Shown one piece after another: positions 1 to 64,000 of a stretch of 64,000 bases of DNA. The position numbers and the translations under genes were made by a program. Each line of letters starts with the position of its first letter. Position 1 is the first letter of the stretch. Under the pieces are notes generated by a model. The model was not told the DNA's origin, made no database searches, and saw only the letters and a list, made by a program, of their open reading frames with translations. Source of the DNA: Deltaproteobacteria bacterium (GTDB lineage: Bacteria > Desulfobacterota > Desulfobacteria > Desulfobacterales > B30-G6); the NCBI GenBank assembly GCA_022340465.1, contig JAJDNW010000066.1, positions 1-64,000 on the forward strand, read 5' to 3'.

Positions 1-7
1 ATGGAGA
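1..7. repeat. Left flanking direct repeat ATGGAGA
   Basis: Heptamer abutting the left terminal inverted repeat and identical to 2185-2191. It may be the recombination core or target duplication of the element. It could extend beyond the window edge. Confidence 0.55.
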
Positions 8-22
8 TAAGACGTAACAAAA
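8..22 (+). repeat. Left terminal inverted repeat
   Basis: TAAGACGTAACAAAA. It matches the reverse complement of 2170-2184 at 14 of 15 positions. The inner 11 bases, ACGTAACAAAA, are identical. Confidence 0.75.
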
Positions 23-110
23 GTTGATTTTTCTATTATAATTAGTCGGTTATCTGCTTATAGCTTGCCCCTTATTCTGGTGGTTGTCAAGCACTAATTT
101 AACCTGGGCA

Positions 111-1034
111 TCATCCAGGTTCAAGAGGATGAACCGGCAATGGCAATGGCTGCTCAGAGCGTTGCAGAACATTGCGCATTGCTTTGAAGTAGTCCCGCTG
201 CACCTTTAAATTCGATACCTTACAATACCGCTGGGTCGTCGTGATCCAGTTGTGACCCAAAAGATCCTGGATGGTTTCGACTTCCGCCTCCGCATTCAGC
301 AACTGGGTAGCCATGGTATGCCGCAAACGGTGGCAGGATACTTCAATGCCGGTCTTCTTTGCATAATATTCTATTCGTTTTTGAATGCCGCGAACAGAGA
401 TCGCCTTCCCTTTATAGGCCCCTTTCTCAACCAAGAAAACGTTTTTGGAACGGTAATGAGAACGGAACTTCAAGTAGGCATTTAATGCATCGAGAGCATC
501 GCTGCTGATATAAACCACACGATCTTTGCCGCCTTTTCCTTGCTGAACCATGATCCTGCGGCGTTTGAGATCAATAGCGCCCATGGTCAGGTTGGCTACT
601 TCCTCCACACGCAGCCCGCATCTGAGCATCAACTTGAACATGGCTATATCGCGGTTACTCTTGATTGATTCGAACAGCTTTTCGACCTCATGATCACGAA
701 GGCTTCTCGGCAAAGGCTTAGGTACACGCAGACGGCGGTTACGTTTCACAGGGTTGATGAGGTCCACATTCTCCTCATGCTTCAAATAGTCGTAGAATAC
801 CCTGATGATGGTGATGTAGAGGTTGATGCTCGCCGGATGCATCCTCTTTCTGAGAAGGTAATCAATGTAGGTGTCTACCTTGTCTGAAGTCGCGTCCTCA
901 AGCGTCACATCCAGCCAGACTACATACTGCTTGATGATGTTCAGATAGTATTTGACCGTATGCTTGGAGAAATTCCGGCGTTTCAGGTGCCTTCTAAAGT
1001 TAATAATCACATGCGTCATCTGCATCGGGATCAC
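111..1034 (-). CDS. Tyrosine recombinase (downstream gene of tandem pair)
   Basis: Site-specific recombinase of the phage integrase/XerC-XerD type, 307 residues. An N-terminal SAM-like core-binding domain covers roughly residues 10-90 and the catalytic domain roughly 110-285. The full catalytic set is visible: Arg142 in LRCGLRVEEV, a Lys in GKGGKDR near 167-170, His235-x-x-Arg238 in CHRLRHT, His261 in LLGHNW and the nucleophile Tyr270 in TTQRYC. Nothing looks disabled. The start overlaps the end of the upstream recombinase by 35 bp, so the two are probably translated from one message. A slightly later ATG in the same frame (MQMTHV) is also possible. The pair presumably mobilises the element that surrounds it. 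Confidence 0.93.
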   Translation of the reverse strand: MIPMQMTHVIINFRRHLKRRNFSKHTVKYYLNIIKQYVVWLDVTLEDATSDKVDTYIDYLLRKRMHPASINLYITIIRVFYDYLKHEENVDLINPVKRNRRLRVPKPLPRSLRDHEVEKLFESIKSNRDIAMFKLMLRCGLRVEEVANLTMGAIDLKRRRIMVQQGKGGKDRVVYISSDALDALNAYLKFRSHYRSKNVFLVEKGAYKGKAISVRGIQKRIEYYAKKTGIEVSCHRLRHTMATQLLNAEAEVETIQDLLGHNWITTTQRYCKVSNLKVQRDYFKAMRNVLQRSEQPLPLPVHPLEPG

Positions 1035-2094
1035 CTCTCAAGATACGCTCCATGGCCATAAAATATTCGTTTTCCCTGGTTTTATCAGAAAGACGGGCAT
1101 ATATCCTGGTGACCTCCAGGTTGGTATGCCCCAATAGAACACGCAGACATTCCAGTGGCATCCTTGCGTTCAAAAGCTCCGTTGCAAAGGTATGCCGTAG
1201 ACAATGAAGCGTATACCCACTGTATTCCAAACCCGCTTTCTTTAAATACTTGACGAAGATGCTGCGGGCGGTCTCATAGCATAGGTGACCATCACCGCGA
1301 CCATAGAACAGGTATTCCTTGAAGGTGTTCCTGACCTGGAGCCAAGACATAAGGGCTTCGCGTGCATCGTCACTGTAGTAGGCAACTCTGCCGACACCGG
1401 TCTTGTGGGCTTCATAAATCAGTATCCTGTTATTGTTCAGATCCAAATCATGCACTTTTGTATTCAACAGCTCGCCGATGCGCATGCCGGTTCTCAGCAA
1501 AAGCAGGATCATGGCCCGGTCGCGAACCTGGTCAATTGCGGACAATATTCGTTTTACATCTTCAGGGTCGATGGCCCGTGGCAGGCGGTCGGGTAGCCTG
1601 ATTCTGATTTTCCTTTCCAGAAGTTCGTAGCCCAGAACTTTAGCCTCAATTAAAAATCGTACAAACGCATATACCCATCGAAGCCTGTTGGTCACTGTCA
1701 CGGGCTGTAGCCCACGATCCTGGAGATCTTCCGTAAAAGCCTCGATATCCTCTCTGTCCATTTGCTCAATGTGATTCTTGCCTGATTTACCGTAGAAGGA
1801 CAGAAACTGCTTCAGTGAAGTGGCTGCGTTTCTTAGGGTGTTGGTCTTGCAGTTGAGGCGATATCGTTCACGCATATAGCCTGCAAAATGTTCTTTGGCA
1901 GAAAAATCCATGAATGATACTTCTTTAAGGATCTTTTCAAGGACTTTAAGCCGTGGAGAGATCTTTTCCGGGGCAGTTTTGGGCTTTTCTGCGATGAGAT
2001 GGAAGGGATGGTCGCCAAAAACGCCGTGAAGATCCAATGGATGGCAACCGTGAAGCCGATTTGGGTTGATATTCTGTAACTGGTCTCTGTGCAT
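1000..2094 (-). CDS. Tyrosine recombinase (upstream gene of tandem pair)
   Basis: Phage integrase family recombinase of 364 residues. An N-terminal extension of about 60 residues precedes the core-binding domain (about 63-155) and the catalytic domain (about 175-350). Catalytic residues are Arg205 in RTGMRIGEL, Lys231 in the beta-hairpin, His297 and Arg300 in HCLRHTFAT, His323 in LLGHTN and Tyr332 in TRIYARL. A strong ribosome binding site (AAAAGGAGG) lies just before the ATG at 2094. It is the first gene of the element, close to the right inverted repeat, and overlaps the next recombinase. The two proteins are clearly different in sequence, so this is a heterologous pair rather than a recent duplication. 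Confidence 0.93.
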   Translation of the reverse strand: MHRDQLQNINPNRLHGCHPLDLHGVFGDHPFHLIAEKPKTAPEKISPRLKVLEKILKEVSFMDFSAKEHFAGYMRERYRLNCKTNTLRNAATSLKQFLSFYGKSGKNHIEQMDREDIEAFTEDLQDRGLQPVTVTNRLRWVYAFVRFLIEAKVLGYELLERKIRIRLPDRLPRAIDPEDVKRILSAIDQVRDRAMILLLLRTGMRIGELLNTKVHDLDLNNNRILIYEAHKTGVGRVAYYSDDAREALMSWLQVRNTFKEYLFYGRGDGHLCYETARSIFVKYLKKAGLEYSGYTLHCLRHTFATELLNARMPLECLRVLLGHTNLEVTRIYARLSDKTRENEYFMAMERILRGDPDADDACDY

Positions 2095-2169
2095 ATCTAC
2101 CTCCTTTTCTACTTTTAATAGAAAAATCAGTTAGATATTGCACTTAAACCATTTAAGCGTCAAATATCA

Positions 2170-2184
2170 TTTTGTTACGTTTTA
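2170..2184 (-). repeat. Right terminal inverted repeat
   Basis: TTTTGTTACGTTTTA on the plus strand, the inverted partner of 8-22, followed at once by the direct repeat ATGGAGA at 2185-2191. Confidence 0.75.
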
Positions 2185-2191
2185 ATGGAGA
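2185..2191. repeat. Right flanking direct repeat ATGGAGA
   Basis: Heptamer identical to 1-7, directly outside the right inverted repeat. Together the two copies would be the attL/attR core or a target duplication. Confidence 0.55.
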
Positions 2192-2868
2192 CCATCGTGC
2201 CTTTTCGCGCGTGAAAATAACTTTTTCCGATGTATGTTATCACCACCAGTGTTGGATAATGCAACATACTGATACCATACCCAACGACAGCATATCAACT
2301 CCGCAAAATTTTAGCCCCCACCCTTCCGCCTTGAACATATGCCCATGGCGTATCTTTAAATTAAGTCGGCGTGCAAGACGAGATGAGATGGTTAGATAAC
2401 GCCGGGAACAAACCCGGCAATCTGCTAATGTATTTATTTTTATATCGCCTAAATGTTTTCATAACAATTCCTGCCAATAAAACATGGCATTACCGGCGGA
2501 TTGTATACGGTAAAGTCAAGTTGGCACAGCATGATGATTACGGGCAACCATGCGGCTATAGGAATGCCGATGATTCCATTCATTTTGTTTGCTTTGGTTT
2601 CCGGAATTTATATGGATCGAAAGAAAAAAAGAGGAAAATCCTGCCTTTGATTCATGGCATATGTAATTAGATCATGTTGCTTTTGGCTATATCTCAAATA
2701 GTTACTTGTGTTCAAGTATACTGGATGTATGTATTGGGCCTTTAATTGAACATAATCTATAAGCATTTCTAAAACCTTCAATACCGCATGGTAGCAAAAA
2801 ATTCATCAAATTTTTTACAAGATTAAGGTGATAGTTTTAACCTATCGTAAAACAATCAATGCGCACAT
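2192..2868. other. AT-rich stretch with no convincing large gene
   Basis: About 680 bp of AT-rich sequence. It holds a short G+C hairpin at 2401-2418 (GCCGGG/CCCGGC, loop of 6, no following T tract), one possible 39-residue membrane ORF (2531-2650), and otherwise nothing I can assign. Confidence 0.5.
2531..2650 (+). CDS. Possible 39-residue single-pass membrane protein
   Basis: A short reading frame beginning MMITGNHAAIGMP. It has a hydrophobic segment at about residues 12-28 (PMIPFILFALVSGIY) followed by a strongly basic tail (DRKKKRGK). This layout is typical of very small inner-membrane proteins with a cytoplasmic basic end. No good ribosome binding site precedes the ATG, so translation is doubtful. 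It lies alone between the recombinase element and the next small gene. I do not recognise a family. Confidence 0.25.
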   Translation: MMITGNHAAIGMPMIPFILFALVSGIYMDRKKKRGKSCL

Positions 2869-2869
2869 A

Positions 2870-2897
2870 TTGCAAAATGCTGTTTTCTCCTTATATT
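2870..2897 (+). promoter_or_regulatory. Candidate sigma70-type promoter
   Basis: TTGCAA at 2870-2875 and TATATT at 2892-2897 with a 16-bp spacer, about 70 bp before the small gene at 2969. Assigned by pattern only. Confidence 0.35.
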
Positions 2898-2968
2898 AAC
2901 TCTAAACAAAACATTTTGATGCAAACTAAAACTAACCTTTGACATCTATCATAAAAACAGGTGACATC

Positions 2969-3121
2969 ATGGAAATATTCTTTATTACAATTCTTACCCT
3001 CGCAACATGGACCACGTTGGCATTCATTGTATATCGTAGCCAAAAGAACAAGAATAGGCCGGTGTATGTGTGTAATCTATGCAACGATAACCACTGTGAA
3101 TGCACCCTGGAGCGATCATAG
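2969..3121 (+). CDS. Small membrane protein with Cys/His tail
   Basis: A 50-residue protein. One transmembrane helix at about residues 2-22 (IFFITILTLATWTTLAFIVY) is followed by a short basic stretch and the tail VCNLCNDNHCEC, which has four Cys and one His in CxxC...HCxC spacing and could bind a metal or cluster at the membrane surface. The ATG at 2969 is preceded by CAGGTG at a suitable distance; an upstream ATG at 2939 in the same frame lacks one. It is followed 35 bp later by a coiled-coil protein gene, and the two may be co-transcribed. No family recognised. Confidence 0.5.
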   Translation: MEIFFITILTLATWTTLAFIVYRSQKNKNRPVYVCNLCNDNHCECTLERS

Positions 3122-3156
3122 GTGCAGCTAAAATCCATTACACGAAAGGAGTGACC

Positions 3157-3459
3157 ATGAAGGTACAAGACTACTGTAAAGCAATGCACGCAGAGGTAAA
3201 AGCTTGGAGCGAAAAGCTCGAAGCCATGAAGAAGGTTGCCGACAGCTACGGAACAGAGCAGAAAGAAAAAATTCTACCGCTTGTCGGTCAGCTAGAGCAG
3301 GAGGTGACCGCTGCCCAGATGAGGGTTCAACAACTCGAAACCGAGTGTCCATCTGACTGGTCGCCCCTCAAAAATGAAATCGACGATCTTTTCGGTACCA
3401 TCGGAAGCAGTGTGGACCGAGCATGGCGAGACCTTTCTCCCGGGGAAGTCGGCGGGTGA
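3157..3459 (+). CDS. Small soluble coiled-coil protein (sll1863-like stress protein?)
   Basis: A 100-residue, mostly helical, charged protein beginning MKVQDYCKAMHAEVKAWSEK. Heptad-like helices cover about residues 10-70, ending in a region with WSPLKNEIDDLFG and DRAWRDLSPG. The WxxLK...DxAW pattern resembles small stress-associated coiled-coil proteins of the sll1863 type. A similar C-terminal pattern (AWEDLKSG...AWEAM) occurs in the fragment at 14943-15146. The start at 3157 is supported by GAAAGGAG seven bases upstream. Function unknown; the family assignment is tentative. Confidence 0.55.
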   Translation: MKVQDYCKAMHAEVKAWSEKLEAMKKVADSYGTEQKEKILPLVGQLEQEVTAAQMRVQQLETECPSDWSPLKNEIDDLFGTIGSSVDRAWRDLSPGEVGG

Positions 3460-4175
3460 TGGGGATACGGGGAGGGGTGACTCCCTCCCTCGCCGTTTCT
3501 TTGGTTTTCGCACCATGTATACCTATATGAAATGTGCTTTAGTGTTTTCTGGGAAAGAAATGTTAAGACGGTTTCAACCCAATCAATTGTTTACCCGAAT
3601 GTGGAGAACCCAGCACTGCTTTCTCCCCGGAAGAGAGCATTTAATGTAATCCCACGGGTAACTCCGTGATCCCATTAAAATGCCAGGCTTCGCCGTGTTT
3701 ATCCGCTTTATTATTGGAAATTGACTATGGTCTAGTTTCCAACTACATGCTGCCGTTTAATTAGGATCCGGACAGTTTTCTGTGGCGTTTCTCTTATCAA
3801 TCCATCAATACAAGGGGTGAGTTTTTGCACGATCGGGCCCGATATTGGGGCCAAAGGGGTATCCACTATCACCAATTTCTTGATGCCGGAGAAAATACGT
3901 TGAACGTAAAACATTCAGGCTGTTGGTAGACTCTTTAAATCAGCACCAGGGGTATGATGCTGGTGATTTTTTACACAGATACATATTCTTACCAATTTAG
4001 GTGGGGGAAATGCCTGGCGGGGAGCTGTTTTAGGTGTCCTTCCGGGTGCCGCCCATGGTCTGAAATAGTTCCCGGATCGATGGATCAGTGGACTTGAAGA
4101 ACCGCCACCCGAACTATTGGGTCCAATTACCGGTGTATCTTCAGATTAACAGTAGGTCTCGCAAAGGAGCTGAAG
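3460..4175. other. Gene-free stretch
   Basis: About 700 bp with no credible coding region on either strand. It contains short hairpins (for example CACGGGTAACTCCGTG near 3650) and the terminator-like structure at 3938-3972. It may be decayed sequence. Confidence 0.5.
3938..3972 (+). terminator. Possible bulged hairpin plus T tract
   Basis: AATCA pairs with TGATT and CCAG with CTGG, with a three-base bulge, followed by a run of six T residues. Weak evidence, and it is far from any upstream gene. Confidence 0.25.
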
Positions 4176-4943
4176 ATGAAACTAAACAACAGAATAGCTT
4201 TGATTACCGGCGGAAGCCGAGGCCTGGGAAAGAATGCAGCCTATCGTCTCGCTGACAGCGGTGCTGATGTGATCATTACCTATAACCAGCAAAAGGACGC
4301 TGCCGAGGCCGTGGTCAAAGATATTTCAGAACGCTTTCAGCGAAATGCCCTGGCCCTTCAGCTTGACGTCGGCGACATTGGATCCTTTGACGGCTTTTTC
4401 AGCCATGTGACAGATGCATTGAAAAGAAATTGGAACAGCGCCAGGTTCGATTTTCTGATCAACAATGCGGGTGTTGCCGGACGGAGGCCCATCGGCGAGA
4501 TGACCGAAGCGATTTTCGACAACCTGTTTAATATCCATTTCAAAGGGGTCTATTTCCTGACCCAGAAAGCACTTCCACTTATAAATGACAATGGATCTGT
4601 GGTGAATATCTCCTCAGGGCTGACCCGCTTCTCATTGCCTGGCCAAAGCGCCTATGCGGCCATGAAAGGTGCAATCGAGGTGTTTACCAAGTACATTGCC
4701 AAGGAATTTGCACCCAGGGGCATCCGGGCCAACCTGGTGGCACCGGGCGCCATTGAAACGGATTTTACCAAGGCTGCCTTTGATGCCAATCCGCAGGTAA
4801 AGAAGATGATCGCCGCACAAACGGCTCTGGGCCGCGTAGGAGTACCCGATGACATCGGCGGCGTCATTGCCTTCCTGTGTTCCGAAGACGCACGCTGGGT
4901 AAACGGCCAGCGGCTGGAAGCCTCAGGAGGAATTTTTCTGTAA
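4176..4943 (+). CDS. SDR family oxidoreductase
   Basis: Classical short-chain dehydrogenase/reductase of 255 residues, the usual length, with a Rossmann fold for NAD(P)H. The cofactor motif TGGSRGLG is at residues 11-18, NNAG at about 96-99, the catalytic Ser in NISSG near 146, and Tyr160 and Lys164 in SAYAAMKG. The C-terminal motif LEASGGIFL matches the usual GxxxxxDGG position with Glu-Ala in place of Asp. The ATG is preceded by AAAGGAG. Substrate is not predictable; such enzymes include FabG-like ketoreductases. A second, truncated SDR lies downstream at 5511-5628. Confidence 0.92.
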   Translation: MKLNNRIALITGGSRGLGKNAAYRLADSGADVIITYNQQKDAAEAVVKDISERFQRNALALQLDVGDIGSFDGFFSHVTDALKRNWNSARFDFLINNAGVAGRRPIGEMTEAIFDNLFNIHFKGVYFLTQKALPLINDNGSVVNISSGLTRFSLPGQSAYAAMKGAIEVFTKYIAKEFAPRGIRANLVAPGAIETDFTKAAFDANPQVKKMIAAQTALGRVGVPDDIGGVIAFLCSEDARWVNGQRLEASGGIFL

Positions 4944-4997
4944 TGGCTGCTACCGAACAATGTCCTCGAGTTACACCAAAAGTGTGAGGTAATTCAC

Positions 4998-5408
4998 ATG
5001 CACGGATTTTTAAAACAATTTGAAAAGGTCGTTATCACCAGCCTGATATCCATGATGGTCCTGGTTGTCCTGCTGGCCACCATAGAGTTGGGGTGGATTA
5101 TTATCAAAGATATTATTACGCCACCGATTATACTCCTGGAAATCAGTGAACTGCTTGAGATTTTTGGTTTCTTTCTGTTGGTTTTGATTGGTGTCGAACT
5201 TCTTGAGACCATCAAGGCCTATCTTCTTGAAAAAGTGGTCCATGTTGAGATCGTCCTGGAAGTGGCCTTGATAGCCATCGCGCGCAAAGTCATCATCTTC
5301 GACCTGGAGAAGTATGACAGCCTGACCATATTGGGCATGGCAGGACTGATTCTTGCCGTATCCGCTGCATTTTATGTGGTGAAGCGTAAAATAAAAAAGT
5401 CCGAATAG
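4998..5408 (+). CDS. PsiE-family (phosphate-starvation-inducible) membrane protein
   Basis: 136-residue integral membrane protein with four predicted transmembrane helices, at about residues 10-34, 40-65, 82-95 and 108-128, and a basic C-terminus (VKRKIKKSE). Helix positions and overall length fit the PsiE family, which is linked to phosphate starvation in E. coli but has no known biochemical activity. GAGG sits nine bases before the ATG. It follows the SDR gene by 54 bp on the same strand and may be co-transcribed with it. Confidence 0.75.
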   Translation: MHGFLKQFEKVVITSLISMMVLVVLLATIELGWIIIKDIITPPIILLEISELLEIFGFFLLVLIGVELLETIKAYLLEKVVHVEIVLEVALIAIARKVIIFDLEKYDSLTILGMAGLILAVSAAFYVVKRKIKKSE

Positions 5409-5510
5409 GTCTGGAACACATTTTATAGTGCCATGCCGGTTCATCCATTAGCAGATGACAAGGTGGCTCTAATGAATAAATTCCAATGCAATATTGAAGG
5501 GAAGTGCTTC

Positions 5511-5628
5511 GGGTAAAAGGATTTTTTTGTCAGGTGCGTCGCGCGGCATCGGGCTGGCGAACGCAGTAGCCTTCGCTCAGGCAGGGGCGGAAGCGATCTA
5601 TATCACCGCAAGGTCGGATCATCAATGA
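5511..5628 (+). pseudogene. N-terminal fragment of a second SDR gene
   Basis: The frame GKRIFLSGASRGIGLANAV and on to about residue 38 reproduces the first beta strand, the glycine-rich NAD(P) loop (SGASRGIG) and the next strand (AIYITARS) of a short-chain dehydrogenase. It then stops at TGA 5626-5628 and nothing of the remaining 200 residues follows. It has no obvious start codon. It is not a copy of the intact SDR at 4176, so it is an independent gene that was lost. Confidence 0.7.
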
Positions 5629-5695
5629 TGATCTATTGGTGAATCGTTTGCGTACAAAGGATTAGCTGATGGAGAAAAATATAGGGATATGTATT

Positions 5696-6613
5696 TTAAA
5701 GGTGACCATCATACTCAGGTATAAGGTATAAATCATTTATTAATTTAGTTATGGCAATTTCTTTGGCCTTTGCCTCCACTTCAACAGTGACATTGATAGA
5801 TAGCCACTCCTTGGGCAGGTCGTTGATGTCAATAAAATCATGGTGCTTTCTGGGATTCGATGAGTCCCAACCATCTTTTGGCGATGATATATGAAACAGC
5901 GGCTCCCGGTTCCATGTTCTCAGGCTTTGCTCTGTGGCTTTTTCAACGGACAATTCGTCGGGAAAACACCTGTGGTGGTGCACGTCGTAAACCATGGGGA
6001 TTCCCACATCATGGCAGACTGGTAAAAGGTCAGAGGGAGAATAGTTTCTGTCATCATTTTCAAGGGTCAATCTTTTTCTGACAGGATCCGATAGCGTTTC
6101 GATGGTTTCCACAAGCCTGGACAGGGCTGACCGTTTGTCTCCATAAGTCCCTCCGGCATGAATATTGATAACATCGGCATTTACCCATTCCGCTACCTGG
6201 GCCTGGTATTCAAGATCTGAAATAGATCGGCAAATTACTTCTGAGCGGTTTGATGACAGGACAATGAATTGATCCGGATGGAAGGTTGTTCTGATATCAT
6301 GTTTCAGGCTGAATGTGCCGCAGGCTTTGAAAGAATCAATGATCTTTTGTGCCCCTGGAAGTTCGTCAATTTCATATCCCATCTCCGGATGTGTTTTTAA
6401 CGGCAAAATCTGACTGTTAATACGAAAAGAACCAATATTGTTTTCATAACAGTAAACAAGGGCTCTCATCAGACTTTCGGCATTGGTGCTGCACAAACGA
6501 GCAAGACGAACTTTTCGTTCTTCTTCGGAAAGCCGGGACAGAAATTTTGCAGTGGATTTCCGAAATTTGACAGGATGTTCTTTAAACACACAGCAAAGTC
6601 CTAATCTGAGCAT
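5696..6613 (-). CDS. uvsE: UV damage endonuclease UvsE/UVDE
   Basis: 305-residue member of the UvdE TIM-barrel family, which nicks DNA 5' of UV photoproducts and other lesions using two or three divalent metals. The family start MLRLGLCCVF is present, followed by FRINSQILPL, TTFHPDQFIVLSS, INIHAGGTYGDK, LTLENDD and MVYDVHHHRC. These carry the metal-ligand His, Glu and Asp residues in the expected order. The length is normal and the protein appears intact. It stands alone on the minus strand between degenerate regions. Repair is light-independent, which suits an anaerobe. Confidence 0.93.
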   Translation of the reverse strand: MLRLGLCCVFKEHPVKFRKSTAKFLSRLSEEERKVRLARLCSTNAESLMRALVYCYENNIGSFRINSQILPLKTHPEMGYEIDELPGAQKIIDSFKACGTFSLKHDIRTTFHPDQFIVLSSNRSEVICRSISDLEYQAQVAEWVNADVINIHAGGTYGDKRSALSRLVETIETLSDPVRKRLTLENDDRNYSPSDLLPVCHDVGIPMVYDVHHHRCFPDELSVEKATEQSLRTWNREPLFHISSPKDGWDSSNPRKHHDFIDINDLPKEWLSINVTVEVEAKAKEIAITKLINDLYLIPEYDGHL

Positions 6614-6803
6614 TGCGTCCCCATTTCCGTTTTAAATTCTGATGCTAAAATATTTAATAGGTCGCATCGTAATGTTAGTGCAGCAGTAGCTCAGGCTAAT
6701 TACCCTATTCATTTAGGAGATGTCAACGGCAGGTGTTTTGGCGGCTGTCGGCATATTATAACGACCATACACTGAAATTAAATTGTTAAATGAAAACGAT
6801 AAA

Positions 6804-6831
6804 TTGACAGCCTAATACAACCTTAGATATA
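6804..6831 (+). promoter_or_regulatory. Candidate sigma70-type promoter
   Basis: TTGACA at 6804-6809 and GATATA at 6826-6831, spacer 16 bp (TATATG two bases further on is an alternative). It precedes the broken gene at 6893 and, because no terminator is visible between them, could also drive the sulfite reductase gene at 7352. Confidence 0.4.
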
Positions 6832-6892
6832 TGATCTGCCATACAGACTGCAGATTAAAACGGTGGCATCGATTCGCAAAGGAGTATTTATC

Positions 6893-7320
6893 GTGCGAAC
6901 CGTACCGTTTGACCCACAAAATGACTTTGCCCCGATTCCCTTTGAGGACGAGCTTTGCCAACTGGCATTAGAAATAAAACAACTCGGATTGCAATGGCAT
7001 CCGCATGTGGGCTGCTTTCTCTGGGATCCGAACCGATTCATCATGCACCCATCACCATTTCCGAACAGAGTCTATTTCGTCTTTATCGCATATACGAGGG
7101 AACCAACGAGGTACAGCGCCTGATTCTGGCCGGCCATGTTTTAAGCAAATATGAACCCAGCATGCCGCCTTTGGAAGAACTTTCCATGCTCAATTTTAAT
7201 CAGCCCTGGAGACAAGTGTTACCCCGTTTGTCCCATTGGTTTGCCAAAAAGGTTGGCAGGCAACACCTTGACAAGTTAAAATGTATATTCATTGTTTTTA
7301 TCGAGTACCGAGCTTTATAG
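6893..7320 (+). pseudogene. Chimeric remnant: unknown N-terminus joined to acyl-CoA dehydrogenase C-terminus
   Basis: A GTG start at 6893 with a strong AAAGGAG opens a frame with FDPQNDFAPIPFEDEL and then HVGCFLWDPNRF, which looks like the beginning of a conserved protein I cannot name. Near 7065-7085 homology switches to another frame reading LYRIYEGTNEVQRL, the hallmark C-terminal motif of acyl-CoA dehydrogenases, continuing to about 7200. Neither part is complete. The join looks like a deletion scar that fused two unrelated genes out of frame. Confidence 0.6.
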
Positions 7321-7351
7321 CATATTCATAATACCAGAAAGGAGGCACTTT

Positions 7352-8008
7352 ATGCTGAAACTGGGTGAAAAAGGCGCCATCTTACAACGTGACAAACAAA
7401 CATATGCTATCGCGCCCCATATTCCCTGCGGGGTGGTGACACCTGAACTGCTGCGCCGGATTGCCGATGTTAGCGAAAAGTATAATGCCCAGGCCATCAA
7501 GATTACCGGGGCTACACGTATCGCAATCATCGGCATCCAAGAGGATGACGTGGATCAGGTGTGGCAGGAGATTCAGTTAGACAAAGGTGCGGCCGTAGGA
7601 CTGTGCGTACGAAGTATTCGTTCGTGCCCTGGGAACACTTACTGCAAACTGGGCAAACAAGATGCGCTGGGTATCGGCATGGAACTCGACAAGCGCTATC
7701 ATGCCAAAAGTCTGCCCGGCAAATTCAAAATGGCGGTATCCGGATGCCATCTGAGTTGCTCCGAATCCTGGGTGCGGGATATTGGCCTGATCGGCCTTAA
7801 AGACGGCTGGCAGATGGTTATCGGCGGAAACGTGGGCGCGGACCCGCGGATTGCCCAAGAGGTTGCTTCCAATCTCGATAAAGACGGCATCCTGAAGGCA
7901 GTAGAAAAAATCGTTCACTGTTATCAGGAGTCTGCTAAAAAAGGTGAGCGTCTGGGGAAAACAATCGAACGCATCGGCCTAGAACCGTTCAGGGCCGCTT
8001 TACAATAA
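7352..8008 (+). CDS. Low-molecular-weight assimilatory-type sulfite reductase (siroheme, [4Fe-4S])
   Basis: 218-residue NirA/SiR-fold protein with the siroheme/[4Fe-4S] signature C-x5-C (Cys92 and Cys98 in SCPGNTYCKLG) and C-x3-C (Cys132 and Cys136 in GCHLSCSES). The length matches the single-polypeptide assimilatory-type sulfite reductase known from Desulfovibrio vulgaris. It would reduce sulfite (or possibly nitrite) by six electrons in the cytoplasm using an external donor. The start at 7352 is chosen because AGAAAGGAGG lies seven bases upstream. No siroheme synthase, ferredoxin or DsrC gene is adjacent, and both neighbours are pseudogenes, so its electron partner must be encoded elsewhere. 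Confidence 0.85.
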   Translation: MLKLGEKGAILQRDKQTYAIAPHIPCGVVTPELLRRIADVSEKYNAQAIKITGATRIAIIGIQEDDVDQVWQEIQLDKGAAVGLCVRSIRSCPGNTYCKLGKQDALGIGMELDKRYHAKSLPGKFKMAVSGCHLSCSESWVRDIGLIGLKDGWQMVIGGNVGADPRIAQEVASNLDKDGILKAVEKIVHCYQESAKKGERLGKTIERIGLEPFRAALQ

Positions 8009-8027
8009 ATGAAACCAAAAGGACCTG

Positions 8028-8417
8028 ATGCAGCCCTTTTTAAAACCGGGAAAAATTATCACGTTCCAGCGCACCCATTTATACGAACAGGGCGTGTTTA
8101 AAGAAATCATAGAACGGGTCACCCTTTCCAACAGGTATGGGGTATCTAGCTGCCACCCCGTGTCCGGAATCAGCTGATCTACACCAGCCAGGGTCTGAAC
8201 ATACCGGCTGGCGAAGCTGTCCCTGAAGACGACGGTGTGTTGCTATTCAGCCGACCAAGTTCACACGAGACGATTGTCAATTCCCTACTCGCCTACCAGC
8301 CATTCGCACCCGCCGTGTGTGTATGATCGAGGCGCTCTTTTGGCTGGTTATGTTTACGATGATATTGGTGAATGCCTTGTCGATCTGACCGCTGTGATCC
8401 AAACTCACCTTTTTTGA
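8028..8417 (+). pseudogene. Frameshifted gene of unknown family
   Basis: Three consecutive frames give a continuous-looking protein of about 130 residues. It starts MQPFLKPGKIITFQRTHLYE to 8177, shifts to LIYTSQGLNIPAGEAVPEDD and on to AYQPFAPA near 8320, then shifts again to YDRGALLAGYVYDDIGECLV and ends at 8417. Each segment has protein-like composition and ends in a stop soon after the switch. At least two frameshifts are needed to rebuild it. I do not recognise the family. It directly follows the sulfite reductase and may once have been in the same operon. Confidence 0.4.
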
Positions 8418-8503
8418 GGTACACACATGGACCCGAAGCTTGAACTTCTCAGAAAATGGACACTTCGTGCGCATGGGTGATAGATGATCGTTTTAGAAAA
8501 AAT

Positions 8504-9508
8504 ATGGACTCTTTGACACAGTTAACATTGGGAGCCGCTTGCGGAGAGGCAGTACTTGGAAAAAAAGTCGGCAGGAGGGCCCTGTTTTGGGGGGCCGTCT
8601 TAGGGACACTGCCCGATCTGGATGTCTTTATCCCCCTGGGTGGGCCTGTAAATGATTTTGTCTATCACCGAAGCTTTAGCCATTCTTTGCTTCTCCTGGC
8701 TCTTTTATCGCCGATAATCGCTTGGCTGATTACAAAAGTCCATTCTGACACGAAGCAATATTATCGTGAATGGTTTCTGCTTTCCTTCCTTGTACTGGAA
8801 GCCAGTGTGCTTCTGGACCTGATGACGATATACGGGACACAAATCTTTTGGCCTTTCGACACCACGCCCATGGCAATTCCGGTTCTGTTTATTATTGATC
8901 CCCTTTTTACCCTACCGCTTTTATCGGGCATCCTTGCGGTGCTGGTGCTGAAAAAACATCAATCGTTGGGCCATCAACTCAACAAGGCTGGCCTGCTTCT
9001 CAGCCTGGCCTATCTTGCTTGGGCGCTTTGCGCCGGAGAAATTATCGAAGGCAGGGTGAGGGAGAAGCTTGCTCGCCAGGAGGTTTCCTATTCCCAGCTC
9101 GTATCCTCCCCGGCGCCCTTTACCACCTTGCTTTGGCGGGTGGTGGGCATCGAAAAAGACCGGTATTTCGAAACCTACATTTCACTATTCGATGGGAATA
9201 CGCCGTTGTTCGTGGATTTCTACCCCAGGAATTTGGCATTGATGACCGGCATCGAAGAACATCCTCCGGTTGCAAAGCTAAAATGGTTCACCAGGGGATA
9301 TTATAACTTTTCTACTCTGGATGAGTACGTCATCATGACCGATTTGCGCATGGGGTCGGAACCCGACTATGTTTTTCGCTTCAAGGTCGCTAAATTGGAA
9401 GATTTGCACCCTCACCCAATTGACGATGAAAAGTTAAGAACCAAAATGGATTGGCGGGGCCTGGCTTGGGTTTGGAAAAGAATCTGGAACGCCATGCCTA
9501 TCATTTGA
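8504..9508 (+). CDS. YdjM-like membrane-bound metal-dependent hydrolase (DUF457)
   Basis: 334-residue membrane protein beginning MDSLTQLTLGAACGEAVLG, the typical start of the YdjM/DUF457 family. Metal-binding motifs are LPDLDVFIP (about residues 40-48) and YHRSFSHSLL (about 57-66), followed by DLMTIYGTQIFWPF. Several transmembrane helices cover about residues 60-190. A soluble C-terminal domain of about 130 residues follows. The start at 8504 is chosen over an upstream in-frame ATG because the family begins here. Family members are proposed metal-dependent hydrolases induced by DNA damage or acting in membranes; the actual substrate is unknown. Confidence 0.8.
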   Translation: MDSLTQLTLGAACGEAVLGKKVGRRALFWGAVLGTLPDLDVFIPLGGPVNDFVYHRSFSHSLLLLALLSPIIAWLITKVHSDTKQYYREWFLLSFLVLEASVLLDLMTIYGTQIFWPFDTTPMAIPVLFIIDPLFTLPLLSGILAVLVLKKHQSLGHQLNKAGLLLSLAYLAWALCAGEIIEGRVREKLARQEVSYSQLVSSPAPFTTLLWRVVGIEKDRYFETYISLFDGNTPLFVDFYPRNLALMTGIEEHPPVAKLKWFTRGYYNFSTLDEYVIMTDLRMGSEPDYVFRFKVAKLEDLHPHPIDDEKLRTKMDWRGLAWVWKRIWNAMPII

Positions 9509-9850
9509 TCACATTTAATCTATACAAGTCTAGACTTCTCCCAACTCAAAATGCCATATATGGTCTTTAGGCATCTGCCTCTTTATATCATCAATCGACG
9601 GTCACATGCTCAATTAAATTCATGCTTGAAAAAGGGCGTACCCGCCGCCTGCCAAATTCGGAACATCACTGAAAAAACTGCTATAAATGCCTTTAGTCAA
9701 GCTGGGGTATTTTTCAAGGGGTTTTTAAACCCCTTAAGTAATAGGTATTTGCCCTTATAAACACATTAAATATTACCCATTGTAATTGACGGATCAGCTC
9801 TTAATTTTTTGTTTATCAGTACAGAATTTGAAATACGGGAGGACTCAATC
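9509..9850. other. Intergenic stretch with a palindromic hairpin
   Basis: No gene is visible in these 340 bp. The only structure is the perfect hairpin at 9716-9735. Confidence 0.5.
9716..9735. terminator. Perfect hairpin, possible terminator
   Basis: AAGGGGTTT and AAACCCCTT form a nine-base perfect stem with a two-base loop. No strong T tract follows on either strand, so termination is only a guess. It separates the YdjM-like gene from the MoaD-like operon. Confidence 0.35.
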
Positions 9851-10087
9851 ATGAAAGTAAATTTAAAATGTTTCGCAACATTGAGCAAGGACAGCCAGTG
9901 TGACTACAGGGAGAGTACGGCCTATGACTTGAGCGAGGGCGCGACCGTTAACGATCTCGCGGAACGTGCCGAAATCTTACCCAAAGACATTAAAATTGCA
10001 TTTGTCAACAGTCGGGTCGTAGCTCTTGAAACGGTATTGTCAGACGGTGACAATGTTGGACTCGCACCTGCCGTGGGAGGCATGTAG
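9851..10087 (+). CDS. MoaD/ThiS-family beta-grasp sulfur-carrier-like protein
   Basis: 78-residue ubiquitin-like protein starting MKVNLKCFATLSKD, with DGDNVGLAPAVGGM at the C-terminus. MoaD and ThiS carry sulfur as a thiocarboxylate on a terminal Gly-Gly. Here one Met follows the Gly-Gly, so it would need trimming or would act differently. GGGAGG lies eight bases before the ATG. It is the first gene of a three-gene run with an RND adaptor (gap 18 bp) and an RND pump. No MoaE, MoeB or tungsten oxidoreductase gene is adjacent. Confidence 0.75.
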   Translation: MKVNLKCFATLSKDSQCDYRESTAYDLSEGATVNDLAERAEILPKDIKIAFVNSRVVALETVLSDGDNVGLAPAVGGM

Positions 10088-10105
10088 CGCTTAAGGAAGA
10101 TCATT

Positions 10106-11239
10106 ATGAAAATGTTCACACGAATTACATTCGCAATTCTCGGTCTCTTAGCTGTCGTGGGGGCTTTAAGCGCAGTAAAGGGCCTTCAAATCAAACAGAT
10201 GATTGCCCAGGGCGAATCCTTTGTGCCGCCGCCGCAAGTCGTTAGCGCCGCAACGGTTGAGCGGATGACCTGGGAAGATACCATTCAGGCCGTCGGGACC
10301 CTGACAGCGGTCAAGGGTCTTGAGGTAAAAGCCGAGCTCTCTGGAAAGATTGTGAAGATAGGCTTTAAATCCGGGGCGCTCGTCAGTGCGGGACAACTGT
10401 TGGTCCAGCAGGACGTCTCCATCGAAAAGGCGCAATTAAAGGTAGCCGCCAGCGAAAGAGACCTGGCCCAGAAAGAATTAGCGCGTATACAAACCCTGTA
10501 CAAGAAAAAGGTTGTCTCCATCTCTCAAATGGACGAGCTTCGATCGCGACTTGAACAGGCCGCGGCCCAGGTCGAGCTCATACAGGCCAGTATCGCCAAG
10601 AAATCCGTCAAAGCGCCCTTTAGCGGTCGTCTTGGCTTTCGGCAAGTCAATCTGGGAGAGGTGATCATGCCTGGACAGTCCATTGTGGCGCTGCAGTCTC
10701 TAGATTCCGTTTATGTCACTTTTCAGCTGCCGCAGCAATATTTGGACAAGCTGAAAAAAAACCTGGTTGTCAGAGTCAAATCCGATGCACTTGGGGATCA
10801 GACCCTTGAGGGAAAAATTTCTGCACTCAACGCGGATGTTGATAGCGAGACCCGAAACATTGAAGTACAGGCGATACTGCCCAATAGGGATGGGCGATTA
10901 CGCCCCGGTATGTATGTGACTGTGGCGGTTCTATTGCCCGTACAAAAGCGGGTGCTGACCGTTCCTGCCACGGCGATCAATTTTGCGCCGTATGGTGATT
11001 CGGTTTTTCTGGTTGAGGTATCCGATGAAACTGCAGATTCCGGTCAGTTGGTTTTACGTCAGCAATTTGTGCAACTAGGTGATAGACAGGGCGACTACGT
11101 GGCGGTCCAAGATGGTGTAAGCCTCGGACAACAGGTGGTCAGTACAGGGGTGTTCAAACTGCGCAATGGCCAGAAGGTTGTTATTGACAACAGCAAAGCA
11201 CCAACCTTTGAAACATCACCAAGGCCTGAAGACGCATGA
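10106..11239 (+). CDS. RND efflux periplasmic adaptor (membrane fusion protein)
   Basis: 377-residue HlyD/AcrA-type adaptor. An N-terminal signal anchor covers about residues 5-25. Then come the lipoyl/biotinyl half (TLTAVKGLEVKAELSGKIVK), an alpha-helical hairpin of about 75 residues around 115-165, the second lipoyl half (VKAPFSGRLGFRQVNLGEVI), and beta-barrel and membrane-proximal domains (RLRPGMYVTV, VPATAI). It bridges an inner-membrane RND pump to an outer-membrane channel. The RND gene starts 13 bp downstream. No TolC-like gene is present in the window, so the outer-membrane factor must be shared. Confidence 0.93.
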   Translation: MKMFTRITFAILGLLAVVGALSAVKGLQIKQMIAQGESFVPPPQVVSAATVERMTWEDTIQAVGTLTAVKGLEVKAELSGKIVKIGFKSGALVSAGQLLVQQDVSIEKAQLKVAASERDLAQKELARIQTLYKKKVVSISQMDELRSRLEQAAAQVELIQASIAKKSVKAPFSGRLGFRQVNLGEVIMPGQSIVALQSLDSVYVTFQLPQQYLDKLKKNLVVRVKSDALGDQTLEGKISALNADVDSETRNIEVQAILPNRDGRLRPGMYVTVAVLLPVQKRVLTVPATAINFAPYGDSVFLVEVSDETADSGQLVLRQQFVQLGDRQGDYVAVQDGVSLGQQVVSTGVFKLRNGQKVVIDNSKAPTFETSPRPEDA

Positions 11240-11252
11240 CAGGAAAACTGAT

Positions 11253-14200
11253 ATGAGAGTTACAGACATATTCATACGCCGCCCGGTATTGGCCATCGTA
11301 ATCAGCCTGATCATTATCATTGCGGGCGGTCAGGCTTTTTTGAATCTCAATGTCCGCCAATACCCGCGTAGTGAGAACGCGGCCGTAACAGTGACGACGG
11401 CCTATACCGGTGCCAATGCAGAGTTAGTGCGGGGATTTATCACCACACCGCTTGAGCGTGCCATTGCGGCGGCTGATGGCATCGACTATATCCAATCCAG
11501 CAGCGCGCAGGGGGTTTCGACTATTACAGCGCGTTTAGATCTTAACGCAGACGCCATCAAGGCGCTGTCTGAAATTAGTTCTAAAGTTGATCAGGTGCGC
11601 GGCAACCTTCCGCCAGAGGCCGAGGTGCCTGTTATTAATGTCGAGTCGGCTGATAGCCGATTTGCATCCGCCTACTTGAGTTTCACTTCTGACATTTTAC
11701 AGCAAAATCAGATAACCGATTATCTCGTTCGTGTGGTGCAACCGCGACTGTCAGCCATTGCCGGTGTCCAGCGGGCCGATATATTGGGTGGCCGTACCTT
11801 TGCCATGCGAATTTGGCTCAAACCCGAGCGGATGGCGGCCTACAATGTTAGCCCGGTGCAGGTGCGTCAGGCCCTTGCCGCCAACAATTTTCTGGCAGCT
11901 ATCGGGCAAACCAAGGGATCACTTGTTCAGGTTAATTTGACAGCCGATACAGATCTTCAGTCCGTGCAAGAATTTGAGCGTTTGGTCATTCGCGAAGAAA
12001 ATGGCGCCATCATTCGTCTCCAAGACGTGGCCGATGTGGTGCTGGGTGCTGAAGACTATGATACAGAGGTCCGCTTTTCAGGTCAGACAGCTGTTTTCAT
12101 GGGCATCTGGCCCCTGCCCAATGCCAATAGTCTGAATGTGATCCGAGCAATTCGAAATGAAATGGATTCCATTACCGCTGAGCTGCCCGGTGGATTAACC
12201 GGGCGGGTGGCTTACGATGCAACCGCCTACATCGAGAGTGCCATTTCAGAGGTCACCCACACCCTGGTGATAACCCTTTTAATTGTGGTGGCAGTCATTT
12301 TTTTGTTTATGGGCTCCCTGCGCTCGGCGCTGGTGCCCCTCGTGGCTATCCCCTTGTCACTCATCGGTGGGCTGTTTCTCATGCAGGTGTTCGGCTTTTC
12401 CATTAATCTGTTGACGCTGCTGGCCATTGTCCTGGCGGTGGGGTTGGTTGTGGATGATGCCATCGTGATGGTTGAGAATATCGAGCGGCATCTTCGCATG
12501 GGCAAATCACCCAAAGCTGCCGCCATTGCCGGGGCTCGCGAACTGGTCGGTCCGGTTGTGGCTACCACCATCGTTCTGGTGGCGGTCTATGCACCCATTG
12601 GATTGCAAGGGGGCTTGACGGGCTCACTTTTCCGGGAGTTTGCCTTTACGCTGGCCGGTGCAGTGACCATTTCAACGGTGGTTGCACTGACCTTATCGCC
12701 CATGATGTCGTCAAAGCTGCTCAAGCCCGGCATGGCTGATCGCGGACTGGCAGGGAAAATCTCCCGGAGATTCAAACGACTCAGTACCTATTATGGACGC
12801 CTTGTGGAGAGTACGTTGAAGTCCCGTCCGGCTGTATATGCCGTCTGGATCATTCTCGGTCTGGTTGCCATTCCGCTTTATATGATGTCTGCAAAGGAGC
12901 TGGCCCCTACTGAAGATCAGGGCGTTATTTTCGGAATTGTGGATGCCGCCGCCAACGCCACCCTCGACCAGACCAGCCGGAATGCGGCGCATGCCAATGA
13001 TGTATTTATGGACGTGCCCGAAACAAACTACACCTTTCAGATCACGTCACCATCCGGCGGATTCGGCGGGATGGTCGTACAGCCATGGGATCAACGGGAA
13101 CGGACCATTTTCGAGATATTGCCTGAGGTTCAGATGGGTCTTGGGCAAATACCGGGGATTCAGATGTTTGCCGTAACCCCCCCGGCACTCCCGGGTGGGG
13201 GGCAGTTCCCCGTGGAATTTATCCTGGCTTCTACAGACGAACCAGAGAAAATATTGGATGTGGCCCGTCAGTTGCAGATCAAGGCCATCCAGAGCGGGAT
13301 GTTTGCCTTTCCGCCAATCATCGATGTCAAGATTGATCAGCCCGAAACGGAAATTCAAATTGACCGGGACAAGGTTGCGGATTTGGGTCTCAACCTTCAG
13401 CAGGTGGGGAGGGATCTGTCTTCACTGGTGGGGGGCAACTATGTCAATCGGTTTAGCATTGATGGGCGCAGCTATAAGATTATCCCGCAGATAAAGCGAA
13501 CGGATCGATTGACCGCGGAACAGTTGAGAAACGTTTATGTCAGTGGCCCGGATAATCGGTTGGTGCCCTTGAGCACCATTGCAACCCTTGAGAATCGTAC
13601 CGTGGCACGTGCCATCAACCGTTTTCAGCAATTCAATGCGGTGACCCTCAGTGGCGTAGCGGTGCGGCCTTTGGATGACGCCCTGCGCTTTCTCGAAGAC
13701 GAGGCCGCCAAGATTCTCCCGCCCGGCTACGTAATTGACTATACGGGTGAATCCCGGCAGCTGCGCACCGAGGGCAACAAGTTCTTGCCCGCCTTTAGCC
13801 TGGCTCTTATCATGATTTTTCTTACCCTTGCAGCGCAGTACAACAGCTTTCGCGATCCCTTTGTCATTATGGCGGGCTCCGTTCCCCTGGCGTTGTTTGG
13901 TGCTCTCATTTTTACCTTTCTGCGGATGCCCAATCCCAATGTCGCCTTCTGGACGGATAGCATATCGACGACCCTCAATATATACTCACAAGTGGGTCTG
14001 GTAACGCTGGTGGGTGTTGTGTCCAAAAACGGTATTTTAATTGTAGAATTCGCCAATAAGCTTCAACGACAAGGCCGAAGCAAGCATGCTGCCATCCGCG
14101 AAGCGGCCCAGACCCGCTTGCGACCCGTTTTAATGACCAGTTTTGCCACTATTGTCGGCTATTTTCCCCTGATCTTAGCCAGCGGCGCCGGGGCTGCATC

Positions 14201-14480
14201 ACGCAACTCCATTGGCCTGGTTTTGGTGGGAGGGATGGCTGTTGGTACGGCATTTACGTTGTTGGTAATTCCATCAATTTACATGCTCATTGCCCGTGAA
14301 CGCAAGCAAACGGCAGTCGCGGCGACTGATCCTGACGATGTGACCACGGCGTGCTTATTACCGCAGCCCAGTGATTTTAAAGTGCCAGTTGGTTGCCGTT
14401 TGACCGCCGAAGACGATTGCCAGTGGACCATCAACTGTAATACCCCCCAAGTGGTTGAGTTGAAAAAAAAGACAGCTTGA
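11253..14480 (+). CDS. RND multidrug efflux transporter (AcrB/MexB, HAE1 type)
   Basis: 1075-residue resistance-nodulation-division pump. The N-terminus MRVTDIFIRRPVLAIVISL is the family start, and AGGAAA upstream supports 11253 rather than earlier in-frame codons. Twelve transmembrane helices with two large periplasmic loops fit the length. The proton-relay Asp pair is in helix 4 (AVGLVVDDAIVMVENIERH, near residue 405), with a counterpart Lys in VGVVSKNGILIVEFAN. Drug export is driven by proton influx. The C-terminus has an unusual hydrophilic tail of about 60 residues after the last helix, with several Cys (TACLLP, VGCRL, DDCQW, INCN). That tail is longer than in AcrB. Confidence 0.95.
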   Translation: MRVTDIFIRRPVLAIVISLIIIIAGGQAFLNLNVRQYPRSENAAVTVTTAYTGANAELVRGFITTPLERAIAAADGIDYIQSSSAQGVSTITARLDLNADAIKALSEISSKVDQVRGNLPPEAEVPVINVESADSRFASAYLSFTSDILQQNQITDYLVRVVQPRLSAIAGVQRADILGGRTFAMRIWLKPERMAAYNVSPVQVRQALAANNFLAAIGQTKGSLVQVNLTADTDLQSVQEFERLVIREENGAIIRLQDVADVVLGAEDYDTEVRFSGQTAVFMGIWPLPNANSLNVIRAIRNEMDSITAELPGGLTGRVAYDATAYIESAISEVTHTLVITLLIVVAVIFLFMGSLRSALVPLVAIPLSLIGGLFLMQVFGFSINLLTLLAIVLAVGLVVDDAIVMVENIERHLRMGKSPKAAAIAGARELVGPVVATTIVLVAVYAPIGLQGGLTGSLFREFAFTLAGAVTISTVVALTLSPMMSSKLLKPGMADRGLAGKISRRFKRLSTYYGRLVESTLKSRPAVYAVWIILGLVAIPLYMMSAKELAPTEDQGVIFGIVDAAANATLDQTSRNAAHANDVFMDVPETNYTFQITSPSGGFGGMVVQPWDQRERTIFEILPEVQMGLGQIPGIQMFAVTPPALPGGGQFPVEFILASTDEPEKILDVARQLQIKAIQSGMFAFPPIIDVKIDQPETEIQIDRDKVADLGLNLQQVGRDLSSLVGGNYVNRFSIDGRSYKIIPQIKRTDRLTAEQLRNVYVSGPDNRLVPLSTIATLENRTVARAINRFQQFNAVTLSGVAVRPLDDALRFLEDEAAKILPPGYVIDYTGESRQLRTEGNKFLPAFSLALIMIFLTLAAQYNSFRDPFVIMAGSVPLALFGALIFTFLRMPNPNVAFWTDSISTTLNIYSQVGLVTLVGVVSKNGILIVEFANKLQRQGRSKHAAIREAAQTRLRPVLMTSFATIVGYFPLILASGAGAASRNSIGLVLVGGMAVGTAFTLLVIPSIYMLIARERKQTAVAATDPDDVTTACLLPQPSDFKVPVGCRLTAEDDCQWTINCNTPQVVELKKKTA

Positions 14481-14489
14481 ACCGCAGTA

Positions 14490-14612
14490 GTGAACGCAAT
14501 CAAATTTTTTGATCCGATTACACCAGGTGAAATCCTGCGTAAAGACTTTATGGAACCATTCGGTATCAGCATCAATAAGCTCTCTCGTGACCTTTCTGTT
14601 CCTCCCATTTGA
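14490..14612 (+). pseudogene. Truncated HigA-type antitoxin
   Basis: GTG-started frame of 40 residues containing FFDPITPGEILRKDFMEPFG and then ISINKLSRDLSVPP. This is the N-terminal half of a HigA/VapI helix-turn-helix antitoxin, whose family normally continues with an RRxxEI..GKR recognition helix to about 95-100 residues. The frame stops right at VPPI. No HigB toxin gene is adjacent. It begins 9 bp after the RND pump stop. It is most likely a dead remnant of an addiction module. Confidence 0.7.
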
Positions 14613-14681
14613 AACGTTGATAGCCAACTTCTTAAGTCATCGATGTGACTTAAAATAATTCTTGAGGTTCTGTTAACCCCC

Positions 14682-14787
14682 AACGTTGCAAAAGCCTGAG
14701 GGCTTCAGAGTCAAGGCGCCTGAGGGTGAAGTCGTAGTTCTTTACTTCGAACCCTCAGCAACGTAGAATCTGAAGTTTTCAGGCTTT
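14682..14787. repeat. Long imperfect foldback (about 105 bp)
   Basis: Nested inverted repeats. Outer arms are at 14691-14709 and 14769-14787 (16 of 19 pair, the three mismatches together in the middle). Inner arms are CTGAGGGTGAAGT at 14720-14732 and its partner at 14744-14758 with a two-base bulge. ACGTTG at 14683 also pairs with CAACGT at 14759. The fold could be a structured RNA or a small foldback mobile element. No coding frame explains it. Confidence 0.55.
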
Positions 14788-14942
14788 CCCGAAGGGTAAA
14801 CAACATGGCAAAATAGGCAAGACCCCTGGAATGCACCGGTGGTTCTATCCAGAAGCTTGCGATGTTGTTATGAATTTGTATATTATTACAATGCATTATC
14901 TATTCTCTGTCATGTTGTTTATGCAACCTTGGGGTAATAAAA

Positions 14943-15146
14943 GCAGATCAGGTTGAGGCCGAGTCTAGAATTGAATATCAGAAGCAAATCGAAATGCTGA
15001 AGCAGAAACGCCTTGAAATCGAAAACAAAGTTGCCGAGATGACGCGGTCCGGCGAGGATGCCTGGGAAGATCTAAAATCCGGGGCGGATCTAGCCTGGGA
15101 AGCCATGAACGAAGCTATCAAATCGGCAAGATCGAGACTTAGCTGA
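14943..15146 (+). pseudogene. C-terminal fragment of a coiled-coil protein
   Basis: An open frame with IEYQKQIEMLKQKRLEIENK and then GEDAWEDLKSG and AWEAMNEAIKSA ends at TGA 15144-15146. It is strongly helical and charged, and resembles the C-terminal part of sll1863-like coiled-coil proteins and the intact protein at 3157. No start codon or ribosome binding site is found upstream, where the frame runs into Cys-rich unlikely sequence. A short product from an internal ATG cannot be excluded. Confidence 0.45.
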
Positions 15147-15159
15147 TCCTAAATAGCGA

Positions 15160-16971
15160 TTACCTGTTTTCGAAAATGGGTTTTTTCTTATCCTTAACGA
15201 TTGAAATTACCTGCCAATCGGCCTCAGGGGAAGCAGTGCTGCCATCGGCAAACGGGTGCAGTTGTCCCTTGGGACTGATGGCCATCAGGGGCAGCGCACG
15301 ATCCCCCCATGTTTCCAGGTAGTCTTCCCATCCAAAACTTTCCGTCAGCTCAGTACTGCGGAATTCCCAATCCTGTGAGAGCAGACTGGCCAGCTTGGCA
15401 TAGGTGATGTTGGCAGAAAAGAGCAGCCTTGGGCGCTGCCGAATGGAGGTTTTCCGGCGTGCATTAGTCTCCTTTTCGTACTCCGTTCGTACCGCATAAA
15501 CCAAGTCTCGGCCGAGTTCCAAACGATAATGCAGGACCGCCAGCGTGTTCAACTCGGCATTGGGCGTTAGCGCCAGCATTGCCCCGACCCCGATCAGGTC
15601 TATATAGCGGTCGGCGTGATCCGACAGAGGATTGCCGTAGTAGGTATTCAATCCCTCCATCCGGCTTTGCCTGATGTTATCGCGGTTATCATCGACCAAC
15701 TGTGGCCGGAACCCGCAATCCAACAAAACTTTGGCCAGGGCTCGTGACACCGGACCTGCTCCGACGACCAGTATGCCTTTGGGAACGGCCTCTGCAACCC
15801 CCAAGGCCCGAGCCAGGGGGGCACTGGTCAAACCCTGCAAAACGACGGTACCGATAATCACCAGAAAAGTCAGCGGAACCAGAAAACCGGCTTCGGGATG
15901 TCCCACCTGTTCAAGACGCAGGGCGAACAGCGATGAAACGGCAGCCGCCACGATCCCGCGGGGAGCGATCCAGGCCAGCAATTGCCTTTCGCGCAAAGAC
16001 AGATTTGTACCCACCGTGGCTAACGTCACACTTATAGGACGGGCGACAAACTGCACCGCGACCAGGATTCCAACGCCGGCCCAGCCAAGCTGCACCAACG
16101 CATCGGGTTGCAGCCGGGCCGCCAGAACGATGAACAGCAGAGAAATCAGAAGCACGCTGATGCTCTCCTTGAAATTTACCAACTGATCGGTATCGACATC
16201 CCTAATGTTGGCCAGCCGCATACCCATTACCGTTACCGCCAGAAGACCGGACTCCCCTTGCATCAGATCCGCTACGGCAAAGACGCCGCAAACCAGGGAG
16301 AGCGTAAAGACATTGTGAAGGTAGTCGGGCAGCCAATGCCGCCGTATTAGTCCCCCTGTCAACTGCCCGGCCGCCAACCCCAACGTAAGACCCACCAGAA
16401 CCATTTTAACGAGGGTCAACATCGTATGGTATATAGATGCTTCAACGCCCGCCAGGATCACCTCGTAAACCAGCACCGCAAGGATCGCCCCGATAGGGTC
16501 GATGAGAATGCCTTCCCATCGCAGGATATGCGCGATGGATGCGTTTGGGCGGATTGAACGCAGCATCGGTACAATGACGGTTGGACCGGTCACCACTGTC
16601 AATGCACCAAACAATAGGCAGATGTCCCACCCCAAACCGAAGAACAACCGGGTGGCCAGCGTGATCAGAAGCCAGGTTGCCAGGGCACCCACCGAAATCA
16701 ACCGCCTGATGACGCGGCGTAAGCCGCGAATCTGGTGAAATTCAAGGGTGAGCCCACCCTCGAACAGAATCAACGCGACTGAGAGGGAGACGAAAGGAAA
16801 CAGCAGATCACCGAAAAGCATATCCGGGTCTAGCCAGCCTAAAAGTGGCCCCGCAATGATTCCTACCAACAGTAAAATGAGGATCGCCGGTATTCGTAGA
16901 CGCCAGGCCAACCATTGGCATCCGATCCCGGCGACCAGCACGGCTGCAATGATATAGATTGCGTCAGTCAT
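15160..16971 (-). CDS. CPA1 Na+(K+)/H+ antiporter with TrkA-N domain
   Basis: 603-residue NhaP-like antiporter. Twelve to thirteen transmembrane helices cover about residues 5-390, with the CPA1 signature VTGPTVIVPMLRS (about 127-139) and WEGILIDPIGA (about 152-162), which holds the ion-binding Asp. A Rossmann RCK/TrkA-N domain follows, from GILVVGAGPVSRALAKVL near 398, that would bind nucleotide and gate transport. A small C-terminal domain ends the protein. It exchanges cytoplasmic Na+ or K+ for protons in pH and salt homeostasis. It stands alone on the minus strand at the right end of the degenerate accessory region. Confidence 0.9.
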   Translation of the reverse strand: MTDAIYIIAAVLVAGIGCQWLAWRLRIPAILILLLVGIIAGPLLGWLDPDMLFGDLLFPFVSLSVALILFEGGLTLEFHQIRGLRRVIRRLISVGALATWLLITLATRLFFGLGWDICLLFGALTVVTGPTVIVPMLRSIRPNASIAHILRWEGILIDPIGAILAVLVYEVILAGVEASIYHTMLTLVKMVLVGLTLGLAAGQLTGGLIRRHWLPDYLHNVFTLSLVCGVFAVADLMQGESGLLAVTVMGMRLANIRDVDTDQLVNFKESISVLLISLLFIVLAARLQPDALVQLGWAGVGILVAVQFVARPISVTLATVGTNLSLRERQLLAWIAPRGIVAAAVSSLFALRLEQVGHPEAGFLVPLTFLVIIGTVVLQGLTSAPLARALGVAEAVPKGILVVGAGPVSRALAKVLLDCGFRPQLVDDNRDNIRQSRMEGLNTYYGNPLSDHADRYIDLIGVGAMLALTPNAELNTLAVLHYRLELGRDLVYAVRTEYEKETNARRKTSIRQRPRLLFSANITYAKLASLLSQDWEFRSTELTESFGWEDYLETWGDRALPLMAISPKGQLHPFADGSTASPEADWQVISIVKDKKKPIFENR

Positions 16972-17418
16972 CTGCTATTCCATGTAAGGGGCTGTGTCAT
17001 GGTGGTGACATTTTAAGACCGCCATGAGAGCACAGGTTGAAGAAAGGCCAAAACGTATGGTGGTAATTTTGAAAATACAAGTTGTCTTTATGATAAACTT
17101 TCAAGACAGGAAAAAATCACCGCCGATTTAAAAGACGGTGTGCTTGACTGGTTCTGCCCAAGGTCGAGAAAGCAACACCACGCAAACTAACTGTTAATGC
17201 AGGATAATTAAGTCAAAGCCGGGTGCTGACACGATAATCAGTGCCCGCTTGATTTGCTATATATGCTTCTTTCCATTTTGTGGCTAACATGTTGCTTCGA
17301 TCGACTTATAGCCCCTGTTGCAAGCGCCTCTGAGGCACATTCATTTCTATTGCAGGAGGGCAGGGGTATCAGGCAACCGGTATTCTCTTTAAGAAGAACG
17401 TGTGCGCCGCCCCCCGGG
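16972..17418. other. Gene-free stretch at the compositional boundary
   Basis: About 450 bp without a credible gene. A short frame from ATG 17024 (MRAQVEERPKR) lacks family features. To the left the sequence is AT-richer and rich in broken genes; to the right it becomes GC-rich and densely coding. Confidence 0.45.
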
Positions 17419-17571
17419 TTAGTTGAGCCCCATGCCGATCACCAGACCCACTGCAATCCCCAGGATGACGGCCATCGCCATTTTAGGCAGGGCGTTTGCC
17501 AGGCGCTGTGTTCCGTGCTTCAAATCTCGACTCCAATACAAGACATCGTTCGCGTTCGATATGTCAATCAA
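17419..17571 (-). CDS. 50-residue membrane protein coupled to YhaN-like ATPase
   Basis: A small frame with a TTG start (17571-17569) that overlaps the stop codon of the upstream ATPase gene as TTGA, a typical translational-coupling junction. The product reads IDISNANDVLYWSRDL, then GTQRLANALPK, and ends in the hydrophobic helix MAMAVILGIAVGLVIGMGL. It would be a C-tail-anchored or single-pass membrane protein. I do not recognise the family. Its position after the nuclease-ATPase pair suggests it could tether or regulate that complex, but this is inference. Confidence 0.45.
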   Translation of the reverse strand: MIDISNANDVLYWSRDLKHGTQRLANALPKMAMAVILGIAVGLVIGMGLN

Positions 17572-20500
17572 TGCAGCGCATGGATGAAAATGCCCGCTTG
17601 CGCTTCGAGCCTTTCCGCCAGTTCCACAACCCTTCGATGATGGGTAAAAACCAATACCTGGGTGATATCCGAAAGCTCGGCAAAGATCTCCAGGCAGACC
17701 TTCGTGCGGTTGTCGTCAAATCCGATGAGAATGTCGTCGACCACAAAAGGCATCGGCTCTCCTTTCCGCAGGTATTGCTCGAGCGTTGCAAGCCGTAGCG
17801 CCAGATAGAGTTGATCGCGGGTTCCATCACTCATCTGATCTACCGCCACCTCTGCGTCGTCCGGGCGAACGCCCAGTAGAATCGGCACACCGCTTTCGGT
17901 CAATTCATCGCGCAGGTTCGCGAAGGAGCCTAAGGTGAGTCTGGCAAACAATTCGCCCGCCCGTGCCAGGACAGGTGCCTGGTTTTTCCGGCGATACGCA
18001 TCTATGCGCTGCTCCAAAATGAGGGCGGCAATCTGGAGGCGAAGATATTGCTCGATACCGGAAGCCATGGCGGCGAGGTGCTGCTCAGCCTCCTCCGATG
18101 CAACGGCGGCCGTGTCGCTGCCGTCTATGGCCTGCATCTCGGTTTGAACCGTTTGTCTCTGGTCGCGCAGCCTGTCACGGGTCGCCTGCAAGACCTTCAG
18201 CTCCTCGGAAACACGATCGAGATCATCCCCGACAGCATCGGCATCCAGCGCAACAGCTTCATTTTCGAGATCTTGAATGCTTAACCCATCTCCATTGCGG
18301 GTCAGCTCGCGTTCAACCGTCTCGAGCCGCTGGTTCAAATCACGCATGGTCCGGGAACGATCCCACGCCGCTTCGAGCGCATCGTCTGTTTTGGCACTCG
18401 CCTGTTTCCGCAGGGTCGCAAGCTGTTCCTCTACCGAACGGATTGTCAGGCCGGCATTTTCGACTTCCGCCGTTGTTTCTTTTTCCTGGGCCTGTATTTT
18501 TTCCAGGCCCGCCCTCGCCTCACGTGCCCGGGTCAATTCCCGGTTCAGCTGTGCGGCGACGGATGCAGCCTCTTGGTCATCCGCTTTGAAGCCGATGCCG
18601 GCGGCGAATGTCTTCACCTTTAGGCGAAATTGCTCGGAAACCTGGTCAATCCCGTAAATCCGCCGGTGCAGCTCTTCAGACCTGTCGAACTTGTCGAAAA
18701 ACGCCAGCAGCTGTTCGAAGACCTCCGTGGCCCGTGCCGGGTGGGTATCGGGTTCCAATCCCAACCCGGCGATGGCCTGCACCCATTCCCTAGACCAAAC
18801 GGCCCTCTCTTTTTCAATCGATGCAAGGTCTTCGCGCGCTCTTTTTTTGTGAACCGACAGGTCTCTCAGCGAATGCTCCCATTGGCGCTTTCTTTCAAGC
18901 GCTTCTTCTTCCTTCTCGATACGCTGTTCACAGAGGCTGATCATGGCTTCCAGGCTCATCAGATCCGTATCGACAGCGTCATCGACGCTTGATATTTGCA
19001 GGGCAATGCTTTTCCTTAACGCGTTACAGGCCGCAGCCAACGTCTGCGCCTCCCCGGAAACGACCCGGGCCGACCGAAGACCTGACAGCAGGTGGTCTAC
19101 CTTCAGCAGCCACTGTTTCATCTCCCTGGGCGTTCCGGGGCTTATCTCCAACGGCCCCCAAACAGCCTTCCATTCCTTCTCACAGGCGATTTGGCGGGCT
19201 TGAACTTTTTCAGTTTCATCTGCTGTGAATTTGTGACGCGCCTTGAGATCTTCTATCCTCGCTTCGAGGTCCGCTCTTTTTACCACCTGGTCCGAGGCTA
19301 ATCTGAGTTGGTCCGATATGTGATCCGCTTCGCCGACTTTCTGCTCGTAAAGCGTTGGCAGGTCGGAATCGTGCGCATAGGCGGCGATTTCCTTTTCTGC
19401 ATCGGCTTTTTTGATGTACTTGCGTTTTATGAGATCCCATCCGGCGTCCCGCAGCGTGCGCGAATCTTCAAGCTCGGCTATTGTCGGCGCATTGCTGGTC
19501 CTCAGCAGCACGTTTAAATCCTGTTCCGCATGCTTGCGTTCCTCTGAAAGATCTTTTTTTACACGGTCGAGATCCCTTGCTTCCTCAAGCAGCTCATCAA
19601 ATCTTTTTTCGAATGCGTCTAACGTTTCGGGCAGAGGCACAACCAATTTTAGAAGGGCATCGATGGTTCCCGAAAACCGTCCAAGTCGTGAGAACTCGTT
19701 TTGACATGCCTGGCTGTCTTCCGAAGCACGTTTTTGAGCGTCGTTTAGACGTTTTTCCAGATCACCGGCCCTGCGCGCAGCGGCAACCGCCGCTTTCAAT
19801 TCACTCAAATCCAGCTTCGAATCGGCGTGTTCGCCAATTTGCTTCTCGATTGTCGCCTGTTCGTCCTCGATATCCTTTGCTGCGCGTTCCGAATTTTCCT
19901 GCTTCTGTTCCAAAAGGCTGTGCCGCCTGGCCAGATCGGTGATCCACTTTTTATTGTTGGTCAGCGGTCTTAGCCGTCCGGCATCGGCAACGCCGAGGTC
20001 TGGACGGACGCTTTTCAGGAGCTGTTCCGCTTCACTGCGCAGCAGCCGTCGTTTTGCATCTTGCCGGGGACGATCCTGGATCGCCTTTTCGACACTGCCG
20101 ATCTCTTTGTAAAGTGCCAGAATCACCGCTTCGTTGTCCAACAACTCGGCCCTGACATGGATTTTCCCGGCGTTCTCTTTCAAACGCGCCAGGTTGGCTT
20201 CGGCCTTGCTTTTAATCTCTCCGATCGACCGCAGGCGGTTGCGGGCATCTTGTAATGTGTCCCCGAATTCTTCCGGCAGCAGCAGTACCTCCCCCAGGGC
20301 ATCGATGCGCTCAATGACGGCGCGTCTTTCGGCCAACGCACCTTTTACACGGTTGAATCGATCCAGGCGGCTTTTTTCTTTGCTTTTGCCTTTGATCTCT
20401 TCTTCGACCTTTTCAATGTCTTTTACCGTTTCTGCCAGGCCTTTTTTCAGCCGTTTCCATTCTGCAACCGGGACACTCGCCTCCTTGACCCGCCTTTTTG

Positions 20501-21080
20501 CATCTCTGAAATCGGCGATTGCCTTGTTGACGACCTTGGTGGATGCCCTCGGTTTAAAAAGTTCTTCGGCACCGTTGCGCAGGTCGGACAAAATTTCACG
20601 GAGGCTTGCAGTACCCATGGCCGCGCTGAAAAGCGCCTGGCCGAGATCACCGGACTGGTTCAGCAGCTCCCTGCCGCCCTCCACCAGTCTGACATGATCG
20701 ATGCCATGCAATTTTGTAAACAGGTTCTCATCCATGCCGCCGGGCAAAAACGGCGTTAAAACAGCATCGTCAAGGGACTCGCCGGTGCTTGGGTCCAACA
20801 ACGTCCCTTTGGTCCCCTTCCTGCGAACGAATTCCAATGTTTTGCCGCCAGACAGCTTGAGTTTACCGCCTATCCGCAATTGCGGGTTGGCGTGGAGAAA
20901 GTTGTCATTGGTCCGTACCGGTATGCCGAACAACCATCCGGTGAGCGCTCTCAGTGACGTACTTTTACCCGCTTCATTGTCTCCGTATATCACATGCAGG
21001 CCTGATACCCCGTCCGACAAGTCCAATACCGTGTCGGTGAACGGGCCGTATGCGATCAAATCGAACCGGTCGATTCTCAT
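17568..21080 (-). CDS. YhaN/SbcC-like SMC-type AAA ATPase
   Basis: 1170-residue ABC/SMC-fold ATPase. The N-terminus MRIDRFDLIAYGPFTD leads into Walker A GDNEAGKST (residues 33-41). A long coiled-coil (about 180-980) is rich in Glu, Lys, Arg and Leu. A C-terminal lobe follows with a signature-like QMSDGTRDQLYLALRL and Walker B PFVVDDILIGFDD. The family forms a Rad50/SbcC-like partner of the YhaO nuclease in DNA end processing. It overlaps the YhaO-like gene by four bases (ATGA), so the pair is co-translated, and is followed by a coupled mini membrane protein. The length is within the YhaN range. Confidence 0.88.
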   Translation of the reverse strand: MRIDRFDLIAYGPFTDTVLDLSDGVSGLHVIYGDNEAGKSTSLRALTGWLFGIPVRTNDNFLHANPQLRIGGKLKLSGGKTLEFVRRKGTKGTLLDPSTGESLDDAVLTPFLPGGMDENLFTKLHGIDHVRLVEGGRELLNQSGDLGQALFSAAMGTASLREILSDLRNGAEELFKPRASTKVVNKAIADFRDAKRRVKEASVPVAEWKRLKKGLAETVKDIEKVEEEIKGKSKEKSRLDRFNRVKGALAERRAVIERIDALGEVLLLPEEFGDTLQDARNRLRSIGEIKSKAEANLARLKENAGKIHVRAELLDNEAVILALYKEIGSVEKAIQDRPRQDAKRRLLRSEAEQLLKSVRPDLGVADAGRLRPLTNNKKWITDLARRHSLLEQKQENSERAAKDIEDEQATIEKQIGEHADSKLDLSELKAAVAAARRAGDLEKRLNDAQKRASEDSQACQNEFSRLGRFSGTIDALLKLVVPLPETLDAFEKRFDELLEEARDLDRVKKDLSEERKHAEQDLNVLLRTSNAPTIAELEDSRTLRDAGWDLIKRKYIKKADAEKEIAAYAHDSDLPTLYEQKVGEADHISDQLRLASDQVVKRADLEARIEDLKARHKFTADETEKVQARQIACEKEWKAVWGPLEISPGTPREMKQWLLKVDHLLSGLRSARVVSGEAQTLAAACNALRKSIALQISSVDDAVDTDLMSLEAMISLCEQRIEKEEEALERKRQWEHSLRDLSVHKKRAREDLASIEKERAVWSREWVQAIAGLGLEPDTHPARATEVFEQLLAFFDKFDRSEELHRRIYGIDQVSEQFRLKVKTFAAGIGFKADDQEAASVAAQLNRELTRAREARAGLEKIQAQEKETTAEVENAGLTIRSVEEQLATLRKQASAKTDDALEAAWDRSRTMRDLNQRLETVERELTRNGDGLSIQDLENEAVALDADAVGDDLDRVSEELKVLQATRDRLRDQRQTVQTEMQAIDGSDTAAVASEEAEQHLAAMASGIEQYLRLQIAALILEQRIDAYRRKNQAPVLARAGELFARLTLGSFANLRDELTESGVPILLGVRPDDAEVAVDQMSDGTRDQLYLALRLATLEQYLRKGEPMPFVVDDILIGFDDNRTKVCLEIFAELSDITQVLVFTHHRRVVELAERLEAQAGIFIHALH

Positions 21081-22342
21081 TTCGAACCTCCGCCCGTCAA
21101 CATCCTTCCAGCCAGCATCTGTTTGGCTTCATTGATAAGACGCTCAAGCGTTTGGGGTTCTTCGAGATTAAAAAGGGCGTCATCCCCGAACGCCTCTGTG
21201 GGAATCTTCTGCTTAAGCTCGGAAACGACGTCCTCAAGGCCGCCGATCTCCTCCGGCTTGGATGGTGTCGCCAATATGCCCTCCATCAATTTGCCCAGGG
21301 CACCGCCCTCGGCTAACACCGCATCCAAATTCAATTTGCCGGCCGTTGCAATTTCAACTTTTTCTATCCACAGATCATCCCCGGCAATTTCTGCGCCAAG
21401 CGCCTTGATCCGCCGCTCGAATCTTTCCGGATATGCCGCCAGCTCATTTGAAATTGCCGTTGCACCTTCGAAACGAACGCGCATGGCGATGGGACGCCCC
21501 CGGGTCGACATCCCCTGATTGGAAATGGACATTCGTGCCCGCTCGAGGACCTCTGCCATATCGGATGCATCCGTCAGGTCTATACGGTTGTAAACCCAAC
21601 GCAGAACATCCAGAGGGCACTTTTCTATTTCGCTCACCGATCCATCCACGACGGTCACGATGACACACCCCTTGGGGCCGGTTTCGCGAATGTGCCGCCC
21701 CTGGATGCAGCCGGGAAAAACGATGTGGGGTTCCTCGGACACAAGCTCCTGCTTGTGGACGTGCCCCAAGGCCCAGTATTGATACCCTTTGGATCGCAGG
21801 TCGTCTATTTTGCACGGTGCGTAACGTGCGTGGCCTTCGCGGCCATCGAGACTGGTGTGAAGGAGGCCGATGTTGAACATGCCTTTTTCGGCAGCGGCAA
21901 ATTCCACCGCAATATTTTTATCGACGTGCTGCGTGCCAAAGCTGCGCCCATGAATCGCGACCGGATACTTGTCCAGCCTTACTGTTTCAACTTTTCTCGA
22001 CGACAGGATCTTCATGTTGGCCGGGACATCGAGCGCCCTGGTCATACGGTTGGCCGCATCATGGTTCCCGGCGACGGCAAAAACAGGTATGTCGTTTTTG
22101 CCGAGCCGGCCCATTTGCCTGCTGAGAAATATACCCGTGCTGTAATCTTTCCATTCACCGTCGTACAGGTCGCCTGCCAGCAATACGAATGCGACCTTCT
22201 CTTCGATGGCTAAATCGACAAGATTTTCGAACGCTCTGCGGCAGGCGTTGCGAATGGTTTCGGCAGGTGCGGACTCGTATTTGGATAGGCCGCGCAACGG
22301 GCTGTCCAGATGCACGTCCGCTGCGTGAAGAAATTTAAACAT
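21077..22342 (-). CDS. YhaO/SbcD-like DNA repair exonuclease (metallophosphoesterase)
   Basis: 421-residue calcineurin-like phosphoesterase of the Mre11/SbcD group. Metal motifs are in order: HAADVHLDSPL (D-x-H), LLAGDLYDG, AVAGNHDAA and WALGHVHKQEL. A C-terminal capping domain of about 130 residues would contact the ATPase. The ATG at 22342 is preferred over one 21 bases earlier because GGAG lies at a proper distance and the protein family begins MFKFLHAADVHL. With the YhaN-like ATPase downstream it should form a Mn-dependent nuclease complex on DNA ends. The two genes overlap by ATGA. Confidence 0.9.
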   Translation of the reverse strand: MFKFLHAADVHLDSPLRGLSKYESAPAETIRNACRRAFENLVDLAIEEKVAFVLLAGDLYDGEWKDYSTGIFLSRQMGRLGKNDIPVFAVAGNHDAANRMTRALDVPANMKILSSRKVETVRLDKYPVAIHGRSFGTQHVDKNIAVEFAAAEKGMFNIGLLHTSLDGREGHARYAPCKIDDLRSKGYQYWALGHVHKQELVSEEPHIVFPGCIQGRHIRETGPKGCVIVTVVDGSVSEIEKCPLDVLRWVYNRIDLTDASDMAEVLERARMSISNQGMSTRGRPIAMRVRFEGATAISNELAAYPERFERRIKALGAEIAGDDLWIEKVEIATAGKLNLDAVLAEGGALGKLMEGILATPSKPEEIGGLEDVVSELKQKIPTEAFGDDALFNLEEPQTLERLINEAKQMLAGRMLTGGGSK

Positions 22343-22518
22343 GACCAGCTCCCCGGGCCTCATTTTTTTCTAAGGTGAGCGTTTTTATAAAAACATTCTA
22401 TTTTTCATTCATCCATCGATATACAGCATCCCTTTTTATACTGAATTGGTGGAAAAATTGAAATAGAAAGGAATCAAGAAATACATTACGGCCTTTCCGC
22501 TACGGCTTGCGGCCGGTC

Positions 22519-22546
22519 TTGACTTGTCCGAATTAAGCTGTATGTT
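22519..22546 (+). promoter_or_regulatory. Candidate sigma70-type promoter for slyD operon
   Basis: TTGACT at 22519-22524 and TATGTT at 22541-22546 with a 16-bp spacer, about 145 bp upstream of the slyD start. The 350-bp gap 22343-22692 between the divergent genes holds nothing else I can identify. Confidence 0.4.
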
Positions 22547-22692
22547 AATCTCCATACAATCAGGGATGGGAACTCATTGATAGCATAACCAACGGAAACA
22601 AGTATCACCACCGGTTATCGGTATTCTCTTACACGTGAACATCGATATGGTCGCGTAACGTACCTGCCTGTTTCCAATGGAAGGAGATGCCG

Positions 22693-23184
22693 ATGCAAAC
22701 AGTTGAAAGTGGTAAATTCGTGAGTGTGACCTACACCGGAACCCTGGATGACGGCCAGGTGTTCGATTCCTGTGGAACCAGCAACCCCCTCGAGTTTCAG
22801 ACCGGGTCCGGCCAGCTGATCCAGGGGTTCGAGGATGCCGTTCAGGGCATGGCCCTGAACGAAAAGAAAAAATTCACCATCCAACCGGAAGACGCCTACG
22901 GTCTTCGGGACGAAAATCACGTACACGAATTCCCCAGGTTGGAACTGCCGGATGGCGTGGACCCCAAAGTGGGTGAAACGGTCACCTTTTCCACCCCCGA
23001 GGGCCATCAGCTACCCGCCCGGCTGGTGAAAATGGACGATGCCAACCTGACCTTCGACCTCAATCACCCGCTTGCCGGGGAGACGCTTACCTTCGAAATC
23101 GAAGTGGTGGGCATCAGCGACACCCCCAGCCAGACCCAGGCTTGCGGGGCCGGATGTGACTGCAGTTCGGGGTGCAGCTGCTGA
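22693..23184 (+). CDS. slyD: SlyD-like FKBP-type peptidyl-prolyl isomerase with Cys-rich tail
   Basis: 163-residue FKBP of the SlyD type: FVSVTYTGTLDDGQVFDS, then an inserted-in-flap (IF) chaperone domain around residues 65-125 (PEDAYGLRDENHVHEFP), then the last FKBP strand LTFEIEVVGIS. The tail ACGAGCDCSSGCSC is short and Cys-rich, resembling the nickel-binding tails of SlyD but without the His-rich part. The second ATG (22693) is chosen because GGAAGGAG is six bases upstream of it and touches the first. Expected roles are prolyl isomerisation, chaperoning and metal delivery. An MBL hydrolase gene follows seven bases after the stop. Confidence 0.9.
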   Translation: MQTVESGKFVSVTYTGTLDDGQVFDSCGTSNPLEFQTGSGQLIQGFEDAVQGMALNEKKKFTIQPEDAYGLRDENHVHEFPRLELPDGVDPKVGETVTFSTPEGHQLPARLVKMDDANLTFDLNHPLAGETLTFEIEVVGISDTPSQTQACGAGCDCSSGCSC

Positions 23185-23191
23185 GTCGGCG

Positions 23192-24151
23192 ATGATTTTT
23201 ACGGACACGGGCCGGCTGACGGATTTTTTCCACGTTCTCGGAAGCAACCATTTCCCCACGCACTTGCTTCGCGGGCCAAAGCCGGTGCTCTTCGAAGCGG
23301 GGATCTCCTGCCTGGGACCGCTTTACGTGCAGGAGGTTGGGAAGATGCTGGGAAAAAGCCGGCCGCGGATTCTTTTTCTCACCCACATGCATTTCGACCA
23401 TTGCGGCGCCGCCGGATTTTTTCAGCAGGCATGGCCCGGGTTAAAAATCGCGGCCTCCCGCTCCGCCGCCGATATCATCGGCCGGACGAACGCCCGGCAT
23501 ACGATTGCACGCCTCAACGAGGCAACGCTGGGCTGGATGGAAAAAGAGGAACCCGGGATTCCCTCGAGGGTGCCCTTTCAACCATTTGCCGTGGACATGA
23601 TCCTCGCGGACGGGGATTGCATCGACCTTCCGGGCGGGTTGACGGTACAGGTGTTCGAAACACCGGGGCACACCTGGGATTCGCTCAGTTTTTACATTCC
23701 CGAAAAAAAGCTGCTGGTGGCCGGCGAAGCCATGGGCTGCGTGTCCCCCACGGGTTTTTTCTCGACGGAGTTTCTGGTGGACTTCGATCATTATATCCAA
23801 TCCATCGAACGCCTCGCCGCGCTGGATGTGGATATTCTGTGTCAGTGCCACCATCAGGTCTTTACCGGAAAAGACGCCAGAACGGCTATCGGGCGTTCCA
23901 TTCCCTCCGCGATGGCGTTCAGGCAGCGCGTAGAAGCCCTTTTAAACGAAGAGCACGGCCGGGTGGAAAAGGTGGTGGAACGGGTCAAGGCCGAAGAGTA
24001 CGATCAGCGCCCCGACCCCAAACAGCCCGAACAGGCCTATCTGCTGAATATTCACGCCAGGGTGAAATGTCTTGCCGCATATCTGTCACGGCCGATCCAA
24101 TTTTCTCACGAAGACAACATCCGCCAACCCATACCAGGAGCAAGAAAATGA
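23192..24151 (+). CDS. MBL-fold metallohydrolase
   Basis: 319-residue metallo-beta-lactamase fold protein. The metal motif LTHMHFDHCGAAG (HxHxDH) is near residue 65, and the second-shell motif FETPGHTWDSLSFY is near 150, followed by VAGEAMG and CQCHHQVF supplying further ligands. The C-terminal 70 residues are helical. It is a cytoplasmic hydrolase of the broad MBL group; substrate unknown (thioester, lactone and persulfide activities occur in relatives). The start follows the SlyD stop by seven bases, and the stop overlaps the next gene by ATGA, so the three genes form an operon. Confidence 0.82.
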   Translation: MIFTDTGRLTDFFHVLGSNHFPTHLLRGPKPVLFEAGISCLGPLYVQEVGKMLGKSRPRILFLTHMHFDHCGAAGFFQQAWPGLKIAASRSAADIIGRTNARHTIARLNEATLGWMEKEEPGIPSRVPFQPFAVDMILADGDCIDLPGGLTVQVFETPGHTWDSLSFYIPEKKLLVAGEAMGCVSPTGFFSTEFLVDFDHYIQSIERLAALDVDILCQCHHQVFTGKDARTAIGRSIPSAMAFRQRVEALLNEEHGRVEKVVERVKAEEYDQRPDPKQPEQAYLLNIHARVKCLAAYLSRPIQFSHEDNIRQPIPGARK

Positions 24152-24888
24152 AAAAAATGTTTTTCGTCATACCGGCGCTTTTGATGCTGTTCGCTGTTCC
24201 CGCCATGGCCCAGGAGCCGTTCGAAAGGGATGTCATCCAGACATCCGGAGGTAATCTTGACATAACCTTCATCGGTCACGGAACCCTGATGATGACCTAT
24301 CAGGGAATGGTGATCCACGTAGACCCGTTCAGCCGCCTGGCCGATTATGCCGCCCTGCCCAAGGCGGACATTATATTTCTCACCCACGACCACCGGGACC
24401 ATCTGGATGAAGCCGCCCTGAAACACGTGCGCACCAAAGACAGCGTCATGGTTTTTACCGCCCGCTGCCGGGAAATGCTGAAGACCGACGGGATCGTCAT
24501 GCAGAACGGCGATGTCAGAGTGGTGAACGGCATCAAGGTCGAAGCGGTCCCGGCCTACAACCTCGTGCACAAGCGGGAGAACGGCCAGCCGTTTCATCCC
24601 AAGGGGGTGGGGAACGGTTACGTGCTGACCTTTGGCGAAACGCGGTTGTACATTGCCGGTGACACGGAAAACATCCCGGAAATGAAGACCCTGGAGCAGA
24701 TCGACTACGCCTTTTTGCCCATGAATCTGCCCTACACCATGACCCCCGAAATGGTTGCCGACGCGGCCATGGGCTTCAAGCCGAAGGTGCTTTACCCTTA
24801 TCACTACGGGGAAACAGACCCCCAGAGGCTGGTTACCCTGCTCCGGGACGACCGGAGCATAGAGGTCCGCGTGCGAAAAATGAGATAA
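24148..24888 (+). CDS. Exported UlaG/YtkL-like metal-dependent hydrolase
   Basis: 246-residue MBL-superfamily protein with a clear signal peptide (MKKMFFVIPALLMLFAVPAM, cleavage after AMA). The motif FLTHDHRDHLDEAAL contains HDHxDH, and GETRLYIAGDTENIPEM plus VLYPYHYGETD supply later metal ligands. The family includes UlaG and YtkL-type hydrolases with mostly unknown substrates. Periplasmic location is unusual for this subgroup, which is mostly cytoplasmic. The ATG overlaps the preceding stop codon, and the next gene starts three bases after this stop. Confidence 0.82.
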   Translation: MKKMFFVIPALLMLFAVPAMAQEPFERDVIQTSGGNLDITFIGHGTLMMTYQGMVIHVDPFSRLADYAALPKADIIFLTHDHRDHLDEAALKHVRTKDSVMVFTARCREMLKTDGIVMQNGDVRVVNGIKVEAVPAYNLVHKRENGQPFHPKGVGNGYVLTFGETRLYIAGDTENIPEMKTLEQIDYAFLPMNLPYTMTPEMVADAAMGFKPKVLYPYHYGETDPQRLVTLLRDDRSIEVRVRKMR

Positions 24889-24891
24889 CTT

Positions 24892-25926
24892 GTGGACGCA
24901 ACGATTGTCATACTGATCATTTCCGGTTGCGTGCTCCTGGCCGCGCTGACCCTCCTGCGCCGTCGCCGTGAAAAAGCGCCCCAGGACATGTGGCCCCAAC
25001 GTGAAGACCCGCTGCGCCGCATTGCCGCCCTCAAGGCCCAGCACCCCTCGGCAACGGATCAGCAGGCCTGCGACCTGATCGAAAAAAAATTGAGCCGCAT
25101 CAACCGCACCTTTTCCCTGAAAACGTCCATTGCCCCCAAAAAGGTCTACGCCATGGCGGCCGACCTCACCCGGGACATTGCCGCCATCTATTACCCGGAC
25201 ACCGCAAATCCGGTTTTAAGCGCCTCTCTGGCAGACCTTTTGAAGCTGGACGAGCGGATCGTCAGCCGGCTCACCACCAAAATCCAGGAGTTCCCCCTGA
25301 AAGCGGTCAAGGACGTCAGCATCGAGAAAATCCTGGCCGGCAAGGCCTTCTATGACTCGAAAGTGAAAAACAAGCTGGAATGGATCAAAAAGTACAAAAC
25401 CCTATACTCCCTGGGCAACCACGCCTGGTTGGCCTACAACGCCATAAACCCCTGGTACTGGGGCCGTAGGCTGGCCTACACCTCGACTCGCGAGATTACC
25501 TTCCGCTACCTGCTGACCTGGATCGTCACCATTGTGGGCGAGGAAGCCATGGCCGTGTACGGCCGGCGGGAAATCAACACCCGCGACGCTGTTTTTGAAA
25601 GGGATCTAGCCTTTGCCATGGTGGACCTGGCACGCACGCCCCCGGACACTTCGGCAAAAGCCTATGCAACGGTGATGGACCACGTGCTGAACCACGCCCA
25701 CCTCAACGACGCGGTGCGGGTCGATGTGCTCCGCGCCCTGGTTGCGAAAAGGCCTCCCGGCGAATGCCGCGTCGAAGGAACCTACACCATGGGGCAAACC
25801 CGCAGGTTTCTGGCGGCCCTCAAAAAGGTGGCCACGGCCGATGGAAACCCGCCGCCGGAGATGCAGGCCAGGTTGGATGCCGTTGCCGCGGCTCTTGCAA
25901 AACCGCGTGAGAATGATGCCGTTTAG
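24892..25926 (+). CDS. Membrane-anchored protein of unknown function
   Basis: 344 residues from a GTG start three bases after the previous stop. One N-terminal transmembrane helix (IVILIISGCVLLAALTLL) is followed by a basic stretch (RRRREK). A largely helical cytoplasmic domain contains KLSRINRTFSLKTS, LDERIVSRLTTKIQEFPLK and AINPWYWGRRLAYTSTREI. The segment FRYLLTWIVTIVGEEAMAVY may be membrane-associated. The WYWGRRL and GEEAMAVYGRRE motifs look conserved in style but I cannot name the family. It is the last gene of the SlyD-MBL-MBL run. Confidence 0.7.
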   Translation: MDATIVILIISGCVLLAALTLLRRRREKAPQDMWPQREDPLRRIAALKAQHPSATDQQACDLIEKKLSRINRTFSLKTSIAPKKVYAMAADLTRDIAAIYYPDTANPVLSASLADLLKLDERIVSRLTTKIQEFPLKAVKDVSIEKILAGKAFYDSKVKNKLEWIKKYKTLYSLGNHAWLAYNAINPWYWGRRLAYTSTREITFRYLLTWIVTIVGEEAMAVYGRREINTRDAVFERDLAFAMVDLARTPPDTSAKAYATVMDHVLNHAHLNDAVRVDVLRALVAKRPPGECRVEGTYTMGQTRRFLAALKKVATADGNPPPEMQARLDAVAAALAKPRENDAV

Positions 25927-26015
25927 CGCCCTTGGCCGTCCCTGGCATTTTCAAGGCGGCAACAAAGGCATCTTTGGGCTAGAGCATTTGCCATATATAT
26001 GTTTCCTTTCAAGAT
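25926..26015 (+). repeat. Dispersed intergenic repeat, copy A
   Basis: Contains the reverse complement of the shared motif GCCTTGAAAATGCCAGGG at about 25933-25960 and the motif GAGCATTTGCCATATATATG at 25982-26001. Diverged relatives occur at 30724-30825, 36545-36600 and 61531-61594. Confidence 0.6.
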
Positions 26016-26080
26016 CGGATTGGAAGGTGGCGGGATTAGGGCATACGGAACGTTTATCTGACAAGCACTATAGCGAGTGT

Positions 26081-26136
26081 AACGCAACAAACACAACGAA
26101 TACAATAAACGCAACTAACGCAATGAACACAATAAC
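26081..26136 (+). repeat. Degenerate low-complexity AACGCAA/AACACAA repeats
   Basis: Seven or so imperfect units of the AAC-x-CAA type (AACGCAACAAACACAACGAA and so on) fill the gap before the Old Yellow Enzyme gene. Unit length varies between 7 and 10 bases. Not a CRISPR. Confidence 0.6.
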
Positions 26137-26168
26137 TCATGATATTGTCCACCACTAAAGGAGAATGT

Positions 26169-27224
26169 ATGCCTACCCTGTTCGATCCCGTGCAACTGGG
26201 GGAATTGTCTTTACCCAACCGTATCGTCATGTCGCCGCTGACCCGTTGTCGGGCCGGCAGGGGCAGGGTACCCAATGCGCTGATGTCCGAATACTACACC
26301 CAGCGGTCCAGCGCGGGTATGATCATCAGTGAGGCCACATCGGTTACGCCCATGGGGGTGGGATACCCCGACACGCCCGGCATCTGGTCGGATGAACAGA
26401 CCGGGGGCTGGAAACAGGTTACCCGCGCCGTGCATGCCGTCGGGGGCCGGATTCTCCTGCAGTTGTGGCACGTGGGCCGCATTTCCGATCCGAGCTATCT
26501 CGACGGCGAAATGCCGGTGGCTCCCAGCGCCATTGCCGCAAAAGGGCACGTCAGCCTGCTGCGGCCCAAGAGAGCCTACCCCGCGCCCCGTGCCCTGGAA
26601 ACCAGGGAGATCCCCGGCATCGTCGCCGCCTATCGACGGGGAGCCGAAAACGCCCTGAAAGCCGGTTTCGACGGCGTCGAGATACACGGCGCCAACGGCT
26701 ACCTGCTGGACCAGTTCCTGCAGAGCACGACCAATCGACGCACGGATGATTACGGTGGGAGCATCGAAAACCGTGCACGTCTGCTTTTGGAAGTAACCGA
26801 TGCGGCCGTGTCCGTATGGGGTCCCGGTCGTGTAGGCGTACACCTGGCCCCCCGGTGCGACGCCCACGACATGGGCGACGACAACCCGCCGGCAACCTTC
26901 GGCCATGTCGCCGGGGAACTGGGCAAACGCGGTATAGCCTTCATCTTCACCCGTGAGCACTTCAAGGCTCCTGCCCTGACGCCTGCGTTGAAAAAGGCCT
27001 TCGGCGGCAGCCTCATCGCCAACGAACAGTTCACCCGGGAAAGTGCCACCCGCTTGCTGCATGAAGGCACAGCCGATGCCGTGGCTTTCGGCAAAGCCTA
27101 CATCGCCAACCCGGATCTCCCTGAGCGTTTTCAAAAGCGGGCGCGCTTGAACGCACCCGACACTAGCACTTTCTATGGCGGCGGTCCCAATGGATACACC
27201 GACTACCCGACGCTGGAAGCCTGA
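26169..27224 (+). CDS. Old Yellow Enzyme family alkene reductase (NemA-like)
   Basis: 351-residue FMN-dependent TIM-barrel oxidoreductase. The start MPTLFDPVQLGELSLPNRIV is typical. QLWHVGRISDPSY and GFDGVEIHGANGYLLDQFLQ carry the substrate-binding His/Asn pair, and TTNRRTDDYGGSIENRARL is the family signature. FGKAYIANPDLPERF near the end holds phosphate-binding residues. Such enzymes reduce activated C=C bonds or nitro groups of electrophiles using NADPH. GGAG precedes the ATG by seven bases. It appears monocistronic. Confidence 0.93.
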   Translation: MPTLFDPVQLGELSLPNRIVMSPLTRCRAGRGRVPNALMSEYYTQRSSAGMIISEATSVTPMGVGYPDTPGIWSDEQTGGWKQVTRAVHAVGGRILLQLWHVGRISDPSYLDGEMPVAPSAIAAKGHVSLLRPKRAYPAPRALETREIPGIVAAYRRGAENALKAGFDGVEIHGANGYLLDQFLQSTTNRRTDDYGGSIENRARLLLEVTDAAVSVWGPGRVGVHLAPRCDAHDMGDDNPPATFGHVAGELGKRGIAFIFTREHFKAPALTPALKKAFGGSLIANEQFTRESATRLLHEGTADAVAFGKAYIANPDLPERFQKRARLNAPDTSTFYGGGPNGYTDYPTLEA

Positions 27225-27343
27225 AGGCTGCCGCAGCGGCCATAAAAAACCGAGGCCGGCGGGTGTCCCTGTTCCATGGAGACGGCTTGATCATGGAAAG
27301 AGGTGAAGCATCCCCTTGCTCTTGCCTAAGGTGAACGTCTTGA

Positions 27344-27568
27344 TCAGTTTTCCTGCCTGACCATGTCCAGGATCTCGCGTATCGCTTCCTTCGAGGAAGC
27401 GGGTCCGTAGAGTTCTCCCCAGCCTTTCTGAAACTGAAACAACCCATCGTAGGCGGTGTCGTGGAAGGATCTGATTCTGTGGGGGATCCCCCTTTCTTTC
27501 AGAATTGCCTCCACGAGCTGAGCCTCGAGGATGCTTTCCAGGGCCGCGATGCGAATGTAGGTTTCCAT
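27344..27568 (-). CDS. DUF2007-like small protein
   Basis: 74-residue protein: METYIRIAALESILEAQLVE followed by ILKERGIPHRIRSFHDTAYD, QFQKGWGELYGP and AIREILDMVRQ. The beta-alpha-beta layout (membership change, residue exposure, short helix) fits the DUF2007/putative signal-transducing protein group, a GlnB-like fold of unknown role. It lies on the minus strand between the Old Yellow Enzyme and the molybdopterin oxidoreductase genes. Confidence 0.6.
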   Translation of the reverse strand: METYIRIAALESILEAQLVEAILKERGIPHRIRSFHDTAYDGLFQFQKGWGELYGPASSKEAIREILDMVRQEN

Positions 27569-27744
27569 GCTTTTTCCTTCCCGGTTGGCCCGGCTGTCGC
27601 CGTCAGCCTCGCGAGGTGGTTATTGCAAGTCTTGAAATCGGGCTTACATTAATATCAAAGCCGAACGTCGGCAAGCAGAAAAGCCGCGGCGGCAGAATCC
27701 ATTGCCGGGGGAGACGGCGGCGCCCGGGACTAAAGGGGGACGAT

Positions 27745-28446
27745 ATGAAACCACCAACCAAAATGACCCGCCGGACATTCATGGCGGCGGCCGGCGGAAG
27801 CATGGTCGCCATCGGGCTGCCGGGCGTGTTCGTCAAGCTGACGGCCGCCGACAATCGGGCCCTGGCCGCAGAACTGAGGCCGGATGGACGTCCGCGAATT
27901 CCGCCCGGCCAGCATGCCGTGAAAGCCCTGTCCGACATGGGCGGCGTGCCGGGCGCCGGCCGGACGCCGGAGTGGCGCCTCGTCATTACGGGTGCGGTGA
28001 AGAAGCCGACGACCCTGACCTTTGCGGACCTGTTGAAACTGCCGCAGGCTTCGCAAACGTGCGACGTGCACTGCGTTACCGGATGGACGCTGCTGGATTC
28101 CCGATGGCAGGGGGTTTCCCTGCAAACCATCATGGAAGCGGCCAACGTCGACAGGCAAGCCGGTTATGTCGTTTTCGAGGCTCCCGGCGACTACTCCAGC
28201 AGCATTCCCATTGCCGACGTTCACAAGGGCAACGTCCTGCTGGCCCACGGGTTTTCAGGCCAACCGCTGCCCCCGGCCCACGGCGCGCCTTTGCGGGCCC
28301 TCGTGCCTGACCGCTATTTCTACAAAAGCGTCAAGTGGGTCCGGCGCATCAAATTCACCATCGAGGACGAACCCGGGTACTACGAAACCCGGGGGTACAG
28401 CAACAGTGCCGATCCGTGGAAAGAGGAACGGTTTGACGACGGCTAA
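27745..28446 (+). CDS. Tat-exported molybdopterin-dependent oxidoreductase (sulfite oxidase/MsrP fold)
   Basis: 233-residue protein with a twin-arginine signal (MTRRTFMAAAGGSMVAIG) and a sulfite-oxidase-type Moco domain. The likely Mo-binding Cys is Cys110 in CDVHCVTGW, comparable to the Cys of MsrP/YedY. Later motifs WQGVSLQTIM, HGAPLRALVPDRYFYKSVKW and IKFTIEDEPGYYE fit the family. It lacks the dimerisation domain of true sulfite oxidases. Active in the periplasm; substrate could be an oxidised thioether or another S/N-oxide. AAAGGGGGA precedes the ATG at 27745. No MsrQ-like heme partner is adjacent, so the electron donor is unknown. Confidence 0.85.
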   Translation: MKPPTKMTRRTFMAAAGGSMVAIGLPGVFVKLTAADNRALAAELRPDGRPRIPPGQHAVKALSDMGGVPGAGRTPEWRLVITGAVKKPTTLTFADLLKLPQASQTCDVHCVTGWTLLDSRWQGVSLQTIMEAANVDRQAGYVVFEAPGDYSSSIPIADVHKGNVLLAHGFSGQPLPPAHGAPLRALVPDRYFYKSVKWVRRIKFTIEDEPGYYETRGYSNSADPWKEERFDDG

Positions 28447-28495
28447 GTAGTCACCTTCGGCTAAAGTCGAGGGCTTGTGGGACCCAGGAGGAGTT

Positions 28496-28957
28496 ATGGC
28501 ATTTTACATCGTGCAGCACGGTCTGAGTATGCCCAAGGATCAGGACCCGGAGCAGGGTCTTGCGCCCGAGGGCATCGAGGAGGTTAAACGCATCGCCGGG
28601 GTTGCCCGGAATTACGGTGTCGAGGTGGAACGAATCCTGCACAGCACCAAAAAGCGGGCCCGGCAAACCGCAGAACTCATAGCCGCCGTGCTCGAACCGC
28701 CCTCCGGCATCGAGGAGATCGCCGGCATCAAGCCCATGGACGACGTGGCCGCTTTTGCCGCCGGGGTCGATTTTTCGGCCAATACCATGGTGGTGGGCCA
28801 CCTGCCCTTCCTGGAACGCCTGGCGTCCTTCCTGATCACCGGGCGTTTGGAGCCCGTGGTTTTCAAACTGCAGAACGGCGGCATCCTGTGCCTCGATCGG
28901 TTCGCCCACATGGAAGCCCCCGCCGCCAAGTGGGCCCTGATGCCCGCGGTAACCTGA
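28496..28957 (+). CDS. sixA: SixA-type phosphohistidine phosphatase
   Basis: 153-residue histidine phosphatase. His8 in IVQHGLS is the phospho-acceptor (Gln replaces the common Arg before it). HSTKKRARQTAEL supplies the second Arg and MVVGHLPFLERL the second His. SixA removes phosphate from His in phosphotransfer (HPt) or PTS proteins. AGGAGG lies five bases before the ATG. The gene starts 49 bp after the molybdopterin oxidoreductase on the same strand. Confidence 0.82.
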   Translation: MAFYIVQHGLSMPKDQDPEQGLAPEGIEEVKRIAGVARNYGVEVERILHSTKKRARQTAELIAAVLEPPSGIEEIAGIKPMDDVAAFAAGVDFSANTMVVGHLPFLERLASFLITGRLEPVVFKLQNGGILCLDRFAHMEAPAAKWALMPAVT

Positions 28958-28972
28958 TACCGGGATGCACCT

Positions 28973-30646
28973 CTAGGGGCGTTCCCCGGCCAGGGCACAC
29001 CCCAGGGCCTCCCGGTTGGTTTCGCGGACGGTCGCGATAACCGCCTCGGCCAATTTGTCCCCGATGGCATATTCTTCGTCCACCACGGCATCGGCCCCGG
29101 CCTCCTTCAGGCTCTGGCTGGCCACGTGGTAACGGCTGCGGACCACGATTCTAGATTCCGGCAAGAAGGTTCTTAAATTGTGGATGATCTCCCTGGCCGA
29201 CCTGGGATCCGGCACGGTCACGGCCACCAGACAGGCGCCCTGGATGCCGATGTGGTTGATGACATCGCTGTTGGTGGCATCCGCCATTTGCACCGCAAGC
29301 CCCCTGTTGCGCGCCAGAGCGGCGGTTCGGGGGTTCAGTTCGACCACCTTCGGTGAGATGCAATCTTCCAGCAACACATCCGCCACCCTCTGGCCGGCGG
29401 GGCCGAAGCCGATGATGAAAATGTCGGGGGCCGCATCCGCCTCTTGATCTTTGACGATGCCCGGAACGCTGAAGGTGGGACGATGCTTCAGAATCGACAT
29501 GGCCTTTTCTGAAAGAGGCAGGGCATACGCGGCCATGTAGGGCGCCAGGAACATGGACAGGATGGTGACGGTGACAATCATGTCGAAATTGTCCCGGGTC
29601 AACGAACCGCCCCGAAAAGCCACCGTGGCCAGGACAAATGAAAATTCCCCGATCTGGGCCAGGGTGATGCCGGTTGCCAGCGAAAACAGGCGCCCCATGC
29701 GAAACCCCATGCAAATGACAAAAATGATTGCCGTCTTCAGGGCAAACACGACCGCGAGCCAGAACAGCGCCTGGGCCACATGCGCCAAAAGCCAGGACGG
29801 GTTGGCCAGCATGCCGATGGAAGTAAAGAAAAGGGTGACGAAAAGGACACGCAACGAACCGATGTCGGAACGGATTTGAGTGGCAAATGGAGATTCGGCC
29901 AGGAGCATGCCGGCGATAAAAGCCCCCAGCGCCGGGGACAGACCGACGGCATGGGCCGCCCAGGCCGAGCCGACGGCCGCGGCAATGGCCATGAGAACCA
30001 CCAGTTCACGGTTGGCAAAAAGGTTTCCCGTCATGAGAACCCTGGGAATGAACAGGTAAAACAGCAGGAAAAAGACCACGGCCAGCCCCCCCGCGGCGGC
30101 CACTGTTTTGGCGATGTGAGCGGCGACGTGCCCCAGTCCACCGCCCGTCCCCAGTATGGACACTAAAAGCACCAGCGGCACCACGGCCATGTCCTGGGTC
30201 AACAAAACGGCCAGGGCGTTGCGGCCGTGGACGGAATCGATGGCCATGCGGTCCACCAGCACCCGCAACACGATGGCGGTGGAACTCAAGGCGATGATGG
30301 CTCCCATGGCCAGGGCCTGCGGCAGGGGGCCGAGCAGCACGAAAATAAGGGTGAACACGCCCAGGGTCGCTGCGATCTGGAGCATGCCGATGAAAAAGGC
30401 CCGGGCGCCCATGCGTTTGATGCGGCCGAAGGAAAACTCGAGCCCGATGGAAAACAGCAGCAGAGCCACACCCAGTTCGGCTACTTGCTGCACCGCGGCC
30501 TTGTTGAACAGAATGGGCCCCAGGACCGCCCCGGAGAGCAGGTAACCGACGATGGCACTCTGTTTGAGGCGCTGGGCAACGACCCCGAACAGGAAAGCCA
30601 CGCCCAACAGCAAAACGATCTCCATGATCAGATTCCAAATGTCCAT
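28973..30646 (-). CDS. KefB/CPA2-type cation:proton antiporter with TrkA-N domain
   Basis: 557-residue CPA2 transporter. About twelve transmembrane helices (residues 5-385) include GYLLSGAVLGPILF, LLLFSIGLEFSFGRIKRMG and GAIIALSSTAIVLRVL. A C-terminal RCK/TrkA-N domain starts near DIFIIGFGPAGQRVADVLLE and would bind NAD(H). Members exchange K+ or Na+ for protons and are often gated by glutathione adducts or nucleotides. The start MDIWN at 30646 is chosen because AAAGGA lies eight bases before it; an ATG nine bases earlier is possible. A second, unrelated antiporter (CPA1) lies at 15160. Confidence 0.92.
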   Translation of the reverse strand: MDIWNLIMEIVLLLGVAFLFGVVAQRLKQSAIVGYLLSGAVLGPILFNKAAVQQVAELGVALLLFSIGLEFSFGRIKRMGARAFFIGMLQIAATLGVFTLIFVLLGPLPQALAMGAIIALSSTAIVLRVLVDRMAIDSVHGRNALAVLLTQDMAVVPLVLLVSILGTGGGLGHVAAHIAKTVAAAGGLAVVFFLLFYLFIPRVLMTGNLFANRELVVLMAIAAAVGSAWAAHAVGLSPALGAFIAGMLLAESPFATQIRSDIGSLRVLFVTLFFTSIGMLANPSWLLAHVAQALFWLAVVFALKTAIIFVICMGFRMGRLFSLATGITLAQIGEFSFVLATVAFRGGSLTRDNFDMIVTVTILSMFLAPYMAAYALPLSEKAMSILKHRPTFSVPGIVKDQEADAAPDIFIIGFGPAGQRVADVLLEDCISPKVVELNPRTAALARNRGLAVQMADATNSDVINHIGIQGACLVAVTVPDPRSAREIIHNLRTFLPESRIVVRSRYHVASQSLKEAGADAVVDEEYAIGDKLAEAVIATVRETNREALGCALAGERP

Positions 30647-30723
30647 GCACCGCATCCTTTCTGAAGTTATTGATGATATGGTGCTTTGAAAAATAAACCG
30701 CCACCTTCCGCTCCAGTTGTGAA

Positions 30724-30825
30724 ACGGAACAGCTATATGGCAAATGCGCTACGTGTTGCACCTACCGCGTTCGGAACTAGCGTGGTTGACAGAAAAACGT
30801 CCTGAAAATATCAGGGACGGCCTCT
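30724..30825 (-). repeat. Dispersed intergenic repeat, copy B
   Basis: Holds the reverse complement of GCATTTGCCATATAGCTG at about 30731-30748 and the motif CTGAAAATATCAGGGACGGCC split over 30802-30822. Read on the minus strand, it has the same half-element order as copy A with a longer spacer. Confidence 0.6.
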
Positions 30826-30961
30826 ATTTCGAGTTTCAATCGGAACATACTTATGGCAATGGGTATATATACCGGACAACGTCCATCCCAAGGTTGCAAC
30901 GTTGGGGGTCACCGTTGACCGTCGGATGTCATCCATAACATCATTCAAAAAGGAGGACAAC

Positions 30962-31726
30962 ATGCTCATCCTCAGTGAAAAGACCGGGGCGATAACCACC
31001 ATCATCATCAATCGCCCCGAGGTGAAAAATGCCGTGGACAGGGATACGTCCCGGGCTCTGGCCGACGCCTTTCGGGACTTCGAAAGCGATCAAAAAGCCC
31101 GCGTGGCCGTGCTGACCGGAGCGGGCGGCACCTTCTGCGCCGGAGCGGATTTGAAGGGGTTGACCGAGGGCCGCATCCCCCGTCTGGCGCCCGACGGTGA
31201 CGGCCCCATGGGGCCCAGCCGCATGCGTCTTTCCAAGCCGGTCATCGCCGCCGTGGCCGGATATGCCGTGGCCGGCGGACTCGAACTGGCCCTGCTTTGT
31301 GATCTGCGCGTCATGGAAGCGGATGCCGTTTTCGGCGTTTTCTGCCGGCGCTGGGGCGTTCCCCTCATCGATGGCGGAACGGTCCGTCTCCCGCGACTGA
31401 TCGGCATGTCCCGGGCCATGGACCTGATTCTCACCGGACGACCGGTTGAAGCGCAGGAAGCCATGGCCATGGGGCTGGCCAACCGGGTGGTTCCCAGGGG
31501 CAAGGCCAGGGAAGCGGCCGAAGCGCTGGCTGCGAAAATCGCCGCCTTTCCCTGGAACTGTGTGCTTTCCGACCGGCGTTCGGCCTACGAAGGTGCCTCC
31601 CTGCCATTTGACCAGGCCATGGCCCGCGAATTCGAACTGGGCATGGGCACCGTGGAATCCGGCGAAACGCTCAAGGGGGCCTCGCGTTTTGCCGGCGGCG
31701 AAGGCAGGCACGGATCGTTCGAATAG
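30962..31726 (+). CDS. Enoyl-CoA hydratase/isomerase-like (crotonase) protein
   Basis: 254-residue crotonase fold. Oxyanion-hole segments are GAGGTFCAGADLKGL and AGYAVAGGLELALLCDLRV. The first catalytic Glu (GGLELA) is present, but the second, normally in FGxPE, is replaced: the segment reads FGVFCRRWGVPLIDGG with Cys at that point. Classical water addition may therefore be impaired, and it may be another crotonase such as an isomerase, dehydratase or hydrolase. AAGGAGG lies seven bases before the ATG. It is monocistronic and convergent with the AI-2E family permease. Confidence 0.85.
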   Translation: MLILSEKTGAITTIIINRPEVKNAVDRDTSRALADAFRDFESDQKARVAVLTGAGGTFCAGADLKGLTEGRIPRLAPDGDGPMGPSRMRLSKPVIAAVAGYAVAGGLELALLCDLRVMEADAVFGVFCRRWGVPLIDGGTVRLPRLIGMSRAMDLILTGRPVEAQEAMAMGLANRVVPRGKAREAAEALAAKIAAFPWNCVLSDRRSAYEGASLPFDQAMAREFELGMGTVESGETLKGASRFAGGEGRHGSFE

Positions 31727-31757
31727 TAGATATTATTATTTTCGGTTTAGCGCTGGG

Positions 31758-32885
31758 TTAGCTTCCATCCTCATCCGAAGAGGCACCGTCCTCCCCCGGG
31801 ACTTTTTCGACCGATTCCGGTTTCAGCGAGCGGACATCGGGGAGAACATCCCTGAAGGCCAGGCCGTAAATGTCCCAGATGGTAATGAACAGCGCCGCGA
31901 TGATGGGGCCGATGATGATGCCGGGGACCCCGAACATGAAGATACCGCCCATGGTGCTGAAAAAAATCATCAGCTCGTGCATCTGGGTGTCCCTGCCCAC
32001 CAGGGCCGGCCGCAGGATGTTGTCCAAACTACCCACCACGATGGCGCAAAACAGCGCCAGACCCGCCGCCTTGTAAACCGCACCGCTGGCGGCCAGAATG
32101 ATCGCCGCGGGAATCCAGATCAGGGCGGTTCCTATGCCGGGAATGATCGACAGCACGGTCATGATCGTACCCCAAAACAGGGCACTGGGAATCCCCACCA
32201 CCGCAAAGGCGATGCCGGACAGCCCCCCCTGCAGGATGCCTATGACCGCCGTTCCCTTGAGGGTCGCCCGGGAAACAGAGGTGAACTTTTCCAGAATGCG
32301 GCGCTCGTCTTGGTCTTCCAGTGGCAGGTAGTAGAGAATCCTGTAAAGCAGTTTGTCGCCGTCCATGAGCAGAAAAAACATGGCGTACAGCAGCACAAAA
32401 AGCATGAACACAAAATTGACGGTCCCGAAAGTAAAGGCGGACAGATGATTGATAAAAAAGCTGCTGATCCGGCCGACGGCCTCACCGGCCTTTTTGAGGA
32501 TCACCTCGCGGTGCGCCATCACGTTTTCCGCATAGGGAAGGCCCTGCAGCCTGGCTACCAGGGCATCGGGTTCGGTCATCTGCTTTTCGATCCAGGGCTT
32601 TACGCTGCCGCCAACCTTGATCGCCTGGTTGGTGACGATGCCGAACAGGCCGACCAGAGGCAGCAAAATCACCAACAAAATAACGAGAATGGTCACCCCG
32701 GAAGCCGGGGCGCGCCTGCCGCCAAACCCTTTGGTGATGCGGCTGTAAAGGGGGTGGGCCAGGGCCGCGAAGATCCCGGCAAGAAAAACGGCCATCAGGA
32801 AACTGCGGATCATGGCAAAAAACAGCGCCGAGATGAACACCACCAGCATCAGCAAAACGATTTTGCTGACCGTATCCTTTTTCAT
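31758..32885 (-). CDS. AI-2E family transporter (PerM-like permease)
   Basis: 375-residue membrane protein with seven to eight helices and the family motifs FAALAHPLYSRI, LDNILRPALVGRD, HELMIFFSTMGGI and GVPGIIIGPIIAAL. Members include TqsA exporters and Na+/H+ antiporters, and the substrate cannot be predicted. The C-terminus is hydrophilic and acidic (GEDGASSDEDGS). It is the last gene of a five-gene minus-strand run that begins with YdbH, separated by 34 bp from the small Cys protein gene, which suggests a link to envelope lipid transport. Confidence 0.9.
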   Translation of the reverse strand: MKKDTVSKIVLLMLVVFISALFFAMIRSFLMAVFLAGIFAALAHPLYSRITKGFGGRRAPASGVTILVILLVILLPLVGLFGIVTNQAIKVGGSVKPWIEKQMTEPDALVARLQGLPYAENVMAHREVILKKAGEAVGRISSFFINHLSAFTFGTVNFVFMLFVLLYAMFFLLMDGDKLLYRILYYLPLEDQDERRILEKFTSVSRATLKGTAVIGILQGGLSGIAFAVVGIPSALFWGTIMTVLSIIPGIGTALIWIPAAIILAASGAVYKAAGLALFCAIVVGSLDNILRPALVGRDTQMHELMIFFSTMGGIFMFGVPGIIIGPIIAALFITIWDIYGLAFRDVLPDVRSLKPESVEKVPGEDGASSDEDGS

Positions 32886-32919
32886 TGCTTCCCCCGGTTT
32901 GAGATTCCTTTGACGTGGT

Positions 32920-33087
32920 TCAGCCGTATTTCTTCCTCAACTGTTCACGTTCTTCCCGGCTCAGTGAATTCAGGTAGGACTTCCACCCCGGACACCAGCC
33001 GATGTGCCATTTCCATATGCGCCCCAGGAGGGAACGGGGTGCGCCGTCGTATTTCGCCCGGAGTTTACATTTTTCACAGTTGCTCAC
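32920..33087 (-). CDS. 55-residue CxxC protein of the ydbH operon
   Basis: Small basic protein from a GTG start with GGGGAAG upstream: MSNCEKCKLRAKYDGAPRSL then LGRIWKWHIGWCPGWKSYLN and a charged C-terminal helix ending LRKKYG. Three Cys (CEKC and WCPGW) could bind a metal or form a redox pair. It lies 10 bp after ydbL and 34 bp before the AI-2E permease, so it is almost surely co-transcribed. No family recognised. Confidence 0.65.
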   Translation of the reverse strand: MSNCEKCKLRAKYDGAPRSLLGRIWKWHIGWCPGWKSYLNSLSREEREQLRKKYG

Positions 33088-33097
33088 GGTGCTTCCC

Positions 33098-33478
33098 CTA
33101 CATTTTTTGCGTCCACTTGCCGCTTTCGTCCTGGATCCACTCCCCCTTGTCGGCCTTTTCCGCGATCTGCTTGGCCCGGCGCTGCCCAACGACAAGGGCG
33201 CTGGAACCGGTTTTCTTGGCGATCGCTTTGTAGACGGCCTGTCGGTCCTTGTTCTCCTCCGCGACGACATCCGCCTTTTCCTGAACGCTACCGACAAATT
33301 CGAGCAATCCCTGGTTGTTCTCGCCGACAATTCCCTTTTGTTTGAGTTCGATAATCGCGGGCAGCCTTGCAGCCATGCGGGCCTTGATTTCCCTGGCCCC
33401 GCCCCAGGCCGCGGTTGCGACGATGCCCACAACCGCTGCCAGAATCAACATCTGGATAAGGATATGCTTGCGCTTCAT
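33098..33478 (-). CDS. ydbL: YdbL family protein (DUF1318)
   Basis: 126-residue exported protein. N-terminal signal segment ILIQMLILAAVVGIVATAAW ends near Gly-Gly-Ala. The mature part has ARLPAIIELKQKGIVGENNQ and GLLEFVG, then KKTGSSALVVGQRRAKQIAE and a GEWIQDESGKWTQK end, the hallmarks of YdbL. In E. coli, YdbL is periplasmic and works with YnbE and YdbH in transport of phospholipid to the outer membrane. It sits 25 bp after ynbE. Confidence 0.88.
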   Translation of the reverse strand: MKRKHILIQMLILAAVVGIVATAAWGGAREIKARMAARLPAIIELKQKGIVGENNQGLLEFVGSVQEKADVVAEENKDRQAVYKAIAKKTGSSALVVGQRRAKQIAEKADKGEWIQDESGKWTQKM

Positions 33479-33503
33479 GTTGTCATCTCCTGTCTGGCTG
33501 TAA

Positions 33504-33725
33504 TTATTCATCCACCTGGGTTTCCGCCGCCTCTTCGTCCAGGTCGCTGAAAAAGTCATCCAGCTCCTTGTCGATCTTGATGTTAAGGTCGATGGTGATG
33601 TGAATGGGCTCCACCTTGATGGGCGCCACCTCCACCTTGCTCTCGGATTTGATTTCGTGCCGGGTGCACCCATAGCCCCCTATCAATAGAATCACACCAA
33701 CTATCGCCAGACCTCGCCGAATCAT
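33504..33725 (-). CDS. ynbE: YnbE family outer-membrane lipoprotein
   Basis: 73-residue lipoprotein with signal MIRRGLAIVGVILLIGGYGC, the lipid-modified Cys being residue 20. The short mature part has VAPIKVEPIHITIDLNIKID, the typical YnbE beta segment that extends the YdbH groove at the outer membrane, and an acidic tail. It lies between ydbH (gap 10 bp) and ydbL (gap 25 bp). Confidence 0.88.
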   Translation of the reverse strand: MIRRGLAIVGVILLIGGYGCTRHEIKSESKVEVAPIKVEPIHITIDLNIKIDKELDDFFSDLDEEAAETQVDE

Positions 33726-33735
33726 TTTTTTCTCC

Positions 33736-36522
33736 TCACCTCAATAGTTCCAGAAGGTTCCTGTACGCCAAAAGATCGTTCAAGGGCACCTTGAAATTGA
33801 CATCCAGGGAGATTCCCTGGAATTCCGAACCCCGGCTGTCCGCCCCCACCCGTGCGAATCCGCCGAAGGTTTCATCGTACTCGAACGGCAAAATCCTACC
33901 GGGTTTTCCATTGAATTGCAAGCGCATGCGCAGGGTCTCTTTCTCGCTCACCAGTCTGAGCTTGGCCCATTCGTAGTCGAAATCCTTGAGCGCTTCGCGG
34001 GCCAGATCCACCTGAAAATACTGCCGTGTTCCCTTGGGAATGCCCGCCATCAGGGCGTCGGTGCCGTGCAGGCTGATTCTGCCGCCGTCGCCGGGTGTGG
34101 AATACAAAAAACCGTCCTGAAAATGGATGCGCCCCCGCTCGATCGATACCGGGATGCTGCCGTTCACCGTACCGTCGCCCCTGGCATCGGCGACGGCCAG
34201 CTGTTCCAGGATGGCGGCCAGGTTCAGGCGGTCGCAGTCCAGGCGCAAATCATATGCGTCGATGCCCGGTGTAATGCGCATGGGCTGCAGGCGAATCTGG
34301 CCCCCGCACCATCCCAAGCGGCCCTTTTCCACAAAAAGGGTCCGGTGGGGCTCCATTTGAAAATGGAAGCGGCCGTTTTCGATGTTGAAGTTTCCCATCG
34401 TGGCCCGGTCGAATGTCAGGACCTGGCTGGGTCCGGTGGTCACGTGCGGTAAATCCGGAAAGCACACCTCCGTATTCAGGTTCTCCACGGCCAGATCCCT
34501 GTCGGGGATGCGGATGGCGGCCCCGTCCATCCCGGCGCAGGCGGATGCATGCATTCCTTCGGCGGCGTAGGCGCCTTCGAACTCACCGTGCAGAGCGCCT
34601 TTTACATGGATGCCGGCCGCGCCTTCCACAAAACGCCCCAGATCGATTTCCGCTGCGGTCGCCGGCCGCGACAGGGAGGCCGACGCCTGGGCCCGGAGGG
34701 GCCCGCCGGCCGGAAACCGCAGCCCGGCGGAAAAATCCAGCGACAGCTCCGGCAGCTGCTTATTGAGATGATGCCCCTCGATAACGAGGCCCTCGCGCTG
34801 TTGCCCCACGGTCATGCCGAGGGATCCCATGTCGAGATGCTTCCACTGCATGCGGGCCACGGAAATCAATCCTTTGGTGGCGGCCCTTTGAACCGGCCAC
34901 TCCCAGGGTATCCGTGCCGTGATGCCTGACAGTATGACCGAAAACGCCGGCGCCGCCAGGCTGGATTCCGCCAGGTCCACACATCCTGTGAAGATCGGCG
35001 CCGATCCCTTGCGGCCGTGCATCTCCGCCCGGCCGCGAATTTCCGGGATGACGACCCGCACCGTTGAAGCCGTTCCAGCCTCCCCTGCGACGGCATCGAT
35101 GCCGGATACCTGGATATTGACGGATGCGTCGGGCGACAACAACCCGCCGGGGTTTTGGGCGGCGACCTCACCTTTCAGCACCAGCTTGCCGGCCCTGACG
35201 GTTCCCCCGGCGACGCCGGCCGCAATCCCGCTCACCGACAGGGCACCGGTGCCCCTTACACGACCCCCGGTTCCCCGCACGCGCACCTGGTACGACGGAA
35301 CACCGGTATCTACCCTGACATTTCCCCAGGTCAGTGCCAGGGGCGTGGGGGTACGGGCACCGGCCGCCGGAATATCGGAAACGGCAAGGCGCCAGTCACC
35401 GCCGGCCGCATAGCGCCCGGAGATAGCGGTGGTCAGAAGCAGCTCTTTATTGGGTAAAACGGAATGCCCGGCCGACCGGGTGGATGCGGGCAGCCGCGTA
35501 ACGGCCTGCAGGGACATATCCGCAACATGGGGCTGCACGACAACGTCGCCGCTCAGGCTTTCCACGATGAAGGCTACCGGCGACGGCACTGTCAGGTTGC
35601 CGGCCTTTATATCGAACCGATCGTCGTCGGTTTGCTGCACATTCACGTACAGGGCTTTGTCCGCCTGCCCCGCAGCCGCGGCGGCAGCAAAATCGATGCC
35701 CTTTAAATGCACATTCAGGTCGTCTGACGCCAGGCTGAAAACGAGTCCTTCCACCGCCAGAGGATCCAGTCGTACGGTCGCACCAGCCCGGATATCGACC
35801 ATCCCGGCAGCCTTCAGGTCCGGAGCAAGGGCATGGGTAACAGCCCCGGCCAGGGTCGCCATTTTCTGCAGGGAAAGCGACTGCCCTCTCAGGGAGACGT
35901 CCCCCCGGGCATCTTCAAGGCGCCACCGGGCCGAAACCATCACCTTTTCGCCGCAGGGGCGGAGGGTCAGCATGGCGTCCACCCTCCCGGCGGGTTCGAG
36001 CCTGGCCGTCAGGTCGAAGGGGATTTGCCACTTTCGGCCGCGCCACTCGAGATTCAAGGTTGCATGGCCGAGCCTGATGTTTCGCAGATCGACGGTCGGT
36101 GCGGTCGATGCTGCCGACGATTCCAACGGCAAACGCTCCGATGACGCCGGCGCTTTGGCGAATTCGATGCCTCTGACGGCGACGCCGTTATCGTCGATCG
36201 ACACGTTCAGGCTCAACCCGCTGATGGTGATGCCATCGATACGTTTTTTGTACAGGCCCCACGGGGTGTAGTCCACGTGGATCGCATCCACGACCAGCCC
36301 GGCTTCATCATCGCGGCCGATGACCACCGCTCCGGCATCGAAGCCCGTCAGCCCGATGTGGTGGATGCATCCCTGGCGCCAGCCGATGCCGTTCTTCAGG
36401 GCCAGCTCCGGCAGGATCCTGTTCTCCAGCAAGCCGGGCAGAAGCAGCCACAGGCCCGCCAGCCCCAAAAACAGGATGAAGCCGGTGACGAAGAGTGTTA
36501 AGGATATCTTCCTGAAAGTCAT
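33736..36522 (-). CDS. ydbH: YdbH family intermembrane phospholipid transport protein (AsmA-like)
   Basis: 928-residue AsmA/TamB-like bridge protein. One N-terminal transmembrane helix (ISLTLFVTGFILFLGLAGLW) anchors it in the inner membrane, and the rest is predicted repeating beta strands forming a lipid-conducting groove through the periplasm. The C-terminal YdbH/dicarboxylate-transport domain includes GDGTVNGSIPVSIERGRIHF and a final LDVNFKVPLNDLLAYRNLL. Length is close to the E. coli protein (about 880). Followed by ynbE and ydbL as in enterobacteria, it is the first gene of the operon. Confidence 0.9.
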   Translation of the reverse strand: MTFRKISLTLFVTGFILFLGLAGLWLLLPGLLENRILPELALKNGIGWRQGCIHHIGLTGFDAGAVVIGRDDEAGLVVDAIHVDYTPWGLYKKRIDGITISGLSLNVSIDDNGVAVRGIEFAKAPASSERLPLESSAASTAPTVDLRNIRLGHATLNLEWRGRKWQIPFDLTARLEPAGRVDAMLTLRPCGEKVMVSARWRLEDARGDVSLRGQSLSLQKMATLAGAVTHALAPDLKAAGMVDIRAGATVRLDPLAVEGLVFSLASDDLNVHLKGIDFAAAAAAGQADKALYVNVQQTDDDRFDIKAGNLTVPSPVAFIVESLSGDVVVQPHVADMSLQAVTRLPASTRSAGHSVLPNKELLLTTAISGRYAAGGDWRLAVSDIPAAGARTPTPLALTWGNVRVDTGVPSYQVRVRGTGGRVRGTGALSVSGIAAGVAGGTVRAGKLVLKGEVAAQNPGGLLSPDASVNIQVSGIDAVAGEAGTASTVRVVIPEIRGRAEMHGRKGSAPIFTGCVDLAESSLAAPAFSVILSGITARIPWEWPVQRAATKGLISVARMQWKHLDMGSLGMTVGQQREGLVIEGHHLNKQLPELSLDFSAGLRFPAGGPLRAQASASLSRPATAAEIDLGRFVEGAAGIHVKGALHGEFEGAYAAEGMHASACAGMDGAAIRIPDRDLAVENLNTEVCFPDLPHVTTGPSQVLTFDRATMGNFNIENGRFHFQMEPHRTLFVEKGRLGWCGGQIRLQPMRITPGIDAYDLRLDCDRLNLAAILEQLAVADARGDGTVNGSIPVSIERGRIHFQDGFLYSTPGDGGRISLHGTDALMAGIPKGTRQYFQVDLAREALKDFDYEWAKLRLVSEKETLRMRLQFNGKPGRILPFEYDETFGGFARVGADSRGSEFQGISLDVNFKVPLNDLLAYRNLLELLR

Positions 36523-36544
36523 ATCGGTGTTTTAGAGTGGTTAC

Positions 36545-36600
36545 CAGAAAAACGTTCCGAATGGCGTGCCTGGCCGTCCCTGATATTTTCAAGGCGGCAT
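36545..36600 (-). repeat. Dispersed intergenic repeat, copy C
   Basis: On the minus strand reads GCCGCCTTGAAAATATCAGG followed by GACGGCCAGG and, further on, CATTCGGAACGTTTTTCTGG. It shares AGAAAAACGT with copy B and the central motif with copies A, B and D. The flanking 36601-36682 holds nothing else. Confidence 0.6.
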
Positions 36601-36682
36601 AATATTACCATTCTGCATGGCTGTCCGGGTGCCCCGCCGGATTGATGATGGTTCCATTCTATTATGAAATCCTTCCCTTTAC

Positions 36683-36724
36683 AATCCGCGCATGTCGTTT
36701 CTTTCACGACGACATGCGCGGATT
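36683..36724 (-). terminator. Perfect 16-bp hairpin after the D15 protein gene
   Basis: AATCCGCGCATGTCGT at 36683-36698 and its exact reverse complement at 36709-36724 flank a 10-base loop. The stem touches the stop codon of the minus-strand gene ending at 36725. No strong T tract follows, so efficiency is uncertain, but the position fits a terminator. Confidence 0.6.
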
Positions 36725-37930
36725 TTAGAAGGCTTCATTCAACATGACGTAGGGGAAAAAACCGTAGCGGCTGATGCCGATGTCCAGGCGGACGTTGATT
36801 TTCTCCGTTTTGTTGAGAGTGAAACGCAAACCCGCGCCCCCGGCAACCTTGGGATCGAAATCCTCCATGGTGGCCGCGTCCGGAAACGCGTCCCCAACGG
36901 CACCGAACACGGCCCCACCCCAACGCCCATTGGCAAAAAAATTGATTGGGAAACGGTACTCCGCCCTGATGGCCGCCGCGTTTTTATCCTTGAAAACATT
37001 TTCGTAAAGCCCGCGCATCGGGGGGGTGGGATATTCATAGAAAGGCACCTCACCACTGGTCAGGACCATGGATGCCTGCAGGGCCAAAACACCGTCCTCG
37101 AACACAGGGCGGTAGTGTCTGAAATCCAAAGCGTAGCAGTCGTAATCGAACTCACTGCCCATCCATTCCCGATAGATCCATGCCCAGACCTTGTACCAGC
37201 TCCCCTCCGAAGGAAAAAACAGGTTGTCGCGGGTGTCCCATTCGACCACCGGCCCGACACCCGATTGGATTCCACCCCGGGTGCCGACAAGGTCACCCCG
37301 ATCGATCACGCCGCCGGATTTCTCATCTGCAATGCGGGTGTTTTTCCAATCGAGGGTCACGCCCGCACGGAGACCACCGATAACCGTATGAGTTAACCAG
37401 GGCTGCACCGTGATATACTCGTCGGTGTAGGTTTCCTCCAGGTCATCGATCTGATCCGGCCCAATTCCCGATCCATTCCCGATGCCGAAAAAGCTGGTGG
37501 GCCAATTCAGGTAGGCCACGTTCATGAAAAGCCTGCCGCGCTGTTCATTGAAATATTTCTCCGGGGCCAGCCTCAAGAAAAACTGGTTCTCGAGGGTGTA
37601 GGCCGCCATCAGCTGCAGGTTGTCCGGCCGCGATTCGACCCGCTCGTCTCCATCCCTCAAGGTGAACACGGCACCACCACCCAGGGCCAGGCTGGTTTCG
37701 GGGGTATAATAAATCACCGGAAAGGGGGTAACACCCAGGCCGCTTGTGTGCGCTTCGCCGGAGGCACCTGCGGAACCGGCTTCCACCACGGTTTTTCCGG
37801 TGGCAGCGGTATCGTCGGCGTCGGTTGTTTCCAATGCTTCTTCCGCACCGGCAGCCAACGACAGACACAGCAACAGACAGATAAGTATCAGAAGATGTAT
37901 AGGTAATTTGGTTGGTACGATCATAAGCAT
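36725..37930 (-). CDS. Outer-membrane D15/BamA-TamA-like beta-barrel protein
   Basis: About 401 residues. Signal peptide (LPIHLLILICLLLCLSLAAG) and an acidic, low-complexity linker precede a surface-antigen D15-type barrel: VIYYTPETSLALGGGAVFTL, GPVVEWDTRDNLFFPSEGSW (the VxxDTRDN..P..G motif) and INVRLDIGISRYGFFPYVML, with a near-terminal Phe typical of barrel proteins. POTRA domains are absent. It is like small Omp85-type barrels that export lipids or proteins. Start codon choice is uncertain (ATG at 37930 or 37924) because the upstream bases form the liv terminator hairpin and no free ribosome binding site is seen. Confidence 0.82.
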   Translation of the reverse strand: MLMIVPTKLPIHLLILICLLLCLSLAAGAEEALETTDADDTAATGKTVVEAGSAGASGEAHTSGLGVTPFPVIYYTPETSLALGGGAVFTLRDGDERVESRPDNLQLMAAYTLENQFFLRLAPEKYFNEQRGRLFMNVAYLNWPTSFFGIGNGSGIGPDQIDDLEETYTDEYITVQPWLTHTVIGGLRAGVTLDWKNTRIADEKSGGVIDRGDLVGTRGGIQSGVGPVVEWDTRDNLFFPSEGSWYKVWAWIYREWMGSEFDYDCYALDFRHYRPVFEDGVLALQASMVLTSGEVPFYEYPTPPMRGLYENVFKDKNAAAIRAEYRFPINFFANGRWGGAVFGAVGDAFPDAATMEDFDPKVAGGAGLRFTLNKTEKINVRLDIGISRYGFFPYVMLNEAF

Positions 37931-37931
37931 C

Positions 37932-37989
37932 AAAAAACAAAATTCCCTGAATTTTTTTCAAAGAAAAAATTCAGGGAATTTTGTTTTTT
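37932..37989 (-). terminator. 26-bp perfect-stem terminator of the liv operon
   Basis: The arm at 37932-37957 (A6-C-A4-TTCCCTGAA-T6) and its exact complement at 37964-37989 enclose a six-base loop. On the minus strand the stem is followed by the start of the D15 protein gene. The right arm overlaps the livF stop codon. A/T runs at both stem ends make it work in either direction. Confidence 0.85.
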
Positions 37990-38695
37990 ACATACCGAGG
38001 TAGGCCTTTTTGACCTCTTCGTCGACCATCAGGTTTTGACTGGTGTCGGACAGAATGATCTTGCCGTTCTCCATCACATATCCCCTGTGCGCCACTTTCA
38101 GCGCCAGGTTGGCATTCTGTTCCACCAGAAAAATGGTGGTGTTGTTTTCCGTGTTGATCTTTTCGATGATTTCAAAAATCTGTTTGACCACCAGGGGCGC
38201 CAGCCCCAGGGATGGTTCATCGAGCAGCATCAGGCGCGGTCTGGCCATCAGCGCCCGGCCCACGGCCAGCATCTGCTGCTCGCCGCCGCTGAGCGTGCCG
38301 CCGGCCTGGCCGCGCCTTTGAGCGAGAATCGGAAACAGCTCGAAGATGTATTCCATGTCCCTCTTGATCTCGGCGGTGTCGGTTCTCAGGAAAGCGCCCA
38401 TGTCGAGGTTTTCGCTGACCGTCAGGTAGGGAAAAATGCGGCGCCCTTCCGGTACCTGGCAGATGCCCAGCGCGACGATCTCGTTGGGCGACAACCCGCC
38501 GATGGGCTGCCCCATGAAAAGGATCTCCCCGCTGCGTGGTGGCACGACACCGGATATGGACATGAGGGTGGTGGTTTTACCGGCGCCGTTGGCGCCGATC
38601 AGGGTGATGATCTCTCCTTCGGATATCTTTATATCGACCCCTTTCAGGGCCTGGATATTACCGTAATACGTTCTGATGTCCCTGACTTCAAGCAT
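37988..38695 (-). CDS. livF: Branched-chain amino acid ABC transporter ATPase LivF
   Basis: 235-residue ABC ATPase. Walker A is GANGAGKTT (about residues 34-42), the signature TLSGGEQQMLAVGRALM, Walker B LMLLDEPSLGLAPLV and the switch His is replaced in FLVEQNANLAL, as usual for LivF. It hydrolyses ATP to drive uptake of Leu/Ile/Val or related amino acids. It overlaps livG by eight bases and ends in a strong terminator. Confidence 0.96.
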   Translation of the reverse strand: MLEVRDIRTYYGNIQALKGVDIKISEGEIITLIGANGAGKTTTLMSISGVVPPRSGEILFMGQPIGGLSPNEIVALGICQVPEGRRIFPYLTVSENLDMGAFLRTDTAEIKRDMEYIFELFPILAQRRGQAGGTLSGGEQQMLAVGRALMARPRLMLLDEPSLGLAPLVVKQIFEIIEKINTENNTTIFLVEQNANLALKVAHRGYVMENGKIILSDTSQNLMVDEEVKKAYLGM

Positions 38696-39476
38696 CCACG
38701 TCTTCTCCCAGATAGGCCTTGATAACGTCTGGGTTGCTCTTGATCTCTTTGGGCGTACCCTCGGCTATTTTTTTACCATAGTCCACCACGTAGATCATAT
38801 CGGACAGGCTCATCACCAGCTTCATGTCATGTTCGATCAGCAGAATGGATATCTTTTCCCGGTCGCGAATCTGGATGATGAGATCGTCCAGCTCCCTGGT
38901 TTCCCTGGCGTTCATACCGGCGGCGGGTTCGTCCAGCAGCAGGATGAAGGGCTCGGTGGCCATGGCCCGTGCAATCTCGAGGCGCCGCTGGGCGCCGTAG
39001 GGCAGGTTCTTGGCATACTCGTTCACGTATTGCTCCAGCCCGATTTTCTCGAGCATCGCGTAGCTGTCCACCAACACCTGCTCCTCTTCCTTCCGGGTTC
39101 TCGGGTTGCGGAAGATCGCCCCGGGAATACCGGCATGCATGCGGCAGTGGCGCCCGATCATGACGTTTTCCAGCACGGTCATGTTCTGGAAGAGCCGGAT
39201 GTTCTGAAAGGTGCGTGCCAGGCCCTGTTCGGTCACATGATTGGGTTTGAGCCCGTTGAGTTTCTTCTTTTTTTTGCCTTTCGGAGCGATCAGCATCTCA
39301 CCCCTGGTGGGTTTGTAGATGCCGGTAATGCAGTTGAAAAAGGTGGTCTTGCCGGCGCCGTTGGGGCCGATCAGGGCGACGATCTGGTTCTCCTGCACCT
39401 CGAGATCCAGGCTGTCCAGGGCGCGCAGGCCCCCGAAATCCTTGGTCAGCTCTTTTACTTGGAGAATCGGTTCCAT
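38688..39476 (-). CDS. livG: Branched-chain amino acid ABC transporter ATPase LivG
   Basis: 262-residue ABC ATPase. Walker A GPNGAGKTT, signature LPYGAQRRLEIARAMA (LSYG-type, typical of LivG), Walker B FILLLDEPAAGMN and ILLIEHDMKLVMSLSD with the switch His. The insert KGKKKKKLNGLKPNHVTEQG lengthens the usual LivG loop. It pairs with LivF in a heterodimer under LivH/LivM. The start is one base after the livM stop. Confidence 0.96.
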   Translation of the reverse strand: MEPILQVKELTKDFGGLRALDSLDLEVQENQIVALIGPNGAGKTTFFNCITGIYKPTRGEMLIAPKGKKKKKLNGLKPNHVTEQGLARTFQNIRLFQNMTVLENVMIGRHCRMHAGIPGAIFRNPRTRKEEEQVLVDSYAMLEKIGLEQYVNEYAKNLPYGAQRRLEIARAMATEPFILLLDEPAAGMNARETRELDDLIIQIRDREKISILLIEHDMKLVMSLSDMIYVVDYGKKIAEGTPKEIKSNPDVIKAYLGEDVDA

Positions 39477-39477
39477 G

Positions 39478-40689
<1,212 letters not shown>

Positions 40690-40752
40690 CGCTCACAACA
40701 TAACTAATGCGTATAGCGGCCAAGCCGCGTTCCGTAACATCGCGAAGCGAGG

Positions 40753-41655
40753 TTACACTTTGTCCGTGTCACTCCTCCCCAGGATACCCGCCGGCCGGAA
40801 AATCAGGGTGAAGACCAGGAAGAGAAAGGCGAAAACATCCTCGTAGTCGCTGGAAATGTACCCGGTGAAGAAGCTCTCCGACATGCCCAGAACGATGCTC
40901 CCCAGAACCGCGCCCGGCATGCTGCCGATACCGCCTAAAACCGCGGCCACGAAAGCCTTGATGCCGGCGATGAACCCGATGTAATAGTTGATCTGCCCGG
41001 TGTGGGATGCGATCAGGACGCCGCCCAGGGCCGCCGTTCCCGAACCGACGATGAAGGTGAAGGAGATCACCCTGTTGATGTCGATGCCCACCAGCATGGC
41101 CATGTCCCGGTCCTGGGCCGTGGCCCGCATGGCCTTCCCGATGCGGGTGAACTTGATCAGGAAGGTCAGAAGGACCATGACGACGGCCGTGGTGATGTAG
41201 ATGACGATCTCGGTGGAACGGACGATGTGTTCGACGGGTTCCAAAAATTTGAAGTCGGGGATCAGGGCCGGAAAGGGCAGAAAATTGGATGTCTGGGCCA
41301 GGAGCACGTAGTACTGCAGAAACATGGACATGCCGATGGCGCTGATCAACGCCGAAAGCCGGGGCGCCCTGCGCAGGGGCTTGTAGGCCATTTTCTCGAT
41401 GGTCCAACCGTAAGAGGCGGAATAGATCACCGCAATCACCGAGGATAGAATCAGAATGACAATCGGATTCCACCCGAGCATGGAAAGGATGCCGGCCACG
41501 ATCAGGGCGGTGAAGGCGCCGATCATGTAAATTTCGCCATGGGCGAAATTGATCAGCTCGATGATGCCGTAGACCATGGTGTAGCCCAGGGCGATCAGGG
41601 CGTAGATGCTGCCCCGCGTCAATCCCCCCAGAAAGAGTTCTGCAAAATATTCCAT
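40753..41655 (-). CDS. livH: Branched-chain amino acid ABC permease LivH
   Basis: 300-residue permease with eight helices. The family start GGLTRGSIYALIALGYTMVY and GIIELINFAHGEIYMIGAF are clear, and RATAQDRDMAMLVGIDINRV is the ATPase-contact loop. It pairs with LivM. It follows the binding-protein gene after a 131-bp gap, enough for partial termination or processing between them. Confidence 0.95.
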   Translation of the reverse strand: MEYFAELFLGGLTRGSIYALIALGYTMVYGIIELINFAHGEIYMIGAFTALIVAGILSMLGWNPIVILILSSVIAVIYSASYGWTIEKMAYKPLRRAPRLSALISAIGMSMFLQYYVLLAQTSNFLPFPALIPDFKFLEPVEHIVRSTEIVIYITTAVVMVLLTFLIKFTRIGKAMRATAQDRDMAMLVGIDINRVISFTFIVGSGTAALGGVLIASHTGQINYYIGFIAGIKAFVAAVLGGIGSMPGAVLGSIVLGMSESFFTGYISSDYEDVFAFLFLVFTLIFRPAGILGRSDTDKV

Positions 41656-41786
41656 GCGTCAACCTAAAAAAAGATCGTTCCACATGCCCGGCCGCCACGG
41701 GCACGGCATGCGGATGGCTGGGTCAGAAAAAGTCAGGGGCCAGGCCCCCATCGGCCTGTCCCCCGACTGTTTCGCAATGGGCTTGA

Positions 41787-42920
41787 CTACTTCAATTCGA
41801 CATAGGCGCCGTTCTGTACGCGGTACATGGCAAAGCCCACGCCGATGGCATCCCCTTTTTCGTCAAACTTGATCTTTCCTAAGGGGGTGTCGACGTACTG
41901 GGTCTTGAGGGCTTTGGAAATGGCGTCGTAATCCGTGGAGCCCGCATTTTCGATGCCGTGGAGCAGGGCCAGGGCCGCGGCATAGCCGTTCAGGAAAAAA
42001 GCACCGGGATCTTCCCCGTAGGCGGCCTTGTGCTCCTCGTTGGCGGCGATGGCCATGGGGTTGGAGGACACATCCATGGGACCGGTGGCGTAAACGCCCT
42101 CGGCATACCTGCCGGCGACCTTGATGAACGTATCGTCCTTGACCCCGTCATCGGAAATGAACGGAATCTTCATCTTTTTCTTGCGCATCTGGGAAACGAT
42201 CTTGGAAGCTTCAGGATGGTACCCGCCGAAAATAAGCGCATCCGCGCCGCTGCGCTTGATTTTCTGGACCACGGCGGAGTAGTCCATGGCGCCGACGGTG
42301 ATGCCCTCGTAGAAAACAACCTCAGACCGGGGATCTTCTTCGATAAATTTTTTGGCGAATTCGGCCAGGCCCTTGCCGTAGTCGCCCTTGTCGTGCAGCA
42401 CGGCGATCTTTTTGACGCCCAGAATATCGAGGGCGAAATCCACCTCCAGTTTGGCCTGGGCATCGTCGGATGCGATGGTGCGGTAGAAGTTGGGGTAGTC
42501 GCCGCTCTGGGTCAACGCCGGGTTGGTGGCCGAAGGGGACATGGCGATGATGTTGGATGCCTTGTAAATCCCCAGGGCGGCTTTGGTGGCCCCGCTGCAG
42601 ATGTGGCCCAGGACGACGGTGACGCCCTCGCCCACCAGTTTGGTGGCGGTGTTGGTGGCTACCTCGGGCTTGCATTGATCGTCCTCGACAACCAGTTCCA
42701 CCTGTTTGCCCAGAACGCCGCCCTTGGCGTTGATATCCTTCACAACCAGTTCGGCGGCTTTGACGGTGGGGATGCCGTAGGAAGCCAGGTCCCCGCTGAG
42801 CACGCTGCCAACCCCCAGTTTGATGGTGTCCGCAGCAAGACCGAGACCGGACAGGCTGAGCGTGAGAAAAAGGGTCGCAACCGCAACGATCAATATTTTT
42901 CCGCAATTTCTTTTCATCAT
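41787..42920 (-). CDS. livJ: Branched-chain amino acid periplasmic binding protein LivJ/LivK
   Basis: 377-residue binding protein with a signal peptide (ILIVAVATLFLTLSLSGLGL, cleavage near LAA-DT). The type I periplasmic fold begins TIKLGVGSVLSGDLASYGIP, with GHICSGATKAALGIYKASNI and AMSPSATNPALTQSGDYPNF forming the amino acid site. AGGAGG before the ATG fixes the start at 42920 or three bases later. It is the first and likely most expressed gene of livJHMGF. The 220 bp to the divergent nadK should hold both promoters. Confidence 0.94.
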   Translation of the reverse strand: MMKRNCGKILIVAVATLFLTLSLSGLGLAADTIKLGVGSVLSGDLASYGIPTVKAAELVVKDINAKGGVLGKQVELVVEDDQCKPEVATNTATKLVGEGVTVVLGHICSGATKAALGIYKASNIIAMSPSATNPALTQSGDYPNFYRTIASDDAQAKLEVDFALDILGVKKIAVLHDKGDYGKGLAEFAKKFIEEDPRSEVVFYEGITVGAMDYSAVVQKIKRSGADALIFGGYHPEASKIVSQMRKKKMKIPFISDDGVKDDTFIKVAGRYAEGVYATGPMDVSSNPMAIAANEEHKAAYGEDPGAFFLNGYAAALALLHGIENAGSTDYDAISKALKTQYVDTPLGKIKFDEKGDAIGVGFAMYRVQNGAYVELK

Positions 42921-43141
42921 TAAAATCCTCCTATACGCGTTTGGTGATAATAAGTCTCCGGCAAACCAATACTTAATAGACCCATGACGGTTCCGAGTCA
43001 AGCCAAAACCTGGTTGCCGCGCCCTCATGGGCCGATTTCTCTTAAAACCGTTGCAACTTAGCTGTTGCTGTTTGGCAGTGGGCATTATAAACAGTATTCA
43101 GATCGAAAAGCAACATCCACATATCAGGAGACGCTGAAAAA

Positions 43142-43996
43142 TTGAAAAAAATCGGATTGGTTGTCAAACCGGATGTGGTCGTGCGTAAACGGGCGGACAT
43201 TTTTGCCGCCTGGCTTGCAGAAAGATCAGTCGAGGTGGTCCGCAGGGATCTCCCTTCACCCGGCCTCGAGAAAACCGGCGAGCCCCGCCCCTCTGCCCCG
43301 TCGGACTTAAGCTGCGTGTTCGTCCTCGGCGGTGACGGGACCTTCCTGAGCGCCGTGCGCTGGATCGGCGCCAACCGCATCCCTGTATTGGGCGTTAAAT
43401 TCGGCGAAGTCGGATTTCTGGCGGACACCACCGAGAGTAACCTGACCCGGGCGGCCGAAGCCGTGCTGGCAGAAACGTTCACCACGCTGCCGCGCATGCG
43501 GCTGCTGGTCAGGGTCCTGCGGGAGGAAAACGAAATCACCCGGCAGACGATTCTCAACGATGCGGTCATCAACCGGGGGGCCCTGGCCCGCCTGGCCCAC
43601 GTCAAGACGTACATCGACGACCAGTTCCTCACCGAATACCGGGCCGACGGCCTGATCATCTCCACCCCCACGGGTTCGACGGCATATTCCCTTGCCGCCG
43701 GCGGTCCGGTGGTGCACCCGGCGGTGGACAGCATCTTGCTGGCCCCCATCTGCCCGTTTACCCTGACCAACCGGCCGTTGATCGTACCCGATGATGTGTG
43801 CATCAGGCTCAAACTGGCCAAGGGGGCCTCGGACATCCTGCTGACCTTCGACGGTCAAGCCGGCATCGAAATCGACGAACGCGACACCATCATCGTCCGC
43901 AAGGACGACCAGCCCGTGCACATGATCATCCTGCCGGAACACACCTATTACGATGTGCTCAAGACCAAGCTCAGGTGGTCGGGGGGAAGGGTTTGA
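43142..43996 (+). CDS. nadK: NAD kinase
   Basis: 284-residue ATP-NAD kinase (NAD + ATP to NADP). The motif GGDGTFLSA is at residues 63-71, LNDAVINRG corresponds to the NE/ND motif, and IISTPTGSTAYSLAAGGPVV is the family signature, all in order. A TTG start is used, with AGGAG about a dozen bases upstream; no in-frame ATG is better. It is divergent from the liv operon. It stands alone and is followed by low-complexity intergenic sequence. Confidence 0.95.
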   Translation: MKKIGLVVKPDVVVRKRADIFAAWLAERSVEVVRRDLPSPGLEKTGEPRPSAPSDLSCVFVLGGDGTFLSAVRWIGANRIPVLGVKFGEVGFLADTTESNLTRAAEAVLAETFTTLPRMRLLVRVLREENEITRQTILNDAVINRGALARLAHVKTYIDDQFLTEYRADGLIISTPTGSTAYSLAAGGPVVHPAVDSILLAPICPFTLTNRPLIVPDDVCIRLKLAKGASDILLTFDGQAGIEIDERDTIIVRKDDQPVHMIILPEHTYYDVLKTKLRWSGGRV

Positions 43997-44000
43997 GAAT

Positions 44001-44092
44001 CCAGAAGTCAGAGGTCGGATGCCTGAAGCATGGGGCAGGAGCGATTCAACCATATTCGACGTTGGATGTTCGATGTTCATTTTTCAATAGAG
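44001..44092 (+). repeat. Intergenic repeat R2, first copy, with low-complexity tail
   Basis: The 47 bases at 44006-44052 match 48568-48614 at about 39 positions. A degenerate tandem TTCGACGTTGGATGTTCGAT stretch follows. Confidence 0.6.
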
Positions 44093-44139
44093 TGAAGACA
44101 GGCGACTCAAAATCGAAAAAATGACAACTAATGGTTAAT

Positions 44140-44240
44140 TGCTGACCGCACGCTCCTCCAATATATCATCACGCCAACACGCCATACCCCCAGCACTCCA
44201 ATACCCCAATACGCCGTTACGCCAGTACCCCGACACACGG
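44140..44240 (+). repeat. Degenerate ACGCC/ATACCCC low-complexity stretch
   Basis: Repeated short units such as CACGCCAACACGCCATACCC and AATACCCCAATACGCC fill the gap between nadK and the mlaD terminator. No gene or symmetric structure. Confidence 0.5.
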
Positions 44241-44321
44241 ATTTGCGGCCAACTCCACGTCCCCTGACCTGACCGGGATGACCAGGCGTACCTGATGGAA
44301 TAAACACGGCGTAGCCGTTGT

Positions 44322-44380
44322 CTAAAAGAAAACCGTGGGGATTTTTAACGATTTTAAAAATTCCCACGGTTTTCTTTTAG
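44322..44380 (-). terminator. Terminator of the mlaEFD-like operon
   Basis: The 27-base arms at 44322-44348 and 44354-44380 pair at 26 positions around a five-base loop. The arm overlaps the mlaD stop codon. On the minus strand the stem ends GGTTTTCTTTTAG, a T-rich tail. The design is the same as the liv terminator at 37932. Confidence 0.85.
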
Positions 44381-45420
44381 CGTAAATGGGTCTCGGTGTT
44401 GCCCACCACCGGCGGTGGCGGCAGCTTGGAGCGAATGAGAATATTTTTCTTGAGCGCCTGAATGATCATGTTCACATTATCGAGCTCCTCTCTGGCATCG
44501 TAAATGCCCTGAACCGCCGAACCGGTCAGCTCGGGAATGTCCCGGCTTCCCTTTTCGGCGTTCTCTATGATGCGTTGAATCTTGGGCATGTTGGCCTGAA
44601 ACGCTTCGAGCAGGCTGCGAATAAGCCCTATACTCTCGGCGACCTCCTCCCTGACAGATTCCAGTTGGGCCAGGTTTTCCTGCAGTATGTCCATGGTGGC
44701 GGGCGTTTTCGCGCTGGCGACGGCAAGCTGATCCAGAATGACGTCCACCTTGTCGAGTCCGCCCAGCGCTGCATCCATCAGTTCGGAAGAATACAGCATG
44801 CGCCCGGCGGTCCCCTCCCCGGCCTGGACATGGCCGGCAATCTTCGCGGCATGCTGCGCGGTTTTGTTTAAATTTTCGATGGCCTGCAGGAAGGGGCCTT
44901 CGGGATCGTTGATGGTGTCCATGAAAACGGAAAAACGCTGAACGGCTACCACCAGGTCTTTGGCGGTTTTCTCCACCTCCAGCTCTTCGATATAGTCGCC
45001 GATGCTTTTCCTGGCCACCGAGGTCAACTCGCCACCGGGCGGTACCAGGGGGCTGTCAACCGATCCGGGCAGGATCGCGATGTACTCCGAGCCGATAAAA
45101 GTGGGGCTTTCCACCTTGGCCACCACGTCGGTTCGAATGCGGGACGCGTAAAGATCGAGGATAGCCAGGCGTATCCGGACGTGATTATCGACGAGACTGA
45201 CCGCTTTTACCTTGCCGATGTCGGTTTCAAGGTATTTGACGGCCGCACCGGGTTTCAGGTTGTAGCTTGCGTTAAAGGACGTATAATAGGTGTTGTATTT
45301 TCGAAACCAGTTTTTACCGCGGCCCAGAAGGACGACCGTGGACAACAGCAGCACCAGAATGCTCAGCATGAAGATGCCGACCACCCGTTCCATGACGCTG
45401 TATTTAAACCTGGTATGCAT
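44377..45420 (-). CDS. mlaD: MlaD-family (MCE domain) lipid-binding protein
   Basis: 347-residue protein anchored by one N-terminal helix (IFMLSILVLLLSTVVLLG). The MCE domain runs about residues 40-130 (YTSFNASYNLKPGAAVKYLE and DIGKVKAVSLV, then FIGSEYIAILPGS). A long helical tail follows (about 140-340) with heptad-like repeats, longer than in E. coli MlaD (183 residues) and similar to longer MCE proteins that form periplasmic helices. It would bind phospholipid in the periplasm, complexed to the MlaE permease. It overlaps the ATPase-like gene by 17 bases. Confidence 0.88.
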   Translation of the reverse strand: MHTRFKYSVMERVVGIFMLSILVLLLSTVVLLGRGKNWFRKYNTYYTSFNASYNLKPGAAVKYLETDIGKVKAVSLVDNHVRIRLAILDLYASRIRTDVVAKVESPTFIGSEYIAILPGSVDSPLVPPGGELTSVARKSIGDYIEELEVEKTAKDLVVAVQRFSVFMDTINDPEGPFLQAIENLNKTAQHAAKIAGHVQAGEGTAGRMLYSSELMDAALGGLDKVDVILDQLAVASAKTPATMDILQENLAQLESVREEVAESIGLIRSLLEAFQANMPKIQRIIENAEKGSRDIPELTGSAVQGIYDAREELDNVNMIIQALKKNILIRSKLPPPPVVGNTETHLR

Positions 45421-46084
45421 GTCCCCCTTCGCTCAACCGCCCCATGCGTAGCACTAAGGCCCGATTGGATACACTGTCAATAAAATTCTTGTCGTCCGAG
45501 GTGAACACCACGGGCACCCCCCGATCCATCGCACCGCGTAACAGCCAATCATACAGGAAAAACCGCGTATATCCCAGGTAATTTTCCGGATTTTCCATCA
45601 AAAGCAGGCTGCTGGCCTTGACGATTTCACGGATCACGATGGCGGCACGCAGGTCGGCCTGGTCCATGTCCTGCGGACGCCGGTCCATCTTGTCGGCAAT
45701 GGAAAAATGGCGGCACAGTTCGAAGGTTTCATCCTCGACCCTCGCGGACAGGTCGTTGGCGCCATAGCTGCGCATCAGGGTCAGGTTTTCCCTGAGGGAC
45801 CGATTGCTGATCAGGGCCGAACGGGTCGTGATGAAGCCGATGCTTTTTTTCAGCGGAAGCAGGGTGATGGGGTTCGAAAAATCCAAAAGCCTCCCCTCGA
45901 AAAAATACGCGCCTTCGACGGGTGTGTCCAGGGTGGTAAGCGCCCTGAACAGCAGGTGCACGGCATGCGTGCTGTCGGCATCCAGCCAGCAAACATCACC
46001 CGTGGAGATGGCAAGGCTGAATCTGTCCAGCGCCCCCTCCTCCGAAACAGGCAAAAGGTAATCCTTGAGTTCGATGCGTATCAT
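45404..46084 (-). CDS. MlaF-like ABC subunit with lost ATPase motifs
   Basis: 226-residue protein in the MlaF position between permease and MCE genes. Overall fold and length fit an ABC ATPase, but key motifs are absent. Where Walker A (GxxGxGKS/T) is expected, residues 34-46 read LDADSTHAVHLLF, with no Gly pattern and no Lys. The signature region reads DMDQADLRAAIVIREI instead of LSGG. Walker B is LLLMENPE (160-167) with Asp to Glu and catalytic Glu to Asn. The switch region is VVFTSDD with Ser for His. The reading frame is intact and both overlaps with its neighbours are preserved, so it seems to be maintained as a non-hydrolysing or very unusual subunit. Confidence 0.8.
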   Translation of the reverse strand: MIRIELKDYLLPVSEEGALDRFSLAISTGDVCWLDADSTHAVHLLFRALTTLDTPVEGAYFFEGRLLDFSNPITLLPLKKSIGFITTRSALISNRSLRENLTLMRSYGANDLSARVEDETFELCRHFSIADKMDRRPQDMDQADLRAAIVIREIVKASSLLLMENPENYLGYTRFFLYDWLLRGAMDRGVPVVFTSDDKNFIDSVSNRALVLRMGRLSEGGHAYQV

Positions 46085-46091
46085 GGCCTCA

Positions 46092-46865
46092 CTACAGATA
46101 AAACAGCGCTGAAATCAAAACATTGAGCACCAGGCAAAAGAAAAAACACTCAACCGCGGCCCTGGAGGCTGCCACCGGGACCTCGGTGATGTGCTTGCGC
46201 ACATTCAAGCCGTGGTAGGTGCTCGTCGCCGTAATGGTTATACCGAAACAAACGGCCTTGAACAGCCCCACGGCAATGCCGGAAACGGTAATGGCACCGG
46301 CGATCTGCCGTAAAAAATCGGCCACCGGCAGATGGGTGATCGTCCACACCACCCCATACCCGCCGATAATGGCCACGATGTCGAATACCACGAAAAGGCA
46401 CAGGATTGCCATGGTAATGCCGATCAAACGGGGTATGCACACAAACCAGACAACGTCGATCCCCAACATCTCCAGGGCATCGATCTCGTGGAGAACCTGC
46501 ATGTATCCCGTCTCGATGGTGACCGCGGTGGCCGACCGCAGAATGATCAACAGGGCCGTTATGGCGGGTCCCAGTTCCCTGACGATCAGGATCACGGCAA
46601 TGCTCCCCAAATCGTATTGAGCGGACAGCTTGCTGAACTGAATGATGATGGCGCTTCCGATGATCAACGCAACAGGGATAATGATGCTCAACGCCTGAAC
46701 GGCGGTGAAGTAAATCTGCTCCAATGCGACTCGCCGGACCAGCGTACGGCCTTCCCTGGGCCTCCTGAACAGCATGAGCAGGAGTGTGGATGCAAAGGTG
46801 AGCAGGGTCGTAACGTGGTCGAAGGAACGTATGGTTCTGCGGCCGATGAGTCTTGTTATTGACAT
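46092..46865 (-). CDS. mlaE: MlaE-family lipid ABC permease
   Basis: 257-residue inner-membrane permease with five helices. ELGPAITALLIILRSATAVT is the MlaE signature, with EIDALEMLGIDVVWFVCIPR the coupling-helix region and GFKAVCFGITIT-like VGLFKAVCFGITITATSTYH near the end. It works in the Mla phospholipid transport system that keeps outer-membrane lipid asymmetry. It is the first gene of a three-gene minus-strand operon, seven bases before the MlaF-like gene. MlaB, MlaC and MlaA are not in the window. Confidence 0.92.
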   Translation of the reverse strand: MSITRLIGRRTIRSFDHVTTLLTFASTLLLMLFRRPREGRTLVRRVALEQIYFTAVQALSIIIPVALIIGSAIIIQFSKLSAQYDLGSIAVILIVRELGPAITALLIILRSATAVTIETGYMQVLHEIDALEMLGIDVVWFVCIPRLIGITMAILCLFVVFDIVAIIGGYGVVWTITHLPVADFLRQIAGAITVSGIAVGLFKAVCFGITITATSTYHGLNVRKHITEVPVAASRAAVECFFFCLVLNVLISALFYL

Positions 46866-47055
46866 CGAAAAATTCTTACACTATATTACACAAAAAGGTC
46901 AACAAAATTAGATAAATATAATATCGTCGCCTGCCCTGCGGCGCAAGCGCCGCAAACCGGTGACATGCAATAAAGGCGCCTGACAATACCGTGCCGGCTG
47001 CCATGGACAGGGACAACCGGCACCGTTTATTTTTTAAAGAAAAACCGGTTTTGGA

Positions 47056-48033
47056 ATGATTTTCGGCCAAAGGCTTATGGTAATCACCATTCCCGTGAAA
47101 CGCCGGAGCAGAAAACGACATCGGGTAAGAGCCAACCGTGCACACGGCTGGGCGCTGAAAATATGCGTTTACTCGGCGGCGCTTGCGCTGTTCGGCTGGG
47201 CCCTGAACGGTCAGAGTATGGCGACCGGCCTAGCGGATGTCGTCGAAAGCGGCCCCCACGGCACCATCAACTGGACTCTCGGTGTGCTCAGCACCAGCGG
47301 CGTTGCGACCCCCCCGGAAAAAAGCGAAGCCAAAAGTGCGGAAGAGCTTCAGGAAGCGCAAAAAAATGCCATCAGCCTTGCACGCCGGCACATGATGGCT
47401 CTCGTTCTCAAAACCAGGGTCGATTCTGAGCGCTCGATTGAAAGCCTCGTCGCCAATAATGACTTGATGATGACCAAGGTGGAAACGCTGGTGAAGGGAG
47501 TCAAAGCGACCGGGCAGACGTATCTATCGGACGGAACCGTCGAAATCACCATGCAGATGAACATGTACGGAGGCTTCGCCCAACTGGTTCTGCCGGAAGA
47601 AATCAGACAGATAGAACCCATCAAAACGGTAGCCAATGGCCATAAAACCGCCAAAGGCACGCTTCAGCCTTCCGACCCAAAACCTGAGAAGGAAATCTTT
47701 ACCGGGCTCGTTGTCGACGCCCGCGGGATTCAGTTTTCCCCGGCCATGGCACCCGTCATCGTCGATGAAAAAGCCAGGGAGGTTTACGGCTCGGCCTTTG
47801 CCAGCCGCGAGTTCGCCGTGCAGCAGGGAATGTGCGGCTATACCCGGGACATGCAGATGGCCGGACAGGATCCCAGGGTGGCGGGGAAGCCGCTGGTCGT
47901 CAAGGGCCTGGGGACGGAAAAAGGCCGGCAGGCAACCATCGTTATCAGCAATGCCGACGCCTCGAAAATTAAAAGCGCCTCGGAGCATCTTTCCTTTTTA
48001 AAACGATGCCGCGTGGTGATTGTCGTCGATTAG
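47056..48033 (+). CDS. LPP20-like exported protein
   Basis: 325 residues. A very basic N-terminus (KRRSRKRHRVRANR) precedes a hydrophobic segment (ICVYSAALALFGWAL) that should act as signal or anchor. The mature domain has AQKNAISLARRHMMALVLKT, GTVEITMQMNMYG and FTGLVVDARGIQFSPAMAPV, followed by VIVDEKAREVYGSA, typical of the LPP20/FlgP-like fold of outer-membrane-associated proteins. ATG 47077 is a possible alternative start with AAAGG closer upstream. A lipoprotein gene follows eight bases later. Precise function unknown. Confidence 0.7.
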   Translation: MIFGQRLMVITIPVKRRSRKRHRVRANRAHGWALKICVYSAALALFGWALNGQSMATGLADVVESGPHGTINWTLGVLSTSGVATPPEKSEAKSAEELQEAQKNAISLARRHMMALVLKTRVDSERSIESLVANNDLMMTKVETLVKGVKATGQTYLSDGTVEITMQMNMYGGFAQLVLPEEIRQIEPIKTVANGHKTAKGTLQPSDPKPEKEIFTGLVVDARGIQFSPAMAPVIVDEKAREVYGSAFASREFAVQQGMCGYTRDMQMAGQDPRVAGKPLVVKGLGTEKGRQATIVISNADASKIKSASEHLSFLKRCRVVIVVD

Positions 48034-48041
48034 GAGAAAAC

Positions 48042-48410
48042 ATGAGACCAAGACTGATAAGCATTATCTGTATTGCAGGCTTGTTGCTGACCGTCATCGC
48101 CTGTGGTCCGGACAGTATATTTTTAAAATACGGCTTGGACACGCCGGCACACCATACGGACAACGGCTACCGGTTTCTGGATAACAAAAAATATGACGCC
48201 GCCTTTGGCGAGTTCAACCGGGCCATCGAACTCGACCCCAACTACTCACCGGCCTACGTCGGATTGGGATTGGCCTACGGTTTTCGCGGCAGCCCGGAAA
48301 AAGCCGTGGCAACCATGCAAAAGGCCCGGGAACTGGCCCGGGACGAGGAGCAGCGCAAGCTTGTCGATGACGGGTTCGAAAAGCTGAAACAAATGGGCAT
48401 TGCCAACTAA
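48042..48410 (+). CDS. TPR-containing lipoprotein
   Basis: 122-residue lipoprotein: signal ISIICIAGLLLTVIAC with lipid-modified Cys21, then TPR units in NGYRFLDNKKYDAAFGEFNR and AIELDPNYSPAYVGLGLAYG and SPEKAVATMQKARELARDEE. It probably sits at the outer membrane as a protein-interaction module. It is co-transcribed with the LPP20-like gene (gap eight bases, AGGAG before the ATG), so the two may form an envelope complex. Confidence 0.85.
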   Translation: MRPRLISIICIAGLLLTVIACGPDSIFLKYGLDTPAHHTDNGYRFLDNKKYDAAFGEFNRAIELDPNYSPAYVGLGLAYGFRGSPEKAVATMQKARELARDEEQRKLVDDGFEKLKQMGIAN

Positions 48411-48535
48411 ATGAGGCTCTTCCGAAAGACGCGTACTTATGCATCCACCCCCGCCTGAAAACGGCCTTTGAATGGTTACCGATAAGGATCCGAGGGGCCG
48501 AAGATTCAAGTAGCCGAGGGTAAAACCATAGAGAT

Positions 48536-48620
48536 CAGAGGCCGGAGGTCAGATATCAGAAGTCAGAAGCCAGAGGTCGAATGCCTGAAGCATGGAGAAA
48601 GGGCAATTGAACCACCCCGG
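48536..48620 (+). repeat. Intergenic repeat R2, second copy, with AGAAGTC low-complexity head
   Basis: Degenerate AGAGGTC/AGAAGTC units (48536-48575) run into the 47-base segment 48568-48614 that matches 44006-44052. Confidence 0.6.
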
Positions 48621-48632
48621 TCAAGCACTGGA

Positions 48633-49184
48633 TCACTCGACCCCTTGAGCCCTCGGCCCCTGGACCCTTCTTAAAATGACGGGTTCCGGTTTGTAGCTGC
48701 CGGAATTGACCTGGTCCCAGAAGGTCTTCTCATCCTCCATCCAGCGGGAGCCGAATTTTTTGTTGAAGACGCCTCCCAGGCGCTGAAACATACGTTTCAG
48801 GCCGGTGCTGTAGCCGACGGTCAACACGTCTTCCAGAAAATCAGTGATATCCGCCATCGACTCTTTGGGGATGTAGGCGCGGGCGCCCATTTCAATGGAA
48901 CGCTTGAGATCATCGATGGAAAATGCATGGGCGGTCAGCATCACGGTGGGAAAACCCAGGTGCACGGAAGCGTTGAGAAGGTCGTATCCGCGTACCCCCA
49001 TGATGTCCAGAATAACGGCATCGTAGGTCCAGGACCTGAGTAAATGAAAGCCGGTTTCGTAATCGGATGCACGATCGAAGATGAGATCGTCATAGTCTTC
49101 GAGCAGGTCTGCCAGCGACTCGAGGATGTCGGGCTCGTCGTCCACCGCCAGTATGCGTTTGCCGTTCAGGATGCTTTCGGTCAT
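48633..49184 (-). CDS. Response regulator (receiver domain, unknown output)
   Basis: 183-residue protein. Receiver domain residues about 8-125: acidic pair in AVDDEPD, phospho-acceptor Asp60 in VILDIMG, Thr84 in MLTAH, Lys107 in YIPKE. The C-terminal 60 residues (GLKRMFQRLGGVFNKKFGSR then WMEDEKTFWDQV) form no known output domain. The start at 49184 is preferred because AAGGA lies eight bases upstream. No histidine kinase gene is adjacent. Confidence 0.85.
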   Translation of the reverse strand: MTESILNGKRILAVDDEPDILESLADLLEDYDDLIFDRASDYETGFHLLRSWTYDAVILDIMGVRGYDLLNASVHLGFPTVMLTAHAFSIDDLKRSIEMGARAYIPKESMADITDFLEDVLTVGYSTGLKRMFQRLGGVFNKKFGSRWMEDEKTFWDQVNSGSYKPEPVILRRVQGPRAQGVE

Positions 49185-49202
49185 GGCACTCATCCTTCTT
49201 TT

Positions 49203-49460
49203 TTAAATGTACCTGATTTTTTCCTTGACATCTTTCCTGGGGGTAGCAGCCGGTTGATCCGCCGGTTTGCCGATGCAGATCAGGGAAACGGGTGTTCTGT
49301 TGTCAGGAATTCCCAATATCTGTCTGAGCGCCTTTTTGTCATAGAAAATAAACCAGAGGGAGCCCAGGCCCAAGGCATGCGCCGATAGAAGCATGTTTTG
49401 AATGGCGGCCGCGCAGGCCAGCTGGTAGCCGACGCCGCCTTCTTCCTGAAACATATCCAC
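49203..49460 (-). pseudogene. C-terminal remnant of a nitroreductase-family gene
   Basis: The frame GVGYQLACAAAIQNMLLSAH plus ALGLGSLWFIFYDKKALRQI and PVSLICIGKPAD is the C-terminal half of a nitroreductase-type flavoprotein. The N-terminal half, with the FMN-binding RRSxR region, is missing, and upstream (49461-49600) there is only non-coding sequence. It lies next to the J-domain gene. An unusually short translated remnant from ATG 49460 is possible but would not bind FMN. Confidence 0.75.
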
Positions 49461-49600
49461 GCCCGTGGACTATATTACATTTACGCGCTGCAGGCAACCG
49501 CCTTGCCGGCAGCCGCTTGGAATACATTTTTTCGGAACAAAACGGATGACAAGCGCTATACGGGGCTGCATAAACCCGATAATTCTGATATGCTGCATGC

Positions 49601-50599
49601 ATGTATCTGGCCCGGACCACCTTAGAACGCCACACCCGTTTTAGCATACGGAGCACCTACCGGGACGGAAGCGTGCTAAGAAGCCGCACCGTCTTCGACC
49701 TGGGCACCGACCCTTCCCGGTTCATCGTCTACCCCGGCGGCAGGGGATATTATTTCGACGAAGCCATGGAGGAGGAGCTGCGCAGCCAGGGGCTCGATCC
49801 GACCCAGGATGAAATGGACCGGATTTTCTGGGAATTTCTCGACCCCGAGATCAAAAGGGCGATCAACGGTTTTCAGCGCACTTCCCGCAAGGGCGCCACC
49901 GGTGGCGATACAACCGGCGAAAGGGTGCACATATTCGACCGGCGGCGCGTCCATTACCTGAAATTCGCCCAGACAGACCAGCGCAATCTCGCCCGCATGC
50001 CGGCCAAGCTGTTCCGTCATCTCAACGGCAAGTCACGCGATGAAATCGAGCAGTGTTTTCTTTCAGAAGAGCGCATATTGAAAAGGCACGAGCTGAAAAG
50101 ATATGTGTGCACGATTTTCGATCTGCTGCCTGCATTCCGGGAAATTTCCCGCCGCTTCACGGCCCAACCGCTGCAGAGCGACGCGGTCCGGGATAGCATG
50201 GACCATGCGTTTATCGACGCCGTCTGCCGGCTCGCCGACGACCGCGTGTTCTGGAAGGGAACGCATGCCGCCCCTGTTCTGCAGGAATACCTGGTGCGAT
50301 ATGTGATCTTTTATTTTGACAATGAATTCCCCATAAGATCTCCTCTGGAAGGCTTTTTAAACGATTTCATGAACCGGCACCGGCGCTATGTGCCCCCCAA
50401 AAAAGTGCGCCTGAGCATGGAGGAGGCCGGCCGCCTGTTTAAAACCGACTGGAAGACGCTCGAACGGATGGATGCAAAGACCCTGACAAAATTGTACCGC
50501 CGGCAGGCCTTGAGGCACCATCCCGACCAGGGGGGCGACAAGAAGAAGTTTATCAGGCTGACCGCGCTCTACAAACACCTCATGCAAAGAAAATGTTGA
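49601..50599 (+). CDS. J-domain protein
   Basis: 332 residues. The C-terminal about 60 residues form a DnaJ domain with the diagnostic HHPDQGGDKKKFIRLTAL (HPD motif). The N-terminal 260 residues (TRFSIRSTYRDGSVLRSRTV, YPGGRGYYFDEAMEEELRSQ, HLNGKSRDEIEQCFLSEERI) are a conserved domain I cannot name. A C-terminal J domain stimulates Hsp70 (DnaK) on a bound client. No ribosome binding site is obvious at this ATG. It is not near dnaK. Confidence 0.8.
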   Translation: MYLARTTLERHTRFSIRSTYRDGSVLRSRTVFDLGTDPSRFIVYPGGRGYYFDEAMEEELRSQGLDPTQDEMDRIFWEFLDPEIKRAINGFQRTSRKGATGGDTTGERVHIFDRRRVHYLKFAQTDQRNLARMPAKLFRHLNGKSRDEIEQCFLSEERILKRHELKRYVCTIFDLLPAFREISRRFTAQPLQSDAVRDSMDHAFIDAVCRLADDRVFWKGTHAAPVLQEYLVRYVIFYFDNEFPIRSPLEGFLNDFMNRHRRYVPPKKVRLSMEEAGRLFKTDWKTLERMDAKTLTKLYRRQALRHHPDQGGDKKKFIRLTALYKHLMQRKC

Positions 50600-50682
50600 C
50601 GATCCGGCTAAAAACTGGAAGAACGCTATGATGGTTGGTGTTTTGTTTTTAAGATACCTGTTTCCCAATATAAGGCGAATAG

Positions 50683-51075
50683 ATGAATCATCCCTTTGCA
50701 GAATTGATCGGCCTGGCATTCGAAAGCGTGCACCAGGGCAGGAGCCTCTGCCGTATCCAGATTCATGAAAAACTTTTCAACCCCCACTGCGTCGTTCACG
50801 GCAGCGTGATGACGGCCCTGGCCGACACCGGCATGGGCGGCGCGCTCTATCCCCTTTTGGAAGAGGGCGAGTCCTGTGCGACCATCGAGCTGAAAATAAC
50901 GTATTTCAAACCGGTTCGGGAGGGCACCCTCGAATGTTCCACCCAGCTGCTGCACAAGGGCAGTACCGTGGCCGCCCTTGAATCTGAAATCTTCTGCGAC
51001 GCAACGCTTGTGGCCAAAGCCAGCGGGACCTACGCCATCTTCCACCCCCGGAAGCATCTCAAGATTAACGTCTGA
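50683..51075 (+). CDS. PaaI-type hotdog thioesterase
   Basis: 130-residue hotdog-fold acyl-CoA thioesterase. NPHCVVHGSVMTALADTGMG is the family signature (HGxxxxxxDxxxG), followed by CATIELKITYFKPVREGTLE. It hydrolyses short or aromatic acyl-CoA thioesters in the cytoplasm. It starts 83 bp after the J-domain gene and ends ten bases before the BASS transporter, likely in one transcript with it. Confidence 0.88.
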   Translation: MNHPFAELIGLAFESVHQGRSLCRIQIHEKLFNPHCVVHGSVMTALADTGMGGALYPLLEEGESCATIELKITYFKPVREGTLECSTQLLHKGSTVAALESEIFCDATLVAKASGTYAIFHPRKHLKINV

Positions 51076-51085
51076 AACCGCCATC

Positions 51086-52072
51086 ATGCTGAGATCGATT
51101 TTCGTTAAAAACTGGTTTTTCGTAGGTATCGCCGCCATGGTGCTGACGGCCTTCTATCTTCCCCAGGTGGGCTTGTTCGTAAAAACCTACAAGATACTGA
51201 ATGTCGCTATCTTCCTGGGGTTTCTGGTCACCGGGCTTACCCTGGACACCTCCAGCATCGTGACGCAGCTGAAAAACGTCAAGGTGCTCCTGGCCGCTCT
51301 CATATCCTCGCTTTTTCTGTTCCCGGTGATCGCATATTTTCTGGCGCTTCTCTTTTTCAAGGCCCCGCCGGACATCGCTGTCGGGGCGTTGATCATCGGC
51401 ACCGCACCGGCGACGGTCGCCTCGGGGACGGTGATGACCGCCATAGCCCTCGGCAACATCCCCCTGAGCCTTTTTATCTGTGTTCTGACCAGTTTTGCAT
51501 CCCTTTTAACCATTCCTTTGATCCTGTCGCTGCTTTTGCAGTACACCGGGACCAGCGTGGACCTTCCGGCCATGCAAATGCTGCTCGGCCTGTCCGTTAA
51601 AGTTCTTCTACCCACCGTTATCGGCCAGCTTCTGCGCCCGCGCCTGAAAGCCGCGATCGCGCCTTATGGGAAGCAAATTTCCATCTTCAACCAGTGCATC
51701 GTTCTCATGATCGTGCTCAACGCCGTGTCCAGCTCCGCCGAAAAAATTCTGGCGTCGGACGTGATCATTGTGTGGATTTTTCTTCTGATGATCGGCCTGC
51801 ATTTGCTGATTCTATCCATCAATTTCACGATTTCGCATCTCATCCGGCTGGACCTGCCCTCTACGGCGGCATTCACCATCCACACCTCCCAGAAAACCCT
51901 CACCATATCCTATCTCGTATGGGCGGGTCATTTCTACCACAGCCACCCCATGGCGTTGATCCCGCCCATCGCCTATCATCTGACCCAGAGCGTCGTGGAC
52001 ACCTGGATCGCCCACCGCTTCCGCAGCAAGGTGGAGCAACAGAGCATCGGCAACCGCGGCGAAAACATCTGA
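51086..52072 (+). CDS. Bile acid:sodium symporter family (BASS) transporter
   Basis: 328-residue membrane protein with nine to ten helices. FLVTGLTLDTSSIVTQLKNV, GALIIGTAPATVASGTVMTA and the crossover region near LPTVIGQLLRPRL fit the BASS/SBF-like (YocS/PF13593) family of Na+-coupled organic-anion transporters. Substrate is not predictable; the family handles pantothenate, pyruvate and others. It is the last gene of a short run. Confidence 0.85.
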   Translation: MLRSIFVKNWFFVGIAAMVLTAFYLPQVGLFVKTYKILNVAIFLGFLVTGLTLDTSSIVTQLKNVKVLLAALISSLFLFPVIAYFLALLFFKAPPDIAVGALIIGTAPATVASGTVMTAIALGNIPLSLFICVLTSFASLLTIPLILSLLLQYTGTSVDLPAMQMLLGLSVKVLLPTVIGQLLRPRLKAAIAPYGKQISIFNQCIVLMIVLNAVSSSAEKILASDVIIVWIFLLMIGLHLLILSINFTISHLIRLDLPSTAAFTIHTSQKTLTISYLVWAGHFYHSHPMALIPPIAYHLTQSVVDTWIAHRFRSKVEQQSIGNRGENI

Positions 52073-52571
52073 TAGGACCGCCCTGGTCAACATGAAGTTT
52101 TTCGGCTCCATAACCAATAACAAGGTAAAAGCCTGCCAGCCGAGGGGTGATACTGTCCCGGCCGTGAAACTGTTTGAGGTTTTTAGCGTCCGTTATGCCG
52201 AACAGCCTGAACATATCCCATCATACCTATGCCGGGCTGAATACCGACGATATTATTTCCAAAGTTTAGCCCTGTTTGGCATTACGGCCGCTTTGAACCG
52301 AGTTTTTCACGGCCGGGACGGTATTATTCCTCGGCAATCAATAGGCCTTATCTTGGGTTATAGATCCGAAGTTTTTTGATCATTTTTAAAAGTTGAAACG
52401 CTAACCGTTTGGAATTATATTGCTTGACAACTTCGCCAACGCCTCCGATTATTAATAGCGGTTGTCATATATATGTTCAGATACGACCTATGTCCAACAT
52501 ATGAAACATTTTTTTCGAAGGCTTCAGGGTGCCGAATACCATGGCAACCGCTATAAATGGAGGAAAATCGT
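52073..52571. other. 500-bp intergenic stretch
   Basis: No gene can be supported here. It includes weakly palindromic AT-rich segments and a promoter candidate at 52424-52452. Confidence 0.5.
52424..52452 (+). promoter_or_regulatory. Candidate sigma70-type promoter for the radical SAM gene
   Basis: Consensus -35 TTGACA at 52424-52429 and GATTAT at 52447-52452 with a 17-bp spacer, leaving a leader of about 110 bases before the ATG at 52572. Confidence 0.45.
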
Positions 52572-53597
52572 ATGTCCGTGGAGACAGCCCAGCGTTATGA
52601 TTTTGAAGTCGGCATGTACCGTCCCCCGAGCGAGGGAGGCAGCCACTCCCTGCTGGTCAGGGTCACCCGCAACTGCCCGTGGAACCGCTGCGAGTTCTGC
52701 GCCATGTACAAGTCGGAAAAATTCTCCCTGCGGACACCGGCGGAAGTCAAACAGGATATCGACCATGTCGCCGCCATTTCCCGCCGGCTGCTGGGCGATG
52801 ACAAAGCACCTCCCCATGTCACCAGGGAAGCGGCCCTGCGACTCGTAAAACAGGACCCCTGGCTGGGGGGGCACTATGGATTCGACATGGTTTTCAACTG
52901 GCTGGCATCGGGCGGAAAGACAGCCTTTCTGCAGGATGCCAACAGTCTGATCATGAAAACGAACCAGCTGGTGGAAATCCTGCAGCACCTTCGCCAAACC
53001 TTCCCGTCTCTTGAAAGGGTGACCTCCTATGCCAGATCGCGAACCCTTGCCCAAAAACCCTTGCAGGAACTTGCTGCGATTCACATGGCAGGCCTCGATC
53101 GGCTGCACGTGGGGCTTGAAACCGGGGACGAGGACCTGTTGATGACTGTCAGGAAAGGCGTTACCGGTGCGGGGCACGTCAAGGGCGGTCGCAAGGCCAT
53201 GGAAGCTGGATTTCAACTGTCCGAGTACTGGATGCCCGGCTTAGGCGGCCGCGAAATGGCGGACGGCCATGCCCGCAACACGGCGGCGGTGCTGAACCGG
53301 ATCGATCCCCACTACATCCGTTCCCGCCCGTTCTTCCCGGCGCCGGGAACCCCTTTAAGCGACCGCTACGCCAGCGGTGAATTCACCCGCCAGTCGCCGC
53401 ATGAGCAGCTCATGGAGCTGAAAACCATGATGGAAGCCCTGGATGTCACATCGCGGGTCTGTTTCGACCATGCCGGCAACTACTGGACCGATCGCCGGGG
53501 TGGCCTGCTTTTCAGCCAGAGCTATGAAGGCTACAAATTTCCCGAAGAAAAGCCCCTGGTGCTGGCGCTTATCGAAGAGGGACTGGCAGCCAATTGA
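52572..53597 (+). CDS. Radical SAM protein
   Basis: 341-residue radical SAM enzyme. The cluster motif is NCPWNRCEFCAMYK, spaced Cx4Cx2C rather than the classical Cx3Cx2C. HVGLETGDEDLLMTVRKGVT is the conserved beta-strand region, and RPFFPAPGTPLSDRYASGEF lies further on. Members of this group resemble HemN-like or tRNA-modifying proteins but the substrate is unknown. GGAGG at eight bases supports the start. It is preceded by a good promoter and stands alone. Confidence 0.85.
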   Translation: MSVETAQRYDFEVGMYRPPSEGGSHSLLVRVTRNCPWNRCEFCAMYKSEKFSLRTPAEVKQDIDHVAAISRRLLGDDKAPPHVTREAALRLVKQDPWLGGHYGFDMVFNWLASGGKTAFLQDANSLIMKTNQLVEILQHLRQTFPSLERVTSYARSRTLAQKPLQELAAIHMAGLDRLHVGLETGDEDLLMTVRKGVTGAGHVKGGRKAMEAGFQLSEYWMPGLGGREMADGHARNTAAVLNRIDPHYIRSRPFFPAPGTPLSDRYASGEFTRQSPHEQLMELKTMMEALDVTSRVCFDHAGNYWTDRRGGLLFSQSYEGYKFPEEKPLVLALIEEGLAAN

Positions 53598-53720
53598 ATC
53601 GCCAACAATCGATAGCCAATCGCGAATAATGAACTGTTTTTTACCCAGTACCTATGGCAGACTTGGACGCTGGGCATTCGTTATTGGTTATTGGACATTC
53701 GCATTTACGTGTTGAAACCA
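53598..53720 (+). repeat. Low-complexity intergenic stretch (ATTCGTTATTGG units)
   Basis: Degenerate copies of ATTCGTTATTGGTTATTGGA and GCCAATCG-like units fill the gap between the radical SAM and dehydrogenase genes. No symmetrical structure or gene. Confidence 0.4.
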
Positions 53721-53743
53721 TTCTATTTCCAAGGAGGTCTTGC

Positions 53744-54619
53744 ATGAAAGTGGCATTTATCGGCATGGGCACGATGGGCGTCGGCATGGCGCTCAATATC
53801 CTCAACGGCGGCTACCCGTTGACCGTACACAACCGGACCCGTGAAAAAGAGGCCCCCGTGGTCGCTAAAGGGGCTCTGGCCGCCGGGTCGCCGGCGGAAG
53901 CCGCAGAGGATGCGGATCTGATCATCACCTGCGTCAGCGACACACCCGATGTGGAAGCGGTCCTTTTGGGTGAAAACGGCGTCATTCACGGGGCCGGCAA
54001 GGGCTCTGTCGTGATTGACATGTCCACCATCAGCCCCGCGGCAACCCGTGACATGGCCGCGGCACTGGCCGAAAAGCAGATCGACATGCTCGACGCACCG
54101 GTATCGGGCGGGTCCGAAGGCGCCCAGAAGGGGACGCTCGCCATCATGGTGGGGGGCGACCAAACCGTTTTCGATCGCGCCCTGCCGATCCTGGAAACCA
54201 TGGGGCAGACCATCACCCTCCTGGGCCCCATCGGCTCCGGGCAGGTGACCAAGGCCATCAACCAGGTGATCATCGCCGCGACCTATCTCGGGGTGGCCGA
54301 GGGCATGGCTCTGGGGCTGAAAGCCGGTTTGGACTGCAAGAAGGTGGCCCGGGCCATCAGCGGCGGCGCCGCCGGTTCCTGGGTTCTCGACAACCGGGCC
54401 GGGAATATGGTCGACAACCAATACCCCCTGGGCTTCAGGGTCAGGCTGCACCACAAAGACCTGAAAATTGCCCTCGAGGCCGCGCGGGAGCTGGGCGTTT
54501 CCATGCCGGCAACGGCCCTTGTCGACCAGGTCGAAACCGGCCTTGTCGGCAGGGGATACGGGGACGAGGACGTGTCCGCGGTGGCCCGCACGATTCGGGA
54601 GCTGTCGGGGATTCTTTAA
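53744..54619 (+). CDS. 3-hydroxyisobutyrate dehydrogenase-family NAD(P)-dependent oxidoreductase
   Basis: 291-residue beta-hydroxyacid dehydrogenase: cofactor loop FIGMGTMGVGMALNIL (residues 5-20), DAPVSGGSEGAQKGTLAIMV (substrate-binding loop), GSGQVTKAINQVIIAATYLG with the catalytic Lys, and a C-terminal helical domain. Relatives reduce 3-hydroxyisobutyrate, tartronate semialdehyde or gamma-hydroxybutyrate-like substrates. AAGGAGG is seven bases before the ATG. Stands alone. Confidence 0.92.
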   Translation: MKVAFIGMGTMGVGMALNILNGGYPLTVHNRTREKEAPVVAKGALAAGSPAEAAEDADLIITCVSDTPDVEAVLLGENGVIHGAGKGSVVIDMSTISPAATRDMAAALAEKQIDMLDAPVSGGSEGAQKGTLAIMVGGDQTVFDRALPILETMGQTITLLGPIGSGQVTKAINQVIIAATYLGVAEGMALGLKAGLDCKKVARAISGGAAGSWVLDNRAGNMVDNQYPLGFRVRLHHKDLKIALEAARELGVSMPATALVDQVETGLVGRGYGDEDVSAVARTIRELSGIL

Positions 54620-54707
54620 ATTTTCACCTGTATCTAACATTTCCGGTAAAGGAAAATCGGAAAAACCGGCGGACCCGGCCTCCCTGCTGTTGAAACGGCA
54701 TGAAAAT

Positions 54708-56063
54708 TTAAAGTAAGTTGATGGCCAGGTCGGAAAGGTCGGAACGTTCACCCTTTTCCAGGTTGATATGGGCGTAGAGCTTCTGCCCCTTCATCTTTTC
54801 GATGAGGTAGCTCAGACCGTTGGACTGACTATCCAGATAGGGATGGTCAATCTGGTGAATGTCGCCGGTGAAAACCAGCTTGGTGCCTTCCCCGGCCCTG
54901 GTGATAATGGTTTTCACCTCGTGGGGTGTCAGGTTCTGGGCTTCGTCCACAATGAAGAAGACCTTGACGATGCTCCGGCCGCGTATGTAGGAAAGCGGTG
55001 TAATGACGATTTTACCGTCCTCCAGAAGCTCTTTGATGCGGTGGGTTTGGGCGTCGCTGCCTGAAAACCTGCTCTGGATAACGGAAAGGTTGTCATAAAG
55101 GGGCTGCATGTATGGGTCGAGCTTCGAATTGATGTCCCCGGGGAGATAGCCGATGTCCTTGTTGCTCAAGGGAACGATGGGGCGGGCTACGTAAATCTGA
55201 CGGTAATAACGCTTGCTTTCGATGGATGCCGCCAGGGCCAGCAGGGTCTTGCCGGTGCCGGCCTTGCCCGACAGGGTCACCAGAGGAATTTCCCTGTTCA
55301 TCAGGGCGTTCATGGCGAACGACTGCTCTGCATTACGCGGCCGGATGCCGAAACAGGTTTTGCTTTCGATGCGCTTGATCCTGCCGTCGGCGCCGTCAAA
55401 AAAAGTCAGGGCGGATTTGCTGCCATTGCGCATGACGAGAAACTCGTTGGAGAGAGGCGGCGTCGCCAGGCTGAGCAGCGCGGCCTCCACCTCGTAAGGC
55501 GCATGATAGAGCAGATCGATGGTTGCTTCGGACACGTTCTCGATGACGCTCTTTCCCTTGTACAACCCGTCAATGTCCTTAACGTGGTCGGTGGTGTAGT
55601 CCTCGGCCAGAAGGCCTACGGACTTGGCCTTCATGCGCAGGTTCACATCCTTGGTGACCAGGAACACGTTCTGGAACGTGTTTGCCTCGGCCACGTGATA
55701 GGCGGCGTTCAGGATGCGGTGATCGGCTTTGTCCGGTGAGAAGTTGGGTTTCAATTTTTCGTGAAAGCCGCACTCGAGAAAAACAGACACCTTGCCCTTG
55801 CCCGGACCGATGCTGACGCCGCCGTTAAAAATGCCGTCTCCGGTCAGGATGTCGAGAGAGCGGATGAATTCACGGGAATTGCAGTTAATGATGTCTTTGC
55901 CTTTTTTAAATCTGTCCAGCTCTTCCAGCACCGTAATGGGCAGCACCACGTCGTGCTCGTCAAAATGGTAAATGCAGGAACTGTCGTGCAGAATGACGTT
56001 GGTGTCCAGTACGAAGATTTTTCTGGCTCGCTGTGAGATCGAGGCCGTGTTGCCGAGTGTCAT
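54708..56063 (-). CDS. phoH: PhoH family protein with N-terminal PIN domain
   Basis: 451-residue PIN-PhoH fusion (YlaK type). The PIN domain covers about residues 10-140 (KIFVLDTNVILHDSS then LPITVLEELDRFKKG), with acidic residues for RNA cleavage. The PhoH ATPase covers about 230-445 with LSGKAGTGKTLLALAAS and FFIVDEAQNLTPHE (Walker B). Such proteins are proposed RNA-unwinding ribonucleases. ATG 56063 is preferred to the upstream TTG because it begins the recognisable protein; neither has a good ribosome binding site. Confidence 0.9.
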   Translation of the reverse strand: MTLGNTASISQRARKIFVLDTNVILHDSSCIYHFDEHDVVLPITVLEELDRFKKGKDIINCNSREFIRSLDILTGDGIFNGGVSIGPGKGKVSVFLECGFHEKLKPNFSPDKADHRILNAAYHVAEANTFQNVFLVTKDVNLRMKAKSVGLLAEDYTTDHVKDIDGLYKGKSVIENVSEATIDLLYHAPYEVEAALLSLATPPLSNEFLVMRNGSKSALTFFDGADGRIKRIESKTCFGIRPRNAEQSFAMNALMNREIPLVTLSGKAGTGKTLLALAASIESKRYYRQIYVARPIVPLSNKDIGYLPGDINSKLDPYMQPLYDNLSVIQSRFSGSDAQTHRIKELLEDGKIVITPLSYIRGRSIVKVFFIVDEAQNLTPHEVKTIITRAGEGTKLVFTGDIHQIDHPYLDSQSNGLSYLIEKMKGQKLYAHINLEKGERSDLSDLAINLL

Positions 56064-56251
56064 GCCGCAACATATAGCATATAAATTGCGGTGAAGCAAC
56101 AAGATGCAGTGCTTTTCAGGTGGTCTCCGTGTTAGATTTATGTTAAGGTTCCGTTGATTCGAATTGGTGAAGGGGAGGCTTGCAAATATCGCTTTTGGTG
56201 TTTAGCATAACCTCAAGACGTCAAAACTTCAGAATTCAACGTATCGAGAAA

Positions 56252-57583
56252 ATGGACACTGAACAAACACCATTTACGGTTAAGGATATTCTCAGGACGG
56301 AAGTAGCCCCCGCCCTCGGGTGTACGGAGCCGATCGCCATCGCCCTGGCCGCGGCCGCAGCAGCATCCCTGATGGAAAAGGACGCTATCGAAGCTATTGA
56401 AATCTGGGTGGATCCTAACATCTACAAAAACGGGGTAGCCGTCGCCATCCCGGGCACGCAGGGGCACAACGGCCTCGACCTGGCAGCTGCACTGGGGGCG
56501 CTGGGGGGCGTTCCCGAACTGCGCCTCGAGGTATTGGAACCCATCGACGACCGGGTGGTTGCACGGGCGCGAAAAATGGTGCACGACGCCAGGGTGCAGG
56601 TCAATCTCCTGCAGGACCGTAAGGGGATATTCGTCAAAGCCGAGGTCAGGGGAAGCGGCAATCGGGCCGAATGTATCATCCGCGACCTGCACGACAACAT
56701 CGTTTCCCTGAAACGCAACGGCGAACCGGTGAGCGACCACCCCCTTATGCGCCACGTCGCCGGGCCGGACGGCAAGACCGAACTGCATCAGGTCGAGGCC
56801 TGGCTGAAATCGCTGCCGCTCGTCAGGCTGCTGGAACTCCTGGACGACCTCGACGGGGAGGACCTTGACTTTATCGAAAAAGGGGTCCGATTCAACCTGC
56901 GCCTGGCCGACTACGGCCTCAAACACGGTTCCGGCCTGGGGATCGGCAAAACCCTGAACCGTCTGGTCAGACAACGCATGTTGACGCTGGACATGGCACT
57001 GGCGGCGCGGATGCTCACGGCTTCCGCCTCTGACGCCAGGATGGACGGTGTCAAACTTCCGGCCATGAGCTCCGCCGGAAGCGGCAATCACGGGTTGACC
57101 GCCACCCTGCCCATATGGGCCGTCAGGGACTACGTCGAATGCGACCACAAAACGGTCCTGGAAGCCATCGGGCTCAGTCACATCATTACCGCCCATGTCA
57201 AATCCCACACCGGCAGACTCTCCGCGGTCTGCGGGTGCTCCATCGCCGCAGGCGCCGGGGCCACGGCCGGCATAAGCTACCTTCTGGGAGGAGACCGCCA
57301 CCACATTGCGGGGGCTATCACCAACCTGACCGAAGACCTGGCCGGTGTCATCTGCGACGGCGCCAAGGCCGGGTGCTCCCTCAAGCTGGCCACGGCGGCC
57401 GGCACCGCGGTTCAGGCAGCCCTTTTTTCACTCCAGGGGATCCAGGTTAAAGGCACCGACGGCATTATCTCGACATCTCCCGAAAAAACCATGGAAAACG
57501 TCGGCATCCTGAGCAGCCAGGGTATGCTCGAAACCGACCGGACCATCCTGAAGATTATGCTGGAAAAACAATTTTCCATTTGA
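56252..57583 (+). CDS. cyuA: CyuA/YhaM-type L-cysteine desulfidase (UPF0597)
   Basis: 443-residue member of the L-cysteine desulfidase/L-serine deaminase alpha-like family, which releases sulfide, pyruvate and ammonia from cysteine using a [4Fe-4S] cluster. VAPALGCTEPIAIALAAAAA is the N-terminal signature, KLPAMSSAGSGNHGLTATLP the central one, and CGCSIAAGAGATAGISYLLG with CDGAKAGCSLKLATAAGTA provides the cluster Cys residues. Length is normal. The start is set at MDTEQTP because upstream residues are non-conserved. It is divergent from PhoH. Confidence 0.93.
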   Translation: MDTEQTPFTVKDILRTEVAPALGCTEPIAIALAAAAAASLMEKDAIEAIEIWVDPNIYKNGVAVAIPGTQGHNGLDLAAALGALGGVPELRLEVLEPIDDRVVARARKMVHDARVQVNLLQDRKGIFVKAEVRGSGNRAECIIRDLHDNIVSLKRNGEPVSDHPLMRHVAGPDGKTELHQVEAWLKSLPLVRLLELLDDLDGEDLDFIEKGVRFNLRLADYGLKHGSGLGIGKTLNRLVRQRMLTLDMALAARMLTASASDARMDGVKLPAMSSAGSGNHGLTATLPIWAVRDYVECDHKTVLEAIGLSHIITAHVKSHTGRLSAVCGCSIAAGAGATAGISYLLGGDRHHIAGAITNLTEDLAGVICDGAKAGCSLKLATAAGTAVQAALFSLQGIQVKGTDGIISTSPEKTMENVGILSSQGMLETDRTILKIMLEKQFSI

Positions 57584-57619
57584 AACCTTGATTTTCCATC
57601 GAACGTCAGGGCCTGGTGA

Positions 57620-58048
57620 TCAACCCGCTGCCCCTCTTGGCGGGCTCACCATGGCCTCCCCGGATATCAGCTGGGTGCCGTCCTGGTTGTAGCAGCCGGT
57701 TGCCAGCCGTACCCGCTTTTTATCCCCGATTTTTTCCACCACCTCGACCCTGGCCGTGACGGTGTCGCCGATGCGCACCGGCGCCAAGAAGTTCAGCGTT
57801 TGTCCCATGTAGATGGTTCCAGGACCGGGAAGCTGCATGCCGATAACCGCAGAAATAAAGCCCGCCGTCAGCATGCCGTGGGCGATCCTGTTCTTGAAGA
57901 ACGTACCCTTGGCGTATTCTTCGTTGATATGGGCCGGGTTAAGGTCGCCGGAGATACCCGCGTACAGGTAGACATCCGACTCGGAAACGGTTTTCGAAAA
58001 CTCAGCCGTGTCACCGACCGCAAGCTGGTCATAGGATTTGCCTGTCAT
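57620..58048 (-). CDS. phaJ: MaoC-like (R)-specific enoyl-CoA hydratase
   Basis: 142-residue hotdog protein with the hydratase 2 motif YAGISGDLNPAHINEEYAKG, supplying the catalytic Asp and His, and RIAHGMLTAGFISAVIGMQL. It converts enoyl-CoA to (R)-3-hydroxyacyl-CoA, the monomer of PHA polymers. It lies in a run with two phasin-like genes and overlaps the upstream one by four bases (ATGA). A more distant role in fatty-acid metabolism is possible. Confidence 0.85.
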   Translation of the reverse strand: MTGKSYDQLAVGDTAEFSKTVSESDVYLYAGISGDLNPAHINEEYAKGTFFKNRIAHGMLTAGFISAVIGMQLPGPGTIYMGQTLNFLAPVRIGDTVTARVEVVEKIGDKKRVRLATGCYNQDGTQLISGEAMVSPPRGAAG

Positions 58049-58296
58049 AGGTATTCCTCCACTTTCTTGAATGCTTCGTCCACCGCTTTCTTGTATTCTT
58101 CCCGCCCCTTCTTAAAAGCCTCCACCCAGTCTTTGACGGCTTTTTTGCCTTCTTCCGGCAGCCAGGAGGCCTGATTCAACAGCGTGTTGGCCAGGGTTTC
58201 ATTCTGGTCCTGCACCATCACCATCGCATTGAAGGCGTTGTTGAAAGCCCCCTTGTTAAATTCCACCATCTGTTTGAACGCCTGCTTTTGATCCAT
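58045..58296 (-). CDS. Short phasin-like protein
   Basis: 83-residue helical protein: MDQKQAFKQMVEFNKGAFNN and AFNAMVMVQDQNETLANTLL with a basic helical end AVKDWVEAFKKGREEYKKAV. The pattern of amphipathic helices with Phe residues and the FKKGREEYKK element fit phasin proteins that coat PHA granules. It shares ATGA overlap with the hydratase gene and follows another phasin-like gene by 48 bp. AGGAGG lies before its ATG. Confidence 0.65.
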   Translation of the reverse strand: MDQKQAFKQMVEFNKGAFNNAFNAMVMVQDQNETLANTLLNQASWLPEEGKKAVKDWVEAFKKGREEYKKAVDEAFKKVEEYL

Positions 58297-58344
58297 ATCA
58301 ACCTCCTTCGTTTACTCCTTATTTTAAGTCGCCGGCCTATAAAT

Positions 58345-58617
58345 TTATTTTGCCGGTTTTGCAACGGCACACAAGCCCTCCACCTGTTTGAAACCAAAAG
58401 CCGCACCGTCCCTGAAAGCCTTGAACCCCTTTTTTCGATTGGCGCTCCACTGGTTCAGCAGTTTTTTGCCTTCTTCGGCCCCCCAGGGGGACAATTCGAC
58501 GAACGATTTGGCACTATTATCTCCAAATTCTTGATATTTTTCAAAAAAATTTACAGTGCTGTCAAATAAGGTCTTGTTCCAGTCGAGTATTTGTTTGGTA
58601 AAATCTGTATTGTTCAT
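58345..58617 (-). CDS. Phasin-like protein
   Basis: 90-residue amphipathic helical protein: MNNTDFTKQILDWNKTLFDS, VNFFEKYQEFGDNSAKSFVE, RKKGFKAFRDGAAFGFKQVE. Phe- and Lys-rich amphipathic helices fit small phasins, and the neighbouring PhaR, PhaJ and PhaC genes support the role. The start is one of two adjacent ATGs (58620 or 58617); the second is spaced better from AAGGAG. It is the first gene of the minus-strand run and divergent from phaR. Confidence 0.7.
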   Translation of the reverse strand: MNNTDFTKQILDWNKTLFDSTVNFFEKYQEFGDNSAKSFVELSPWGAEEGKKLLNQWSANRKKGFKAFRDGAAFGFKQVEGLCAVAKPAK

Positions 58618-58735
58618 CATGGACTCCTTTTTATGCCGCCTCACCGCGGCTCTTGTCGTTTTGGGCCCGAATGCATGTTCACCCGAGCCGCTTTACTTTC
58701 AAATATAGGCCGGCTTTTCAACTTGTCAATATTTT

Positions 58736-58750
58736 TTGTGCAACGCACAA
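58736..58750. promoter_or_regulatory. Candidate PhaR operator (TTGTGC-AAC-GCACAA palindrome)
   Basis: A perfect 6-bp inverted repeat around a 3-base spacer, containing TGC-N3-GCA, located in the 280-bp region between the phasin-like gene and phaR. Further TTGCAATTC words occur at about 58768 and 58836. PhaR proteins bind TGC-rich sequences, so self- and phasin regulation from this region is plausible. Confidence 0.45.
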
Positions 58751-58896
58751 TTTTCTTATGAATCTGGTTGCAATTCATATTTCAATACATATTATAAAGT
58801 TATAAAATTTCAATCGGACAATTAAGATGTTGTTTTTTGCAATTCTAAATAAAATAACATCGCAATGCAGTCAGTGTAAACAAATGGGAAAATGGT

Positions 58897-59373
58897 ATGG
58901 GTGATACAATACGCTTGAAAAAATACAGCAACCGGCGACTCTACGACACACGCAACAGCCGCTATGTGACGCTCCAGGATCTTACCGGGATGATCAAGGA
59001 CGGTCACCAGGTGGAAATCATCGACGCCTCCACCAAGGAAGACGTGACCGCCTTCATCCTGACCCAGGTCATCCTGGAGGAGGCCCGCAAAAAAAATATT
59101 CTTCTTCCGGTGCCGGTGCTGCACCTGATCATCCGGCATGGCGATGATGCCTTGAGCGATTTTTTCAACAACTATCTGCAGAAGACGATCCAGAACTACC
59201 TCGCCTATAAGAAGGTGTTCGACGATCAGTTCAGCCGGTGGCTCGACGCGGGCACCGACCTGGGAAAGAGGATGCCCAACATCATGGAGGCGCCCGCCGC
59301 CATGGAAAACATCATCCAGATGTTCATGCCATCGAGCCAGCCGAAAAAAGAAAGCGAGGATGAGGATCAATGA
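58897..59373 (+). CDS. phaR: PHA synthesis regulator PhaR
   Basis: 158-residue regulator. Its DNA-binding domain at residues 5-65 has the family motif IRLKKYSNRRLYDTRNSRYV and TLQDLTGMIKDGHQVEIIDA. A PHB-accumulation regulatory domain with LTQVILEEARKKNILLPVPV follows. The C-terminus is acidic (KKESEDEDQ). PhaR represses phasin genes and itself until PHA granules bind it. It overlaps the DUF3141 gene by ATGA, an unusual partner, and is divergent from the phasin/PhaJ genes. Confidence 0.93.
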   Translation: MGDTIRLKKYSNRRLYDTRNSRYVTLQDLTGMIKDGHQVEIIDASTKEDVTAFILTQVILEEARKKNILLPVPVLHLIIRHGDDALSDFFNNYLQKTIQNYLAYKKVFDDQFSRWLDAGTDLGKRMPNIMEAPAAMENIIQMFMPSSQPKKESEDEDQ

Positions 59374-61508
59374 ATACAAACAGCAATTTTTCAAGTTGGA
59401 TGAGCGATGCCGTTGCCTACGGCATCGATTTCTGGCAGCGCAGCGCCATCTACATGGATATCCTGCGCCAACGCGGCAACAGCTATCTGGAACACAACCG
59501 GCAGGGCATGCCGCCGGTGCTGACGTTCGATTACGAGGTCATTCTGGACGGCCGTCATCTCCAACCGGCCACCAACTACCAGCTTGCCCGTATCCAGGAC
59601 CGCAGAAACGCTGACGCAACGGCGCACGCGGGGACGGAAAAACGCAGACTGAAAAAGGCCCCGCGTGAGAATCCCGCGGGAGCGCGCCCGATCATCATCC
59701 TCGACCCCCGTGCGGGGGGAGGCCCGGGCATCGGCGGATTCAAACAGGACTCGCAGATCGGTATGGCGCTCAACCTGGGGCACCCGGTTTACTTTGTTCT
59801 GTTTACCCCGGAACCCGTCACCGGGCAAACCCTGGCGGATGTCCAGAAAACCCTGGTGCGCTTCGTCAAGACCGTGTCCGACCGGCATCCGGATGCACGC
59901 AAACCGGCGATCATCGGCAACTGTCAGGCCGGGTGGGCCGTTGCCATCCTGGGCGCCCTGGAACCGGATCAGGCGGGCCCCATCATCATGAACGGCGCCC
60001 CCCTCTCTTTCTGGGCCGGTGTGGCCGGAAAAAACCCCATGCGCTATCGGGGCGGATGGACCGGCGGCGTCTGGCTGGCCAGCCTGTGGAGCGACCTGGG
60101 AAACGGCATGTTCGACGGCGCCAGCCTTCTGGCCGGGTTTGAAGACCTGAACCTTTCCAGGACGCTGTGGGAGAAGCAATATTATCTATGGACACACATC
60201 GACACGGAGGAGGAACGCTACCTCGAGTTCGAAAAATGGTGGAACGGTTTTTTTAAACTGACCGGCAAGGAAATTCACTTCATTGTCGACGAATTGTTCA
60301 TCGGCAACCGGCTTGAAAAAGGGCAGGTTACCATGGACGGCCGCCGTGTCGACCTGCGCAGCATCCGGGGACCGATCTTTGTGTTTGCGTCCCGGGGGGA
60401 CAACATCACCCCACCCCAGCAGGCCCTGAACTGGATTCCCGCTGTCTGGGGATCGGTGGAAGAGATGCGCCGCGAAAAAAAAGTTATTATCTACATGCTC
60501 CACGAGAGCATCGGCCACCTGGGAATCTTCGTGTCCGGACCGGTCTCTAAAAAAGAGCACCGGGAAATGATCAGCAGCATCGATCAGGCCGATCTGCTCG
60601 CCCCGGGGCTCTATGAAATGATCATCTCGGAAACGGATGACGGCACGCCGTACGACGTGCGCTTCGAGGCGCGAGATATGGGCGACATCCGAGCTATCGA
60701 TGACGATGGGGACGACGAGTCGGTCTTTGGCCCCGTGGCCAGGCTTTCCACCCTCAACGACATCCTGTACCGCCTCTTCGTGCGCCCCCTGGTGCAAACC
60801 GTGATGAATGAAACCCTGGCCGAAGGCATCCGCCAGCTGCACCCTCTGAGGACATCCAAATACGGCTTTTCCGACCTCAACCCGTGGATGCAGTTCTTTA
60901 AAACACCGGCGGAGCATGCCCGCAACAACCGCCGTGCGGCAGTTGACCCGAACCGGTTCGTTGCCATGGAAAAAAAGGCCGCCGCCCATATCACCAGCAC
61001 CCTCGATTTCTTGCGGGATGCCCGGGACCTGTCCCAGGAGATCTGGTTCCAGTCCGTCTACCACAATCCTTGGCTGCAGGCAGGTTTTAGCTTCACGGGG
61101 GACGATGCAGCTGAAAACGGCGGCAGCTGCCGTGCGGAATGGGTGGAGGACCTGGCTGCAGGCGGATTCGCCGAAGCCGTCGTACGCATCATCAGCGCTC
61201 TCAGCCAGGCGGCCGGAAGTACCGACCGGCGCGTCCTGGATGCCTTTGGAGACATATTCGACAGGGATGAACGGCTGAGCCGTTTAGGACCGGAAGCGTT
61301 GACGGATGCCGTAAAAAAGCAAGCCTGTATCCTGGCCGGAGACACCGAATCCGCCATCGAGGCCCTTACCACCCTGCTGCCGGATCCTGACGACCGCCGG
61401 GCGGCTCTGGCCCTTGCCCGCGGCATCTTTCCGGAAGATGAAATCCTCGATCCACAAGTACAGGCACGTCTCGATGCCATCTCCGCAGCGATGGGCATCC
61501 CGGAATAG
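59370..61508 (+). CDS. DUF3141 PHA synthase-like alpha/beta hydrolase
   Basis: 712-residue protein of the DUF3141 family. An alpha/beta-hydrolase core covers about residues 105-400: PIIILDPRAGGGPGIGGFKQ, the nucleophile elbow G-N-C-Q-A-G with Cys185, FVFASRGDNITPPQQALNW (acid) and HESIGHLGIFVSG with a candidate His. The Cys in the elbow parallels GYCLGG of PhaC. A helical C-terminal half (about 460-712) follows. It overlaps phaR by four bases, so it is translationally coupled to it, and is located near PhaC, PhaJ and phasins. It may act in PHA polymer synthesis, chain transfer or depolymerisation; the activity is unproven. Confidence 0.85.
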   Translation: MNTNSNFSSWMSDAVAYGIDFWQRSAIYMDILRQRGNSYLEHNRQGMPPVLTFDYEVILDGRHLQPATNYQLARIQDRRNADATAHAGTEKRRLKKAPRENPAGARPIIILDPRAGGGPGIGGFKQDSQIGMALNLGHPVYFVLFTPEPVTGQTLADVQKTLVRFVKTVSDRHPDARKPAIIGNCQAGWAVAILGALEPDQAGPIIMNGAPLSFWAGVAGKNPMRYRGGWTGGVWLASLWSDLGNGMFDGASLLAGFEDLNLSRTLWEKQYYLWTHIDTEEERYLEFEKWWNGFFKLTGKEIHFIVDELFIGNRLEKGQVTMDGRRVDLRSIRGPIFVFASRGDNITPPQQALNWIPAVWGSVEEMRREKKVIIYMLHESIGHLGIFVSGPVSKKEHREMISSIDQADLLAPGLYEMIISETDDGTPYDVRFEARDMGDIRAIDDDGDDESVFGPVARLSTLNDILYRLFVRPLVQTVMNETLAEGIRQLHPLRTSKYGFSDLNPWMQFFKTPAEHARNNRRAAVDPNRFVAMEKKAAAHITSTLDFLRDARDLSQEIWFQSVYHNPWLQAGFSFTGDDAAENGGSCRAEWVEDLAAGGFAEAVVRIISALSQAAGSTDRRVLDAFGDIFDRDERLSRLGPEALTDAVKKQACILAGDTESAIEALTTLLPDPDDRRAALALARGIFPEDEILDPQVQARLDAISAAMGIPE

Positions 61509-61530
61509 AGCGGCTGCCGGAAAGACAGCC

Positions 61531-61594
61531 CGAATAGCGTCCATGGCCGCCCCGATATGTTCAAAGCGGAACATATATGTGGCAAATGCTCTAA
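61531..61594 (-). repeat. Dispersed intergenic repeat, copy D
   Basis: On the minus strand GAGCATTTGCCACATATATG (about 61574-61593) runs directly into GCTTTGAACATATCGGGGCGG at about 61547-61566 and then GGACGCTATTCGG. Here the two halves are in the same orientation, unlike copies A and B. Confidence 0.6.
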
Positions 61595-61959
61595 TCCTGA
61601 TCGCATCCGACTGGAAGCGTGTCTTTGAACATCTCGAAACAGAGGCATATTGCTTCTCTGCCGCGATCTTCCAATGAAATGAAGCGACACCCCATGCCCC
61701 GTTTCGTTTTGTTTACGACTCTTGCATGAAATCGTATGATTTCCCTTTCGGTGGGGAGTTTTGTACTGATGGTGATAAGTTGTCCGATGCGCACGTTGTC
61801 CGCGTTTTCCGTTTCTATGAAAATACCGCCCAGGCTGATGTCCGTGATGATTTGCTTTCCCATCAGGCCCACAACTGCCGCCTCGCAATGAAATTCGAGC
61901 CTCTCGTTTTTTCTTCTGTTATTGACTACCTCTTTTTTCTCACTGCGAATATCAACCAT
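61591..61959 (-). CDS. PilZ domain protein
   Basis: 122-residue single PilZ domain. The c-di-GMP-binding RxxxR is in NNRRKNERLEFHC (about residues 15-27), and the second motif DISLGGIFIETEN (D/NxSxxG) is at about 40-52. The rest forms the beta-barrel (HARVVNKTKRGMGCRFISLE). It would sense c-di-GMP and relay it to a partner. MVDIR at 61959 is chosen because GAGGA lies nine bases upstream; an upstream ATG touches GAGGA. It is situated between the DUF3141 and PhaC genes. Confidence 0.87.
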   Translation of the reverse strand: MVDIRSEKKEVVNNRRKNERLEFHCEAAVVGLMGKQIITDISLGGIFIETENADNVRIGQLITISTKLPTEREIIRFHARVVNKTKRGMGCRFISLEDRGREAICLCFEMFKDTLPVGCDQD

Positions 61960-62033
61960 GATCAACATTCCTCGATATCAACGAAACAACCTTTTTCCAA
62001 ACCCGTCGTTTTGCTCGAACATGGGCAGGGCGA

Positions 62034-63878
62034 TCACAGGAGCGCATTGGGCATGTAGCACACACCGCTATCGGGGCGGTCCAGGCGTCTGGTGACGTAG
62101 CATCCCGGCGCGTCTTCCAGATCGTCCGCTGCATCGCCTCCCGGCCACCTTGCCGGAACCCTGCCTCCCGTATAGGGGGCGTTCCACTTGAACCAGTCCA
62201 GCCACCAGGATTCCTGGTGAAACTCGGCCCCATCCAGCCATTCCGACGCTTTGTCGGGCAAATCCGCATTGGTCCAGTGGCCGTACTTGTTTTTGGGGGG
62301 CGGGTTGACGATGCCGGCCACGTGGCCGGAAGCGCCGAGCACGAAGCGCACATCCCCCTTGTGCAGCCTGGCCCCCTTGTAGGTGCTCTGCCAGAGGGCG
62401 ATGTGGTCCTCCCGGGTTGAAATGAAGTAAACCGGATTCTCGATGTTGCCGATGTCGATGGGTACACCGTCCAGTTCGATGCCGCCCGGCTTCCTGAGTC
62501 GATTGTGAAGATACATGTTGCGCAGGTAAAAGGAGTGCATCTTGGCCGGCATGTTGGTGGAATCCGAATTCCAAAACAGGATGTCAAAAGGGACCGGCGT
62601 GGCACCCTTGAGGTAATTATTGATCACGTACGCCCAGACCAGGTCGTTGGCCCGCAGCATGCTGAAACTGTTGGACATGGCGCAGCCGTCCAGATAGCCC
62701 CGCTCATCCATCTGCCTTTCGAAGGCCGCCACCTGATCCTCATCCAGAAACACCCCGATGTCGCCGGGGACGGAAAAATCGATCAGGGAAGCCATGTAGG
62801 TGCCGGTGTGGATGCGGTCCCCCTCTCCTTTGGCGCTTAGATAGGCGGTCATGCACGCCAGGAGCGTTCCCCCCAGGCAATAGCCGATGGCATTGACCTC
62901 CCGCCGGCCGGTCACTCGTTCTACCTCCTTCAATGCCGCCACCGGCCCTTCCAGCAGGTAATTCTCGAACCCCTTCTCCCTTAGCGCCCCGTCCGGGTTG
63001 GCCCAGGATATCATGAACGTGGTGTATCCCTGGTCCACCATCCACTTCACCATGGAATTCTGCTGGCGCAAATCGAGGATATAGTATTTATTGATCCAGG
63101 GCGGAATAATCACGACCGGGTGTTCGAAGACCTCATCCGTCGTCGGGTTGTACTGAATCAGTTGGATGAGGTCGTTCTGATAGATGACCTTGCCCGGCGT
63201 AACGGCCAGATCCTTGCCCACCTCGAAGGCATCCATGTCGGTCATCTGAATCTGAAGTTGGCATGGCCCCCGGTCCAAATCATCCAACAGGTTTTTCAAA
63301 CCGTTCAGCAGGTTTTCCCCGCGGCTTTCCAGGGTAAGCTGTAGAATTTCGGGGTTGGTCCCCGGGAAATTGGAGGGGGCGATGGCATCCAGATACTGGC
63401 CTGTGTAGAATTCCACCTTTTGTCTGGTCTTGTCGTCGAGCCCCTGGATGTCCTGCACCGCACTGCGGATAGCCTTGGAAGTCAGCAGGTAGCTTTCCTT
63501 GATGAAGTTGAACATGGGATTGGTGCTCCAGGCTTTGTGGCGAAACCGTTTGTCCGGCTTTTCTTCCTGCTCATCAGCGGGCAGGCCGCCTAAAAGCTGC
63601 ACGGAACTCTTCTGCACCAGCCCCCAATAGTCTTTCCAATAATTCATCTGGGAATCGAACAGCCTGTTGGGATCTTCCATAAGCTTCATGGTCAATTCCT
63701 GAAAGCTTCTACCCACCGCAGCCGCCTCCGCCTGATCGACGGCACCGGACTTTTTCTGCTTCTCCACAAACGACGCTACCAGTTTGCGGCTTTTCGTGTT
63801 GACCTCCTCCAGAATGTCTGACAGCTCCTGCATGTCAAAGCCGAACGGATTTGGCAGCGGCGATTTGTTGTCGGCCAT
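62034..63878 (-). CDS. phaC: Class I-type poly(3-hydroxyalkanoate) synthase PhaC
   Basis: 614-residue PHA synthase. N-terminal domain about 1-220 (FGFDMQELSDILEEVNTKSR). The catalytic alpha/beta-hydrolase domain has VVIIPPWINKYYILDLRQQN, the lipase-like box GYCLGG with Cys334, STREDHIALWQS (Asp) and GASGHVAGIVNPP (His). It polymerises (R)-3-hydroxyacyl-CoA into storage polyester at granule surfaces. The start at MADNKSPLPNPFGFD has AAAGGGGGA upstream. Length and motifs fit the stand-alone class I enzyme (no PhaE or PhaR-type class IV subunit is adjacent). It converges on the PilZ gene. Confidence 0.95.
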   Translation of the reverse strand: MADNKSPLPNPFGFDMQELSDILEEVNTKSRKLVASFVEKQKKSGAVDQAEAAAVGRSFQELTMKLMEDPNRLFDSQMNYWKDYWGLVQKSSVQLLGGLPADEQEEKPDKRFRHKAWSTNPMFNFIKESYLLTSKAIRSAVQDIQGLDDKTRQKVEFYTGQYLDAIAPSNFPGTNPEILQLTLESRGENLLNGLKNLLDDLDRGPCQLQIQMTDMDAFEVGKDLAVTPGKVIYQNDLIQLIQYNPTTDEVFEHPVVIIPPWINKYYILDLRQQNSMVKWMVDQGYTTFMISWANPDGALREKGFENYLLEGPVAALKEVERVTGRREVNAIGYCLGGTLLACMTAYLSAKGEGDRIHTGTYMASLIDFSVPGDIGVFLDEDQVAAFERQMDERGYLDGCAMSNSFSMLRANDLVWAYVINNYLKGATPVPFDILFWNSDSTNMPAKMHSFYLRNMYLHNRLRKPGGIELDGVPIDIGNIENPVYFISTREDHIALWQSTYKGARLHKGDVRFVLGASGHVAGIVNPPPKNKYGHWTNADLPDKASEWLDGAEFHQESWWLDWFKWNAPYTGGRVPARWPGGDAADDLEDAPGCYVTRRLDRPDSGVCYMPNALL

Positions 63879-63897
63879 GGTCGTTCCCCCTTTCAGG

Positions 63898-64000
63898 CTA
63901 CCTGTCTTTTTCCCGTTCCGTCGCTTTCTCGGTGGCGACGATTTTCTCCCCCTGAGCGTGATGTTTAGGCCGGTATTTGGCTATCTTCATCAACTTTTGG
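63898..64000 (-). CDS. C-terminal end of a gene cut by the window edge
   Basis: Minus-strand frame ending at 63898-63900 (TAG) with QKLMKIAKYRPKHHAQGEKI and then VATEKATEREKDR. It is a basic, charged C-terminus immediately upstream of PhaC (gap 19 bp), so likely in the same operon. The protein cannot be identified from 33 residues. Confidence 0.55.
   Translation of the reverse strand, partial: QKLMKIAKYRPKHHAQGEKIVATEKATEREKDR

Follow-up and report, generated by a model that had tools for sequence, protein, structure and literature searches.

A cargo-free pair of tyrosine recombinase genes bounded by 7-bp direct repeats in Desulfobacterota: a candidate variant of tyrosine-recombinase transposon

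Tyrosine recombinases exchange strands at the borders of a short overlap, and equal flanks are to be expected only if the overlaps of donor and target match. ICE/Tn916-like elements recombine at a core-type site with a 6–7-bp overlap, use one integrase together with Xis, carry large cargo and have unequal coupling sequences. XerC and XerD, two paralogous recombinases, act at dif, where inverted arms lie about a short spacer, and this host system is not mobile. The bipartite module (BIM) consists of a recombinase and a second, conserved non-recombinase protein. RIT elements contain adjacent, overlapping tyrosine recombinase genes, three in number (ritA-ritB-ritC) where fully annotated, between terminal inverted repeats and without cargo; those that we measured, in a plasmid collection, were 3,399–3,493 bp long, had terminal repeats of 28–51 bp and showed no evident 7-bp direct repeat where these repeats end. 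Tn554 has two tyrosine recombinases, imperfect terminal inverted repeats, a short core and TnpC, and both SE and Tn554 combine one ordinary with one large recombinase and show 6-bp flanks that derive from donor and target (PMC3414803; PMC10214605). SE and GInt elements have two or three recombinases, arranged in four-gene modules (intA-tfp-intB-srap or ginABCD), plus cargo (PMC10214605; PMC5385486).

Here we describe an element of 2,177 bp with two tyrosine recombinase genes, R1 and R2, and no cargo, which occupies positions 8–2184 of a 64,000-nt stretch of DNA (the window), the first 64 kb of contig C66 in a Deltaproteobacteria bacterium assembly of 4.39 Mb and 162 contigs. Its features, and those of the adjoining flank, are as follows.

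1–7: 7-bp direct repeat ATGGAGA (TCTCCAT in gene orientation), outside the right end of the element
8–22: right-end (gene orientation) copy of the outer inverted repeat, TAAGACGTAACAAAA; presumed to serve as a core-type recombinase arm
25–45: inner inverted repeat, right end, 2 bp off the outer box; presumed accessory recombinase site
111–1034, minus strand: tyrosine recombinase R2, 307 aa when translated from GTG, with the ATG at 1025 as the probable conserved start
1000–2094, minus strand: R1, tyrosine recombinase, 364 aa, overlapping the start of R2
2109–2129: left-end (gene orientation) copy of the inner inverted repeat, about 40 bp off the outer box and lying between R1 and the putative promoter
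2135–2140, minus strand: putative -10, CAATAT
2158–2163, minus strand: putative -35, TTGACG, 17 bp from the -10
2170–2184: left-end (gene orientation) copy of the outer inverted repeat, TTTTGTTACGTTTTA on the plus strand
2185–2191: second copy of the 7-bp direct repeat ATGGAGA
2185–2332, plus strand: target-side dispersed host repeat starting at the heptamer, with six copies in the genome and others in the genus

A preliminary description had reported two overlapping, catalytically complete tyrosine recombinases within near-perfect 15-bp terminal inverted repeats, with ATGGAGA on both sides and no third recombinase gene. Each of these points was confirmed: all six catalytic positions are present in both proteins, the outer repeats agree at 14/15 positions, the heptamer is found at 1–7 and 2185–2191, and R1 and R2 are the only genes between the ends, in the window as in the complete relatives. 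A longer inner inverted repeat (25–45 versus 2109–2129; 19/21 identical) had been overlooked. Since base 1 of the contig is also the first base of the left heptamer, the left flank of this copy is missing, and the case for the window element therefore rests on its relatives; a search of the assembly gave neither a second copy of the element nor another contig with the same end.

R1 and R2, whose genes overlap by about 25–35 bp depending on the choice of the R2 start, each comprise a Phage_integrase catalytic domain (PF00589) and an N-terminal SAM-like core-binding domain. The catalytic set R-K-H-R-H-Y (XerD 148/172/244/247/270/279) is present in both and invariant across 15 sequences of each. 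The nearest NCBIfam models are XerA, XerC and XerD, every one below its cut-off, and invertase models show weak similarity to both proteins. The closest relatives of solved structure are archaeal XerA/XerC-like proteins and XerD, and Foldseek adds a match to Tn1549 Int. Since the Foldseek hits had high rmsd and confidence in the AlphaFold models was middling (mean pLDDT 74–76), we used them solely to assign a predicted Xer/integrase fold. In a small tree with four RitA, three RitB and four RitC proteins as references, R1 and R2 are each monophyletic and form sister clades (99/96) outside RitA, RitB and RitC. The R1 and R2 trees have broadly similar branching orders, which fits one ancient duplication followed by joint descent, the exact placement being limited by long branches and few outgroups. 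Of the stops reported for some relatives, the sole one within an aligned stretch lies at the R2 C-terminus of one element (L064), and this gives no sign of recoding.

The idea, put forward in the preliminary description, that the element is a minimal relative of RIT elements found no support. It has two genes rather than three; it and its relatives measure 2.0–2.4 kb; short outer and inner boxes take the place of the long RIT terminal repeats, to which they are unrelated in sequence; a 7-bp direct repeat borders the ends; and in the small tree RitA, RitB and RitC each form a clade of their own, to none of which R1 or R2 belongs. In contrast to Tn554, both recombinases are of ordinary size, TnpC is absent and the flanks are mostly equal; in contrast to SE and GInt elements, of which the SEs resemble it in having inverted repeats and a core of about the same length, the element has no Tfp/GinC, Srap/GinD or other gene. 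The inverted arms, unlike those of the host Xer system, belong to a transposon, and both genes match PF00589, which leaves no place for the non-recombinase partner of a BIM. What the element does share with tyrosine-recombinase elements in general is the R-K-H-R-H-Y set and inverted arms about a 6–8-bp spacer, here of 7 bp, both for the element arms and for the target half-sites. Considering that the defining features of RITs are missing and that Tn554, SE and GInt elements need further proteins, we regard the R1/R2 element, on its sequence anatomy, as a seemingly undescribed variant of tyrosine-recombinase transposon and not as a cut-down RIT. RITs may nevertheless work on a similar principle.

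The evidence from relatives is comparative, and most of the genomes concerned are MAGs. About 30 related elements (2.03–2.42 kb), mainly from Desulfobacterota, have the same gene order, boxes and left–right asymmetry and carry no cargo. Searching GTDB contigs with R2 yielded 29 loci, mostly in Desulfobacterota MAGs, some records being labelled Nitrospirota or FCB group; whole-genome searches recovered R2 from 24 of the 389 genomes that were sampled in the class, and R1 from 11 of the 395 that were sampled in the phylum. R1/R2 elements thus seem fairly common. Wherever both genes and both flanks were available the order was R1–R2, both ends were recognizable in most, and no three-gene form occurred among the complete relatives, all of which carry two genes. 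Plasmid relatives of R1 and R2 were all below 60% identity, and viral contigs held relatives at 26–34% only, with no close family member found. Three elements of one genus (L064, L065 and L067, in genomes G083, G106 and G134) have ends that are degenerate or could not be found, and are possibly decaying insertions. Literature searches, in which subscription journals were poorly covered, gave no two-recombinase element of this kind, and the family, tentatively, seems undescribed.

The ends are organized alike across the family. At each end an outer box, conserved as CTRTACGTAACAAA or TAARACGTAACAAA, adjoins the 7-bp spacer. At the left end (in gene orientation) the outer box CTRTACGTAACAAA, or TAARACGTAACAAA in the group of the window element, is followed by a promoter pattern and, about 40 bp inside, by the inner box TCTGATTTTTCTATT; a ribosome site and R1 come next. 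At the right end the inner box lies 0–3 bp from the outer box; this asymmetry is conserved among relatives. The promoter pattern is sigma-70-like, TTGAC-N17-CATTAT or similar (TTGA(C)-N17-(C/T)ANNAT), and a simple pattern search recovered it at the same position in 17/28 elements. The two ends probably owe distinct identities to the inner boxes and their unequal spacing, which may also allow the recombinases to act on the R1 promoter (autoregulation); we infer both roles, in end recognition and in autoregulation, from the arrangement.

A perfect 7-bp direct repeat stands exactly at the outer boxes in 21/28 measurable elements, where the chance of a 7-mer match at a fixed place is 4^-7 = 6e-5. 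A further perfect pair was read by hand in L232. Imperfect heptamers occur in 7/28 elements, among them L031, in which they become perfect once the border is moved by 2 bp; hence heptamer identity has exceptions, or some of the copies are old. Within an element the heptamers mostly agree, and they differ between lineages (TCTCCAT, CTACTAT, CTGCCTT, CTTGCCA, TATTCTC, CATGCAG and others), so that the expectation of the same ends in other copies with variable 7-bp flanks was borne out in the roughly 30 relatives, and the earlier reading, a two-recombinase element with defined ends and a 7-bp core, is supported. In genome G207 two 2,096-bp copies with zero differences have unrelated flanks, and both are bordered by CCTGTAC. 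Similarly, a relative in another family (L009), 85% identical in DNA to the window element at the left end, also carries TCTCCAT, next to an unrelated flank, and CTTGCCA recurs at unrelated sites in the divergent elements L024, L027, L237, L037 and L008. Across the family, heptamer and element similarity are weakly correlated (r = 0.24, permutation p = 0.002), a result that leans on few pairs. We also observed that L091 has CTTGCTA instead of CTTGCCA on one side, and that a GATAG-CTTGCCA motif is present in the left flank of the host repeat at G000:C44:873.

In a de Bruijn assembly, a contig starts with the first base that several contexts share. The contigs of L028 (at its start) and L090 (at its end) stop within 2 bases of their heptamers, and the window contig starts exactly at its own. 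Such breaks fit an element and heptamer shared by several contexts and are suggestive, but no more than that, of a second copy or a circle. The pattern of a circle junction was absent from viral contigs, a collection without close family members.

When the flanks are joined, inverted half-sites appear about the heptamer (GATWN-N7-NWATC): 79/114 half-site positions match GAT/ATC versus 31 expected (maximum 48 in 5000 shuffles), an excess that is somewhat flattered, the scored positions having been picked after viewing the same flanks. Dispersed host repeats make up several of the targets. Uninterrupted counterparts of the G156 target, with one TATTCTC and both sides intact, are present at six loci in the same family (L195, L197, L201, L202, L203 and L206); for L020/L021, a diverged uninterrupted copy with the heptamer CTGCTAT lies in L021; and for the window element, a sequence search of its own genome located an uninterrupted GATAC-ATGGAGA-CCATC on contig C102. 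The five other copies of the 2185–2332 repeat are at G000:C102:511, C44:873, C44:25563, C59:20870 and C20:69601. Most copies have different left sides, and three are situated no more than about 0.8 kb from tRNA genes; apart from these tRNA genes, scanning the flanks with Rfam and for tRNAs turned up nothing that explains the repeat. A second repeat adjoins the first at 2340–2491 and is 82% identical to G000:C118:8521–8673, in reverse orientation. The expectation that empty sites carry the heptamer once stands in so far as single-heptamer uninterrupted copies were found, but these are paralogous repeat copies and not the empty locus itself in a sister strain; searches for orthologous empty sites of the G207 and G266 elements found none.

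Considering this anatomy, we suggest that R1 and R2 probably act as a pair, by analogy with XerC and XerD, and that they would bind the outer boxes and cleave at the two edges of the 7-bp spacer. Joining of the ends would yield a circle with the junction TTTGTTACGTAYAG-N7-CTRTACGTAACAAA, a classical core site, which would then recombine with a chromosomal GATWN-N7-NWATC whose 7 bp match those of the circle. Because the overlap would have to match, a lineage would tend to keep its heptamer and be led to sites that carry it, here often repeats. The element would thus work like an IS with the chemistry of Xer or of a phage integrase. We consider it quite probable that the window element is an intact, minimal, autonomous, IS-like transposon, moved by the R1/R2 pair through conservative recombination in which the 7-bp overlap must match the target.

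Perfect 7-bp repeats that vary between elements do resemble ordinary target-site duplications, made by a staggered cut of an unmatched target and gap filling, as by DDE transposases, perhaps after copy-out. Yet the element encodes no DDE or HUH enzyme, the target carries inverted half-sites like a recombinase core, and the same heptamer is found at both loci of the identical G207 copies and at unrelated sites of relatives (the window element and L009; the five CTTGCCA elements), so that we hold a duplication to be unlikely. About equally improbable in our estimation is a strand-biased or mismatch-tolerant movement, as in SE, Tn554 and Tn916, which would leave the 6–7 bp of the donor on one flank and those of the target on the other. 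The minority of unequal heptamers (L012, L029, L030 and L093) would suit it, and SE and Tn554 likewise have two recombinases and imperfect inverted repeats (PMC10214605); against this, flanks are mostly identical, as expected only where donor and target already match, and the element, with no further gene, has no counterpart of TnpC/Srap or Tfp.

That the element is a reduced RIT, which has lost one of three recombinases, appears very unlikely: the overlapping recombinase genes between terminal inverted repeats do recall RITs (PMC3414803), but R1 and R2 are sisters outside RitA, RitB and RitC (in a small sample with long branches), size and terminal repeats differ, and the complete relatives all have two genes, with no three-gene form seen. 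The weak similarity of both proteins to invertase models might also be taken to mean that the two genes encode a resident regulator or DNA invertase, surrounded by repeats through chance. This we find hardly credible, since conserved ends, flanking repeats and uninterrupted sites all point to movement, and identical copies at different loci already contradict it.

Returning to a transposon moved by matched overlaps, many copies of the target repeats have just one half in common, the break falling precisely at the heptamer. Halves could have been exchanged between such sites by the same or related recombinases; alternatively, the half-sharing repeats could be the ends of other mobile units. In the G156 family (L194–L207) we observed short interspersed repeats at GATAN-N7-NTATC-like sites, with left and right halves occurring separately and breaking at the heptamer, and in L205 a pair of such half-sites, one on each strand, is separated by about 150 bp. 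It is conceivable, though on balance doubtful, that the elements form a separate class of minimal transposon, with R1 and R2 as a heteromeric pair, a 7-bp overlap that can change between lineages, and enzymes (or those of earlier relatives) that also recombine the dispersed GATWN-N7-NWATC repeats of the host in trans. Such recombination, if true, would explain the left-only and right-only halves that break at the heptamer.

Finally, RIT elements posed the problem of how four strand cuts are divided among three recombinases (PMC3414803), and the widespread R1/R2 family would offer a simpler system in which to address it, with two enzymes, 2.1 kb, no accessory gene, clear ends and overlap, and readable targets. 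If the overlap must indeed match, each of these elements would be a small, site-guided integrator, and its own sequence would reveal its target.
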